A stretch of DNA of 64,000 nucleotides from NCBI GenBank assembly GCA_910589415.1, contig OU342630.1, positions 24,647,867 through 24,711,866 on the forward strand, written 5' to 3'. Source of the DNA: Malachius bipustulatus (taxonomy: Eukaryota; Arthropoda; Insecta; Coleoptera; Melyridae). The position numbers and the translations under genes were made by a program. A model generated the notes under the pieces. The model ran no database searches and was not told the DNA's origin. It saw only the letters and a list, made by a program, of their open reading frames with translations. Positions 1 through 64,000 of the stretch are shown piece by piece. Each line of letters opens with the position of its first letter. Positions within the stretch are counted from its first letter, which is position 1.

Positions 1-1271
1 TGTGCATAGGAGCCTTGAAAAGTACCCCGGTACCCGTATTATTAGCAGAGTGCTGTGAGCTTCCACTTGAGTTTAGAAGAAAAATCCTGTCATTCAGATT
101 TGTCTGCCGAATACTCAGTAGGAGTTCCATTCTCACACCAAAATTACATGAGCTTTTTATAAGTGACCTCACTCACAGTTATTGGAGCCGCAAAAGATCT
201 CCATGCCTAACCGAGGCATATGGTGACTTAACAGAATTCAAAGAAATAATACAAGTCTCTGATGTGAACCCAGTATACTCAATCAACTTTTCCCAACTTA
301 ACATCAAGACACTCTATCTTCGAGACTACTCCAACTACCCGATTCAGCTGAGGAACATCCTCTTCTCTGACGATATGAACCGTACATGCCCAGGCTATTA
401 TCAAATTTATACAGACGGATCCAAGAATGAAACTTCCACAGGATGTGCCTTCTACGATCCACAAGACAATACCACCAGAAAATGGAAACTAACTCGCCAA
501 TTCTCCATATATTCAGCAGAAATAGTGGCAATTCTCGAAGCTTTAATATATTTGGAGAAAGTAGATAAACAGTCAATGGTGATACTAACAGATAGCAAGA
601 GCTTTATTGATAAGATCAAGCATATAACCCCCTCTTCAAAGTGCACATACCTCATCCAGGGAGTTCTTGAAAAATTGTCCCATCTACAGGCAAAAGGAAA
701 GCAAATCGTATTTGCCTGGATCAAGGGGCACTCTGGCATCAGAGGCAATGAAGTAGCAGATGAAACAGCAAAATCCGCTCTACAAGACGAAGACATCGCC
801 AAATACCAGCTCACCCTTGAGGATGTAATTACAATTGGAGACAAACGTTATACCAAAAAATGGAGTGAACGTTTTCAACAGCAACAAAAGGGGCAGTATT
901 ATAAAATGATTCAACCTGATTTACCAGTCAAGTCTTGGTTCTCTCGTTGTAATTATGATAGAGTTGTGATGGTCCGAATTTGCAGACTTAGATCGGGTCA
1001 CGCATTAGCCATCTTATAAGATCGTCAGCCATCTTATTTACATAAAATTAATCTAAAAGACAACCCAAACTGTGAATGTGGTGGATTTGGAGATGCCTCT
1101 CACAAGTTGCTATCCTGTCCATTACAATCAAACTTGATAGACACTTTCTTTAAAAACCTCCCAAATATGCAACATCCCACAAATCTACCACATATGCTTT
1201 CTAAAACATCATGTCCCGACCTATACATTTACATAAGTCAACATATTGATAAATTAGGTTTAAGAATATAA
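1..1271 (+). pseudogene. LINE ORF2 C-terminal part: RNase H plus Cys/His motif (one stop codon)
   Basis: This is the carboxy end of a non-LTR retrotransposon polyprotein; the endonuclease and reverse transcriptase lie left of the window. The frame is open from base 3. RNase H motifs are visible: YTDGSKN near 410-425, the SAEIVAILEAL helix near 515-545, LTDSKSF near 585-605, and WIKGHSGIRGNEVADETAK near 718-772. A TAA at 1017-1019 interrupts the frame, yet the same frame continues to a stop at 1269-1271 and encodes a C-terminal knuckle (CECGGFGDASHKLLSCP). The stop is therefore a single nonsense mutation. The region between RT and RNase H begins with the GALKSTP block seen in I/Jockey-group elements. 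The clade call (I-like) is inference; RNase H identity is strong. Confidence 0.85.
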
Positions 1272-1359
1272 ATTGTAAGGTCACTAACGACCAGGGACCA
1301 GCGCCATGCACGCTGCATAATAGAATAAATGTAACTACCTATATGAAAAATATGAAAAA

Positions 1360-1393
<34 letters not shown>

Positions 1394-1622
1394 TTATAAC
1401 AACTATAAAAAAAAAAAAATAAATAAAATAAATAAATAAATGAATAAATAAATAAAAGAAAAAAAGAAAGAGAAAAAATGGAATAAAAAGGGCTAAAAGA
1501 AGAAGTTAACAACTACATGTAATCACACACTCGTTGCCATGTATACTTACTTGTAATATCGGGATAAACTGTGCGAATGGCGGAAGCCGTAGCCACTAAT
1601 CTGAGTAACTAACTAACTAACT
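1272..1622 (+). mobile_element. 3' UTR and tail of the left-edge LINE
   Basis: Non-coding sequence after the LINE ORF. It holds an A-rich run, a (TA)n stretch and AAAT-type low-complexity sequence at about 1353-1480. A unique block follows and ends in tandem ACTA units at about 1601-1622. Short tandem repeats at the 3' end are typical of I-type LINEs, so I place the element's 3' end near 1622. The 5' end is outside the window, so a target-site duplication cannot be tested. The A-rich stretch could instead be an internal poly(A) with a second repeat after it. Confidence 0.5.
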
Positions 1623-1805
1623 AATGTTATATGTTTATTTTAGACAGCCGTCAAATAATGCTGAAATTTTTTCATCAATATGAGAATGACAAAATGACAC
1701 ATTATTTATGTCTACTGGGAATCGTTCGGGAAGTATTTTGCGACCTATAAAGTTTCCTTGCGTCATTTTTATGATATTTATTTCGATTTTTTCGATAAAG
1801 TTGTC

Positions 1806-1956
1806 TGAAAAACGTTGTAGGCATCTCGAGCGCGAAATTATGATGTTTTCGAATGAGTTGTTTCGGCTTTCGCCTCTACAAAAAAGCTCTCATTCTCAAG
1901 CGTCAAAGTTCAATAATTTCGCGCACGAGATACCTACATAGATTTTTAGAATGTCT
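1806..1956. repeat. Imperfect hairpin (foldback)
   Basis: Bases about 1807-1843 (containing TAGGCATCTCGAGCGCGAAA) pair imperfectly with about 1909-1955 (containing TTTCGCGCACGAGATACCTA), around a loop of about 65 bases. No transposase or clear target duplication is visible. It may be the core of a small foldback MITE. Confidence 0.55.
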
Positions 1957-2607
1957 GTGAGGAGAAAAAATAAGATTGGTTCTTACAGTTGGCGTTTAAA
2001 TTGATTAAATTTTATTAAATTTAATTTAAATAAGCTCAAATTGTCAAGTTCAAGACAGTGTGCAGGTGTGCAGCGAAAACGGCTCAAGATATAGGAAAAC
2101 AGCATACATTTCCCTATTTTCTTTTGAACAATTACCATTTAAATATCTGTTAAAAAGTCTCAGGTCCGTTACCTTCCTTTAGTGTTCAATACTATAAATT
2201 TTTAGTCAAAGTAGGGTTCACGATTATAAGAATGGTCCTTTTCTGGATGGAGTCAAGTAATTCCAGCGTATGATTCCGAGCTGAGCTTCAAACATGTGAA
2301 CAGTAGATACTCCAAGAATGATCGAATTTGAGCATCGTATAAGAGGAGAAGCTGTTCAGCTAATTTTGACGAGTCTTGAAGCGATGCATGGTAAAGCGCT
2401 AATGGAAACCGACCTTATCCCCGGGAACACCATCCATGCATGCTTTAGTTTCTCACCCCATAGACCAGAATCTTTGGTCCAGCAAAGAAATGTCAGCTCT
2501 TTAATTAAAGCAACTTCATTTCGACTAAGTTTTCTGTCTCTACCATTCATGATTGTATCGTTCAGAAAAACGTAATTATCGTCCATCAATTTTCTTTCTT
2601 ATTTATA
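1957..2607. other. No recognisable gene
   Basis: AT-rich sequence. Short open frames at 2318-2589 on both strands overlap each other and match nothing I recognise. A stretch near 2075-2130 resembles the arm of the foldback at 55768-55992 (an ACGGCTC-AAGATAT theme), so at least part is dispersed repeat. Confidence 0.4.
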
Positions 2608-3210
2608 ATGTCAACTCGACCGTAAAGTACCGAACTACTCCCAGTATATCTTTCTAAATGAACGTTAATTTGAAAATCTGACTAATATGAGGAAATTTTC
2701 GCTTATTTTTGTCGTTAATTAGTTCTGCAAAAAAAATCATAGAGTTTGTTTCTGCGATCCACCAATGCTAAATGGACCGTGAACTTCAACCCGTACCTAT
2801 ACAATGGCAAATAAACATTTCATTGAAAATCCGACTAATGAATGAAAAAAAAAACAAAAGAATTGGGGTGCAAAAAACAACAATTTCAATAATTTTTCTT
2901 TCTGCTACTCATTATTGCCAACTCGACCGTAAATTTATAACTACTCCCAGTATATTTTTCTAAACAGACTTTTAAATGAAAATCTGACTAATTCAGAAAT
3001 GGCCGCTCGTGGTTAGTTGGTTTTGAAAAAAAAAATCATAAATGTTCATTCTGCGTCCCACTAATGCCAAATCGACCGTAAAGTTACCTGAAGTTTATTA
3101 TATAATGCCAAACTTATCGCAGAATTAGCCCTACTATCCGTATACACTGTGTCTCTTGAATTTCTGGACATAGGAAATTCCCATGTTAAAATAAACTATT
3201 GTAAATATTG
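2608..3210. repeat. Degenerate tandem array, period about 150 bp, four units
   Basis: The landmark AAnTCGACCGTAAA (or a near variant) recurs at 2608, 2765, 2915 and 3064, spacings of 157, 150 and 149 bases. Other landmarks repeat in phase: ACTACTCCCAGTATAT near 2634 and 2940, GAAAATCTGACTAAT and its variants, and an A-run followed by ATCATA. Units have diverged and carry indels. This looks like an old satellite-like tandem array rather than coding sequence. Confidence 0.7.
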
Positions 3211-3838
3211 GCTCTCCTAATCATTTTACAGTAAAATTTCAAATGTAAAACTTCTTAAGGAAAAACAGCTGATTCTTGTGCTATAATTGGATTTTCATTT
3301 GGTTCATCCGTTTTCGAGAAAATCAGGGAAAAGTGAACGGTTTTTCGTAGTTTTCAAAGGTTGCTTTGCTTTTGACAGATAATGCAAAAATTATTAATTG
3401 TCAATAACAAACTGATTGTTAAAAAGTAATGCATTCATCATTAAAACTTTAAGTGGCAAAGTATAACTTTTTAAAGAAAGACTTGTTTATAAAAATGAAT
3501 TATTACACCATTGAAGAAAAAGTAAAATTTATTGAATGACATTACTCTATGGCAATTCACTTGAAATATTAGAGATTTGTTATTATCTTATTAGCATTAT
3601 CTGTCAAAAGCAAAGCAACCTTGAAAAACTACGAAAAACAGTTCAGTTTTTCCTGATTTTCTCGAAAACGGATGAACCAAATAAAAATAGAATTGTATCA
3701 TATGAAGCAGCTTTTTTTCCTTAAGAAGTTTTACATTTGACATTTTACTGTATAATAATTAGGGGAGCCAATATTTACAATACCTAGTTTATTTTAACAT
3801 GGAAATTCCCTAGGTCCAGAAATTCAAGAGACCGTGTA
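3143..3838. mobile_element. Foldback MITE with about 250-bp inverted arms
   Basis: The left end (TACACTGTGTCTCTTGAATT) is inverted at the right end (AATTCAAGAGACCGTGTA). Complementarity continues inward through the TTTCTGGAC, AATATTTAC and TCGTTTTCCGAGAAAATC-type blocks to a TTTGACAGATAATGC/GCATTATCTGTCAAA pair about 240 bases in. The spacer (about 3400-3590) has no transposase. The element most likely moved using a transposase encoded elsewhere. A TA at each edge fits a Tc1/mariner-type insertion but is weak evidence alone. Confidence 0.8.
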
Positions 3839-3947
3839 TTATATTCATTAATAAGCGTTCAATTAAAGATAATGACTTAAGAAATTGTCGCTTATTTGTC
3901 GAGAATTTGTTGTTAAAAATAGTATATTCTGTATCAAGGGCGGAAAG

Positions 3948-4035
3948 AAGTTCATTTCGGCGAGTATGAAGTTATCGGGCCGAGCGGAGCGTAGCGGAGC
4001 GAGGGTTGATTGAATAAGAGCTGAAATGGACTTCG
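3948..4035. repeat. Hairpin with a GAGCGGAGCG-type loop
   Basis: GAAGTTCATTTC (3949-3960) pairs with GAAATGGACTTC (about 4023-4034). Between them lies a purine/GC-rich core, AGCGGAGCGTAGCGGAGCGA (3983-4002), very unlike the AT-rich surroundings. A near-identical core with its own flanking inverted repeat occurs at 59085-59170. Function unknown. Confidence 0.6.
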
Positions 4036-4059
4036 GATCCGGCCGAGATATAGACGCTA

Positions 4060-4562
4060 TTTTTTAGCGCATCGCGTTAGAACACTGAATACTTTGGCTT
4101 GTTAGCTTGTTACGAATATGTAGTGGCATACAAATTAATTCGCTGTCAGTGTAATTTTCCTGTCTAGCGTTCATTTTGTTGCTTTATTGACGAAACCTCA
4201 GAAACTAGTAACCCTCGTTAATCGTTATAATTAGATAGGTACCTACCTGTTATTATTATATTTCCAGCTCGTTTAGACTTGATTGAAATATGCGCTATCG
4301 TGGTCTCGGTAGTTGTCAGCTGTGTGCTTGAATTTCGCTGCCGAGCTCTTACCTGCCTCGTAATCACTAACTGATAACAGCCTACAGTAGTATAGTAACG
4401 ACTAAATCTGTCTGCCCCAGGACCAGAAAAAACGTTCGTTGCTGTGCTGGAATATTTTGTACGCTTGGAAGCGAGCCGCTATTGCATGTAGGCTGCAATA
4501 TGCGTCATTCCGCCGGCTAAAGCTACTGAAAAATCGTCTTTCAGAGGCGATGCGCTAAAAAA
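4060..4562. mobile_element. Candidate MITE with 16-bp terminal inverted repeats
   Basis: TTTTTTAGCGCATCGC at 4060-4075 is exactly inverted as GCGATGCGCTAAAAAA at 4547-4562, enclosing about 500 bases with no coding frame. A chance exact 16-bp inverted match over this distance is unlikely. I could not identify a clear target-site duplication, so superfamily and exact ends are open. Confidence 0.5.
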
Positions 4563-5474
4563 GTTATTTTTCATATATTTTTTGCGACCAACTGATGCCG
4601 CAATAGATCGACTTATTTAAAATGCAAAATTCAAATAAAAATTATTGATTAAATGAGTTTTTTTTTTAATTTATTTAATCGACAAAATGAGCTGGTTAAC
4701 ACCCATAATTACATTTTGTTTAATGTTAACTATTATTATTATTAGGTAATTAAACAACGAATCAATAATGTATTAAGTACATCTACATATAAAAACAAAA
4801 TTAAATCTCCTGTAAGCTGACTTTTTTTTATAATAATAGGTAAATATAAAAGCACTTCGGTCCAGAATCAAAAAGATATTTCAAACATTGAAAATAATGG
4901 CTGCAATTTTGGGCGATTATACAAAAGTAGAGAATACATGCTGTTTGAAGACGCATTTTCTATGGTTTCTTTTTTGTTGTTTTAAAGTTGTTGTTCTTAA
5001 AAAAAAAGTTGTTACTTACTACTTTTTTTTTCAAAGTTTTTGTGGAAGCCTACTAAATGCTGTAACATTCTATTCGAGTACATGTTTATATTGTAACGGT
5101 TCTTTTGTCACCGTCAGAGTTTGTGGCAGAGTTACATTCATTTTCAAATAAATAAAATTTTTATTCATTTTCGCTGTAGGTAGTAATAGATATTTCTGGA
5201 ACGCACTGTACACAATGCTTTCATGAACGCTTGGTGTCGAGAGGTAGGTAGGTTGCATTATACACCGATCGGTGGCGACACTGCCATTCGGACTTCCCGA
5301 AGTGCTTCGTTTTCATTCGTAGCATCTGCAAGGAGGGGAACAATTGATATTAGCATTAGTGGTGATTGGATTCCTGTTAAAAAATTTAAAACAGACCTCC
5401 TGTTTTGATTTAATTGTTCAAATCGATAAAATGTCTCACTACTAGTAGGCAACCCCTCGCCCGCTCAGTAGGTA
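4563..5474. other. No recognisable gene
   Basis: AT-rich DNA with short unrecognised frames. Segment 5220-5350 is less AT-rich and has a consensus-like splice donor nearby (GTAAGT near 5471), but no coherent reading frame links to it. Confidence 0.4.
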
Positions 5475-6700
5475 AGTGTGGAACATTCACTGTAGTGCCA
5501 CTTGTTATTTTGCAGCACCGGTGGAAGTCAAGTGCAAGATGGCTGATTTAATTTAATTTCTAAATTTCATCAGTTTATTACTGTTTATATTATTAACTGT
5601 TGCTTTTGCTTTATAATTATTACATTATTGACGGTGAGTTCTCGAGAGTGTTGAAGGTTCTTTTTTTTTAATAACCTCAATTTTTTTTATCATGTGAAGT
5701 GGTTGAGCTATTTAATTTAACACGAGGCACTCTCGAGGATTCGCACCGATTATCATTATTACGCTGATTCTGAAGTGTTCCGATCTGCTCTAGGGAGTTC
5801 GCCCTTTTTCTATGGATGCCTTAAAATCACTACCAGAAGACCATCAAGACCATAGCAGCCAGATCATGACCGGGAGGACTCCCAGGCAGCACGGTGCCAT
5901 GCACCGACGGCAAGCCCAGCACTACCACCAGCATCTCCGTTATTTCATGGCAGATCCTCGAGAAGTCGTGTTGAACACCACCTGCTTTACAAAGCTTAGT
6001 ACATAGTTCAACCCTTCACTGGCATACCTAGCCTGGTTGCTATTTTCATTTTTCAATTAATTGCTTTTTTAACCTCATTTCACCTCCAGGGCTCTAGTGC
6101 CTCATTATGTCAATAATTTTTGCAGTTTGTATCTTTTATTTAATAAAGCAATTTTTTAATTATTAATATCGCCCCCACACGTCATCGTGTGGGTTTCAAT
6201 GTCATTGTTCTACGTATAATCATTTTATCTTTCTTGTTTAATAATAATTGCATAATTTCTATAAATCACCTATTTTATTATTATAATCATTTCATAATTT
6301 CTGTGAATTTGATATTTTATTGTTAATTATATACCTACCTGTGATATCATTTGTAATTTACCATCAATTGCAATTTTTTTATTTTTTGTGATATTTGAAT
6401 TTATTCCATTTAATTGTTCCAAATATCTTTATTATCTATTTTATTGTCTATTTATATTAATTACTTTAATAAAAACTGTTAAAATTTGCTTGTGAATTTT
6501 CTTCGACCTGTGACGTTGTTCATTTATGTGCATTGCCATAACAATAGTTAAATTTTCATTTTGAGCTAGTTGGCTCAATAATAGCATTCCTTAATTCCCC
6601 GCAAATTGCTCGGGGTGGAACGGAGGGTTATAATAACGATGTTTTTTTCTCAAAATCAAATTTCCAATACATGACTTACGAATGGCGACTCAACCCCCAT
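5475..6700 (+). other. Possible LTR-retrotransposon remnant (LTR plus primer-binding-like site)
   Basis: A TGTGGAAC start near 5475, a polyadenylation-type AATAAA near 6142, and two stem-loops (CCCACACG-TCAT-CGTGTGGG at 6174-6193; a CCCCG/CGGGG stem near 6598-6617) precede a TGGCGACTCAACCCC string near 6683. That position and TGG start would suit a tRNA primer-binding site just after an LTR. No second LTR or gag/pol frame is seen; the downstream side meets the LOA-like LINE at 6780. A short frame at 5812-6003 is unrecognised. An old 5' UTR or unrelated DNA is equally possible. Confidence 0.25.
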
Positions 6701-6872
6701 TCACCCTATATAATATAGCGTATAAAAATCATACCTATACATATAACAAAAAAAGTTAGCTACAAAATTGAGGATAGGTTAGTTTAGTTTAGTTTAGTTA
6801 TATAATGAGTGGGTCGATTAGTGACACCTCCACTGCGACCAAGCGGTCTATTGTGGCTCATACCTAAGTACT

Positions 6873-9800
6873 TTACATCCACTCTAGCAGGCCACTGCTT
6901 TTTAAAAAGCTAATGACCTTAGATGGTGTGAATGTATCCAGGTCTCTCGGAGAGAGAAGTACTTTTCCGAACGTTGAGTGCCTGGTTCTTCCCAAGGCGG
7001 GGCAGTTGCATAGAACATGCTCTGCTGTTTCTACATCCTCCAAACACAGGCGACATTCTGCGTTATCGGCTAGATTCATCCTGTGTAAGTGGTGGTTCAC
7101 TTTGCAGTGTCCTGTGTATAGGCCTATTAGGGCCCTTAGGTCAGTCCTTTTGAGTTCCAGTAGCTTTTTAGCTCTGTTTCTCGAGGGTCCCTCAATGAAG
7201 GTCTTAGAGTGAGTTAATCCTGGTAGAGTTTGCCAGTACCGAAGTACCTTGTTTTCCGCCCAGGTGTCTATTGTTGTTTTGGCAGTATTTGAGGATATGC
7301 CAAGAGCAGGTTCCGGTCCTGTAAATTTGGATTCAGTTGCTCTTCTAGCCAGAGAGTCGGCTATTTCGTTCTCTCCAAGGCCGGAGTGACCTGGAATCCA
7401 GACCAGAGTCAAGTTATTGTTTTTAGCTACCTCATTGAGTGCTGCTTGACAGTTCCATACTAGTTTGGAATTGCAACGAATGGAGCAAAGGGCTTTTAGG
7501 GCCGCTTGGCTATCTGAGAAGATTTTAATTGTTTTCCGCGTGCAGTGCGTTTCATCCAGCATCTGCGCGCTGAGTACAATGGCATAAATTTCTGCCTGAC
7601 ATATTGTTGCGTACTGACCCAGGTTTGCAAAGAATTCTCGTCTTGACCCAGCGTCGTACGCTCCGGATCCAACTCCCGTTGGAGTCTTTGAACCGTCGGT
7701 AAACCATGTGAGGTCTGCTTTGAGGAGGTCGTTTGAGTTACGCTCCCATTCGTCTCTGCTTGGAAAGAGGACGTTGTATGCAGTGCAGTGGTTTGTTGTG
7801 TATGGCATCATGTCTGAGGGCATACCCAGAAGACTGTGACTTTGAGTGTCGTCCAGTAGACTGGTCCGTTCCATGACACAAGCCATTTGTGTGCTTCGTG
7901 CTACCTGTAGTAGTCTGTACGTTGTCCATCTGGCCTCTCTTTCCAAGTATATATGGAGTGGAGGAAGGTCCAGAAGTATTTCCATAGCCGCCGACGGTGT
8001 GGTGCTCATTGCTCCACTGATTGCCAGGCATGCTTGTCTTTGCAGACTTGACAGCTTCATTTTGGCCAAGGCTTGTAAGCCTTTGGACCACCAAGCTACA
8101 CAGCCATATGCGATCATTGGTCTAATGATCGTTACATATATCCAGTGTATTTGCTTGGGACCAGTGCCCCAAGTTCTTCCACAGATCTTTTTGCAACTCC
8201 ATAGGGAGAGCTTTGCTCTGTGGATAATCTTTTCCAGATGGGAGTTCCATAGTAGCTTCCTATCAAGTGTGATACCTAGATATTTAGCCTCCTCCGCAAA
8301 TGGTATAACTACTCCTTGAAGAGTAGGTGGTATAAGGTCTTCCAGCCTTTTTCGTCTAGTGAATGGTACTATAACAGTTTTGCGAGGATTTACAGACATC
8401 TGCTCCCTCTCGCACCACTGATACGTGACTTGAAGAACTTCCTGGAGGACATTGGATATTGTCCTCTCGGAGTTTCCTTTAATCATTATTACAAGGTCAT
8501 CCGCATATGCTTGAACCTCAACTCTCCATAGGGAGAGGATCGCCAGCAGGTCGTCTACAAGAAGGGTCCATAGTAGGGGGGAGAGTACTCCTCCCTGTGG
8601 GCACCCTCTCCCCGGCCTGAAACTGACTTCAACTCCTCCCATCGAGGTCGTTATCATCCTACTATCTAGCATATTACGGATCCAGCCGTTTATGACCGGT
8701 TCTATTCCTCTGGAAACTGCTGCTTCATACAGTGAGTTTGGTAATGCATTGTTAAATGCTCCTTCTATGTCGAGGAAGACTCCCACCATGATCTCTTTGT
8801 TGTCAAGAGACTTGGTGATCTTCCCCACGAGGTTATTAAGTGCCAAATCGGTTGATTTGCCAGCTTGATAGGCATACTGGTGCACATTCAGAGGGTGTGA
8901 AACTAAGACACTCCTCCTGATGTGTACATCCAGTATTCTCTCTAGACTTTTCAGTATAAAGGATGTAAGGCTAATGGGTCTGAATGACTTAGGGTGTGGC
9001 TCTGTACGGCCCACTTTGGGAACGTACACCACCCTTGTTGCCGCCCAGCTGGATGGAATGTAGTTCCATGCCAGACTAGCCCTGAATAATTTTATAAGAG
9101 AGGGCGTCAGTATCTTTATGCCCCTTTGTAATAGGGCAGGAAAGATGCCGTCCTCTCCAGGTGTCTTGAAAGGCTGAAAAGTTTTTACAGCGTTTTCAAT
9201 TGCCTTGGCTGTAATGATCGAGCGGCAGACTTTCCATTCCGATTTTTGAGGTCGATTTATACGTCCTCCGGAATTCAGCTGCCACTGATTGTACAGAGGC
9301 GAGCTACCTGGGAAGTGATTTTCCTTTAGGAGTTCTAACGTTTCCTTTTCTGAGTCCGTAAATGAACCGTCTGGTCGTTTTATCGAGCCAAATGGCTGTG
9401 TCGGATCTCTTGAGAGAATCTTGTGAATTCTGGCGCTGCGGGGCAAATCATGGATGCTCTCGCAGAACCTTCTCCAGGACTCTCTTTTAGATCGTCTGAT
9501 CTCTTTGTAGTACTCCGTTAGCTTAGTTCTGTATTCATCCCAGTTACCCATCTCTTTAGCTCGATTGAAGAGTCGTCGAACTTCTTTTCTTCTTTTCTCT
9601 AGGTCTTTGTTCCACCAGTCGACTTTCCTGTCGTTTCTCTTCGTTTTTGGTGGACAGTTTTCGTGATAGGCTGATATTATTGCGTTCCGGACTTGTTCCG
9701 CCGCAATTTCAATATCATCACGATTTTTTATTGTGGGGATAACGGTCTCAAGTCCAGTCTGGAGGGATTTTTCATATCCGCTCCAGTCTGTTCTTTTTGG

Positions 9801-10559
9801 ATCACGATATTCCACAATAGGTCTATGACCTATTTCGATGTCGAACACTATTTGTCTATGGTCTGAGCAGGAAGGTTCAGAGGATACCTGCCAGTTGGTT
9901 ATCCTATTGCTTATAAAGTTTGAGCTGAATGTTATATCTAGTACCTCCTGTCTATTTTTTGTGACGAAGGTTGGTTTGGAGCCGATGTTATTCACAATAA
10001 GTTTTTCACCTATTATAAAGTTATAGAGCGACTCACCTCTTTCGTTGATGTCCGTGCTCCCCCAAGCTAGGTGGTGCGAGTTTGCGTCACATCCAACGAT
10101 AAGTTGTAGGTTGTTCCCACGACAATAGGCGACCAGATTTCGCACTATTGTAGGAGGAGGTTGTTCGGCAGATCTATCTCCCGGGAAGTATGCTGAGCAG
10201 ACGATTAATTCCGTTCTGCTGTTCCCCACCGGGAGAGTAACTTTGACTGTCGTAATGTCTCGGGCGCAGTAGTCTGAAAGGACATAGAAGTTTAGGTTGT
10301 TCTTGACCAAGATGCAGGCTCTCGGCGAATGCTCTGAGCCGACTGCTATCACCTTGGCAGATAAGTTTCCCAGGCCTCTTATTTTGCCAGACTTGTCCAG
10401 CCATGGTTCCTGGAGTAGCGCAATGTCAAATTGCTCTCTTATGAACCTCCTGCCAAGAACATAACTTGCTGCTGTGGCATGTTGGAGGTTGAGTTGTATA
10501 CATTTTATGTGGGAATTGTGGAGGGGAAATTGGGTGGTAGATTGGGATGTTAGGCACAT
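6873..10559 (-). CDS. LOA-like LINE ORF2: endonuclease / reverse transcriptase / RNase H
   Basis: About 1,228 residues from ATG 10559 (MCLTSQS); the frame stays open upstream to beyond 10637, overlapping the end of ORF1 in the +1 frame. Domains: an AP-like endonuclease over the first ~240 residues (CIQLNLQHA, LLQEPW, GCDANSHHLAWG, SCSDHRQIVFDI); reverse transcriptase centred on FRPISL, VFLDIEGAFNN, GCPQGGVLSPLLW and the catalytic AYADDLVIM near residue 685; RNase H with FTDGSK near residue 954, QAEIYAI, FSDSQAA and WIPGHSGLGENEIADSLA; and a C-terminal CRLCLEDVETAEHVLCNC motif. The enzyme nicks target DNA and reverse transcribes the element RNA there. No stop or frameshift was noticed. The start is uncertain because of the C19 tract 9-27 bases upstream of the chosen ATG. 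Confidence 0.92.
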   Translation of the reverse strand: MCLTSQSTTQFPLHNSHIKCIQLNLQHATAASYVLGRRFIREQFDIALLQEPWLDKSGKIRGLGNLSAKVIAVGSEHSPRACILVKNNLNFYVLSDYCARDITTVKVTLPVGNSRTELIVCSAYFPGDRSAEQPPPTIVRNLVAYCRGNNLQLIVGCDANSHHLAWGSTDINERGESLYNFIIGEKLIVNNIGSKPTFVTKNRQEVLDITFSSNFISNRITNWQVSSEPSCSDHRQIVFDIEIGHRPIVEYRDPKRTDWSGYEKSLQTGLETVIPTIKNRDDIEIAAEQVRNAIISAYHENCPPKTKRNDRKVDWWNKDLEKRRKEVRRLFNRAKEMGNWDEYRTKLTEYYKEIRRSKRESWRRFCESIHDLPRSARIHKILSRDPTQPFGSIKRPDGSFTDSEKETLELLKENHFPGSSPLYNQWQLNSGGRINRPQKSEWKVCRSIITAKAIENAVKTFQPFKTPGEDGIFPALLQRGIKILTPSLIKLFRASLAWNYIPSSWAATRVVYVPKVGRTEPHPKSFRPISLTSFILKSLERILDVHIRRSVLVSHPLNVHQYAYQAGKSTDLALNNLVGKITKSLDNKEIMVGVFLDIEGAFNNALPNSLYEAAVSRGIEPVINGWIRNMLDSRMITTSMGGVEVSFRPGRGCPQGGVLSPLLWTLLVDDLLAILSLWRVEVQAYADDLVIMIKGNSERTISNVLQEVLQVTYQWCEREQMSVNPRKTVIVPFTRRKRLEDLIPPTLQGVVIPFAEEAKYLGITLDRKLLWNSHLEKIIHRAKLSLWSCKKICGRTWGTGPKQIHWIYVTIIRPMIAYGCVAWWSKGLQALAKMKLSSLQRQACLAISGAMSTTPSAAMEILLDLPPLHIYLEREARWTTYRLLQVARSTQMACVMERTSLLDDTQSHSLLGMPSDMMPYTTNHCTAYNVLFPSRDEWERNSNDLLKADLTWFTDGSKTPTGVGSGAYDAGSRREFFANLGQYATICQAEIYAIVLSAQMLDETHCTRKTIKIFSDSQAALKALCSIRCNSKLVWNCQAALNEVAKNNNLTLVWIPGHSGLGENEIADSLARRATESKFTGPEPALGISSNTAKTTIDTWAENKVLRYWQTLPGLTHSKTFIEGPSRNRAKKLLELKRTDLRALIGLYTGHCKVNHHLHRMNLADNAECRLCLEDVETAEHVLCNCPALGRTRHSTFGKVLLSPRDLDTFTPSKVISFLKSSGLLEWM

Positions 10560-10587
10560 GAAGGGTATGGGGGGGGGGGGGGGGGGG

Positions 10588-11922
10588 TTATTTCTTTTCT
10601 GGTGCAGGCCGGGTGGATTTGTCCTTCCCGGTAGCACCAGAGCTTTCTTTCTGTCTGGGGGGGCGGTTCATTTTTCCCTTCCCCCCCTTGTATTTGTGCC
10701 CTGACGGCCCAGGCCGAGGAGGGGCTGTCCCCCTACCAGGCGGTTTGCGGCCGCTCTGATCTGGGGCAACCCGCATCTCGGACGGCCCTGCCAAGGCAGC
10801 TTGATTTGGGCGCTCCCCTGCCAGAAGGGGCGGTTTTTCGCTCACCTTCGGGGGGGCCCGGTCTCTTATCAGACCTTCATTTGGAGGGGCTTTTTGGGCT
10901 ATTCCCCCACCTCGGATCTTAGGGCGGAAAAGCACCCTCCCATTGAGACCGAAGTAGGGTCGGAACCCTAGCCCTTCAAGTCCTTTCATGGACGCTTCGT
11001 CGACGGCGAAGGTCCATGTTTGACCTGGTCCCGAATTTTCGCGGTGTAGAACAATCCACTCCCGCGTGTTCAGAACCGTGTTCATTTTCCTCAGCCTAGT
11101 GAGCACCCTATCCGGAGTGAGACGATTTTCGTCATCATCCGGGATGAAGGCCACACAGATGTGAGGTTTGGGGATCTTATCACCTCTCACCGCTTTTAGG
11201 AGAGCGCCCTCCCACGGTTTAAGGTCATTAACTGAAGCCTCCAACCAGTTGGCGGCCCTCTCCCCGGCGCAGGTAATGAGTAGCCATCCAGGCCGTTTCA
11301 AGCAATGCTCGAATCTGACCTCTGGCCCGCCGTCTGGGATTTCCTCTACAGCGGTCAGGATTGACCTCTGCACAGCGCCCAGTTGCTCGTCACTTAGGGA
11401 CGCCCTCGGATGGTCCGGGTGGATAATCCCAACCCGTACACCCGCGGCAGCGTCCCCATATGACAACTTAGCAGCTCCTTCCTCGCAGGGCCTTTTTGGC
11501 CTCTGTTCAGTTGGAGTGCTTTCCTCCGACCTCCCTCGCTTCGCAGTGAAGGATCGTTCTGGGGGGGTTGTGCCCCTCTCCATTGATCCGGCTGCGTCAC
11601 GTTCGTCGAGGATTATTTTCAAAGCGGTCTGGTAGTCAGTCCCGCTTTTTAACATACGACTAAGCCGTTTCCTTGCGGCTCCGGATAGTCGCGGTTTTCT
11701 TGTTGAAGAAGGGTCCGTCTTATCGGACCCCTCTTCAGTCAAGAGCTTTTCCTGACCCGTAGATTCGGGGATTGGGGACTTTAACGTCGCCCTTTCCCGA
11801 TCTTCCGGGGTCGGACTGTTATTTGGAGTCGGATTTGTACCAATCTCCATTAGTTCTTCCGTTTCCGGGAGATCGAGGGTATGGCTCCCCTCGTCGGAGC
11901 TAAAGTTCTTGTTAGGTTCCAT
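10588..11922 (-). CDS. LOA-like LINE ORF1 protein (DUF4780-type, nucleic-acid chaperone role)
   Basis: A 444-residue protein. I start it at the first in-frame ATG (11922, MEPNKNF) because the longer frame upstream uses only non-ATG codons. The N-terminal third is acidic and low complexity. A basic SGAARKRLSRML segment follows, then a linker with RPKRP, then a globular region from about residue 175 to 350 (SYGDAAAGVRVGIIHPDHPR onward) resembling the insect DUF4780 family that occurs as ORF1 of LOA-type LINEs. The tail is rich in P, G and K. No CCHC knuckles are visible. By analogy it binds element RNA and forms the RNP with ORF2. Its TAA sits at 10588-10590, directly before a 19-C run (minus strand) that lies inside the ORF2 frame. 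Confidence 0.85.
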   Translation of the reverse strand: MEPNKNFSSDEGSHTLDLPETEELMEIGTNPTPNNSPTPEDRERATLKSPIPESTGQEKLLTEEGSDKTDPSSTRKPRLSGAARKRLSRMLKSGTDYQTALKIILDERDAAGSMERGTTPPERSFTAKRGRSEESTPTEQRPKRPCEEGAAKLSYGDAAAGVRVGIIHPDHPRASLSDEQLGAVQRSILTAVEEIPDGGPEVRFEHCLKRPGWLLITCAGERAANWLEASVNDLKPWEGALLKAVRGDKIPKPHICVAFIPDDDENRLTPDRVLTRLRKMNTVLNTREWIVLHRENSGPGQTWTFAVDEASMKGLEGLGFRPYFGLNGRVLFRPKIRGGGIAQKAPPNEGLIRDRAPPKVSEKPPLLAGERPNQAALAGPSEMRVAPDQSGRKPPGRGTAPPRPGPSGHKYKGGKGKMNRPPRQKESSGATGKDKSTRPAPEKK

Positions 11923-12443
11923 GTGGTTCCCACGAGAAGCTAGGGAAAATGATGTTCCCCGAAACCAGAGCCCTGCATGGAATGGGGAGGCTATGTACAA
12001 CGGGGTTTCGCCCGGTGCCCCGAGGTTAGGTCCAGTAGAGACTGGTCTCCTATCCAGCCACGCATCCTATCAGCCTGGACCTCCGCTTTAGGATTTAGGT
12101 TTTTGATGAGGTTGTCTCCTCTTGGTTCAGGCGGTTAAGCCAAAACCCCCACATCTCTCTGCTCGCGAGACATGTCCACGGCAGCAGAGAGATACGGTTT
12201 AACGGATAGTCAACAATTAGACGTTCTCCGGCGCCGTAAGAAACCCCTGTGCAAACCCTTTAGTCACGACACGACAACTAGGTTGGGGGAGGTGGTCCGC
12301 GGCAGGGCTTTAAGCTGCCAGTCTGGAGTTTTAAATCCGACGAGCTCTATCACCGCTGCTAACCTCACTCACTATCGATCACTGTGAGGCCGTTCCCTAT
12401 CCGCCACCTGGGACGCGCCTGATGGGTACCTCAACCACACAGG
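11923..12443 (-). promoter_or_regulatory. 5' UTR of the LOA-like LINE (presumed internal promoter)
   Basis: About 520 bases from the element's 5' end to the first ORF1 ATG, with no long frame. In LINEs this region normally contains an internal promoter; no specific promoter element is proved here. The block TTGGCTTAACCGCCTG (minus strand, 12128-12143) is conserved exactly at 62719-62734 in the diverged relative, at a comparable place ahead of ORF1, suggesting a constrained RNA or DNA element. Confidence 0.5.
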
Positions 12444-12454
12444 TGAGGATAGGT

Positions 12455-14987
12455 ACCTACGTACTTATTGCTTTTTCGTAAAAAGCTATTATACTTTGAA
12501 ATATTGCGGATAAAAATAATTGCTGAAATTGGATTAAAAAAATGAAGCACGTTGTTCATGTTGGTGGCAGTAGTTTTAAATCATTTTGAAATATTAAAAT
12601 GATCAAAATAACACAAATATTAACCGTTTCATAGATAACCTCTGTTATTATTTTCTTAAGAGTGAAGTTTTACAGTTAGTTTTAAAGATAAAGCTACATA
12701 TTACTCATGATCGTGACAAAAAAACTTTTTGATAAGTACCTACTCGTTACTATAGCAAATAGAAACCCGCGAATTTTGAAAGTATTGTTAAAGTATTGTT
12801 CTGTTTCTCTGAAAAATCTTTTATCGTATTTTATCAAGTTTTCCAACAGCACAAGTGAATCAAGATTATTAGAGCAGCAAAATAAAAACCTTGCAGTGGT
12901 GTTTTATAAAATCCATAGATATGAAGTTCGCATGAAGGAACGAAAGCACGTTCCGAATGTTCCGATGTCTCCGGATCTGTGAGTGCATTTCACCTCAAAG
13001 CAATTCCTCCCGCTGGAAATGTCTGGGCGCCAGTCGACGACGACCTGATTTATTTATCTCAAGCGTTTCTTTCATGTACCAAATCGATACGGGTGAAATT
13101 TCACTCCACTCGTATCCGGATTACCAGCATTCCCCAACTAAATCACAAATAACAAAACATACATTGCCAACAATAACTTTTAGAAGAGTGAACATTTAAG
13201 CTATAAAGGACACACCATCTGCAAAATAACTATGAAGTCGCTATTTATATCTCAAGTCTGAGATTTAATCTTACAATAAAATAGTTAAAATCTGTTGTAA
13301 ATGTCTTATTTTTCTTATTATCAGTAGTCTTTCGGTAGATTTTCAGAAGTTTCAATGATAAATGCAATGCATTTTAAGGTTTTCTTGTACTAGATACTGG
13401 TTGCATAATACAGTCAAATTATTACAAAAATTCACACAAAGATTCTCCCAATTTGCACCTGATGAGCTCTTATTAAATTTTTTGGTCTTGCATTACTTCA
13501 ATCCGATAAGTCCAAAAAGTTTAATAAGAGCACAGATAATAATGATGTCAATAGGAGACACGCTTGAATCATCACTTATATGTGTGGAAACTCCGTAAAT
13601 TCAGAGTTAAAAGTCTTTCAATTTATGTAATAAAAAATCCATGGCCATGTGGATCATGGAATCATCAGATAGAAAAACTGACATAGTAAAATAAGCCACT
13701 GGTCAATAACTGCAATGGAAATTAGGTTCCAGTTTTTCCAAATCTTCAATAATAACGTCAATAAATAAGAAACTCTAAAATTGAAATTTTTTGTTTTTTC
13801 AAAGTAATTAGGAAATCAAAAATAATTTTGGAAATTTCTTTCTGCCATTGCTGTCATTGTTGCTTTTCTGGTATCCCAACTTTTTCACCATTTTATCGAC
13901 CCTGTATCTGCCACAGCCAGCTATTCGCTTTATTTATATTGATTATTGAAGCTTTATGCCAAAAAAGATATCCTCTTGAAAATAATATTCCCCGGTCACG
14001 TACTATTTCAAAAATAGGTTTCGAAGCAGTTAATTAAAGGTGGGATGTTTTTATTTCATTGATTTGTTTATGATAGGCAACTTACATCCCCTGTAGGTAC
14101 TCAAAAAATTACATTTAGTAGCAGAAATTGCTTCGTCATAATATTATCTGACACAGTAGCTGCCACCCCCTTCTGAATCTTCTTAGGCGAACGGATGAGA
14201 CTTTCTTGTATGCTTGACGAGTTGAAACTAAGATTTCTACTGGTACTAAGAGGTTATTTTCTTGAAAAGTAGGACCCGAACGAGGACCGCTACGACCAAG
14301 GGAAAGTCTATAATAAGTGCCCGATGTTGCGAATGACCTAAGTTGGCGAGCAGAGGATCGTTTCCTTTATCCTTTCTAGCACACCTCCAGTAATGCGCCA
14401 TTACATTAATTCTATTACGACACGATAGGCGAGAAGTACACTTGATTGCCGTATAAACGTAGATGCCGGACTGTAATGCCTCTCTGCTCTTCGATTCTAA
14501 CACACCGAGGAATTACCCAATTAGATTTTACGGCTGCGATTATTCTCGATTGTGAGCTGTTTACTAATTCAATTCAGACCCAGGCGACTTGTTGAAATTA
14601 AACTCGTCTCCACTGCTACCTCTTCTGCGCTGCCTCTGGAATTGATTTTGTCTTTCATGAATAACAACCGAAGGATAACAGGAGTCGATGACGTCGGACA
14701 TAGTGAATATCACACGGTCATAAAATAGAGACAACCGGAAGTTTAAAAAAACAGACATAACTCAATTAAAATTTTAGAGGAAAACTAGAAAAGCAATACA
14801 TTTTCAAAGTTGTTGCAAAGGTAAAAATATAATATTTTATGTATAATATTACAGAAAATAATAATTTAATGCTTCAGGTGTCACAATGGCCCACTAACGA
14901 ATCTAATCTATTATTTTTAGTTTTAACACGCGATTATTGAATACTAATTCTAAAATCCCCATGTTTTTAGTAGTAATAACACAAGAA
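12455..14987. other. No recognisable gene; small hairpin at 13466-13532
   Basis: AT-rich sequence with only short frames that match nothing known to me. One local inverted repeat pairs GAGCTCTTATTAAATTTTTT (about 13466) with a near-complement ending about 13532. Nothing else stands out. Confidence 0.45.
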
Positions 14988-15139
14988 GTGATTGAATTTT
15001 CGCGATAACTCTGTCCATTTATTTCTAACATAATATTGAGTTGCTTAAAAAAACACCACGAGTCTGCAAGACGAGTTTCTTTAAGCCACTAAGTTGAGTT
15101 TAGAAATAAAAGACAGACTTACAAGATAAATTCAATCAC
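14988..15139. repeat. Imperfect hairpin, about 65-bp arms
   Basis: GTGATTGAATTT at 14988 is mirrored by AAATTCAATCAC ending at 15139. The arms continue through CTGTC, TTATTTCTAA and GCTTAAA-type blocks toward a centre near 15063, with roughly three quarters identity. No coding sequence inside. Candidate old foldback MITE. Confidence 0.6.
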
Positions 15140-15332
15140 GAGTCGTATTTTATAATACTATTTCAAGAACAAAAGGTCAAACAATTTAAATTCATTTTGA
15201 CGTGCAGCTTCAATTATTTATTGTCGAACTGTCAAGCTTTACATTGTTAAGCGATCCGTATCCATGCTTTCGACTTTAAAAATCACCACTCTGGTCGACG
15301 AATAAGTATTGGAACCAGTTGCTCTGCTCATA

Positions 15333-16861
15333 CAGGGTGTTACTTAATGATAGGCCGTAATTTCAAGGGCGCGTTCCTGAACAAAATTCAAGTAGCAAAA
15401 ATCATACAAACATGTGTCCTGAAGTGTCTTGTTTTCAAGATACAGGATGTCAAAGTTTAAAAAAAAATGTTTTTTATCAATATCTGAATGATCCTTTTGC
15501 CCATTTTTTGACATCTAACAAATGTAAAGTATTAACTGCTTACAAAAGATGTTGGAAATGACTACCTCCCGCTGCTATGCAGGCTTTTGCTCTCCTTCTC
15601 ATCCAGCGACGATTTCTTTCGAAAATTCCATTAGTGTTACGTATGGTTTTACATCCATCAACAATTCTATTCCTTAGTTGTTGTTTGTTGTTCTGTCTCG
15701 ATTGGTGTTACATAAACTAATACTTTTAGGTGTCCCCACAAATAAAAACCTGGGCTGTTTAAGTGAGGCGATCTAGATGTCCAGATTTGTGGTCCTCAAC
15801 GACCGATCCAACGATTTTGGTAAGCTCCATTCAAATACTCACGAGCCAATATGCTAAAGTGGTAAAGTGGGCAGTAGCACCATTATGCATGAACCAATGT
15901 TGTTTACGTAAATATAAGGAAACGTCTTCAAGAAGCAGAGGCAAATCATTTTGTAGAAAACAACTGTAATTTTTTGATTTTCCATTAAGACGTCGTGGTA
16001 AAAAATTGGTCCAATCAAATAGTCATCTATACCGATGCAAACATTAACAGCAAATTGTTCCTGAAAATATGCCTCTGTAATAGCATGAGGATTTTTTTGG
16101 GCCCAGTTATGATTATTATGAAAATTATTTATTTCATTTCTGGAAAAAAATGAGCTTCGTTCGTAAACATATTGAAGGAATCAAAGTGAGGATTTTCTGC
16201 AAGTCTTTGATGATACCATCAACAAAATTGCGCACGCGGTTCAAAATCTCTTGGCAGAAGTACTCGAACTCTTTTTACGTAATAGGAATCCAACAGGGAA
16301 TCTCTTAAAATTTCCTATAACATTTTATAGCATCTATTTAATTCCCTACCTATTTTTCGGGTACTAGTTGCAGGATTCTCTTCGACCGCATGTAGGACAT
16401 CCTCCTCAACTGCTGGAGTTCGAATTGTACGAGGTTTTCCCTCGGAGGTATTACGTTTACGTTTAAAACTGCCACATTCAGTCAGACGACGATTAATGTT
16501 TATGAATATTTTTCCACATGGAAGGACGCGATCAGGACACCTTTCTTGATAGAGCCGCCGGAACTGCGCCGAATTACCACTGGCAAGACCTAAAGAATTA
16601 TTTACCATTTTTTTAATAGCACAATAATTGTCATAATAATAATAATTTCTCGGGAAATATCAAAAAACAAAAATATACAGGTGTCCTATTTAAAAAACAA
16701 CCTTCACCTTCAAATGACCATGAAATTGGTCCACAAGGTCAAAGTCGTCAGTACAGTCAGATGACCCCAATTGTCTTGAACAACATTTGTCTGAAAAGTT
16801 TTGCAGTAACTCACATCCCTTGCAAAATATAAGCACCTGAAGATTAAGATGACTCACCCTG
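15333..16861 (-). mobile_element. Decayed mariner-like DNA transposon (DUF4817 type)
   Basis: Ends are CAGGGTG inverted repeats (15333 and 16861), each beside a TA dinucleotide, as expected of TA-targeting mariner-type elements. Length is about 1.53 kb. The minus strand carries a broken transposase. The right end abuts the 3' terminus of a LOA-like LINE fragment at 16862. Its terminal ~140 bases recur at 61827-61966. Confidence 0.85.
15540..16608 (-). pseudogene. Mariner-like transposase pseudogene
   Basis: The N-terminal helix-turn-helix (DUF4817-like) region is open at 16315-16608: LGLASGNSAQFRRLYQERCP, then RRLTECGSF and RTIRTPAVEEDVLHAVEENP, typical of this insect transposase family. Further along, out of frame, are NFHNNHNWAQKNPHAI, the FAVNV strand before the catalytic core, IGPIFYHDVL, and an SRSPHLNSPGFYLWGHLK block near 15700-15795 corresponding to the usual SPDLNPxDFFLWG motif. 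Here the aspartates are lost. Several frameshifts and stops separate these pieces, so it cannot encode active enzyme. Confidence 0.85.
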
Positions 16862-17194
16862 TATAATGAGTGGATCGATTAGCGACACCTCCACTGCGAC
16901 CAAGCGGTCTATTGTGGCTCACACCTAAGTACTTTACATCCACTCTAGCAGGCCACTGCTTTTTAAAAAGCTAATGACCTTAGATGGTGTGAATGTATCC
17001 AAGGCTCTTGGAGAGAGGATTACTCTTCCGAACGTTGAGTGCCTGGTTCTTCCCAAGGCGGGGCAGTTGCATAGAACATGCTCTGCTGTTTCTACATCTT
17101 CCAAACACAGGCGACATTCTGCGTTATCGGCTAGATTCATGCTGTGTAGGTGGTGGTTCACTTTGCATCAGTGTCCTGTGTATAGGCCTATTAG
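16862..17194 (-). mobile_element. LOA-like LINE copy 2, 5'-truncated 3' fragment
   Basis: Nearly identical to copy 1 over its 3' end (6800-7130 region): 3' UTR, stop codon and the last ~75 codons of ORF2 (16934-17161) including CRLCLEDVETAEHVLCNC. A 3-base insertion occurs near 17168 and a handful of substitutions are visible. Similarity stops sharply after GGCCTATTAGG at about 17194, the usual 5' truncation of LINE insertions. The 3' end lies exactly at the TA used by the mariner-like element, which seems to have inserted there. Confidence 0.9.
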
Positions 17195-17487
17195 GAAGGA
17201 AATCTTACTTTCAATAAGTAAATATTTTAAAGTCAAATAATTAACTCTTGTTATGAAAACAAGTAGTATTTGTAATATTATACTGACATACATAAATAAT
17301 GTTTAATAACAAAGCGGTAACCCTGCCGGGTACCGACCTTGCAGTAATGCTGACTAAGGGTAAACAATGCATTGGCATTGAACCAGCTATATATAATAGT
17401 TTGACACTCTATCCGAGGAGGAGAATTACTATTATAGTATTAGATGTAATTATGTAAGTATTACTAGTCAATGAATTATTAGATATA

Positions 17488-18355
17488 CAGTGTGACCCAT
17501 TTGTTCTTGAAACACCCTGTAGAATCTTAATTTATGGTGCGATTTTAAAGAAATTTCTTTTAAATCATAGAGCTTGATAAACTATATTTTGGGAGCAAAA
17601 AGCGTCTCATTCCTACAAAATCCAGGGCCTACTAGAGCAGTGTTTACTTGTAAAATCTCAAAAATTCATATTAGCGATTTTTTTAGAAAAAAACTGTGCA
17701 CGCCACTGGATTCACCAGCCCTCGAAACGGTACTGTACTAAATTTTATTGGAAATGTCAGAGTAATAAGGATCTTGCAGTTATTTTATAAAATCATAATA
17801 ATACTCGAATTTTCATTAATTTATTCGAAAAGGTCAAGAGAGACAAAATAGAAATTGTACGTCTAGTTGGTGATAATGTAGGTACTTTAATTTTTTAATT
17901 ATAATTTTTTATTTATTTTTTTTTTTTATTTTTTTATTTTTATTTTTTTATTTTTACTTTTTTTTACTTTTTTTTTAATTTAAATTTTTACTTATGATAG
18001 CTTTTGACCTTTTTCAAATTAATTTATGAAAATTCGGAGTATTATTATGAATTTCTAAAATAACTACAAGATCCTTTTTACTCTGACATTTTCAATAAAA
18101 TTTAGTACAGTACCGTTTTGAGGGCTGGTGAATCCAGTGGCGTGCACAGTTTTTTTCTAAAAAAATCGCTAATATGAATTTTTGAGATTTTACAAGTAAA
18201 CACTGATCTAGTAGGCCCTGGATTTTGTAGGAATGATACGCTTTTTGCTCCCAAAATATAGTTTATCAAGCTCTATGATTTAAAAGAAATTTCTTTAAAA
18301 TCGCACCATAAATTAAGATTCTACAGGGTGTTTCAAGAACAAATGGGTCACACTG
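17488..18355. mobile_element. MITE with about 370-bp inverted arms
   Basis: The left terminus CAGTGTGACCCATTTGTTCT is inverted at 18336-18355, and the arms match closely for about 370 bases. The centre (about 17880-17995) is T-rich low complexity. A TA flanks each end (17486-17487, 18356-18357). No transposase frame. A CACCCTG/CAGGGTG inside each arm (near 17512 and 18323) suggests it derives from, or carries, the CAGGGTG family end. Confidence 0.88.
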
Positions 18356-18357
18356 TA

Positions 18358-19044
18358 GACAACCGGCGTTATGTAGTGTTTAAGTGTTAACCAATAAACC
18401 AACGGAAAACCCAATCTCCTTTCATTATCCTGCTACCACATGGCGCTCCTGCTCAATTTAACACACGTTCTTAAGCACAATAATTAAAAATTACACGTTG
18501 TATAATAAATTACGTTTAATAAAAGGTAGGTAATTTAATATTTGGTGATTCCATTTGGTTGTTCCTATTCGATCTCGAATATTAAGTGGAAAGCATACAG
18601 CAAGTCTGACGTCTTAATGAGCCCTGCTGACTTTACATCCCCAACGCGCCTAGTCAGCGCTCCAGGAAATAAGTGCAGCTCTCGTGGTCGCTTCAACAGG
18701 CTACGTGCTGCTCCTTGCATGCCGTCTATTGTTCCAATTAATCCTAACAAGTTGCTGGAGTGCGGCCAGCCTGCAAAGAATCTGTTCTGGTCCAATTATG
18801 GTTGCCTGTTGTTGGTAGAGGGGGGAAATGGTTATAAGTTACCCTAGCAACTAACAATGTTTCTTTGTAAGTCTCATCTTATCTTGTGAGTATTATCAAG
18901 CGAAAGCACAAAATGTATTACAGTAAAAGACAAACGGAAAGTCTCACTTAGATTGTCATAAAATTAAGATATACTTTGCTTACATCGGTTTTGTTAAACT
19001 AGTTTATCATACTACTGCTGTAAAGTACACCATATCTAATCGAT
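18358..19044. other. No recognisable gene
   Basis: A short, moderately GC segment (18590-18830) has open frames on both strands (101 and 76 codons) that overlap each other. I recognise neither product. The plus-strand frame lacks an obvious domain. Confidence 0.35.
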
Positions 19045-20264
19045 GGAAAGGATATTCGAAAACTTTATTGCTCTATTTAATAGGCGTGAAGGATTTTTAC
19101 TATGGGTAAAACCAGAAAGCTAAATTGTCAACTGAGGATAATCTGGCACTAGTGTCCAGAGGTGTATTAAGACTAGTCTAGTCTAGTATTTCTTGTTTAC
19201 CTATAATAGGTAATAGGTATAATAATAAATATTATTTCAGAAGACTTTATGTTAACTTAATAGACTTTTTATGTATGTTAATATATTTATCATTTACATA
19301 ATTTTATTATTTTCTATTATGTTATCTAAGTACATAATAAGAACAGTGAATAAAATCAAGGGTGATAGGTCACTTGATAAACATGGACAATTAAAAGAGT
19401 TTGATTCTTTTTACACCTACTGACTCATATTTCGGAGATTATTTTCTCTATCTTCAGAGTCGCACTAATCTCAGTACCTATGCAATATTGAAAATCAAAT
19501 TTAGTTTCTATTTACAGGGTGTCTCACGTCATCCAAGTCCTGTCTCTGTGAACAACAATGGATTCTGTCAACTTTATTTTACAAATTCACCTAGAGAATC
19601 ACAAAATATATGATTTAAAATTATTTTCATCGTACAAGATGTCCCATATTCAAATTATACAGGGTGGCATGCTCGGTATTATACTGGAAGCATGCTGTTT
19701 TAAAATTCACTTTTTAAGAGTAGTAAATTTTCTTACCACAGTGCTACAGATTCTTTTTTTACAAAATATAAGTATGTCCATTTTCCTAAAAATTAAAGTG
19801 GCAATGGAACTTCATCGAACATGTTGGTAAGTTAGGGTTAGGTATCATTTTAGTTATTTTGATTTCCATGACAAATGAACGAATTTTGATATTTTATATT
19901 GTAAGGTGAGTTTGAGCGGTTGCCAAGCTTTAATTTTTCTTCTTTCTTAATTTTTCTGATCCAGAGACTATAGAAACTCAATTTCAAATGGCACCTTTAT
20001 CACCTAATTAATATCACTGTCGTAATGATATCAACACAAATAACTGTGTCCTGAGACATTTTTGATAGGTTGCATTCTTTTGCACAAAATCTAATATTTG
20101 ACACTTAAATGAAGTCACGTGACTGCATTTTATGTTTAATTTTCATAATTTTCAAAGTAAAAAATAACAGCAAATGCAGATCTTTCCTTCCCCGGTTAGT
20201 GAGAAAACTAAAGGAGAATTGGGTTTTTGAAATTTTTTTGTGTGCTAAATGGAAAGATCACATA

Positions 20265-20647
20265 CAGGGTGTTGATTTTCAAAACGGGCCATAGGGAATA
20301 GAGCATATAGCATTAACCCATTTTTAAATAGAACCAGACTTTATTATTACCTACTGATTTATAAAGTTTTATTATTGGATTGTCAAAACGTAGAAACGTC
20401 ATTATTATTTAAGCAAGGCATGCTGTTTTGTGATTAAACATTAACAATTACTTGAATTTTTACTGAAGAATTTTAGAAAACAACGTGAAATTAAATTAAT
20501 TTCTGATGTCAAGCGTTATGCGCAATAATTTTAGCTTCATTTTGATACCAAAACCATTTCTGTCAGTTTAAACAGCGAGCAGGAATCCTCAAAAACCACT
20601 TTCGCAATGCTAATCCCCTATGGCCCGCTTTGAAAATCAGCACCCTG
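20265..20647. mobile_element. CAGGGTG-family MITE nested in the left arm
   Basis: About 35-bp inverted termini: CAGGGTGTTGATTTTCAAAA at 20265 and its near-complement ending CACCCTG at 20647, extending through CGGGCCATAGGG. TA flanks both ends. It is absent from the corresponding place in the right arm of the large palindrome, so it inserted after that palindrome formed. No coding capacity. Confidence 0.88.
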
Positions 20648-21228
20648 TATAAGTTTTATAACAAAACTATTTTTTATTTGTTTTTCGCAATAATTCAAAA
20701 GTTATTTCAAAATAAAAATTAATTTTTGAATCCAGTACCGAAGATACACCGACAGCTCCCGAACAAACCCTAACGCGTGTGACGTCATAATGTTAGTTTT
20801 CGTTTTCACTCATTGCAGTTGATACAGAAGTAATAAGTACAATATTTTGATCTATTTAATTTTGTTGTCGTTGTTAAAAATATTAAAATTTATATTGAAC
20901 AAACTGAATAATAATAAATTATTATATCAATTACAGCAATCCGATTGTTGAAAAACAATATTGCTTTCTGAATGACACACTTACTCTAACAGTATGGTGA
21001 AGACAGAGACATCGATGTTTCAATTGTCATTTCCATCTCATCAGTTTGTCACATCACCACTACTAGAGAAGTGTACCGATCAGAAAGAAAATCAAAAACT
21101 ATAATTGATTTGTCGGAAACATAGTGACTTGCAAGGCAAATGCCATCTGACGACTGAAAAGTATACAACTTTCAATATGTCAATCAGAGGTGTCGTTCAG
21201 AAAGCATTATTCAAATTTAAAGTTGAAA

Positions 21229-21418
21229 ATGTCGAATCTCAAAAGTTATCGTTCTTGTTTTGTACCATTATGTACGAATACTACAAAAACAACTCCTGAC
21301 AAAATGTTTTTAAATTTTCCACAAGATGACAAACGTCGAAATTAATGGTTTCAAGCAGTGCACCGTGGTAATCCCAAAACGAAATCGATTTTTTTTTTCT
21401 TGTGAAGATAATCTCAAT
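21229..21418 (+). pseudogene. THAP zinc-finger exon remnant
   Basis: From ATG 21229 the frame gives MSNLKSYRSCFVPLCTNTT, with the CX4C that opens a THAP domain, then FLNFPQDD, a stop in place of one residue, then WFQAVHRGNP with the conserved Trp. The domain end SCEDN appears one base out of frame, after a 10-T run (about 21389-21398). The exon ends before GTAAGT at 21419. In THAP domains the closing motif is CxxH; here the His position reads Asn. One stop, one homopolymer frameshift and one lost zinc ligand make it a pseudogene. THAP domains serve as DNA-binding heads of P-type transposases and related proteins. Confidence 0.75.
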
Positions 21419-22737
21419 GTAAGTATTTCTTAACACCACTGTTATTAATTATTATTTATCTAAGTATACAAATAAAATATTGCTCTGGCATACCCGTCCT
21501 TTTACAATACAAATAATATGTTTACGACTTAGTTGAACATAACCTATAGCTTTGTCGCCGTAACTCTCACGCGATGCTCTACAATTTATGATATAAATAA
21601 TTATATTTGATATAATGGAGAATAAATAGCTAATCGGAAGCAACTAACAACTCGTTTTTTAGCAATAAATTTTCAATATTATTGTCTAGTTACGTGTAAT
21701 AGCCGTAAACGCTGTACTGTTATTGAATAGCTATAACATTATGACGTCACAACTATGGTGACCAATCATGGCGCGTTTATAGTCACGTGATTTTTTTTTA
21801 ATTTTATCAATTTCCAAATGTTTATAATTAATTGAAAAAAAATATTTTTTAAGTTTTTTGCATTGAATATCAAAATTATTGATAGAAAAAATTTAAAATA
21901 AATTTAAAAAAATCTTTTTTTTTTTTAAATCCCAATTCTCCATTAATTTTTTCATTAATTATTGGTGAAAGAACTTTTTGTATTTACTTTAATTTTTTAC
22001 TTTGAAAATTATGAAATTGAAACATGACATATGCAGTCACGTGACTCCATTTAAGTGTCAAATGTTAGATTTTGTGCAAAAGAATGCATCTAAAAATGTC
22101 ACAAGAATAATGTTATTTGTGTCGATATTATTACGACAGTGATTAATTGAGTAATAATAAATGTGCCTTTTGAAAGAACATAACTTTGATACAGGATGAT
22201 CAGTAACTCACGCACTGCGAATACAGCCGTTATAATTAAGCATAATCTTAAAAAAATATATTTAATTCGATGTAGCTGTCGAGTTACAGAGTTTCCCTCA
22301 TCCAAAAGTTTGAAGCTAACTAATTCAATAAGCACGATGAAAATAAGTAGATAATAGTCTCTACATTCTCTGGATCAAAAACTACATGATTTTTTTTTAT
22401 TATTCCACAAAACCTCTATTACAGAGGTTCTGAAAAAATTTAAAGTTCGGCAAACTCACCTTACAATATGAAAATTCGTTCATTGCCATGGAAATCAAAA
22501 TAATTAAAATGATAATAAAATGAAGTGCCATTGCCATTTTTATTTTCTGCAAGGCGGTTAATAAAAATATAGCACAGCGCGCGGTAAGAAAATATACTAC
22601 ATACCTACCTATTCTTAAAAAGTGAAGTTTATTACAGCATACTCCGAGTGCGCGAATTACTGATGACTTGTTATAGTGAATATGGGACATCCAGTATGAC
22701 CGACATTAATTTTAAATCGCAGATATTGTGCCCCTAT

Positions 22738-22936
22738 GAGCGTTTTCAGACCTAGACGACACGATACCGACACGACACAGGCAACTATCGGAGCATGCAA
22801 AAATGTATTATTGCAATCGACACGATACCGACACGACACAGGCAACTATCGGAGCATTTAGATTAGCACTATTTTGCATGCTCCGATAGTTGCCTGTGTC
22901 GTGTCGGTATCGTGTCGTCTAGGTCTGAAAACGCTC
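22738..22936. mobile_element. Near-perfect hairpin MITE with an internal duplication
   Basis: GAGCGTTTTCAGACCTAGAC at 22738 is perfectly inverted at 22917-22936. The stem runs about 68 bases to TGCAAAA. On the left side a segment containing GACACGATACCGACACGACA occurs twice (22763 and 22819), so the hairpin has an extra copy of part of its stem. TAT flanks both ends (22735-22737, 22937-22939). It sits in the right arm of the large palindrome and is absent from the left arm, so it is a later insertion. Confidence 0.85.
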
Positions 22937-23510
22937 TATAGGGGAATTTGTAAAATAAAATTTAAAGAAATCCATTGTTTGACCCACAGAGACTGAACTT
23001 GAATGACATGGAACAACCTGTTAATAGAAACTAAAATAAATTTTGCATTATTTAGATTAGTGTGACTCTGAAGATGGAAAAAATAATCTCCTAAATATAC
23101 CTAAGTCAATATAAAAAGGATCAAACTCTTTTAATTGTCCAAGTTTATTAAAAGTGACATAATCACCCTTGATTTTATTCAACTGTTCTTATTATGTATT
23201 TAAGTATATAACAATAGAAAAAAGTAATCTAAATGATAGATATATAGGTTTCTTATTATGTTAATATATTAAAATAACATGAGAAACTTATGAATTCAAC
23301 ATAAAGTCTTCCGAAATAATATTCCTTATTATATAGGTAAAGAAGAAACTAGTTCTGAGTCTTAATACACCGCTGGACACCTGTGATAGATTATCCTCAG
23401 TCAATATACCTAATAATAATTATGCTTTCTGATTTCACCTCTAATAAAAATGCTTCACGTCTATTAAATAGAGCAATAAAGTTTTCAAATATCCTTGCCA
23501 TCGACTACCG

Positions 23511-25289
23511 TGCGAATTTTATACACTTTGGCGAACTGCTCTGTTCGATTTTGCTGAATAGGTAAGTATTATAGTGATTACATCCTTAGTAGTTTGAGCT
23601 TGACTTGCAACATATTACAAATTGACTTGCCGCATGCTTAATTAAAGTATAGAGGTTTTAGTTCACCATACTAATCCAATTATTTTAATACTTATAACGG
23701 TTTTACTCGCTTCCTCTGAAAAGATGTTCTTAAAACCAGTTATTTCGTTAAAGAGAGCACTCAGAAAATTAACTTTCAGAAGTCATATTATACGTGGGCA
23801 GCTTTTAATCCGTTTTCTCTCACAAAAGAACAAGAGCTTGATTCTTGACGCATTTGCAGAGCAGAAAATACAAATTGAAGTTTGCAAGGATGCTACCGAG
23901 TCATATTTCTTAGATTAATTTGCTTTAATTTAACAAAAGCATCGAGTTGTACGTGTAAAGAATGTAAGGCTTCGCGAGAAATCTAGTTAGTTGAAAACAA
24001 AAGGTGACAAATAATTTGAAAACGTGTCGCCCAAGGAATTGCATGAATCAGGGAATAACTAAATTTGAGTTATGGCTTCAGTATGGAAATTTTATCCTCA
24101 TTTGCAGTGCAAATTTGATGCAGATTTTATCCTCACTACGTTGATGATTGTTGCTGTTGTTTGGGAATTAGAATTAGGCCCTTCTTAAAGCATTTTAAAC
24201 CGTAAATTGTATATAATGAAGAAAGCAGAATGATTTTAAATGAAATATTATCAGTTGTAGGATTTGTGTATTTTATCTATTAATATGACATGTAGCATGC
24301 ATGTGTTAATAAATATACATATATAGGTACCTACCTACTATAATACAAATCGTTATTAGGTGACCGACTCACGTATCAAGCTCCAGTTCAAACCGCTGGA
24401 CAAATCAAATTGGATTTCGGCATAATAATTTTAGGATACAGGCGGACGATAATTTTTTTTATTATTCCAAAATACCCTCATGGATGATAAATAAAACACT
24501 AATGTTTTAAAAAACTATGCTATATTATAATGATGGATATTATCAATGTTACATGTGTCTCGCTATGTTTAAAGTAGCATCTTAAGACATATGTAAATGA
24601 ATAAAATTATTGATATGGTAACATAGCAACAGTATGGCAACCTAAGTGATCATAAAACAAGGAACTAGATTTCAATTAATTTTAACAGAACTAACTAGAT
24701 CATAATATAATTTCTTCAAAATCTTCTTAATTCTTGATTGTCAAGAAGAAAATAAAGTAATGGAGAGCGATATGTGTCTAGCGAAATGTTTATGTTCAGT
24801 TATTACTAATACTTAATATATTATATTTATCATTGTTGCTTATGTAAATGCCTGTGGATTTCTGGAGATTCAAGAAAATTTAACTTAAATCACAATGATG
24901 AAGTAATAATTCAATTTTATTGTTCGCTATTAGATTGTGACTGCTTTCTATTAAGTGTTTGCAAAATTTGATCTTTCTGGACGTTTGAGTCTTTATAATT
25001 TAGGCAGACATAACCAGGTGGCAAAATTAATCCATAATCTATTTTATAACGGTTTTTATTTTTTTATTTATTATTATTTATTACTTTCTTTATGAGACAC
25101 CAGCACCTTACTATACATAGATACAACCCTGTCCTTGTTTTTGATCTGCGAATTATAATATTGGATCGACCAATAGTAAGTGATTGAACTGTCGATTACA
25201 ACAGACCAGACATAGTAGGTACTCATCCATAAATTTCATACATAAACTTGGTGTGATTATATTATAGCTGTCACATAACATCAAGAAGA
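23511..25289. other. No recognisable gene
   Basis: AT-rich DNA with scattered TAGGTACCTACC-type short motifs. No frame longer than about 65 codons and no inverted or tandem repeat large enough to call. Confidence 0.45.
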
Positions 25290-25535
25290 ACTGAGACAGA
25301 GAAGATAAACAAATATCAAAATCTAGCGTATGAACTGAAGAACTCCTGGAAACTTCAGCGAGTGGAAATTTTCTCCTCTGGTGCTGAATGAATAGTAGGC
25401 AGAAGTTTTGCTGCGAATATCGGTCATCTGGGTCTACGAGTTGCCATTGCCGACATTTGCCAGCATTCTACTCTTTTGCATACCTGTCACATAGTTCGTA
25501 AGTTTTTAAACTAACAAAGAAGAACGGCGTCACTC
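25290..25535 (+). pseudogene. C-terminal tail of an R4/Dong-type LINE
   Basis: The plus strand reads LAYELKNSWKLQRVEIFSSG and, after stops, IGHLGLRVAIADICQHSTLL, then HTCHIVRKFLN to about 25518. The KNxWKLxxVE and TCxIVRKFL blocks are the usual end of LINE proteins that carry a restriction-like endonuclease. In-frame stops show decay. This tail lies upstream of another copy's endonuclease region, so it belongs to a different, truncated copy. Confidence 0.65.
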
Positions 25536-25639
25536 TTGGTGGTTGCATTGGTTCTGTATCTGGCGGCAAACGATCTATGGGGAATACTAAAGTCTTTCAC
25601 CCATGCAGATAGCTTTAATATCCATCGGAAAAACGGGAT

Positions 25640-26310
25640 ATGATGAATTTCATCAGGCATTACCTACATGGCCGACATCATCACGAACGCAACCAGCTGC
25701 ATATTGATAAAAAAGCTTTAAATAGATGGTTTACATGGTTTAAATAGCAGAAGCTTTTTTTCAGAAACAGGGGCCTTTATGATGGCTATCCAAGACCAGG
25801 TTATCAGCACTAACAACTACAAGAAGTTTGTGATGAAGGACCCATCGCCCAATCTGACAAAAATTCCGGAAGTGTCAGCAAACATCAGAGACCGTTCAAC
25901 ATATAATTTCTGCTTGCATTTTGTTAGTAAATACTGATTATTTGCATAGGCACAATCAGGTGTGCAGCAGAAACTATAGCCAACAAATTCGGTCTTCTCA
26001 ATTATTATACACTGTATTACAAGTACTAAACAGAAGGTGCTCGAAAACGGCCATTTTAAACTCTACTACGATACCGTTATCACCAATACACAGGTGATGA
26101 ATAACAAACCTGACATTGTAGTGGCTGATAGAAGAGTCAACTCAGTACTTCTCATTGACGTAGCCGTACCGAACAACCACAACCATCTCAGCAAACACCA
26201 GGATAAACTAGCTAAATACACGGATCTCGCCATTGAGATTAAACAGATGTAGTACAGCAAAAATGTTGAAATTGTCCCAGTTTGCTTCGTTTTAGAGATT
26301 AACTTGAATA
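25640..26310 (+). pseudogene. R4/Dong-type LINE C-terminal region with restriction-like endonuclease
   Basis: Decayed early part: RHYLHGRHHH near 25660, a Cys/His knuckle remnant around 25860-25930, and ICIGTIRCAAETIANKFGLL near 25940-26000. The region 26037-26249 is open and contains the endonuclease core NKPDIVVADRR and VLLIDVAVPN, then KYTDLAIEIKQM. The PD...D...K arrangement is that of the restriction-like nuclease of R2/R4-group LINEs, which cuts target DNA. The RT domain is absent. No further complete ORF. Confidence 0.8.
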
Positions 26311-26391
26311 ACTCAAACAGTTAATAATCAAGTCAAACTTTATTTTGACTTTAAACTACAAAAAATCTTTTCAAATCGAGAATATGCTAAT

Positions 26392-26760
26392 ATGGCGTTT
26401 ATTTTGGGCAAATGCCGCCAAAGTGCGTTACAAGCTGCAAATCTTCATGTTGAAAGCTTTCGAAGGCATCCGAATGTAAATGTGTTTAGAAGACGAATGT
26501 TTTCTACAGGAAATCTTGTGCCATCTACAGGTCTAGACCGCGGTCGTCCTCGTCCTATTATTCTAACGCCCCAATTGGAAAATCAAGTTTTGGAACTTTT
26601 GGAAGAAGATTCCACACGAAGTACAAGAAGTATTGCAGCTGAACTAAATTGTTCACATGTAACTGTGATACAGTTCTTGTTGATGAAGGCTATCACCCTT
26701 ATCATTACACTAAGGTGCAAGCTCTGTTAGAAATGATTTCCAACTGCGGGTAAATTACTG
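26392..26760 (+). pseudogene. Mariner-like transposase N-terminal fragment (DUF4817)
   Basis: Helix-turn-helix region of the same insect transposase family as at 16.5 kb: ALQAANLHVESFRRHPN, then RRRMFSTGNLVP, RPRPIILTPQLENQVLELLE and SIAAELNCSHVTVI. A frameshift follows near 26680, then DEGYHPYHYTKVQALL, which in the family links the helix-turn-helix to the DDE/D core. The core is missing on this strand and appears instead on the opposite strand immediately downstream. Confidence 0.8.
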
Positions 26761-26782
26761 CAATTGGTTGTTGCACAAGTGG

Positions 26783-27260
26783 CTACAAGTGTCTAGAAAC
26801 CCTACACAAAACAAGAGATTTGAAGTGACCCCACAGAAAAAAGACGAGTAGGGTAAGATCTGGGGATCTTGGTGGCCATGGGGTTGGCCCATTTGGACCT
26901 TTCCACTGTCCGGGAAATTCGTCATTTAGCCAAACTCTTACTATAATAGCAAAATGAACTCGGGCTCCATCTAATTGGATCCATATATTCTGTATGGCCA
27001 TTCCTGCAGTTCATTTGTTAAAAATTCAAGAAAATTGTTTCGATTCAACCTGTATGACAGTATGACTGGTTCTGTAAGCTGCCTACCCAGAATTCCCGCC
27101 CACACGTTTACCCCAAATCGTTGTTGATGGTAATGCTCAACAGCTATATGCGGATTTTCTAAAGATTAATAGTGGTTATTGTGCTGATTGAAAAATTCAT
27201 CCCTTGAAAAATTCTCCTCATCAGTCCACAAAATATGGGACGTAATTTTTCAGTCTTCCC
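26783..27260 (-). pseudogene. Mariner-like transposase catalytic fragment, opposite strand
   Basis: Minus-strand reading from about 27245: ILWTDEENFSRDEFFNQHNN (first catalytic Asp in WTDE), HQQRFGVNVWAGILGRQLTE, LEFLTNELQEWPY, then the open frame 27001-26783 with DGARVHFAIIVRVWLNDEFP and PWPPRSPDLTLLVFFLWGHF. Stops and frameshifts occur. The head at 26392-26760 faces this fragment tail to tail, suggesting either an internal inversion or two independent fragments. Confidence 0.8.
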
Positions 27261-27297
27261 CAGCTTAAACATTATATTTAATTATTTATTTTTTTTA

Positions 27298-27519
27298 AGG
27301 GGGAGAATCGGTCTTCCCTATGTAGGTAAGACAAAGTCGCTCCACACCGGTAATATGGGTTTGGAGCCTCTTGCTCATACACCCAGCCTCAAGTATGCCA
27401 AATAAATAGTAGAAAGGACAACACGGACACCCAGAGCCTTCACCGAGAATTGAACTCAGTCCGACGGATCGGACGATCAAGCAGTTCTCGCTACTTAGCC
27501 GCGAGGCCACGCCAGGCTC
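27298..27519 (-). mobile_element. tRNA-derived SINE
   Basis: The minus strand opens with GAGCCTGGCGTGGCCTCGCG and contains a box A-like segment (TGGCCTCGCGGCTAAGTAGC, 27490-27509) and a box B-like segment (GAGTTCAATTCTC, 27445-27457), the internal RNA polymerase III promoter of a tRNA head. About 140 bases of unrelated body follow, then an A/T-rich 3' tail (27270-27297). This is a common arthropod SINE layout. The parent tRNA is not identified, and a target-site duplication is not convincing. Confidence 0.75.
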
Positions 27520-27529
27520 ATTTAATCAT

Positions 27530-30480
27530 TTTAGTCATAAATTTAAATGACAAACTCAAACTTAATTTACATTAACCTGAGGAGTTAGACACGCTAGACA
27601 ATTATGATCATAAATAATTACAAACCCTCTATTTTTTTTCTATAATTATTAAGGTAACGTGAATTTACAAGGCGTCCCCCATATACACAAAAAATATTGA
27701 CAATAAACTATCGAACTGTCAAAACAGAATCAGTAAGGTTAGAGCCATCTGACATTATATTTTTTACGAGGGGCAACACAACTCATTTAAAATAAAAAAA
27801 ATACAATACCAAATACCAGCAGCTATCGTGTTAAACGTTCACAAATTTATTGTTCAATATTTTGCTTATATCTTTTAAAATGTAGCCCTGAATTTTTTTA
27901 AATTATTTTTCCCGTAATCTACTGAGTGTCCCCTACAATGTGCTAAAGAGTTTATCCGTCATTTTCTTAACACTCTGTATATGTAGAGACTAAGGGTCGA
28001 TTGTTCAAACATAAATTGAAAATTTTCAGATAATTGCTGGTTAAAAGTGACTTTAACCTAAAGTGACTTTAAAATTTATCATGAAACCACGCGACTCGTT
28101 GTCTTTCAAGGGATAAATGAAACAATGTTCGCAATAGGCTTAAAATTCACCATATTTTGGGTAATACGAAATATAAAAAAAAATGGATTTTTGAAAGAAA
28201 TACTTTAGGATGCGTTAACGCTTTAACATAACTTCCTTATATTTATTTCACAAATAAAAAGAGATAGAAAGTTCTACTAATTTTTTAATGCGACAAATTA
28301 CGATCTATTGCCTCATATTTCATTAGATGAGACAAAGAAATATGTAATTTTCTTCAGAAAGCTTAGACATAGAATTATCTTAATATGACAAGGGTAAATG
28401 ATCCAAGTCGCCAGTATGCAGTCTTTCTGATATTTGGATTTTCTTCCTCGTTATACCGAATCCTGCCCGAGTTATAATCGCAACGGTGTAACAAGCAAAG
28501 AGGCATGAAATCGCCAGATAGGAAACCGTGCATTTTCCCGGTTTAGCTTAACCAGGCATATGAATTATGGGGCGACTTCCTGCCAAAATAGCGGAACTTA
28601 AATGTTGCATAAATAATTTCTGGCCGCCAAGCAGAACAAATTAATGAAATATAAATATATTTCTTAGGTAAGAGTGGAGAACAAAGAAGGCAAATATGAA
28701 ATGAAAAATGTTTATCTTGTTTGTTCAAGGAGGTTGCACAACGTAGAACTCAGATAGCTGTGGCGTCATAATCCTTGCCTTGCCAGAATTTGTTAGCAAA
28801 GGGTAATTTCCTAAGGCTGGGTTATTCTAATCGGTTTTATGAGCTACTTTTTTTATAAAACTCGCTTTAAATAAGTTGTTTCTAAATATATCACATAAAA
28901 AGTAGAAAATTTCAGGAAGAGTTCTGCGATTTATACGTTTTTAATAATGGTTCTTTATGATAGCATAGCCTTACACTTATTAATCACTAAACAACGCTTG
29001 GTTGCACAGAAACAATGAAATAAATAGGCTCAAGTTATACATAATTTTTTATTATTGGTAACCTGTAATGCTTAGTTGAAAAATGCATGAGCGTGTTTAA
29101 ATCCAATATTAAAACACGCACGTGTTGTAAAGTTACCCTGAGCAACATGAACCTAACCGTGGAGGCATTTGTCGGCCAACAATGCCTTATGTCAACTTTT
29201 AATTATTGCTCTAGCCGAAAGTACCAAATAAAATAACAACTGATAGATATTTGAAAATCAAAATTCAAATATTCAACAATTTATGATTTCAAAAAGTACC
29301 AATAATAAAGACTAGCGTTAAGTAGGTATTCGTGGATAATGGGTCTTAAAAACACTCGCTATTTCCAACACGACGGTGAAGCCGGAAAACTCGCGCGTGT
29401 TTTAAAGACCTCTCTAAATATTCACTCATATTTCAATATACTATTAGGATTCATATTTAAAATTTACTAGAACTATCAGTTTCAGTTACAGAAAAAAATG
29501 GAAGAAACGAATTTTTCATGAAATTGTAGAAACACCTTTCTACAATAATTAATAAAAAGTCTGATGTTGGTGGACTCAGTGTTATCTATTCTTACCTAAT
29601 AAAACGTTACTGTGTTTTATAATAAATTTTTTTTTTTTCAATAATTTTCAGTGCATAAAATTATTGGCGCCCTGCGTGGTTCGATAGTTTGTTCACCGAG
29701 AGAACAATTTCTTGAATACAAAGAAAATTTACCTAATTCGAATAAATATGGCATTTGAAATGTGAATAATATATTTTTCTTTTGTTATAACATAATATTT
29801 GTTTAAAATTTTACAACATGTCTTCTTTAATATAAGCTGATATTTTTACATTAACTCGATGGATTTTTTATTGAAAATAAACATATCTTACTATGAAAGA
29901 CAAATAAATCTGCGTGTATTTACAATAAGGTGGATTTAATTTCATAGTTTCTTGAATAATATATCATTGTTACCAGCAAAGAGCTTATAAGTTCCATAGA
30001 GAAAATGTACCGGGAGAAATATTTTAGTCAAATATATACATATTTTAAGAGCTAAGATATAGTTTTCACATGAAGTGCTTTAACGTTTCTTGAAATTAGT
30101 ACTAAGCAGCTTAAGCTTTGATCGTAAGTGAGATTGTCTTGTAGATAATACAGCATCTTTGGTGCACAGTATAGGCAAACTATTATTCTATTCCCAGAAA
30201 CCAATTAATTTTGTAAATATTTTGTGGTATTAAAGGTTTTCTTGCTCTGAACTTTTCTTTGTTACTGAATATTACTGATATGTTACTGAAAAACATATAT
30301 ATGTTAACAGGTAGGTATTTTATATGTATATTTTGTGGAAATGATATTTTTTATATAGGTAAATAAATAATTAGGTAGAAAAAAATGAATAAAAAAAATA
30401 ATATCAATAAAAATAAGACTTTGTATATTGAAATAATTGTATTTATTTTAAAATGTAAGTATAAAAAATAACAAGAAAAA
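27530..30480. other. No recognisable gene
   Basis: AT-rich sequence without a frame longer than about 62 codons. Short motifs reminiscent of transposon termini occur (AAGGCGTCCCCCATA near 27670) but lack partners. Confidence 0.45.
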
Positions 30481-31208
30481 GTGACAATATGATTTACCAA
30501 TTTGATTTTTTTTTTGGTGACTCTGTTGCACTGCTACTTGTTTCAATGTATGAAACCGGCGACTCGTGCGAATTATCTACCGGTATTAACTTGTACACTA
30601 TGTTACTTCCTGGATCAGACTTATTCTCTTCTGTGTTGTAAGTCAAGCATATAGGCTCTTGATATCTAATACAAAAAAAAAACATTAATATATACCTATT
30701 TTTAATTTTATAATTAAGAAGTAGGTAGGTATAGCTACATTTCTTAGGGCCAGTTAGGAAATGACTTTAATATATTTAAAGTCTAATTTCACCGTGGTTA
30801 CTATTTTGTTCAATAGTTTAAAATGACTATTATATAGTTAATAAAGTTATAACAAAGTGGAGAATTATTTGAGACAAGTACATTAAGTAAAAAGAAGAAT
30901 TTGGTAAATAAAGTTAAAATAGCTCTAAAATTTATTAAGAACCGGCCCTTATTTATTTAGTAAAAGATATAAGCACTTACTCAATCGAATTAACACTATT
31001 TGAGGTTTCCTTGATGTGTTCTTGAATTTTTTTTTCAGCATAAGCCGAATGCCTATTTTAGGTACCAGTTTTTCTATATACTGTGGCTCTAATACTTCAT
31101 CCAGTATATCTGGCGTTATTACTTCTTCTAAAAGAAATTAATGCAAGTTATGTTGTTTCAAAGAAAACTTACTTCATGTATACAATATGTATGGCTACAT
31201 AGACAATA

Positions 31209-31948
31209 CAGTGCTTCCCAAAAGTAACGGATAAATTCGATAAAACGGAGAGGGCTGTTTTTTTGAAAAAATAAAAAAACAGGTCGATTTTGTTTTTGAG
31301 TTGTTCAACTTTTGACATAATATTTGGGTATACAGGGTGATGCACGAAAAAGTGGTGACGTCATCGGCATTTTTTTAAATGGCAACCCTTATTTTTTATT
31401 AAATTTTTTGATACTTCATCCAATTGCCAATACGGTAATGTCATCATTTTGTAACGTTTATAAAGGAAATTTCGGAGAAAATAACTTAATTTCCACAGAT
31501 TTAATAGATTTAATTTAATTTAATTTAACAGATTCAATTTGATAGACTTAATTTAATAGACAGATCTTATAAAATTACCATGGAAACAGTAATTTTTATT
31601 TGATATTTTTTTATTTTTATCGCTAATGTTCCGATTTTCACATCACTAAAAAGTGCACAATTTCGACTCACAAGTTGTTTCTCAGAAATTTCCTTATTTA
31701 AGGTTACAAATTGATTACATTACCATACTGGCAATTAAATTAAGTATCAAAAAATGGAATAAAAAATAAGGGTTGCCATTTAAAAAAATGCCGATGACGT
31801 CACCACTTTTTCGCGCATCACCCTGTATACCCAAATATTATGTCAAAAGTTGAACAACTCAAAAACAAAATCGACCTGTTTTTTATTTTTTCAAAAAAAC
31901 AGCCCTCTCCGTTTTATCGAATTTATCCGTTACTTTTGGGAAGCACTG
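31209..31948. mobile_element. Inverted-repeat element with CAGTGCTTCCC ends
   Basis: CAGTGCTTCCCAAAAGTAAC at 31209 is inverted at 31929-31948, and about 123 bases match almost perfectly on both sides. TA flanks each end. A second pair of termini (CAGGGTGATGC, 31333-31825) lies exactly at the inner ends of these arms, suggesting a CAGGGTG-family MITE inserted at the centre, or one composite palindrome. Confidence 0.88.
31333..31825. mobile_element. Nested CAGGGTG-family MITE
   Basis: CAGGGTGATGCACGAAAAAG at 31333 is inverted at 31806-31825 with TA on both sides. Complementarity continues through GTGGTGACGTCATCGGCATT and beyond for about 115 bases. No transposase. It forms the core of the larger inverted repeat. 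Confidence 0.8.
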
Positions 31949-32545
31949 TATATATTCACTACAAAGATATATCTTGTTTCTAAATAAATTTAGATACTGA
32001 CTTGCCGGGAGATAGATTAATCTAGATGAGGTGACAGTTTTTATTTCATGAAAAGTTTGTAAATAAAAAAATCATCGATACTGAAAAACATTCTTGAAGT
32101 TAGCCTAATTTCAAGTTAGTTAACTTCTTAACTGGGAATAAATTATACCGCAACATAAGAAACAAAGTAGTTAAAACAGAATCTGAAGGATTAAAAACAA
32201 GCCAAACACAAAAACACCACTTTATTGGTAGAACTTGCCCTGGCCAAGTTTAACTGCATAGCATTTCTTCATAATTATCATTAATACCATTTTTAGTTCA
32301 AAATTTCACTATATGATATAAGATTCTTAAGTTTATTATTTAGTTGTTATCAGTTATTATTTTATACCCATAATTGATTTAAATTGTACACACATGCATA
32401 CCTAAGTTTTTTAACATAACTGTACCTAATTAAAGTACCTAGATAACATTTACTTACCTTCAAATACGGGAATCAAAGATTCAAGTCCCCGCACTTCTCA
32501 AGAAGTTGAGACATATTATTTTTTGTTGACTCACTCATTGTTGTG

Positions 32546-33339
32546 GAACTTTTCTAATACTTAATTTAAGGTACCTACTTCCGTTCAAACAAAATCTCGA
32601 TGTCTCATCTGCGGAGTTTTCTATTAAACTGCGAAGTAGATCGGCAGGACGGCTGTATTGTATAAATGTATAAATTTATTGCTATGTAACATTATATTCT
32701 ACCAAATAGGAAATGAATTTTCAGCGCAAAATATTATTTCTTTCTGCCACACAGTTCATGTAGTTTGTTACTTCGTATAATATTATAGTTTCCGGTTTTT
32801 TTAAAGTAATAATTGATCACACCTAAAATGTTTACATGACTGAAAACTTATGATTTCAAGATGATGAAAAATATATTTTCTCGTGTAAAATATGCGTAAT
32901 TTTAATCCAAGAATGACTGTATTGATGAGGAAGGTTTCAAATAACCATTGTAAAGCTGTAAAGATATAAAAATATTGTAAGGTAAGAAATGTTTCGTTGA
33001 TAATTTTCAACTAATATTTTCTTGGATTAAACGTCTATGAATCTGATATATTTACATTTATTAAATATGTTATACTGTAATCGCGCGGAGTCGAATAAAT
33101 CCTATCTTTGTGTAAAACTTTCTTGTTTCGTCGTTTCTAAGATAACGTTGTGACTGCAAAGCTAACATGTTACATACTAACAAACTGTTTCCATTCATGT
33201 TCAAATAGAGCAGTTTTCTTCTCAGGAAGAAACTGTTTTCTCGGTGTTTAATGAGCCTGTGCGTTTGATGTAGTCGAGTATTATTGTTGGTATTCTGCGT
33301 GTCTATATGGCTTGTGAGTGATATGTTAATATTTTCAAG
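32546..33339. other. No recognisable gene
   Basis: AT-rich, short frames only. A 69-codon minus-strand frame at 32801-33010 shows no domain. Confidence 0.4.
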
Positions 33340-33860
33340 TTTTTACTTTCTTCGTTCTTTATCATATTTTCTACAGAGAGGGAAGTAGTGCAAATGTTAC
33401 AAGTAGGTGGCGGAGATTTTTCTAGTAGATGTTTGAGGGTAAGGAGGGTGCAGCCAGCTCGGAGCTGGTTTTAAAAAAAGTTAAATTTGCGGTTTCCTTG
33501 TGGCCAAGGTTAGGTGTTTGGTTTTATTTTACGAAGTTTCTGGGGTAGTTTCTCCTAATATTCTTGGAATTTCCTCATTATTGACAGCTTTAATGAGCTC
33601 TTGATGTCACCTGTAATGGCTAGGTCTGGTTTTTCTCCGTCGGCTCCTACTTCCTTCGCTAGTTTATTTACCATTTCATTGTATTTTATTCCTTGATGAG
33701 AAAGGATTCAGACGAGTTTGATTATTTTTCCAAGGCTGTGTGAGATATTTCTTCTTGTATGAGTTGGCAATGGAGTGTTCTTTTGTCATATTGGGATATA
33801 GGGTGTATAGTGCTGAGGAAGTCTGTGAATACCTACCATGCTATCTTTTACATCAATAGT
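33340..33860 (-). pseudogene. LINE RNase H and C-terminal knuckle remnant
   Basis: Minus-strand reading in several frames gives SQTSSALYTLYPN (RNase H third motif region), ILSHQGIKYNEMVNKLAKEV (fourth motif; normally W-x-PSHQGI...DKLAKEA), GADGEKPDLAITGD, and further down PPPTCNICTTSLSVENM, a CxxC knuckle. The order matches the end of an RNase H-bearing LINE. Multiple frameshifts. It is a different family from the LOA-like copies. Confidence 0.65.
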
Positions 33861-34767
33861 CTTCAGATATTATCCATTTCTTGTAGGTTTCATTACATTT
33901 TGTTTACGTGTAGAAAGGCCACTGTTTTGTATTTTTAATGAGTCAATATAATTTTGTTCATATGACTGATAGTTGTTAATTATTTTCAAAATAGCTATTT
34001 GTGATATATACGCTGCAAAATGCTAGTGTTTTAAGAAGGCGACGAAAATTGTAAAACGACGCCGAAGGCCGAGTTTGACAATCGTCAAGTGCTCAAGCAA
34101 ACCTTTTGGAACGGGTATTAAGTAAAATATAATAAATAATGGTACTATTAAATTTTGCAAATAAATGGTAGCAAAAATTTATTTTACAATAATTATCTAT
34201 CAATAATGACACTGAGTAGGTACATTTAATATTATTTGTAAAAAGAACTAAAATTTCTTAGCAATATGTTGAAGCAAAATTCGCAATTATTGATTTCACA
34301 TTGACCATTTTCATCTAACACGAAACGTCTCTGCTCGTACAAGAACTGATATACGGGTATAATCTGAGGACATTAAAGGCATCGTCCCTAATGGTCTTCC
34401 TTTGATTCGGGGAGTAGGGGATGAGCTTTTCTCCCCTTATCTTCTTCAGGTTCTAACTGATAAAAAATCCTCCAGTTGCAGTTTGTTGCTTTATCATCGA
34501 TATTGGCTATACACGGGACGGAGCGGGAGTCATTATCCTGATAATGTATGGCCCTTTATGGATAAGAATCGCTGATCCTGGTCCTCTCTAGACAGTTAAG
34601 TAGATATTTCTGAAAATTACTTCACCAGATTACCCAAATGGTTTATTCAAAATCGATTTGATTATGATCTTCGGTTATAATGACTTAATGTAGTAGAAGT
34701 TTAATGTAATGTAAACATACAAAATACATCAAATACTTCTTGCTAATAATTCTATTGCATTATACAG
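33861..34767. other. No gene; GC-looped hairpin at 34041-34090; left flank of gypsy insertion
   Basis: A small inverted repeat (CGACGAAAATTGT / GACAATCGTC) encloses GACGCCGAAGGCCGAG, resembling in layout the hairpins at 3948 and 59085. The stretch 34380-34600 is a little GC-richer but has no coding frame. The last bases, ending TATACAG, are the left half of the target interrupted by the gypsy element. Confidence 0.45.
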
Positions 34768-37556
34768 TGTAATCACCCAACCCCGGGTCCGCTTATCTGT
34801 GTGAGAAAAGCTCACTTCCCTTCCCCTTTCCCTTTGGCCTAGTCGTGATGTGATCGTCAAAAGTGGTTAGAACCCTTCTTCCACAAAAAAAATACGTTGT
34901 GTCGCCCGTAATAACTTCAGTTGTTTTCAAATGGAGTTGTTAAAGAAAAGAGGGCAGCGCGCGATTTTCACCTATCATTGTTCATTACCAGACTTTCAAA
35001 AGAGAGTGAACTGAACGTTAAAGTATTTTGTTTTAACTCGAGAGAAATTTAATTTTCCTAAGCAAGTTTTGAATTTTCTACCTCAAGAAAAATTAGGGAA
35101 ACAACCCGCGACACTTTTCATCTATTTTCAAACTGGTCGCAGTTTGTTTAACCTAATTACATTTTTTTGTTTAGTAATTTTCATGTTTTACATTTTTTTT
35201 TCTCTTTCATTTTGAATTAGGTTAACCAACCTTACAAGTTTTATTTTAAGTATTTAATATAATATCAAGTTAAGTGACACTTTCTTGGTCTAATTATTTA
35301 TGGTAATTATAATACAATTATTTCTATATAACATAATTCATTATTCTTCCAGCTCAAAGTTAAATTTATTATCTCCTTTTTTTCCGGAAGGTCGTCTAAG
35401 TGGACGCCACCTGTTTGTCTGAGATTTGTTTTCGTGTTAGGGTGGATTTCAGTCGTGCGACGTTGCCATTTTGCAAGTCTGTTATTTATTTATGCTGGCT
35501 TCAGCGTCGTGAGTGTTTTTAATAATTCTTTCCACAAAAATACATCGTGACTATGCAAATATTACGCTAGAGTTTTATACCTTGGAAATACCTTGTTAAT
35601 AAATTGTCGAAGTTTATTTGTAACCTGTTGTTTCGTGAGTACTCATTGTGGGTAGAGTTTATTTCTCCCAGAGTTTCTCCGAATTACCTTGTTTAATAAA
35701 TTGTCAAGTTTATTTGTGACCTGTTGTTTCGTGAGTACTCATTGTGGGTAGAGTTTAGTTCTCCCAGAGTTTCTCCGAAATACCTTGTACCTTAATTATG
35801 AAAATACCTTGTTTGGTTATTATACCTATACGGGTTTGTGAGACCCTTATACCTTTTTCCACTTTCATATTTGTGCCTATGAAAAGTGTCTCTGTTGCAG
35901 TAATTTTGATAGTCACTGAGTATTCTCGAAAGAAGATTTATTTAATTCACATCAGTTAAATATCCAACAAGCGACTGTCATTTTGACTCTAATATTTCGC
36001 TATTTTGCTGAATTTATTTGAATTTTAAGACGTGAGTTCTTTCAGAGATAAATCGCCAAAACTCGACTCTCCACACAGACCTAGAGACTCTAGACGACGA
36101 CGATATGGTCCTTAGTAATATGTTTGCGAGTATCATTTGAGATCTCATTACTGTAAGGCCATTTAACCCTTTTTAGAGAACCAGGATGCTTCGAGTTCCG
36201 TTAAGGTTGATTACTTGAAATTACTCGCTGTCACTGTCCAATGTGGACTAATGAACGATTTTGTTTTATTTTGATTTTTTAAAGTTTTCTTTCTTTCCTC
36301 GTTTTTTAAATTTCCATGAAATTGCTCTGCAACTTCACGTATTGCGTTTAACTAGCCTCAAGACATCAGTCACGAGATAGATATTAGGTTAAAATTTGCA
36401 CCCACCAGAATAAATAATTTCCGTGTGATTTGATCATTTTGAATTGATTTTTCTGAACTGATTTTAATTTTGGAAATTTAACTTTGACCTTGGTCGAATA
36501 ATGTTATTTTCTAACATTATAAAACTTTTAATATTTAAATGAAAAATCCTAATTATTAATATTTACATTTTACTTAATCAATTTTACTAACTTCTAAAGT
36601 CTGGCAATTTACAATATTATATTAACTAACCTGGAGGAATTTCGCAGTCTACCGTCTCTACAACCGACGCAGTTCGCTTCTTAGGCTTCATTTTGCAACT
36701 ATGCAAGTGACACCCCAGCTGATTTGGTTTGTTTATCTAAAGACAGTTCAAGAGGTCGTTTAGCACGAAGGGTGCCTGTGATGTGATGTCCCGTTACGGG
36801 GACTGGCGCCTGGCGGTCTCGTGAAATTTAATACACCCGAAAACTATACCTACTCAGAAGTTTTACAATTTAAAATAATTTAATTTAGGCGAAGATTATT
36901 GATGAATTTTAATATTTGAATATTTAAATTTTGTTTGATTTTATTAATTTGGATATTTTACTGGAAAACCTACACTTTGCTCGATTATAGAAGGTACTCC
37001 CAGTCATGGGCTGCCGCGACTACAATCGACCAAAAAGTAGTATATCAGGAAAGAAAGAGACAATTACAAGTTGAGCGTACTCCCAATCATGGGCTGCCAG
37101 AACAATATGCAATTGCCAGGTAAGCGTACTCCCAGTAATGGGCTGCCGGCAAACCTGTTCTCTCTCAATCCGTCTGATCTGTTACTCGAGCTTCCGACCC
37201 TTTATATACAATTTTCTACTCCTTTCGCCCCTTCCCTAGGAATCTGGCCTACGTGATCTGCTTATCGTTTGTTCCCCTCTGATGAACGAATTCGTTCTTT
37301 AAGTCGTGTATACCTACTAAAGAATTTATTAACTTATTTATATTTTTCCTCAACCTACAATTTATTCTTTTGTTTATTGTACTAATTATACTAACAATAC
37401 TCCTAATAATAATAATAACAATAATAACAAGAATACTAATAATAATCTTTCCTACTGTATAGTTATATCTGTTTAATTCTTCTTGGATAATTGTTTCAAC
37501 AATTTTATAGGGGTATTATTTTCATAAAACTTCGTACCTGGGTGTGGTCCATTTCA
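34768..37556 (-). repeat. Gypsy 3' LTR (2,789 bp)
   Basis: Begins (plus strand) TGTAATCACCCAACCCCGGG and ends GTGTGGTCCATTTCA. It contains two tandem 96-bp units (35589-35684, 35685-35780) starting TACCTTGTT, and three copies of GTACTCCCA-TNATGGGCTGC at 36994, 37077 and 37126. Both features are also in the other LTR. Low-complexity AAT/ACA repeats occur near 37395-37440. This length is several times the usual gypsy LTR. Confidence 0.95.
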
Positions 37557-37629
37557 CCGGCCTGCTCGACTTATAGAAAAATATTTGTACGAATTTTTTC
37601 TGTAAGGCGCTTGATTACGACTCCTGTCG

Positions 37630-38346
37630 TCACCTTTTTCGTTTTGTTCTTCTCTCTATTCTTCTGGAGATACCCCGGATAATTACTTGATCCACAACGT
37701 AAGATAATTTTGTTAACGTCATTACTGGTCGAAAGCGAGTGGTGGTTCTTGGTTCCCTCGGATCGGTGACGCTGGTATCTCCCGTTATCCGCTGGAGTGG
37801 AATGATTTTAGGTCTTGTTGGTGGCGGTAACCTGGAGCACGGAGGCGGTGGTAATTTGGGGTATTCTACGGAACACGGAGGCGGTGGTAGACTGGGGTCT
37901 TCTATGGCACACGGAGGCGGCGGTGGTAGCTCAGCTACTCCAGGAAGTGCATGAGTCGGTGATGGTGGCATGGGCGTCGGAGTAGGCGCTCGGCTGAGTG
38001 GCGGGGTTTCTAGTGGTTCGGCAGTTGTTGGTATGATTGGCGGTGGTGATGCGGGTGGCGATAGAGACAGCGCGGAGGTGGTAATAATTTCGGTTGGCGG
38101 CGGGTATGGGGTGAGTAGGTCGCAAGCACTGATACGTCGAATGGATGGTCTAGTTAGTCGTGGGTCCGAGTAAATCCTGCCGCGTACCACTTTCACTAGT
38201 TCACCTGTCTCGGCGGATAAGCGAACTTCTACGAATCCCGATTCTTCGAATTGCGGGTACAATCCGGCTTCGTAAAGTATATGTTCAATGGATTTACCGG
38301 GAGTTTCGGGTCTATCGAGGTCTTCGAATCCCTCGAAGTCTTCCAT
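37630..38346 (-). CDS. Proline-rich accessory ORF of the gypsy element (unknown function)
   Basis: About 238 residues from ATG 38346 (MEDFEGFED), lying where gypsy errantiviruses have env but with no signal peptide, furin site or membrane segment. The first ~75 residues look folded (GKSIEHILYEAGLYPQFEES, FVEVRLSAETGELVKVVRGR). The middle is Pro/Thr/Ser-rich. LPPPPC repeats with ED/EY spacers occur at about residues 140-175 (ELPPPPPCAIEDPSLPPPPC). The end is strongly basic (RRIERRTKRKR). It overlaps the end of integrase. It could be an RNA- or chromatin-binding accessory protein; I do not recognise the family. Confidence 0.7.
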   Translation of the reverse strand: MEDFEGFEDLDRPETPGKSIEHILYEAGLYPQFEESGFVEVRLSAETGELVKVVRGRIYSDPRLTRPSIRRISACDLLTPYPPPTEIITTSALSLSPPASPPPIIPTTAEPLETPPLSRAPTPTPMPPSPTHALPGVAELPPPPPCAIEDPSLPPPPCSVEYPKLPPPPCSRLPPPTRPKIIPLQRITGDTSVTDPREPRTTTRFRPVMTLTKLSYVVDQVIIRGISRRIERRTKRKR

Positions 38347-38845
38347 GTTCACGATTAGACGCGTGTCGATGAACTGGAGGATAATATAAAACTAACTGAG
38401 TGGCATTAAAAATGCCTAAGTTTTTTCCAGATGATGGTTGTTTCAAGAGATAAGCGTTGGTGTTAGGTTGTCCCTCGACAATGTAAGGGCCGCTGAAGAG
38501 GTGCGAGAATTTCTTGGTTTTGCCTGCAATAGTATCCGATGTTGGAGCTGTTTTTAATAACACCATATCTCCATATCCAAAGTGGCATTGTCGTTTCTTT
38601 CTACAACGTGCTCTTCGTCTGGCCATTTCTGTCAGGTTACGCTTGACTAGTTCTCGAATTTCTGTTACGTCTTGTTCAGGTACTTGTGGCAAGAGTGGTT
38701 TTATCGCTGGCCCGAGGAGCCCTGCTGTGCGTCTCCCTGATACAATTTGCGTTGGTGAATAAGCTGTTGACATATGTGGGGTATCGTTGAAACACTTCTC
38801 TATATCGTTCAAATAATCGGCCAGGTTGTGTGTCGTTGACTGCAA
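38312..38845 (-). pseudogene. Gypsy integrase C-terminus, displaced frame of pol
   Basis: Continues integrase after the frame change at about 38825: DYLNDIEKCFNDTPHMSTAY, SPTQIVSGRRTAG, then a long helix with many Arg, FGYGDMVLLK, and the GPF/Y-like module KFSHLFSGPYIVEGQPNTNA. This belongs to pol. Only a single-base shift separates it, and both sides are otherwise intact. The last 35 bases overlap the start of the next ORF. Confidence 0.85.
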
Positions 38846-41175
38846 TATGTTCGAAAAAAACGTCCTAGCTCTCGCATATACCTTTCAGCTGGGTTAGATG
38901 CGGCGTTTCTAATTGACGAGAATATTACTTGAATACCCTCTTCTTGCATTGTTACTTTCCATTGAATTGACGTAAATTGGCTTCCGTGGTCACTTAATAT
39001 TCTCTTTGGTTTGATAATCGGGAATAAATCCTTTTTTAGTCGTTGTATTGTAGCGTACGTGTTAGCTTTCTTTAAGGGCATTAATTTTACATATTTAGAG
39101 AATACATCGACCGCTAGTAATATATATTGGACTCCCCCGCGTCCCCTTGGTAGTGGTCCATAAAAATCGATGGCTACTAGATCTCCTACATTGTCAGGTA
39201 TTATTGCTTGTAAAGGTCCCTCATGTTGTGCGTTTCGATGTTTAGTACGTTGGCAAACGTCGCAAGTTCTGATTATCTTCCGAATATGCCTTCTCATGCG
39301 TGGCCAGTGAAAATATTGTTGTACCTGCTTCGCTACTTTGGCCGCACCGAAATGTCCTAGCTCCTTGTGGTAATGCCAGATTAAATCCTCCTGAATTATT
39401 GTAGGTACCGCTAGTGTTAAACGGTTCTGAGTTGCATCGCGATGTAGTATAATGTTATTATTAATGCAATAATCTTGGTATTTTCGGTTATTATTTTCGT
39501 TGTCCTGATTCTGTAAGGCTTGCCTCACAAGTTGCAAGTGTGTATCTCCCTGCTGTAACTGCGGTAGTCGGCGAAGTTGTCGTAACATGTCATTTGTTGT
39601 ATCTACTCGGATCGGCGCGACTAGAGCGGTTATCTCCCCAGCATATTTCGCATCTCTATCAGTAGGAAATCTTGATAATAAGTCGGCTACCTTGTTCTGT
39701 ACTCCGGGGATGTGTTCTATTTGCAGATCGAATTGTTGTAGGAATAATAACCATCTGGTGAGTCTTTCGTTAAGAAAGCGACACTGACTTAAAAACGTGA
39801 GGGCTTTGTGGTCTGTTCTGATAATAACTTTCGTTCCCTGTAGGTAGATCCGGCATTTTTGAACTGAGTGTACAATGGCAAATAATTCTTTTTCAGTTGT
39901 AGTATATGACAGTTGACATGGTTGTAGTCCCTTACTAATGAAGGCTACGACTTCTTTTTCTTGTGCATCATTTATCTGGTACAATACGCCCCCAAGCCCA
40001 AATTGAGAACTATCAGTTTCTAAGTAAAACGGTCTACTTAAATCCGGGTGTATGAGCATTACGTGATCCAAAAATCGTTGTTTTAATTCTTTAAAAACTC
40101 CAGCTTCAGTCTCACCCCAACTCCATTTGTTTTCCTTTTTAAGTAAGTGCCGGAGCGGTCGCGTATATTCACTGAAATGATCACAGAATTTTCGGTAATA
40201 ATTGCAAAGTCCCAAAAATGCTCGAAGGTCCTTCAGTCTTTTTGGTGTCGGAAAATCTCTAATTGCAGTCGTTTTCTCTGGATCCATGAGTATACCCGTA
40301 GGCGTAAGGATATGGCCTAAGAATGGTACTTGTTGTCGTAAAAAAGTTGATTTTTCTAGGTTTATTGTCATATTAGCGTCTTTAATTCGTTCAAATACTC
40401 TTCGAAGGTGTTGGATGTGTTCTTCGAATGATTCGGAAGCGATTAGTAAGTCGTCGATATAGTTGAACGTAAATTCCCGGACGTCATGTCCTAGTACTAT
40501 GTCCATGCATCTCGAAAATCCTGCAACAGCTGTTTTTACTCCGAAGGGTAATACTTTGTATTGGTACGTTCTGCCATTATAAGTGAAAGCTGTATATTGT
40601 TTACTCCCTTCCTCTAATGGAATTTGCCAATAACCACTCGTTAAATCCAGACTGGATAATTGAGTACGTCCGTGAAATTGTTGACGTAGCTCGTCTGCGG
40701 GTGGTGGACTTTCCTGATCCGAAATCATTGCCTCATTAATACCTCGAGCGTCTAAGCAGATCCTAATTTGTCCATTTTTCTTTCTAACTACCGTCATGGG
40801 ACTTGAATAAGGTGACGCGGCTCTCTCAATTATACCATCTTCTTCCATTTGTTTGAGAGTCGCTTCTACAGCTGGCCGTAAAGTAAAGGGTACCGGATAC
40901 GATTTTCTCAAGATCGGGCGATCGTGCGTCAAGGTTATTCGGTGTTGGTATTTTTTTGTCAGTCCTGGGCGGTCGCTAAGGAGATATGAGTATTCCTGAA
41001 GCAGCGATTTTAATTTTCGGTGCTCGTATGCTGATAAATTCGCATCTTCTAATTTTTGTTGTATCTGTTGCTCTAGGTTAGGCGTAGGTACGTTAATAAA
41101 ATTCGTATAAGTCGTGTTCTCGTAGTCTATGGGACTTCCTAAGATTTGCTGATCCTTAGTTTGTTTTAAATGGAA
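38809..41175 (-). CDS. Gypsy Pol: RT, RNase H, integrase (frameshifted near the end)
   Basis: The frame is open from just after a TAG near 41178 to 38809; the first codons overlap the protease end, and no ATG start is expected. Motifs: SPYSSPMTVVRKKNG, LSSLDLTSGYWQIPL, FNYIDDLLIAS (catalytic YIDD near 40455), FLGLCNYYRKF; RNase H with LETDSSQFGLGG, TEKELFAIVHS and RTDHKALTFL; integrase with HKELGH...CDVC zinc finger, AIDFYGPL, LSDHGSQF and NPAERYMRELGR (D-D-E). After HTTWP the frame runs into a stop, but the continuation is open one base away at 38845-38312. In so young an element this is probably a fresh 1-base deletion or a sequence error. Confidence 0.9.
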   Translation of the reverse strand, partial: FHLKQTKDQQILGSPIDYENTTYTNFINVPTPNLEQQIQQKLEDANLSAYEHRKLKSLLQEYSYLLSDRPGLTKKYQHRITLTHDRPILRKSYPVPFTLRPAVEATLKQMEEDGIIERAASPYSSPMTVVRKKNGQIRICLDARGINEAMISDQESPPPADELRQQFHGRTQLSSLDLTSGYWQIPLEEGSKQYTAFTYNGRTYQYKVLPFGVKTAVAGFSRCMDIVLGHDVREFTFNYIDDLLIASESFEEHIQHLRRVFERIKDANMTINLEKSTFLRQQVPFLGHILTPTGILMDPEKTTAIRDFPTPKRLKDLRAFLGLCNYYRKFCDHFSEYTRPLRHLLKKENKWSWGETEAGVFKELKQRFLDHVMLIHPDLSRPFYLETDSSQFGLGGVLYQINDAQEKEVVAFISKGLQPCQLSYTTTEKELFAIVHSVQKCRIYLQGTKVIIRTDHKALTFLSQCRFLNERLTRWLLFLQQFDLQIEHIPGVQNKVADLLSRFPTDRDAKYAGEITALVAPIRVDTTNDMLRQLRRLPQLQQGDTHLQLVRQALQNQDNENNNRKYQDYCINNNIILHRDATQNRLTLAVPTIIQEDLIWHYHKELGHFGAAKVAKQVQQYFHWPRMRRHIRKIIRTCDVCQRTKHRNAQHEGPLQAIIPDNVGDLVAIDFYGPLPRGRGGVQYILLAVDVFSKYVKLMPLKKANTYATIQRLKKDLFPIIKPKRILSDHGSQFTSIQWKVTMQEEGIQVIFSSIRNAASNPAERYMRELGRFFRTYCSQRHTTWPII

Positions 41176-41782
41176 TTTCTATAGTATTGTCGTTCCGGTA
41201 TATCATAATAATTTTCCTTTGGAGGTTTATAATACACTGGTTCATTGTTAACCAATCAGTTCCTATAATGATCGGTTTACTTAATTCTGGTATTACTAAG
41301 CAGTTTAATTCGATAGAATGCCCTTCTACTTGTGCTTTAATGCGTATTTGTTGACTAATCCTTTTACTATGTTTGCTAAAAGCACTCTGTAGCTGAATAG
41401 AACGTAGCGGGAGGACGGACATAGGAGTTTGATTTTGTTGCAGTGTCCTATAATAATTTGCGGACATCCCAGTGATTTCGCTCCCAGTATCAATTAATGC
41501 TTTTACGTTTTGATTTCCTACTGTTAGTTCGATTTCAGGTGATTCTCCCGGCGTCTGTCGAGACATGGTATTTACTTGAGGAAGGCTTAAAAATTTTCTA
41601 CCGTCTGCCTTAATGGGTTCGCGAATTCCCTGTAGGTATTTCCCTAATCCTTGTCCTGGCTTCCATCCTTGTAATTTTAAAATTTTCCATCCTATGTTTG
41701 TATGTTGTAGAGTATTGTCCGAATGTAAATTTTCTGGTGGTGTCTTGTCGTGGTAAGGAGGTCCATTTTTCGGTGGCGTCAA
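41156..41782 (-). CDS. Gypsy protease with N-terminal G-patch
   Basis: About 208 residues as counted from a TTG; there is no need for a start because it should be reached by -1 frameshifting from gag, whose end it overlaps. Residues about 28-62 form a G-patch (IGWKILKLQGWKPGQGLGKY, then REPI), an RNA-interaction motif. The aspartic protease follows: ALIDTGSEITGMS (active DTG) near residue 95 and IIIGTDWLTM near 175. The protease matures Gag and Pol. G-patches are known beside the protease of betaretroviruses, there on the C-terminal side; here it precedes the protease. The ORF ends in TAA at 41156-41158, overlapping pol by about 20 bases in the +1 frame. Confidence 0.85.
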   Translation of the reverse strand: MTPPKNGPPYHDKTPPENLHSDNTLQHTNIGWKILKLQGWKPGQGLGKYLQGIREPIKADGRKFLSLPQVNTMSRQTPGESPEIELTVGNQNVKALIDTGSEITGMSANYYRTLQQNQTPMSVLPLRSIQLQSAFSKHSKRISQQIRIKAQVEGHSIELNCLVIPELSKPIIIGTDWLTMNQCIINLQRKIIMIYRNDNTIEIPFKTN

Positions 41783-41796
41783 ATCACAGGACCGTG

Positions 41797-42908
41797 TTAA
41801 TTTGACGACGCGAAGTTTCCCTGACGCGTTCGGTTATGGTTTGCTTCGTTTGAATCGTTATTACCGTGGTTTTTGCTATGATTTGCGGGGCGCGAGTACG
41901 GCGAAGCTTGAGTCCTGCCCTGCCTGACGAGTGAACCGGCAGGCCTGCTGAAATTTACGATGTCTTCTTGAGTTTTGAGAAAAGCAGCTGCGTCGGCTAG
42001 TGATCGCTGTGACGTAAGTGACCACAATGCCTGTATGTGTGTCGGGTAATGACGCATTAAACTAATCACTAATTGTTCCTCAGGTATGGGTTCTGTTAAT
42101 TGTCGGGCCATGTGAACGTAATAAGCGAAATGGCTGCACATCGAATGTCTATTACTCCACACTGCAGTACCTATCTGATGTCGTGGTTTGTTTTGCTCCT
42201 GCGCAGACCAGAAATTTCTTAAAAAGTCTTGTTTAAAATCCTCGTAATTTGTCCACGTTTGTCTGTATATTGCTGACCAATGTTTCGCGTGTCCTTGTAG
42301 ACCTTCAAGTGCCGTTTCTAATTGTTGATCGGCCGCTATGCCCCTTTTCTGAAAATACCGTTCTAATTCTTCAATATACTGCAGTGGACCTGTCCCTCCA
42401 AATCTCTTATCAACGTATCGCGGTGGATTGTCGATCTGTGTGTATAATATGGCCGGCGCAGTTGCCATGGATGCCGTCCCGCTTGCATTTGACATAGCAG
42501 TTGACCCTCTATGACATGAATTTATTTCTCGCGGCCCTACTGAACTAGCAGTTATGTTAGTTGAATTTTCTTCGTCTGTTTCCATTGCCTGAGTCGCGGT
42601 TTGTTCCCTAGCCATCCTAATTTGGTTTCCTTGGATTAATTGATTGATTTCAGTACAAAAAGCTGATTGTAGTGCCTGCATTGCCATTCGTTGTTCTTCG
42701 AACATAGCTTTTATCCATCCCCCTAATAAACCTGTCTCCGCCGTTACTAACCGATTTCCTACCACCTCTTGTTGCACCGTCCCGTCCTGTATCTGGCTTG
42801 GTATTCCCTCCGAAATGGTGACTTGCTCCGTTCCCGATCCTACTGTCTCGTCCGTCGATTGCCTTGCGATTGACTCTGTCGGACTTGGCAACGATGTTTG
42901 AGGAATCG
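41797..42908 (-). CDS. Gypsy Gag polyprotein (main exon)
   Basis: About 370 residues. The N-terminal ~150 are low-complexity Ser/Thr/Glu-rich. A capsid-like region follows (ILYTQIDNPPRYVDKRFGGT, YIEELERYFQKRGI, LQGHAKHWSAIYRQTWTNYE, FLRNFWSAQEQ), matching the retrotransposon-gag pattern. The tail is basic and rich in N, H and R (NHSKNHGNNDSNEANHNRTR). No CCHC zinc knuckle is present; the basic tail may replace it in RNA binding. There is no AUG before about residue 68 of this frame, which points to initiation in the LTR exon after splicing. The protease frame overlaps its end in the -1 frame. It forms the virus-like particle core. Confidence 0.85.
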
Positions 42909-42989
42909 CTGGAGGAATTTCGTAAAAAAAATTAATTTATTATTTTGTTTCTACTCCTGTCCCCTTATCTTTGCCTCTTTTTCTCCATC

Positions 42990-43007
42990 CGCACGTCAAC
43001 GGCACCA
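42990..43007 (-). other. Gypsy primer-binding site
   Basis: One base inside the 5' LTR, the minus strand reads TGGTGCCGTTGACGTGCG. Its TGG start and position fit pairing with a tRNA 3' CCA end. The tRNA is not identified. Minus-strand DNA synthesis of the element would start here. Confidence 0.7.
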
Positions 43008-43008
43008 A

Positions 43009-45797
43009 TGTAATCACCCAACCCCGGGTCCGCTTATCTGTGTGAGAAAAGCTCACTTCCCTTCCCCTTTCCCTTTGGCCTAGTCGTGATGTGATCGTCA
43101 AAAGTGGTTAGAACCCTTCTTCCACAAAAAAAATACGTTGTGTCGCCCGTAATAACTTCAGTTGTTTTCAAATGGAGTTGTTAAAGAAAAGAGGGCAGCG
43201 CGCGATTTTCACCTATCATTGTTCATTACCAGACTTTCAAAAGAGAGTGAACTGAACGTTAAAGTATTTTGTTTTAACTCGAGAGAAATTTAATTTTCCT
43301 AAGCAAGTTTTGAATTTTCTACCTCAAGAAAAATTAGGGAAACAACCCGCGACACTTTTCATCTATTTTCAAACTGGTCGCAGTTTGTTTAACCTAATTA
43401 CATTTTTTTGTTTAGTAATTTTCATGTTTTACATTTTTTTTTCTCTTTCATTTTGAATTAGGTTAACCAACCTTACAAGTTTTATTTTAAGTATTTAATA
43501 TAATATCAAGTTAAGTGACACTTTCTTGGTCTAATTATTTATGGTAATTATAATACAATTATTTCTATATAACATAATTCATTATTCTTCCAGCTCAAAG
43601 TTAAATTTATTATCTCCTTTTTTTCCGGAAGGTCGTCTAAGTGGACGCCACCTGTTTGTCTGAGATTTGTTTTCGTGTTAGGGTGGATTTCAGTCGTGCG
43701 ACGTTGCCATTTTGCAAGTCTGTTATTTATTTATGCTGGCTTCAGCGTCGTGAGTGTTTTTAATAATTCTTTCCACAAAAATACATCGTGACTATGCAAA
43801 TATTACGCTAGAGTTTTATACCTTGGAAATACCTTGTTAATAAATTGTCGAAGTTTATTTGTAACCTGTTGTTTCGTGAGTACTCATTGTGGGTAGAGTT
43901 TATTTCTCCCAGAGTTTCTCCGAATTACCTTGTTTAATAAATTGTCAAGTTTATTTGTGACCTGTTGTTTCGTGAGTACTCATTGTGGGTAGAGTTTAGT
44001 TCTCCCAGAGTTTCTCCGAAATACCTTGTACCTTAATTATGAAAATACCTTGTTTGGTTATTATACCTATACGGGTTTGTGAGACCCTTATACCTTTTTC
44101 CACTTTCATATTTGTGCCTATGAAAAGTGTCTCTGTTGCAGTAATTTTGATAGTCACTGAGTATTCTCGAAAGAAGATTTATTTAATTCACATCAGTTAA
44201 ATATCCAACAAGCGACTGTCATTTTGACTCTAATATTTCGCTATTTTGCTGAATTTATTTGAATTTTAAGACGTGAGTTCTTTCAGAGATAAATCGCCAA
44301 AACTCGACTCTCCACACAGACCTAGAGACTCTAGACGACGACGATATGGTCCTTAGTAATATGTTTGCGAGTATCATTTGAGATCTCATTACTGTAAGGC
44401 CATTTAACCCTTTTTAGAGAACCAGGATGCTTCGAGTTCCGTTAAGGTTGATTACTTGAAATTACTCGCTGTCACTGTCCAATGTGGACTAATGAACGAT
44501 TTTGTTTTATTTTGATTTTTTAAAGTTTTCTTTCTTTCCTCGTTTTTTAAATTTCCATGAAATTGCTCTGCAACTTCACGTATTGCGTTTAACTAGCCTC
44601 AAGACATCAGTCACGAGATAGATATTAGGTTAAAATTTGCACCCACCAGAATAAATAATTTCCGTGTGATTTGATCATTTTGAATTGATTTTTCTGAACT
44701 GATTTTAATTTTGGAAATTTAACTTTGACCTTGGTCGAATAATGTTATTTTCTAACATTATAAAACTTTTAATATTTAAATGAAAAATCCTAATTATTAA
44801 TATTTACATTTTACTTAATCAATTTTACTAACTTCTAAAGTCTGGCAATTTACAATATTATATTAACTAACCTGGAGGAATTTCGCAGTCTACCGTCTCT
44901 ACAACCGACGCAGTTCGCTTCTTAGGCTTCATTTTGCAACTATGCAAGTGACACCCCAGCTGATTTGGTTTGTTTATCTAAAGACAGTTCAAGAGGTCGT
45001 TTAGCACGAAGGGTGCCTGTGATGTGATGTCCCGTTACGGGGACTGGCGCCTGGCGGTCTCGTGAAATTTAATACACCCGAAAACTATACCTACTCAGAA
45101 GTTTTACAATTTAAAATAATTTAATTTAGGCGAAGATTATTGATGAATTTTAATATTTGAATATTTAAATTTTGTTTGATTTTATTAATTTGGATATTTT
45201 ACTGGAAAATCTACACTTTGCTCGATTATAGAAGGTACTCCCAGTCATGGGCTGCCGCGACTACAATCGACCAAAAAGTAGTATATCAGGAAAGAAAGAG
45301 ACAATTACAAGTTGAGCGTACTCCCAATCATGGGCTGCCAGAACAATATGCAATTGCCAGGTAAGCGTACTCCCAGTAATGGGCTGCCGGCAAACCTGTT
45401 CTCTCTCAATCCGTCTGATCTGTTACTCGAGCTTCCGACCCTTTATATACAATTTTCTACTCCTTTCGCCCCTTCCCTAGGAATCTGGCCTACGTGATCT
45501 GCTTATCGTTTGTTCCCCTCTGATGAACGAATTCGTTCTTTAAGTCGTGTATACCTACTAAAGAATTTATTAACTTATTTATATTTTTCCTCAACCTACA
45601 ATTTATTCTTTTGTTTATTGTACTAATTATACTAACAATACTCCTAATAATAATAATAACAATAATAACAAGAATACTAATAATAATCTTTCCTACTGTA
45701 TAGTTATATCTGTTTAATTCTTCTTGGATAATTGTTTCAACAATTTTATAGGGGTATTATTTTCATAAAACTTCGTACCTGGGTGTGGTCCATTTCA
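43009..45797 (-). repeat. Gypsy 5' LTR (2,789 bp)
   Basis: Same sequence as the other LTR, offset 8,241 bases. It should contain the promoter (minus strand), although I cannot place the start site. It also holds a short ATG-initiated exon with a splice donor at 44872-44932. Confidence 0.95.
44872..44932 (-). CDS. Probable first coding exon of gypsy gag, inside the 5' LTR
   Basis: ATG at 44932-44930 begins 20 codons (MKPKKRT... ending EIPP) plus one base, followed at once by GTTAGT, a plausible splice donor. The main gag frame at 42908 begins just after CCTCCAG, a plausible acceptor preceded by a T8 run, and the phase matches. The 14-base string CGAAATTCCTCCAG stands at both sites. The main gag frame has an in-frame stop shortly upstream and no ATG for about 68 codons, so an external start is needed. 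The intron would be 1,963 bases and remove the rest of the LTR and the primer-binding site. The identical exon is in the 3' LTR (36631-36691). Confidence 0.55.
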
Positions 45798-46240
45798 ACA
45801 GGGTGTCCTAGAATAAATGGAACAAACTTATGGTATAATATTTACCTACGTGATCTCAAGACAAAAAGTCTCAATTAACCTGCCCACTAAACTTAGTATC
45901 AACCAAGTTACAGGGTATTCAATGTACCAAAAAATACATTTTTTTGAATAACTCAGAAACGACTGAATATTTTTTTTTTCGATTTTTTTATTTCGTTATT
46001 TCATTGATTAGTTTGATATTAGCAATAATTACATGTTTGTAATTTGAACTAGGGACGCACTGATTAAATTTTTTTACCCCCCAATTTTTACACTGCTGGA
46101 TGAATTTTGATTTCGAAATTATTTTCCAAAAGCGAGACATTTCTGGTAGCAAAAAGGAATTGTGTTCTGAGCTCAATTTTTGTTTTGTTTTATTTATTTT
46201 TTAAATTTTTATATGTAAATAGTGCTGAACTTTCATCTAT
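45798..46240 (+). mobile_element. DNA-transposon end split by the gypsy element
   Basis: Right of the gypsy LTR the sequence resumes ACAGGGTGTCCTAGAATAAA; left of it stands TATACAG. Removing the gypsy element and one ACAG restores TATACAGGGTGTCC, a terminus of the CAGGGTG family. The rest, AT-rich and non-coding, is probably that older element. Its other end was not located. Confidence 0.55.
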
Positions 46241-48489
46241 CAAATTGTACCGGGTGGGCAACTAAGAATGGACGCCAACCATATCTCACGAACGGCTCGT
46301 AACACAGCTTTAGGGTAAAATTTTTAAGGAGGAAAATGACCCAAAAAAATCGCTGGAAAATATTTTTGAGCTTCTAAAACTACCGCTAGAGGGCGTAATA
46401 GTCATGGCAGAATGGAAAATGGGTAGTTTCTCCGTATGTTTTCAATTAAGGGTGTATTGAAAGCACTCATGTAGTCTAATCCTCAAATAATTGAGATCTT
46501 TTTTAATTTGAAACTTTTTGTCATAACCTCAAAATAAAATAAAGTAAATAAAAAAAATAAAGTGGTGAGAGTACGTTAAAATTTTGTTTATTCAAAAGTC
46601 GATTATTCCAGCTAACCTCAAAGGAATTTAACAAGATTAGTCTCGTTACAAAGCGTTTTCCTTCCTCTGTCGACTAATTTTTAGAATTTTCAATTTTTTT
46701 TCCACCGCAACCGGTGTAAGGCCGCATGTAAGGAGATATGGAGATTTTTCTTTAAAAAAATAAAATAGAATGGTATATTTATTTTTACATGGTTGAAAAG
46801 AGAAATATATTCTTAAGTTGTTACAAAAGTCGTAGCTGAATATCTTTCGCCCAACTGTAGATATCTGCCAGTAAAGTTGATGTTATGAATTTTTAGAGTT
46901 TGACCTCCGCACAGATCAAATAGAAATCATCCCATGGTTGAAAAAACTGAAATTCCAAGCATGTTTGAGGCGATCAAAAGTCTCCATGAGCGTGAAGTGA
47001 ATATGTATACAGGGTGATGAAAAATCGTCTATTCTTTATTTTTTCCTGTTCACCATTGGTAACTTCGTTATTATTGGTTCTATGAATATTGATCACTACA
47101 GAAAAATTATTTTGTTACTAGTTTACATTGTTATTATTCTAAGTTTGTGACTACATTTCCTCAGGATACCAGCACATTCGCCACAATGCCAACAAAATAT
47201 CTTGTTTCAATCTGAACAACCGTTGAATAATCAAATTATACGTAAACGTTAACTACAAACTAAGTCGTCAACTCTACTCAAAGCCCATAGTCGACAATCA
47301 ACAGTCGACAATTCAGACAGTCCGATGAAAATCTGTCAAATTGTCAGTACAACATTCCTCCTTGGGGGCAAAATAGCTAAGCCGTGTTTCGAGTGGTCAC
47401 ATGAAGGACATTATGATTGACTTGACAGCATCTAGGATTGTCAACATAATTTTCAGCATGAGTTTAACCACCAACAAATTTCACCACGTCTTGTATTTTC
47501 AGTATCCTTACAGGAGGTATCGAGTAAACTTCATAATTTTTTCTCAACCGCTTATCATGAATATTTCATCTCGAAATTTATAATTTTTCCAAAGAAGTTA
47601 TGTACACTTTGACAGACGCTCATGTTTTCAGACATAAACTGCTTTAATCTGAGAATGATATTATCACAATCATTCAAAATCTAGAATCTTTACACTTGTC
47701 AGTGTGATGTCAAAGGTATGATAAGGGGTTCATCATTCTCATAATCCATAGCGAACTTGATCTGCTTAGAGTTGGAATATACCTACTATAACTTCATAAC
47801 TTAATTAATAATAAAGTACCTAAGCAAACTCAGATTTGTTTAGCTTTCTTAAATCCTTACCTATTCATTTTGTTTAAGTCACTTCAGCCAAGTTTTCAAT
47901 TCGATTTTGTGAAGCCTACAGATAGAGCTGCTTCTTATTTGGATCGAAATGTATCGCAACCCATGGGTCTTCCTATGGGATTATGCCACCAGGAAGATCG
48001 ACAACGCATAGTTAACAGAAGACAAGGGCCCCGTGTTCGTGTTGTGATCATCCTTTTTGGACAGCAGTCTTGACTTTGCTGCCAGCAAGGTCGAGTATGC
48101 GAACCTGAAAGTGAGTGAAATTAAATAGTATCTGCGAATAGGTACTATACTCTGCAACATAGAACGAAAGCTGTAGAACAAATACTAGGGTTGAAACAAT
48201 GCAGTCCAATAGCATCATACTGAACGTGATAAGAATGAGAGATGAAGGGATGGACAGGCAATAAAGACAGGAACAGCGCTGAGCCTGCTAAGACGCTGAA
48301 ACCAATGAATTGAGATGAGATATCCGAGTGGGCATGAAGTCCGTTGGATCATAGGCGTGCCCTGAAGTGTTCAATGGTCTTGTAAGATTTTTTTTGTTTT
48401 TTACTCCATTTATTTGTTTTATTACTTTTTACTTATTGACAAATTAGTTACTAAAAAAATAGTAAACTTGGCGTATTTTGAAACCTAAC
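46241..48489. other. No gene; isolated transposon-type termini at 46250 and 47010
   Basis: CCGGGTGGGCAACTAAGAAT starts at 46250, resembling the terminus at 55447. CAGGGTGATGAAAAATCG starts at 47010, matching the inverted end near 55898. Both read rightward and so are not a pair. Segment 47870-48310 has no recognisable frame. Confidence 0.4.
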
Positions 48490-48497
48490 TCTCAGAC

Positions 48498-49123
48498 CAG
48501 GGTTGGTATATTACACGATGTTGAAAGAGTTTCACACTTTTTACGTAAAAAACTGAAAAAAAACGAAAAAAAAACTGTAAAAAATGTCCCATAAATTATG
48601 TAAAAATGTAAAATTCCTAAAAACTAGGTTAAAACTGAACTTTTTAACTGACTGAGTAGGCCATGAGCTTTGCCCAGTTCTAGTAGCCATCGTCACAGAG
48701 CATACAGGGAAGAAAAAGAAGAGAATTGAGGTTACGTTTCTTTTAAGCTAAAATTATTAGAACTTGATAAGGATAAAGGATCACTAATTTCGATTTGTAC
48801 CACTGGCAACACAATAAAACTTTAGGGAAAAACATTGTATGGGGAAGACGTCGACGGTAGGATTATGCAAGACTAGGATTTGAATACAACCAACAATGAA
48901 AAACAATTTTTTTTTCCTTATAAAGTTATATTTTTTGTTTGTTTTTGTTATTTTTGTTACTGTTATTAACTGTTATTAACTGTAACTGTTATTATTATGA
49001 TACCTAATTTTAATTGTGATAATAGCCGTTATTTTGAATAAAAAAACAAACTCCGTTGCTAATAGTATTTTACATTTTTTATGTAAAAAAACGTGTAAAT
49101 CACAAATTACTCCGCCAACCCTG
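48498..49123. mobile_element. Non-autonomous hAT element
   Basis: CAGGGTTGG at 48498 is inverted as CCAACCCTG ending 49123, and is flanked on both sides by the same 8 bases, TCTCAGAC (48490-48497, 49124-49131). An 8-bp duplication plus CAGGGTTGG-type ends is diagnostic of the hAT superfamily. Subterminal sequence carries TTTTTACGTAAAAAA/TTTTTTATGTAAAAAA-like inverted blocks. No transposase, so it must be mobilised in trans. Confidence 0.92.
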
Positions 49124-49180
49124 TCTCAGACATAGCCCTTTGAGTCCACTGGAATAACAAATTGTTGAAATAAGTAGGTA

Positions 49181-49865
49181 CAAGGTGGACCACGGGAGCG
49201 GGAAGTTTTGAAAATGCTATTATTTTGTTACTATGCATGGGGTGCTGTGGATTTGTTTGACATACTAGTTGTCACCTTATGCCATTTAGTAATCATGGAA
49301 AACTGGTCCGGCGAACAACGTTCTTTTGCGATTAAATCATACTACAAAAATAATGATTGTGTTGTCGCAGCATTTCGAATTAAGTTCAATATTGCTCGTC
49401 ACGGGAGAATTCCATCTGCGCATGCCATAAAGGAGTGGGTTCGGAAATTTGAAGAAACGGGATCAGTTATTAATGTCAAACATAAGGGACCAAACAGAAG
49501 TGTCAGAAATCTGGAGAACATTAATCAAGTTAGAGCAAGTGTAGAGCGCAGTCCAAAACGTTCAAATCGAAAGCAAAGCCAGGCCCTGGGCTTATCTAGG
49601 ACTACGTTTCTTCGAATTTTGCACAAGGATCTCAATTTCCATCCTTACAAAATCCAGATTGTCGTGTGATGCAGAATTTCAACATTCGGCTTCATCGGCT
49701 TCAAGAGTGTATAGAGAGAAGGGGAGGCCATTTGGCAGGCATAATTTTTAAGAAATAAAAATCGCCTACAATTATTACGTTACTGTTATACTTTGTTTTA
49801 ACTAAATACAGTTACTTAGTGAAAAATGCCATTTTCAAAACTTCCCACTCCCATGGTCCACCTTG
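49181..49865 (+). mobile_element. Mariner-like deletion derivative
   Basis: About 36-bp inverted termini (CAAGGTGGACCACGGGAGCG at 49181 and its near-complement to 49865), each beside TA. The 685-bp element keeps the start and the very end of a transposase gene but has lost the whole catalytic core. Confidence 0.9.
49295..49669 (+). CDS. Helix-turn-helix-only transposase fragment
   Basis: From ATG 49295 (MENWSGEQRSFAIKSYYKN) the frame is open for 124 residues. It covers the DUF4817-type DNA-binding region (AAFRIKFNIARHGRIPSAHA, IKEWVRKFEETGSV, ASVERSPKRS, LGLSRTTFLRILHKDL, HPYKIQIV) and then stops. Directly after, in another frame, NFNIRLHRLQECIERRGGHL and the terminal FKK of the same family appear (about 49673-49758), so about 200 codons of DDE/D core are deleted. 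The product could in principle bind transposon ends without cutting. No sign of host expression signals. Confidence 0.7.
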   Translation: MENWSGEQRSFAIKSYYKNNDCVVAAFRIKFNIARHGRIPSAHAIKEWVRKFEETGSVINVKHKGPNRSVRNLENINQVRASVERSPKRSNRKQSQALGLSRTTFLRILHKDLNFHPYKIQIVV

Positions 49866-50929
49866 TACCTATAACATTTTGAATCCATGGAACAAATAAT
49901 ATGGAATTAAGCTTTCGACGCCTGGTATACATACAACGATGAGATACAGATCTCACCCTCTATTCTCATAAAAATGTAAGGTCAAAGACACAAAATATAG
50001 ACTGTTTTTCAGTTACGAAACTCTCACATATTTAATATGTAATCAGGTAAGACATATCGAAAGATATCCTAACACAATCTCCGCAGAGACCTTCTCACCT
50101 CAGAAATCAACTTCAAATGATTTCCTGCCTAATTAAGTTTGTGCCAAAATCAGGAAAGCGCTTCCCTGCCATCCACCGCAGATCATGACAAACTTACCCC
50201 ATACTCTCTCTCTCTCTCAAATTTAGTAGCTACAGACCAAATACCAAATTCATAGTTTTTTTAAGTTAAAAGAATGGTGCCTTCAAGTGCAACACTTAGC
50301 ATCACCACGGATCCAGCAGACATGAATTCGTAATACTAGAACCTAAACTTTCAAGAATCTTATATACCTACAGTATAACAAAACAAATCAAAAACAAGAT
50401 GATATGACAAAATTGCACATATTTCCATTATTTAACCGGCCCTGCATCTCTTTTTTACGAGCGTTTACGAGCTAGCAGTATAGAGAAGGATATAGGTATG
50501 GTGCACCCTGATAGATAATAAATATTGCAATTAAATAAATAAGGGTAAACTTGTTTTTTTTTTTTATAAATAATTTAAAACCACTAAAAAGCTATAAAAT
50601 TCCTATAAAACCAATAAGCACAAGTGAATTTCTTGTCGCCTTCAAATGATTTCGGAATCTTACATAGCTTAATTTTTATTTCTCAGACCCCAGAAGATTT
50701 AGTTGAATTACTTTTTATTAATATATTTTTAGTATTGTAGCTAATTGTATAATTCAATAATATGTCTCGTCCTTAATTAATTTTTCTTGAAGGGATGATG
50801 GAATGTTGTCTGCACATCCTGTCCTAACACTTCATTTAATAGTATATCTACTTAAATAACACATATAGGTATCATGTTAAATTAGAGTTGATAATGAGAA
50901 TGACTGTTATCAGAATCTCCTTGCTTCCG
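49866..50929. other. No recognisable gene
   Basis: AT-rich DNA with a (TC)n run near 50205-50218. No coding frame or inverted repeat worth calling. Confidence 0.4.
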
Positions 50930-51130
50930 AACTGCTTTTTCACAGTAACTTGGCAACCCTGGCGACTCTACCCGTTCCTCCCTTGAATGGTGCATCCCGT
51001 TACTTGACGAGCCGTTGTGCTTTGTCAGCCGCAGGGGCGATCGCCAGACACACAACCCCCGAGGGTAGCAGGCGCCAAAGGGTGCCCCGCTACGCTTATT
51101 GCCAAAACATGTCAAACATCTCGTCATAAT
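50930..51130. other. Isolated GC-rich island
   Basis: About 200 bases of balanced base composition within AT-rich DNA, open on both strands for about 80 codons (50882-51127 minus; 51017-51283 plus). Neither translation shows a domain I recognise. Could be an exon, an old repeat or a captured fragment. Confidence 0.3.
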
Positions 51131-51529
51131 GGATACATATCGGGGACTCCATTAGTGCTAAATGTATATTTATTATTCATCTGTAAGAGTTGCCATGTAG
51201 TGCGCCGAATGTCTGTTCCAAAATATTATGAACTATTTATCTTGTTTCATGACACCTCCTATCTTATGAATTTGCAGGTATAAGCGAAAGTAATAACCTA
51301 ATACCTTAATTTGTCAATTTTCCGATTCTTCTATGAAATTGTTTTTAGTTGATCAAACTAAACGAAAACTGAAATCTTACGAAAAAAAAAAAAAAACCTT
51401 CCCAAAACCAACGTTCTTATTCATCTCTCACTCTCAGAAGGAATTGAAAATTGCAACAATTAATGAATTTTGTCTGAATTTCAAAATCACTCCAAACCGT
51501 TTTCTTCTCGTTAATTTTATTCAGAAAAT

Positions 51530-51625
51530 ATACCGTTTTTGATCAAATAAATAAAATAGCAAGTCATGAAATAATAATTAAATAGTATTTTTTAATTATT
51601 TATTTATTTTTTATCAAAAACGGTA
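51530..51625. repeat. Short AT-rich hairpin with TACCGTTTTTGAT ends
   Basis: TACCGTTTTTGATCAAATAA at 51531 is mirrored by an inverse ending CGGTA at 51625; the interior is AT-rich and also roughly self-complementary. Confidence 0.6.
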
Positions 51626-54600
51626 CATTATACTATGAAAAAATGCGAGAAGCTAAAATTAGAACAGTCAGAGTCTGAAGGCATTCCCCTCAGATATGTT
51701 TAAACCTTCATCGATTTGCTTGAAAATTGGTAAATAGTTAGAAGGTAACTCAAGAAACAAAAGTGGTATAAAGCCGACTTGCGCTTTTACTCTATAGGGG
51801 TGGATTCCACCCCTTCTCGGGGGCTGGAATCATTTTATCAAAAACAACCCCACGAATCGATAACGAGATTCATTCTAAGCAAAATATATTCTATAAAGTT
51901 CATTTGATAAGTCAATATTTTTGAGTTATTAATCATTGAAAACCTTGAGTTTGCATGAAAAAATGCATGTTTCAAAATTATTGTTATGAATAACTCCAAA
52001 AATATACATTCTCAAAAAAATCTTCTTATCAAAATAGAAGCTACTTAAAAAAGGGATTGCTTTGTTTGTGACATTTTAAGTTGAATCCAAATCGACTTAT
52101 ATTATAGATTGAATAACGGAAAATTCATACATTTTTGAAAAAATACCAATAGAAAACCTTTCAAAGCATGTAATTAAAGGAAGACCTTTCAAATAAGCCC
52201 CGGATGGAGTGGATTGCATTAAAATAAGACAAGACTCGCGAATTTTTTTGGCGAATAAAACCTACGCCACTTCCACAAAAATTCAAATTTATTGTAATCC
52301 CTGTTGTATTTACTTTATTTTGGTATAAGTATTGAGCTCAAAAACTTTGACAGATTTAGAATGCTTTTTTTGAAAAATAGTACGATTTATATAAAGCAGA
52401 ATTTTTAAAATTTCTCAAAAAAAGTTTAATTTTTTTCATAATAACTCTAGAACTACTAAATATGCACAACAATGGTAGTTAACAGAAATTTAAATTTTTC
52501 TTAGCCAAAATTTTGGATGTTTTCTTATTTCTTTAGGATAAAAAATAGCGAGATATCAAAGTTAAAATTTTAAATTTTATTGTGAGGATCATCTAACTTC
52601 AGCCATTTAACCCTTTAGCTATTCAAAACGAAGGGTTTTAAAAACTTGAGATATGGATGATCTTATAACCCTTGAAATTACCTTCAAAATGAGTTTAGGA
52701 TGGACCCAGTAACATAAAAATTAACGGAGTTACCGAAATAAAACGTAAAAAAATAATTAATAATGATTATTATAATTAATAGAAAAAAACCAAAAAAGTG
52801 TACTTATACTTATTTTAATAATATACAGATTCAATTATTTTCTCTTTTACTTAATTAATAAATTGAGTTTTTATGATTATTAAATACACAAATAAAAAGT
52901 TTCAAAATTTTAAATGACGATTTTTCACCAATCGTATTTAAAAAAATTAAAGAAAAAGTGAAAAAGTTTCTGATCAACTGACAATCGGTATTATAAAGGC
53001 TCATTAAGTTAACTGGCAGATTTCTGGGACCGTTTCTAGAAAAGGTATCGACCATAGGTGGAAAATATAGCACTTTAGCGATTCTTGGTATGACAGGGAT
53101 TACAAAAAACTTAATAAAATTTTTTGACGTCGATATTAGCTTTAAAAATGGTATCAGAAATCTGCCCGTTGGCTCAAGGCGCTTCATAATACTGCCTGTG
53201 AATCTTTTAAGGTTCGACATTTCAAAATAAATATATATCTTTTTCATAATCAGTAAATAAGATTTCAATTTATAAATGCACAACTGAAACGATTGAAGCT
53301 ACTAAATAATTTTTTTTTTTCAAGATAAGGGGTTGTTTTTAAGGGTGAAAAATTCCCAGACAATAAATTATACCGTAAACAGGAAACAATTCTTTTATGT
53401 AATTTTAAGGTGCGATTTAACATTTTAGGGAGACAAAAAACAATTTTTTCTTAATTTAAACGTAAGAAATGGTCTCCAAAATTTAAAAGATTGATGGAAA
53501 ACATAATCGTGCTTCAAAACTTTAATTTTCAAGATTTCCACATATTGAATCGCTGTAATTTGCATTTTTATTTATTTTTTGCACCCATAAAATGCAAAAA
53601 GGTAAAGTCGAACATTTGTTAGCTTTGAAGTTAAGGGTAAAATAAACTTGATCCCAAATTTTGATGAAAATCGATGGAGGTTTGAAGAATTGTAAAGTAA
53701 TAGCTTTTTTTCACCTTCAGTAAACTGTACTAAATGATTCGGAGATGCGTCAGGCTACGAAAAGGCATTTTACTGCAGATAAACGCAGTAGTAGTAGTGC
53801 ATGAGCCAAGTTTATAATTACTACACAAACTTATGATTGTAACAATTTCATTCTTTTGAAGCAACCTTTCTTTAATCTATCTACTTTTTAATTTTTTTAT
53901 TATTTAATTCCTGTGAAATTACCACTTGAACTATTTGCGTCTGAATCTGCATCTTATGTCGTGTGAGGAAATGAAAACTTAATGTAGGTTAGATATTAAC
54001 AGACTTGGGAAAAATAATTTTTCGGATTTCTCGCATGCAAGTATTTTGGGGACATTACGGGACCATAGTGGTTTGAGAATATGGAATTGAATCTGTAAAA
54101 CTGTAAAATAAACGAATCATGTTGCTTAAAGCTTTAGAGATTCAATATCAGACATTAATTCATTTTTAAAGCCTGTCTAAATTACAATTAGGTTTGCTCA
54201 CACGATAATACCAAACACCTTAGATAGGTAGGTACAGATAAATATGAACGCATGATAAATTTTAAGAAATTTACCACCTAGCCTGTGAAAAACGTTCGTC
54301 GCTTATTTTTCTCGTTGAGTTTCTAATTTATTTTTAGTTAAGACGTAGAAAGACGAAAACATTCGAGTGGCAAATAAGACCCAGTTAATATGTTGAACAT
54401 AAAAGTGAGGTTTGTAGCAATTTTCGTCAGTGAAAAATAACCGTTTATTTTCAGCAATTCCTCTCGGGGTGTAGTCTATTTGGTAGATGGCGCTGCCAGC
54501 GACTGGTTGCTCGCTTCAAGATGGCTCTAATAAAAGCGAGACGTGACGTCCATGCGAGCACCCTCGGCGAATTCTAAGTGGCAACAGGTCCTCCAGCAGC

Positions 54601-55440
54601 TATTTACCAACAACGGTACGCTCGATATTGAATTTTGACTTCTCCTACGGCTCGAATTCAGATTTCTGTATAAAACTGGTGAACAATAGATTCCTTGGGA
54701 ATATCGCATGTTTGTTCGTTTGTCGACAAAAGACCAGAATTTGTATTGCAGATTATATGTTTAAACAGAAGGGGAAGAGAGACGGCAAAGGCCGCCGTGT
54801 GTAGGTGGATTTCCCCCAGGTCTTCTCCTTAGAAGTGTTATTTCCAAGTTAAATCACTGGGATAAAACACTCTCGGCAGAATAGAAGGAAAAGAAACTTT
54901 TAACGACTATAATGAAAAAGAAACATTCCAACCTGATGGCTGAATAAACGAGATATTTTCTCAATCCTGTTGTGAACATCTAAGTCAGTTGCGGATTTCT
55001 TTTCTCTAGAATAACGTAGAGGTATTTTGAAGCCACTTTATTTCGGAGAGTGTCGTATAAAATTCATCCCATATTCAACTAAGCTTTTTGTTTACTTATA
55101 CCTACTTTGCAAAAGATATTCCAATAATGTCAGTGCTTATAATGTGAGTATTCGCTGAATAAATTTCGACCTCATCATATAAGAAAAATAAACTTCGACG
55201 CATTTTGTTGATCCTTTCTTGTTACATTGTAAAATCTTCAAGAATATAAAACCATTTATTTGCCCAAACAAATTGACGAGTTTTAAAAATTCTTCTAACG
55301 AACCGCTTAAAGCGACTGAATCTTTTTAAAATTTTCATTATTTAATTTTCTTTAAGCTAGTAATTCAACATACACTTTTAACACGCGATATTTCTTTTAA
55401 GCACTTACTTATTTTGAGCAAGAAAATGACGCATCATATA
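51626..55440. other. No confident gene; one unexplained 142-codon frame
   Basis: Long AT-rich stretch. The minus-strand frame 52855-53283 is 142 codons, long for such AT-rich DNA, but it has no recognisable domain and may be chance or the reverse of a dispersed repeat. A GC-richer patch (54440-54650) includes GATGGCGCTGCCA but has no coherent frame. Seen otherwise: homopolymer A/T runs only. Confidence 0.35.
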
Positions 55441-55446
55441 GTCATA

Positions 55447-55995
55447 CCGGGTGTCCTGCTAAGGTCGGCCACCGGCCATATCTCGGAAACTAATGGGCCT
55501 AGAACCTCAAATTAAAAAAATTCCAGAGCACAAGTAAGTGATCACGAGAAATTCAATGAAAATATTTTCGAGATGGCCGCACTTCCGAAAATACAGGAAG
55601 TCGACACCAGCTTCGTTATTTTAACGGGAATACCTTGTAAATTATTATAATTTTTAAATGTCTGAGGAAATCGAATACTGGTTGTTTTTACCATTGGAAT
55701 TTAGATTGAGCGGTTTATGAGTTATAAACAAGCGAAAATCGGAATTTTCTAACTCAAAGCAATGTAGAACTAGAACGGCTCGAGATATCTAAAAAAACGG
55801 TTTACATGTCCCTATCCTAACTTTTCATGTTTCATCCCACTATGTGGAGTAAATTTCAATATAGTGTGATGGAAATTATCAGATTTTTCATCACCCTGTA
55901 TTAAAATTTAAACCACATTGTAGGATACCATGTGAAAATTTAAGATAGGGACATGTAAACCATTTTAAAATATCTTGAGCCGTTCTAGTTCCTCC
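55447..55995. mobile_element. MITE plus overlapping foldback
   Basis: CCGGGTGTCCTGCTAAGGTC at 55447 (after TA) and CACCCTG to 55898 (before TA) could be termini of one CAGGGTG-type element. Independently, GAACTAGAACGGCTCGAGAT (55768) is inverted at about 55973-55992, with arms of about 100 bases through TTTACATGTCCCTATC. The foldback straddles the right terminus, so the nesting order is unclear. Confidence 0.55.
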
Positions 55996-56698
55996 AAGCA
56001 CAGAAGGCATTCAAGGCTGTTCGCTAAAACGACCTGTATAGCAGATGATGATTCAGCTGCCAGGGCTCAGTATATTGACCTATTAGGGCTTTCAGTTCTT
56101 TCCTGTTAAGCTCCAATAGTTCTTTTGTCCTTTTGCTCGAAGTGACCTGTGTAAAGGTTGGTCTTCGAATGGTCTAATCTTGGCAAGTTTTACCAGTGCT
56201 GGAGGAGTTCCCTCTCAGCCCAGTTTCGTATTCTTGTTATTGCAATATCCGGTGATATGACAAATGTTGGTTCTGGTTAGATAAATTCGGATTCGGTACC
56301 TTTTCTGGCTAGAGAGTCGGCGAGTTCGTTCTATCCATATCCAGCATAGCCCTGAATCCAGATCAGAGTTGCTTCGTTGCTTCGTTGCTGTTTGCTAGAG
56401 CATTCAATGTTAGTTGGCAGTTCCAGACCAGGTTGGACTTGCAGTGGCTGGAGCTAAGGGCTTTAGATCCGCGTGGCTATGTCTAAAAATAAATTTATTG
56501 ATGTGCGCTGGCATCTTTTCATGAAACTGTGCACAGAGCTCCATGGCATAGATTTCGGCCTGGAAGGTGGTTGCCTGAAGGCTCAGGCTCGAGAAGACTC
56601 TCTTCTCCGAGTCAGCGCTACACACCCTAGCTCCAGTTCTTGTGGATGACTTAGATCTATCGGTGAACCAACTTCAATCTGCTGTCAAGAGTGACAGT
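55992..56698 (-). pseudogene. LOA-like LINE copy 3, decayed internal RNase H fragment
   Basis: Minus-strand similarity to copy 1 from the ORF2 Cys/His motif (about 56010) back to the start of RNase H (about 56690). Examples: QAEIYAMELCAQ at the second RNase H block, and ASPTWSGTAN corresponding to the LVWNCQAAL block. The longest open piece is 56625-56410. Many frameshifts and substitutions, including an in-place GCTTCGTT duplication near 56375. More diverged than copy 2, so older. Both ends truncated. Confidence 0.8.
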
Positions 56699-58317
56699 GA
56701 GTGACGAGTAAGCACTCGCGGAATTACACACTCGCTACAAGCAGCCCTTGTAACTATTTCCGCTCTTATCTAAAATGTCATTTACACCTCTTTTTATGTA
56801 ATACTCTATTACATATTCAGGCAAGCAGACCAAAGATCTATTACTTACGTAAAATTTTACATTTGAATTATTACAAAATCAATTGTGATAATGCATTAGG
56901 AAACTACAAACATACTCTGGGTCGTGTCAACTAAATTAGCCATAACGTCATTGATAATAAAATTTCAAGGTTGCCAGTTTTCAAGACAGGATGAATTACT
57001 GATCAGTTTATGAGTTAGGTCAGGTAAAAACTTATTCAAAATAAAAACTGATAAGTCGTTATTTATCTTCCACAAGTGGCGGATAGCATAACACAAATAA
57101 ACGAATATCGTAAGATAAGACGGAAAATCTTCCTGCGCATGTGAATGACATTCATAAATTATGCAGAAAGTAATAACTTGACAGCTGCTTTCATTCAAAT
57201 AAATACGACTACATGGTTCAGTCCTACCACCTCAAATCATATCATTACACGCTGAGAGGTGTATGTGCTTTGTGTACATAAGGTTGGTATAAAGATGTTA
57301 GTATTCGTGACGTCATGACCAGTTTAGCTGACATGACCCATACATAACTTGACTTTTGCATTTTTCATTTTACATCATTTTACAGCCCTGAATATGTATA
57401 TTAATTATTGAAAGCTGTTCTGTTTTAGTCTCAATTTTGCTACATACGTGTTATAGGTATTTCATGTTTCTCGTCTCTTTGCGAGACTGGCCTGCTTCCG
57501 TGCTGTTTATTCACACTTCTTATCTAACTAAATTGCGTTAAGCCTTGGCAGATAAACACATAAAATATTCATACATGTTATGCAAAGTAACAGCTACAAG
57601 TCGTGTTCTCTGAATTTTTTATCGTCTATGATCACAATTGCTACTGTTGCTTTCACACACAGTGAGTGAGCAAAACGCTGCCTATAATACCTACTGTAAT
57701 AAAAACATAATGCAGAATCTTTAATAATCGTCAGATAGAGGATCAAGCTTTTTCGACCTATAAATAATACCTAAATTATATTTTTCAAGCAGTCAAAAAT
57801 AATTTCCATCTTGAAACCCAGGGAAAACTATAAAATTAAATGTTCCTGGTAGGTAACAACTACAAAATCAATATCCCGCACCGTAACATCAGAGGTTTGT
57901 ACTTAGCTATTTATCAAAATCGACACAATCCAAGCTACGAAATTAAAAATTACCTACCGAATTTTTCAAATCTACCGCTAATATAATGAGCCATAATATA
58001 AATGTAAGGACGCTGAATGTACGGGACAAATAACAGAGACTTGGATGTGCTACTGCATCTCGTTGACAATATGAATACAAGAGTGAGACTAAACTGCATG
58101 CAGCTCTAGTTTAGGAATAACAGCAACGATCATCAAAAAACGTCGAAAGGTTAAAAAAAATCAATTTTATAGTTATTTATGTATGAAGGGTGTTAAAGCC
58201 CCAACTAAAATGTTTTTTATATTTTTGTAAATAATACTTTTTGTTTTGTTTTGGGTAGGGAAATAATTAGAATTTGCCATTTCCATTAATTTAATTGACT
58301 TGCTCGGGATATTTATT
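56699..58317. other. No recognisable gene
   Basis: AT-rich, frames under 80 codons, nothing recognised. Confidence 0.4.
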
Positions 58318-58575
58318 TTATTTTACGTGAAAAAAATAATCGCCTGGCTTCCCCACTTGCTTCTGCGTCAAGAGGAAGAAGAGTCGTCGTGTCGCCGCCT
58401 CGAAGGAGGTTCGTTGGTTTTTGGTTAGCTGAAAATACGCCGCGGTACGCTGGTGCCAAATTTTTTTTCGTTTCGTTCGTGCTCTGCCACTTCTACAAGC
58501 TCCATTTCTAGGCCTAGAACCGAATCCACCCCAGCTTCGCCAAAAGGTAAGTGGTTCAGTTGTCAGGCGATTCAT
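58318..58575. other. GC-richer island with open frame and nearby GTAAGT
   Basis: Minus-strand frame of 85 codons (58575-58318), rich in R, K, W and F, of no recognised family. On the plus strand the island ends in CAAAAG followed by GTAAGT (58545-58556), which would suit the 3' edge of a first exon, possibly untranslated. No partner exon was found in the window. Confidence 0.3.
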
Positions 58576-58683
58576 ATCGTTTAAAATTTCGATTCATACA
58601 GTCCACTTATTAATACCTATTCGTAGGTATACTTCAATTTTTTCGAGAACCTAGATTCGTCTAGGCTCATTCATAAACAAAGG

Positions 58684-58788
58684 GAGTTATGAGGATGTTA
58701 ATTACAGAGGGAAATATATTGCAATCCCGAGGGACGTTAGTCCCGAGGAATTGTTAAGTTGCCCGATGTTATTAACATCCAATAACTC
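58684..58788. repeat. Imperfect hairpin
   Basis: GAGTTATGAGGATGTTAATT (58684) pairs with AATAACATC/AACATCCAATAACTC near 58768-58788. The loop contains a second small stem, GGGAC...GTCCC (58731-58744). Confidence 0.55.
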
Positions 58789-59084
58789 ACGTGATACATA
58801 AATAATTTTATTTCATACAAAATGAAATATAAAAACCAAATCTGTTGGTTTTTAAAACTAAACGAATAATAATGCTTTCTGATTATTAAACGAATGTTTT
58901 TAGTAATTGAGTAAGCATGATTATTGATTACTATGGATATATCAACTGAAAAGTTTATAGTAGAATATGTTTATAATTACGGTAACCAAGGGTTTATCTA
59001 TAGTTAGAATGTACGAGTATTAGTATGAAAATAAATGATAGCTATTTATGATATTAGTGTTAAAAGCGAGGTTGAAAGTGAAGT

Positions 59085-59170
59085 TTTATTTTGTGAGTGA
59101 AAAGGTTTGTGAAATGAGCGAAGCGTAGCGGAGCGAATTTAACAAATTTCACGAATAAATAAAATCACTT
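59085..59170. repeat. Hairpin with a GAGCGAAGCG-type loop
   Basis: AAGTGAAGTTTTATTTTGTG (59085) pairs imperfectly with CACGAATAAATAAAATCACTTTT (to 59174). The loop core AGCGAAGCGTAGCGGAGCGA (59117-59136) matches 3983-4002 at all but one position. Unknown function. Confidence 0.6.
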
Positions 59171-59651
59171 TTAAGACGAATATCATACAATGGTTTTTGT
59201 AAAACTGCTCTATTATGATAATAAAATTGATGAATTTAGAATGACACTCAACTTCAAATTGCATTTTAAAATATTACAGATAACAACAAATGTACTATGC
59301 ATAGCAACCGTTGCCGACGCTATGGTTACTAATAAATGCGTGCATACAAATAAAAGAAATGTCATAATAATTATTATTAATTGCAATTTCTGAACAATTA
59401 TTATTGTCTTGAATACTTGACTAGGTACTTATTTTTTATTAATATGTTTGCCAGTAATAAAAAGAATATGAAAAAATCTTACTACCTATAATTTTGTCTT
59501 TATAATTATTTTTATTGAACCACTTATTTGATTATATAATATATTTGATGAATTTTATTGGGACTTAGGTTCTAATTTAAATTTGCCACTAAAGATTCTT
59601 TACAGAACAAATTAGAAAAACTTTCGTACAGCATGCGAGGAGAAGACTGAA

Positions 59652-59699
59652 GACATGGACGGCACCGTTTCGTCCTTATTATGGACTCATCAGCATATC
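59652..59699 (-). ncRNA. Hammerhead ribozyme (left arm)
   Basis: The minus strand has the same sequence as the right-arm ribozyme: CTGATGA at 59693-59687, stem II GTCC/GGAC with a 7-base loop, GAAA, a short stem III, and GTC at the cleavage site, with stem I GATATG/CATGTC. All conserved core positions are present. Predicted to self-cleave RNA transcribed from the minus strand. Confidence 0.88.
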
Positions 59700-60604
59700 A
59701 TATCAGTCAGCTCTAAACCACACATGCTATACGAAATTTAGAAGTTGTATCTATTCTAACTGGTGTTTTCGTTTTGTAGTGACCTTTAATTTTCAAATGA
59801 GTGAGTAGGCAACCAGAGAAACGTGCGTGTCTTTATATAGTATTATCCTCGCTATAACAGTAGAGTTTTCATGGATTTATGAATTTTACACTACTAATGC
59901 AGAGGTTTCTATTAATTCAAGAACTACACATTGATTCTCATAAGTATATACCTACCCACATTCATTTTCAAGCTAATTTTATTGAATTTTTACTGATGTG
60001 TGTTTATAAATTAGATGTTAATACACGAATTAAGATGTTATGGCACATTTTTTCACCCTGGCCTTTTTAGATTTATAATTATTTTTATTGAACCACTTAT
60101 TTGATTATATAATATATTTGATGAATTTTATTGGGACTTAGGTTCTAATTGCAAGCTTAGAACCTAAGTCCCAATAAAATTCATCAAATATATTATATAA
60201 TCAAATAAGTGGTTCAATAAAAATAATTATAAATCTAAAAAGGCCAGGGTGAAAAAATGTGCCATAACATCTTAATTCGTGTAGTAACATCTAATTTATA
60301 AATACACATCAGTAAAAATTCAATAAAATTAGCTTGAAAATGAATGTGGGTAGGTATATACTTAGAGAATCAATGTGTAGTTCTTGAATTAATAGAAACC
60401 TCTGCATTAGTAGTGTAAAATTCATAAACCCATGAAAACTCTACTGTTATAGCGAGGATAATACTATATAAAGACACGCACGTTTCTCTGGTTGCCTACT
60501 CACTCATTTGAAAATTAAAGGTCACTACAAAACGAAAACACCAGTTAGAATAGATACAACTTCTAAATTTCGTATAGCATGTGTGGTTTAGAGCTGACTG
60601 ATAT

Positions 60605-60652
60605 GATATGCTGATGAGTCCATAATAAGGACGAAACGGTGCCGTCCATGTC
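60605..60652 (+). ncRNA. Hammerhead ribozyme (right arm)
   Basis: Plus strand: stem I GATATG (60605-60610) pairs with CATGTC (60647-60652). The core CTGATGA is 60611-60617. Stem II is GTCC-ATAATAA-GGAC (60618-60632). GAAA is 60633-60636. Stem III is ACG/CGT with loop GTGC, and cleavage is expected after C60646 of GTC. Every invariant base of the hammerhead consensus (C3, U4, G5, A6, G8, A9, G12, A13, A14, A15.1-U16.1, H17) is met. The very short stem III is the minimal form known from metazoan retroelements. Confidence 0.9.
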
Positions 60653-60843
60653 TTCAGTCTTCTCCTCGCATGCTGTACGAAAGTTTTTCTAATTTGTTCT
60701 GTAAAGAATCTTTAGTGGCAAATTTAAATTAGAACCTAAGTCCCAATAAAATTCATCAAATATATTATATAATTTTGTCTTATTTCATCATGAGAAAATG
60801 TAGTTCAATGAGAGAATGTAAGTACAGAAAAAGTAGATAGAAT

Positions 60844-60938
60844 TACTTTTAACACGAGTGTTGTAAACTACTTGTCTTTTAACACTAGTGTTAAAAGTAC
60901 TTTTAACACGCTTCCATGTAAACAATCACTTTTAACAC
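60844..60938. repeat. Cluster of CTTTTAACAC motifs
   Basis: Four plus-strand copies and one inverted copy of CTTTTAACAC lie within 95 bases, two of them forming the palindrome CTTTTAACACTAGTGTTAAAAG at about 60875-60896. Isolated variants occur elsewhere (55378, 14930). Could be a protein-binding cluster or a decayed transposon end. Confidence 0.5.
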
Positions 60939-61826
60939 TGTCAGCTGTCGTTGCAAGTGTGACTTTTAATGGCAGTTGCACAAAAAAATCTTTTATTAAG
61001 GTGGGAATTTTTTGAAATTAAGTATATTGGAGTAATAAATATACGTAGTTTTGCGAAATATAATAACCTCTAATTATCAAATAAAAAAGCAAAAAATTAA
61101 AGGATTTTATCCGGTATCGTCAAAATGATGGCATTTATATAACATTCCATACAATATTATTGATATAGGTATGTAGGTTGCAGTGAAACGGGGATTATCC
61201 TAAATGAAATAATAGTTTAAATCTTTCCCGTGTCAATTTATTACATAATATTTTTATTTGTCTTTGAAATTATAAAAATAAATAAGTGTTTTCTCCTTAT
61301 AAGGATCTATAGTTGGTGCTCGGCAATGGGGATGCTTGGTAAAATATCAGTAATTTATGGGAATTCACCAGTAATCAAATCTAACAAAAATTCATGGCTA
61401 AATCAAATATTAGATATAATTTAATACATTTACAAGCACGAGCTCAAGTCTCAAGTGCTGGCCTTCCTACCTGAAACTCTTTAATAGACACAGTAAAATA
61501 CCTTAAATAAAATGGCCATTCATTGGTAAACCAAACACTACTTTGCTTCATTATTTACGTTTCAAAAACGATTAAATGGAAGGTTGCACAAGAGGCGAAA
61601 AACTCACAGTGGTGATTCCTCTGGTGGGTAACAGATTCCGCTACTCGTTGATCGGCTTTTGGGTAAAATGGTAACCCGTTGAAGGTCGTCGTTCACTATT
61701 CAAATATTCACCAATCACAGGTAACCTATGTCGACTGAGCTTTAAATGTTGAACTTGTCAGGATCGGTAGTATCTAATTTAGGATCTAATTTCTTATTTA
61801 ATATCCTATTGTGCAGATGAAATTTT
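60939..61826. other. No recognisable gene
   Basis: AT-rich, only a 64-codon plus-strand frame (61230-61424) with no domain. Confidence 0.4.
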
Positions 61827-61966
61827 TTCCATAAGGTCAAAGTCATCAGTACAGTCAGATGACACCCATTGTCTTGAACAACTTTTGTCTACACAATTTT
61901 TTTTTTGTTTCTGGCTTACAAACAGAGATATTCCGGTTCGAAGATTGAAATTACTCACCCTGTATG
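61827..61966. mobile_element. Terminal fragment of the 15.3-kb mariner-like family
   Basis: Matches the right end of the element at 15333-16861 (about 16722-16861): shared AGTACAGTCAGATGAC and TTGTCTTGAACAAC blocks, ending in ACTCACCCTG beside TA. The left part is absent. Confidence 0.75.
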
Positions 61967-62479
61967 CTTATATCGTTTATAGGCTGTCCCGTAACTAGAT
62001 GTCAAAGCTTAAGAGGGTATTTTTTGGACAATTTTAAGTTGAAAGTGATCTATTCACTTTTTTCCAAAACTCAAAAGTTAAGAAGTTATGAGCAATTTTA
62101 AATTTAACAGTAAACGAATCTGGTAGGAATTTATATTTTTTGTCGTATTGTCATGGTGATAATTATTTGATTTTTTTTGGTTTTGCGAAAAAGTGTATAG
62201 GGCACTTTTAGTGAAAAAATAATTGCCCCTAAGCTATAACCATGGAGTCACAGGCACCTTTATAATTCGTCGCGATGGAATTGCAAGGATCTATCTGCAT
62301 TTTTATAGAAATACTTATTTTAATGCGGTTCTATGCTCCATTTGAACTAGTTTAGTAATCCTAGCATCATCTGTGTGAGAATAACTGAAATGTCACTGTT
62401 AAAAAGTTCTATCTTGCTGCCTTTAAGCAAGGATCTTAGTATTATAAAGTTGTATGTACAGTCTAAAATGTTACAAGGT
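61967..62479. other. No recognisable gene
   Basis: Begins near an AGGCTGTCCCGTAACTAG string that resembles a transposon terminus but has no inverse partner in the window. The rest is AT-rich. Confidence 0.35.
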
Positions 62480-63611
62480 CCCTAAGGTCCACTCACAACT
62501 GGTCAAAGCCTAGGCGATTCCAGTCATGTGGTGGACAAGCCAACCTTACGTCCAAGATCGTGGGGACCGGGCAACGTGGTGCCACTTGTGAGTACCACGG
62601 CTAACAAGGCTCTGACAAAACATGGCACAAACCGTAAACCGCTAGGTGGCACAACGACCCCCGAGGTATATCACTGTCGTGACCTGCCTCGGGGTAGGGA
62701 CGCCAGGGGCACGGGGACTTGGCTTAACCGCCTGTCTGCGTGGATGAGGACCACTATAAAAACCTCCCCAAATCCACGGTATTGTGCGCGCCAATGGATG
62801 CATGGTCGAGGGGGAGCCCGGCAACTAGCGACAAACCTCGGGGAACCTGGCGCACCCCGTTGTATGTAGCCTGCTGCGTCATGGGGGATATGACGCAGTA
62901 CCTTTATTTCCCCCAATTCTCGTGTGACCAAAATGGACACCAATGACGAAAAAACAAAACAAACAACTGAGGGACTTCCACAAGAAGAAACCTCAGAACT
63001 TAGCATGGATGCACAGGATGTGGCAGGCCCCCAGAGCCATACCACCCTGGAACCTATGCAGGTAGAAACACACAGCTGTGCGGACTCGCAGGGAAGTAGC
63101 AGTGCTACAAGACCAGCGAGTACGACAGCTGCACAAAAAACAGCCTCAGGGGCCCAAATAGAAACCCCGAGACCTAAGTTGTCGGGTGCACAGCGTAGAA
63201 AGCTGGAAGTTGAATCCGCGAAAGCCGCTGGGGTACCAATCAAACCCAGAAGGCCGCGGACAAACCGCCAGCGAAAAAACCCTGATGGAGAGGCGGGACC
63301 CAGCAGAGCTTCAAAATCTGCAACACAGGGAACTGCCACACCATCTGCAAAAAGGCTAAGGTCAGAGGTAAGTACTCCATCCCCAGCGATGAGTGCAACC
63401 AAAGCCCTGGCCAAAAAGCCAAAGCATGAAGGGGAGACTGTGACCTCCGAGCCTGGCGCATCCTCACAGGGTGCTACTGGCTCCGGAGTAAGCTACAGTC
63501 AAGCCCTGACGGCTTTCAAAATGGCGGTAGTAATGGAAAGTTACCCCGAAGAGCACCTTCATTGAAGGACCCTCGAGAAACAGAGCTAAAAAGCTACTGG
63601 AACTCAAAAGG
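62480..63611 (+). mobile_element. Chimeric, internally deleted LOA-like LINE
   Basis: A GC-rich 5' UTR (about 62480-62932) containing TTGGCTTAACCGCCTG (62719-62734) as in copy 1, then an ORF1 cut short, then at 63555-63611 a 57-base segment matching copy 1 ORF2 (7146-7202, opposite strand) at 56 of 57 positions. All of the ORF1 C-terminus, the endonuclease, RT and most of RNase H are missing. The ORF1 is far more diverged from copy 1 than the ORF2 scrap is. The exact 5' boundary is uncertain. Confidence 0.8.
62933..63565 (+). pseudogene. LOA-like ORF1, truncated at the start of its DUF4780 domain
   Basis: The first ATG is 62933 (MDTNDEKTKQTT); 210 codons to a TGA created by the junction. It shares the ORF1 plan of copy 1: an acidic low-complexity head, PRPKLSGAQRRKLEVESAKA (compare SGAARKRLSRML), a basic linker with RRPRTNRQRKN, then SYSQALTAFKMAVVMESYPE, the beginning of the DUF4780-like domain. 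It ends just after EEHL, where ORF2 sequence begins. The short protein keeps the basic N-terminal part only. Confidence 0.8.
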
Positions 63612-63706
63612 TTTACGTGTTCTTTACATTTTTTACGTGTTATTTACATTGTTTACATATTCTTTACATTGTTTATTTACGTATTATTTACATTGTTTAC
63701 TATACG
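63612..63706. repeat. Minisatellite, about 20-bp period
   Basis: Units of the form TTTACGTGTTATTTACATTG are repeated about 4.5 times with small changes and one 4-base insertion. It begins exactly where the LINE-derived sequence stops, so it may be the tail of that insertion or a pre-existing repeat at the target. Confidence 0.75.
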
Positions 63707-64000
63707 TAATAATTCTTAACACGTAAGCGCCCATCCCTGGGCGGGTTTTTAGTTTTTTGCTGTTACAATTGACTTTTCAAAGTGGTGTTTTATTCAGAGG
63801 CGAATGTTCTTCTTCAACGCTTGGTTTATTCGCCAACATTTTAGTTAGCGTAATATTGAAAATCTGCACTCAACACTAGGCTATGAAAACTTCAAAAAGG
63901 AAATTGATCAGCTCTATGAAACCAATAAGATATGGAACCGGTGTCAGAGTTTGTACTAGGATGATGCAGGTGTCTTGCGATGGACAATAGCATAATTTTT
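63707..64000. other. No recognised gene; short open stretch at the right edge
   Basis: A small stem CCCA-TCCC-TGGG lies near 63730. The plus strand reads IENLHSTLGYENFKKEIDQL and on through NKIWNRCQSLY before a stop near 63959. It looks coding-like but is too short to identify and may continue something beyond the window. Confidence 0.3.

Follow-up and report, generated by a model that had tools for sequence, protein, structure and literature searches.

The window, a 64,000-bp stretch of the Malachius bipustulatus genome (contig OU342630.1, forward strand, positions 24,647,867 to 24,711,866), carries at positions 59499 to 60773 two head-to-head arms of a noncoding unit of 572/573 bp, comprising 1.14 and 1.08 units, respectively. 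Unit positions are numbered in the ribozyme sense, with u1 at window position 60157. Arm A (59499 to 60150), with its sense on the minus strand, starts 2 nt upstream of u1 and has its outer 3' end at u77, in what is called here the tail (T) zone. Arm B (60157 to 60773, sense on the plus strand) begins at u1 and extends as far as u45 of the following unit, with its outer 3' end in the tail-less (S) zone. The tail is a 32-nt segment (59499 to 59530, minus strand) that corresponds to u46 to u77 and is found on arm A only, and a 6-nt filler, GCAAGC, to which no strand is assigned, occupies the head-to-head junction (60151 to 60156). Unit spacing is 573 nt in arm A and 572 nt in arm B; in the sense direction, the first 79 nt recur at the 3' end of arm A and the first 45 nt at the 3' end of arm B. 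A previous interpretation made without database searches (the sequence-only reading) had described a hammerhead element with a 573-bp monomer and greater-than-unit arms that would fit circular or multimeric RNA, and the spacing, the arm lengths, and the full ribozyme core in both arms support that description. The element has a GC content of 31.4%, and the longest reading frame listed between 59487 and 60781 is 71 amino acids from stop to stop, in agreement with the earlier expectation that a helper is required.

A possible RNA polymerase II promoter, TATATAAA, was found in arm B (60465 to 60472, plus strand) with an initiator-like TCACT at 60500 to 60504, as a motif match made without a control. 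This motif was compared with the pLTR promoter as described in the available text of PMC3846280. The common 5' end of the two window arms was considered as an RNA start or a palindrome effect, an idea that was dropped, as 5' ends elsewhere fall anywhere in the unit; the coincidence is taken as accidental. Rfam matches to microRNAs and other small RNAs in the window were rejected, being the palindrome center scored as a hairpin, with all values under the gathering scores. Other short inverted repeats, made of TTTTAACAC and GTGTTAAAA, flank the insertion region at 59040 to 59190 and 60838 to 60905. Elsewhere in the window there is a LINE (6873 to 12066, minus strand) with endonuclease, reverse transcriptase (RT), and RNase H in a 1,264-amino-acid frame and a 492-amino-acid frame upstream; a protein search with its RT returned five organism-named relatives among the matches listed (120 of 144), all of them from insects. 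A Gypsy-like element at 35585 to 45687 has RT, RNase H, and integrase domains, and within it a tandem repeat with a 96-bp period and TAA repeats are found twice, at a distance of 8,241 bp, an arrangement consistent with the two copies being its long terminal repeats (LTRs).

The paired arms are flanked by a 14-bp direct repeat, TATAATTTTGTCTT, at 59487 to 59500 and 60768 to 60781 (no strand assigned to either copy). The last 2 nt of the left copy and the first 6 nt of the right copy may equally be unit sequence, and the repeat is reduced to 6 bp once every overlap with the unit is subtracted. Among 19,929 random position pairs used as a control, none reached 14 bp and the maximum was 12 bp. 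The single insertion with a target-site duplication (TSD) that the sequence-only reading had envisaged was upheld, as was the flanking of the paired arms by a direct repeat; the element ends at 60773 rather than 60768, and the repeat measures 14 bp rather than 11 bp.

Long palindromes are prone to assembly error, and a collapsed inverted repeat had been named beforehand as a possible source of this structure. Arms A and B differ by three substitutions in 617 aligned positions and by one 1-nt indel (u128, u147, u208 [the indel], and u273) and hence do not represent one sequence assembled twice, yet they share private variants at u408 and u485. Their outer ends differ, a TSD flanks the pair, and the same design recurs at 31 further loci whose flanks are different. 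An assembly artefact is therefore given a negligible probability.

Each arm contains a type I hammerhead ribozyme, at 59652 to 59699 in arm A (minus strand, predicted cleavage after C59658) and at 60605 to 60652 in arm B (plus strand, predicted cleavage after C60646). Both have CUGAUGA, a GUCC/GGAC stem II, GAAAC, a short stem III, GUC, and a stem I of 6 inner and 6 outer bp. A structural motif scan of the window picked up no site besides these two, and 60 Markov-simulated windows yielded none at all. The Rfam model Hammerhead_1 (RF00163) scored both arms at 28.1 bits (E = 3.4e-4) against a gathering score of 34, and a search at the gathering threshold gave no match. In isolation the ribozyme is predicted to fold most stably into a pairing (-21.5 kcal/mol) other than the hammerhead (-17.0 kcal/mol), so the core, the subgathering Rfam match, and conservation are the grounds for the assignment. 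Ribozyme pattern scans of viral contigs and prokaryote genome contigs returned nothing, as expected for an animal element.

To place the window copy within a family, the host genome (544,256,285 bp in 52 contigs) was searched with arm B as the query, giving 127 matches from the best 40 of 1,446 candidates. The 40 loci mapped (39 fetched loci plus the window) derive from the best-scoring matches only, and long or well-matching copies are overrepresented among them. The search yielded dispersed insertions, most with TSDs, and not the plain tandem satellite that would have told against an inserted element. Head-to-head arms were found at 32 of the 40 loci; the remaining eight (L031, L043, L048, L056, L057, L059, L061, and L062) have a single arm, with TSDs of 14 and 15 bp at L043 and L062. 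All 32 adjacent opposite arms are in the minus/plus order and none in the plus/minus order. The inverted fusion, which the sequence-only reading considered unusual, is instead the prevailing form among the mapped copies, and an inverted head-to-head arrangement is also a form published for animal Penelope insertions, according to the available text of PMC3846280. Nor is the element a fixed inverted dimer: arm lengths range from under 0.2 to almost 5 units, the longest being 3.44 and 4.98 units, and 36 of 76 arm pieces have one ribozyme and 8 have none. The 32 head junctions comprise 16 with an overlap of 1 to 16 nt, one blunt joint, and 15 with 1 to 51 nt of filler. Later inserts and these junction fillers (51 nt at most) aside, no inverted stretch or foreign DNA was seen in the mapped arms, although shorter pieces could escape notice.

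Inserts beginning with CAG interrupt arms at TA in L042, L046, L037, and L031/L047, near u33 to u41 or the T end, as if the AT-rich end region were a frequent target of Tc1/mariner-like elements. In arms cut by later TA inserts (L042, L046, and L047), the flanking pieces were joined by coordinates only. A G/A variant at u12 splits the family nearly evenly (23 loci with G and 19 with A, some having both) and may mark two sublineages.

The hammerhead core is intact in 111 of the 112 pieces of mapped family copies that span it. Divergence was 0.10% in the ribozyme block (u436 to u510) and 0.60% overall (Poisson probability, 1.8e-5), making this block the most conserved of the six unit blocks compared and about six times more conserved than the whole unit. 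In 110 of the 112 pieces, stem III is CGGTACCG, a perfect palindrome; the other two are those of the window, where stem III reads CGGTGCCG and the private variant at u485 is a G within the stem. Palindromic stem III loops occur in hammerheads that act as dimers, as set out in the available portion of PMC7229834.

Across the family, the outer (3') ends of the arms cluster in two zones, u31 to u54 (S) and u75 to u86 (T). In each of the 30 pairs whose two outer ends could be read by script, an S end is combined with a T end (17 pairs in one orientation and 13 in the reverse); the script zones (u30 to u56 and u74 to u90) were defined after the ends had been seen. If the ends were independent and each zone had a probability of 1/2, this outcome would by arithmetic have a probability of 9e-10. 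A 31st pair, L046, is T/S by eye and stands outside the count; its right end may carry a further later insert. L037 was left out because an insert hides one end. TSDs of 12 to 16 bp flank 25 of the 30 pairs, 10 of them with exactly 12 bp; in the other five (L047, L049, L050, L052, and L069), the scripted rule detected no TSD of at least 6 bp. The longest repeat among 870 mismatched flank pairs was 11 bp. When the TSD was removed from the 25 pairs that have one, S ends lay at u31 to u49 and T ends at u75 to u85. The simplest reading of the TSD lengths is a 12-bp stagger plus extra microhomology. The pairing of S and T ends matches the optional tail of 30 to 40 nt known from Penelope-like elements (PLEs), and inverted head-to-head ends, such a tail on one end, and a TSD are all present in the element. 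The Penelope link made by the sequence-only reading is supported.

A noncoding element flanked by inverted arms and short direct repeats could also be a DNA foldback transposon or a miniature inverted-repeat transposable element (MITE) that has long terminal inverted repeats and acquired a hammerhead. Equal terminal inverted repeats are not what is found: arms at the same locus are unequal in both length and outer end. These unequal ends and the multiunit arms already refute a foldback or MITE origin, to which the single-armed loci and the 5' ends lying anywhere in the unit also run counter, and we consider it highly improbable.

The arms of one insertion share a haplotype. Divergence was 0.28% within arms (89 comparisons), 0.29% from arm to arm at a locus (99 comparisons), and 1.24% between loci (8,800 comparisons). 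The variant comparison covered 28 pair loci and the length comparison 27, with interrupted loci omitted. Of 190 comparisons between arms at seven shared variant sites, 189 were concordant (142 expected under independence), as were 26 of the 27 in which a minor allele is present; the sole discordance is between the window arms at u273, a family-polymorphic site. Fourteen locus-private variants, spread over 10 of the 28 pair loci, including the window, are present in every unit of both arms. When partner arms were swapped among the 28 pairs, the observed similarity was never reached in 2,000 permutations. Among the variants of these 28 loci, 66 occupy every unit of both arms, 70 are restricted to a single arm, and 1 is found in both arms without reaching every unit; we ascribe the 70 single-arm variants to mutation at a later time or to errors of copying. 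Conversion is possible between inverted repeats, and gene conversion after insertion, rather than a common template, would then account for the likeness of the arms. The copies are young, however, at 0.60% from the consensus, and the variants confined to one arm have persisted, so we judge conversion to be quite unlikely as the source of the likeness.

Identical arm haplotypes would also result if a target-primed first arm folded back and its cDNA copied itself as the second arm, and self-priming of this kind was proposed for the Adineta vaga Penelope element in the available text of PMC3846280. An arm copied in this manner could neither outgrow the first arm nor end at its own start zone. Yet of 27 pairs, 14 have a longer S arm (with an excess of at most 884 nt) and 13 a longer T arm (at most 1,039 nt). 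Either arm can thus exceed the other by more than one unit, and lengths within pairs are uncorrelated (Spearman coefficient, 0.10), which argues against the second arm having been copied from the first, as do the two different end zones of all 30 pairs. Such a fold-back origin is considered improbable.

With one template as the likely source of both arms, its form can be narrowed. Of the 73 arm 5' ends examined, which are scattered over the unit, a single one lies 5 nt or less from the cleavage site; this site is also crossed by 112 pieces. A cleaved linear monomer is thereby excluded. By this sequence evidence, a ligated circle and an uncleaved multimer remain as candidates. The multimer would be a linear, multiunit transcript of a homogeneous genomic array that is used with PLE-type two-sided priming, comparable to the Anolis PLE acting on unprocessed RNA. 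Hammerhead cleavage was not required by the purified protein of that PLE in vitro (PMC11167929, text available in part), and, as arrays are internally homogeneous, a linear multimer would leave haplotypes no different from those of a circle, so that haplotypes by themselves cannot tell the two apart. Copies made from such a transcript could only shorten, yet arms of 3.44 and 4.98 units exist in a family in which many pieces have a single ribozyme or none. A circle is favored because arms reach these lengths without any inverted stretch or source flank (fillers of 51 nt or less aside, and with the caveat that shorter stretches could be missed) and because the ribozyme block is the most conserved part of the unit. 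We therefore hold a linear multimeric template to be possible but doubtful.

Candidate sources of the protein are plentiful in the host. All 150 GIY-YIG matches scored, out of 775 candidates, exceed the cutoff, and many lie in open frames of 823 to 855 amino acids arranged as tandems of about 3.3 kb and as minus/plus pairs. The domain, the frame length, and the form of the arrays suggest that these are PLEs. Contig C11 (84,009 bp) has 24 matches between about 3,382 and 82,839, mostly at a spacing of about 3,327 bp, with six on the minus strand followed by 18 on the plus strand and an 833-amino-acid open frame in 21 of the 24; it looks like a head-to-head PLE array. In one GIY-YIG family, two complete head-to-head pairs have ends at q950/q911 and q909/q953, so that each pair, like those of the unit, combines a longer and a shorter end about 40 nt apart. 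A third pair, L079/L080, was dropped from this count, as L079 is without a simple end (L080 ends at q951). The target sites of these PLE pairs are AT-rich repeats, and the 17- to 18-bp repeats seen there say little. The start regions of six sampled PLE-like families all have a hammerhead-like core just upstream of the frame, with CTGANGA followed by GAAAC in five and by GAAAT in one, as found with a loose pattern without a control. No clear sequence match was obtained between the unit and these six start regions: the full unit scored 34 against L071 (best of 40 shuffles, 32), and u560 to u100 scored 30 against L076, no higher than the best shuffle, and included an exact match of 15 nt (E = 0.025). 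These weak scores are regarded as due to chance.

Inverted arms, S/T pairing, TSD length, one haplotype per insertion, a conserved ribozyme, and same-ended insertions of a host GIY-YIG family can all be read from the genomic copies. We think it likely that the element is a noncoding hammerhead retrozyme mobilized in trans by Penelope-like machinery. The template, a single RNA that is most likely circular, would undergo two-sided target-primed reverse transcription. Arms having at least two ribozymes in direct tandem would be transcribed, and hammerhead cleavage would free a 573-nt monomer that is ligated into a circle. A PLE RT-GIY-YIG complex on this circle would make a staggered cut in AT-rich DNA, offset by about 12 bp and exposing two 3' ends. 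Each end would prime on RNA of the same haplotype, zone S (about u31 to u49) serving for one and zone T (about u75 to u85) for the other, and each cDNA would travel the template for anything from part of a lap to several laps. The cDNA ends would then join head to head via microhomology or a short filler, with the fill-in of the stagger giving the TSD. The circle, the protein, and the first three and the last of these steps, as events, are what we infer. The five of 30 pairs without a TSD of at least 6 bp, the eight single-armed loci of 40, the discordance at u273, and the 70 single-arm variants count against this explanation, as do the failure to find a clear match between the unit and the six sampled PLE-like families and the dispensability of hammerhead cleavage for the purified PLE protein in vitro.

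On balance, we incline toward a more specific version in which each insertion would record one hammerhead-made RNA circle, copied simultaneously or in turn by two RTs from both 3' ends of a single 12-bp staggered cut, with starts about 40 nt apart and up to several laps, that is, bidirectional rolling-circle target-primed reverse transcription. The autonomous PLEs of the host, with tandem units of about 3.3 kb in head-to-head arrays, may copy their own RNA likewise. Any mechanism of PLE integration must explain the rule of one S and one T end per insertion, and the family offers a system for testing this rule. Its 40 loci also provide sequence evidence for two proposals, PLE-driven movement of animal retrozymes and the use of their circular RNAs as templates, along two lines: a PLE end signature on a noncoding hammerhead element and one haplotype throughout the tandem units and both arms.

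An inverted segment can arise by twin priming in LINE-1, when both target 3' ends prime on the RNA; this happens now and then, at two internal positions of a single linear mRNA. The element would share the priming from both ends and the inverted segment that results, but in its case this is the common form, with two set zones. Plant LTR retrozymes resemble it as hammerhead-driven nonautonomous retroelements with a proposed circular intermediate. They have type III hammerheads, LTRs, a primer-binding site (PBS), a polypurine tract (PPT), and a 4-bp TSD according to the available text of PMC7229834, in contrast to the type I hammerheads and longer TSDs found here.

Metazoan non-LTR retrozymes (Cervera and de la Peña, 2020) are closer. 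Like them, the element is noncoding and low in GC (31%), forms direct tandem units (in arms of up to 4.98 units), and has a type I hammerhead with canonical stems and loops and a short stem III with a tetraloop, scored by Rfam below the gathering value as given above; its TSD also exceeds 4 bp, and PLE-like frames are present in the same genome. Movement by PLEs with circular RNAs as templates was proposed by those who described these retrozymes (PMC7229834 and PMC7761336, both available in part). In the same texts, metazoan retrozymes are direct tandem repeats yielding RNAs of about 170 to 400 nt, and the element differs from them in size, at 573 nt, and in arrangement, being head to head with an S/T end pair; the discussion in PMC7229834 allows circles of 150 to more than 1,000 nt. 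The word "inverted" is absent from the main text of PMC7229834 in the form available. No head-to-head retrozymes appeared among the titles and abstract beginnings listed for literature combining retrozymes, hammerheads, or PLEs with inverted or head-to-head structure, and we do not claim that the arrangement is unpublished.

PLEs of the Penelope/Poseidon type (A. vaga Pen2a, Anolis PAc, and the host GIY-YIG families) share with the element head-to-head arms, a tail of 31 to 40 nt on one outer end, a short TSD, and a hammerhead upstream of two RT start sites. In PAc, both target strands are cut and extended by the protein, and two adjacent internal RNA start sites bound the tail (PMC11167929, available portion). 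Unlike PLEs, which are defined by a telomerase-like RT joined to a GIY-YIG endonuclease in a single frame, the element encodes neither RT nor endonuclease, and its unit is 573 nt long, not about 3.3 kb, and bears no clear similarity to the six sampled host families. Its hammerhead has a stem III, whereas the cores of those families look minimal by eye. We file the element as retrozyme-like in its makeup and PLE-like at integration; it is not itself a PLE, since it has no RT or endonuclease of its own.
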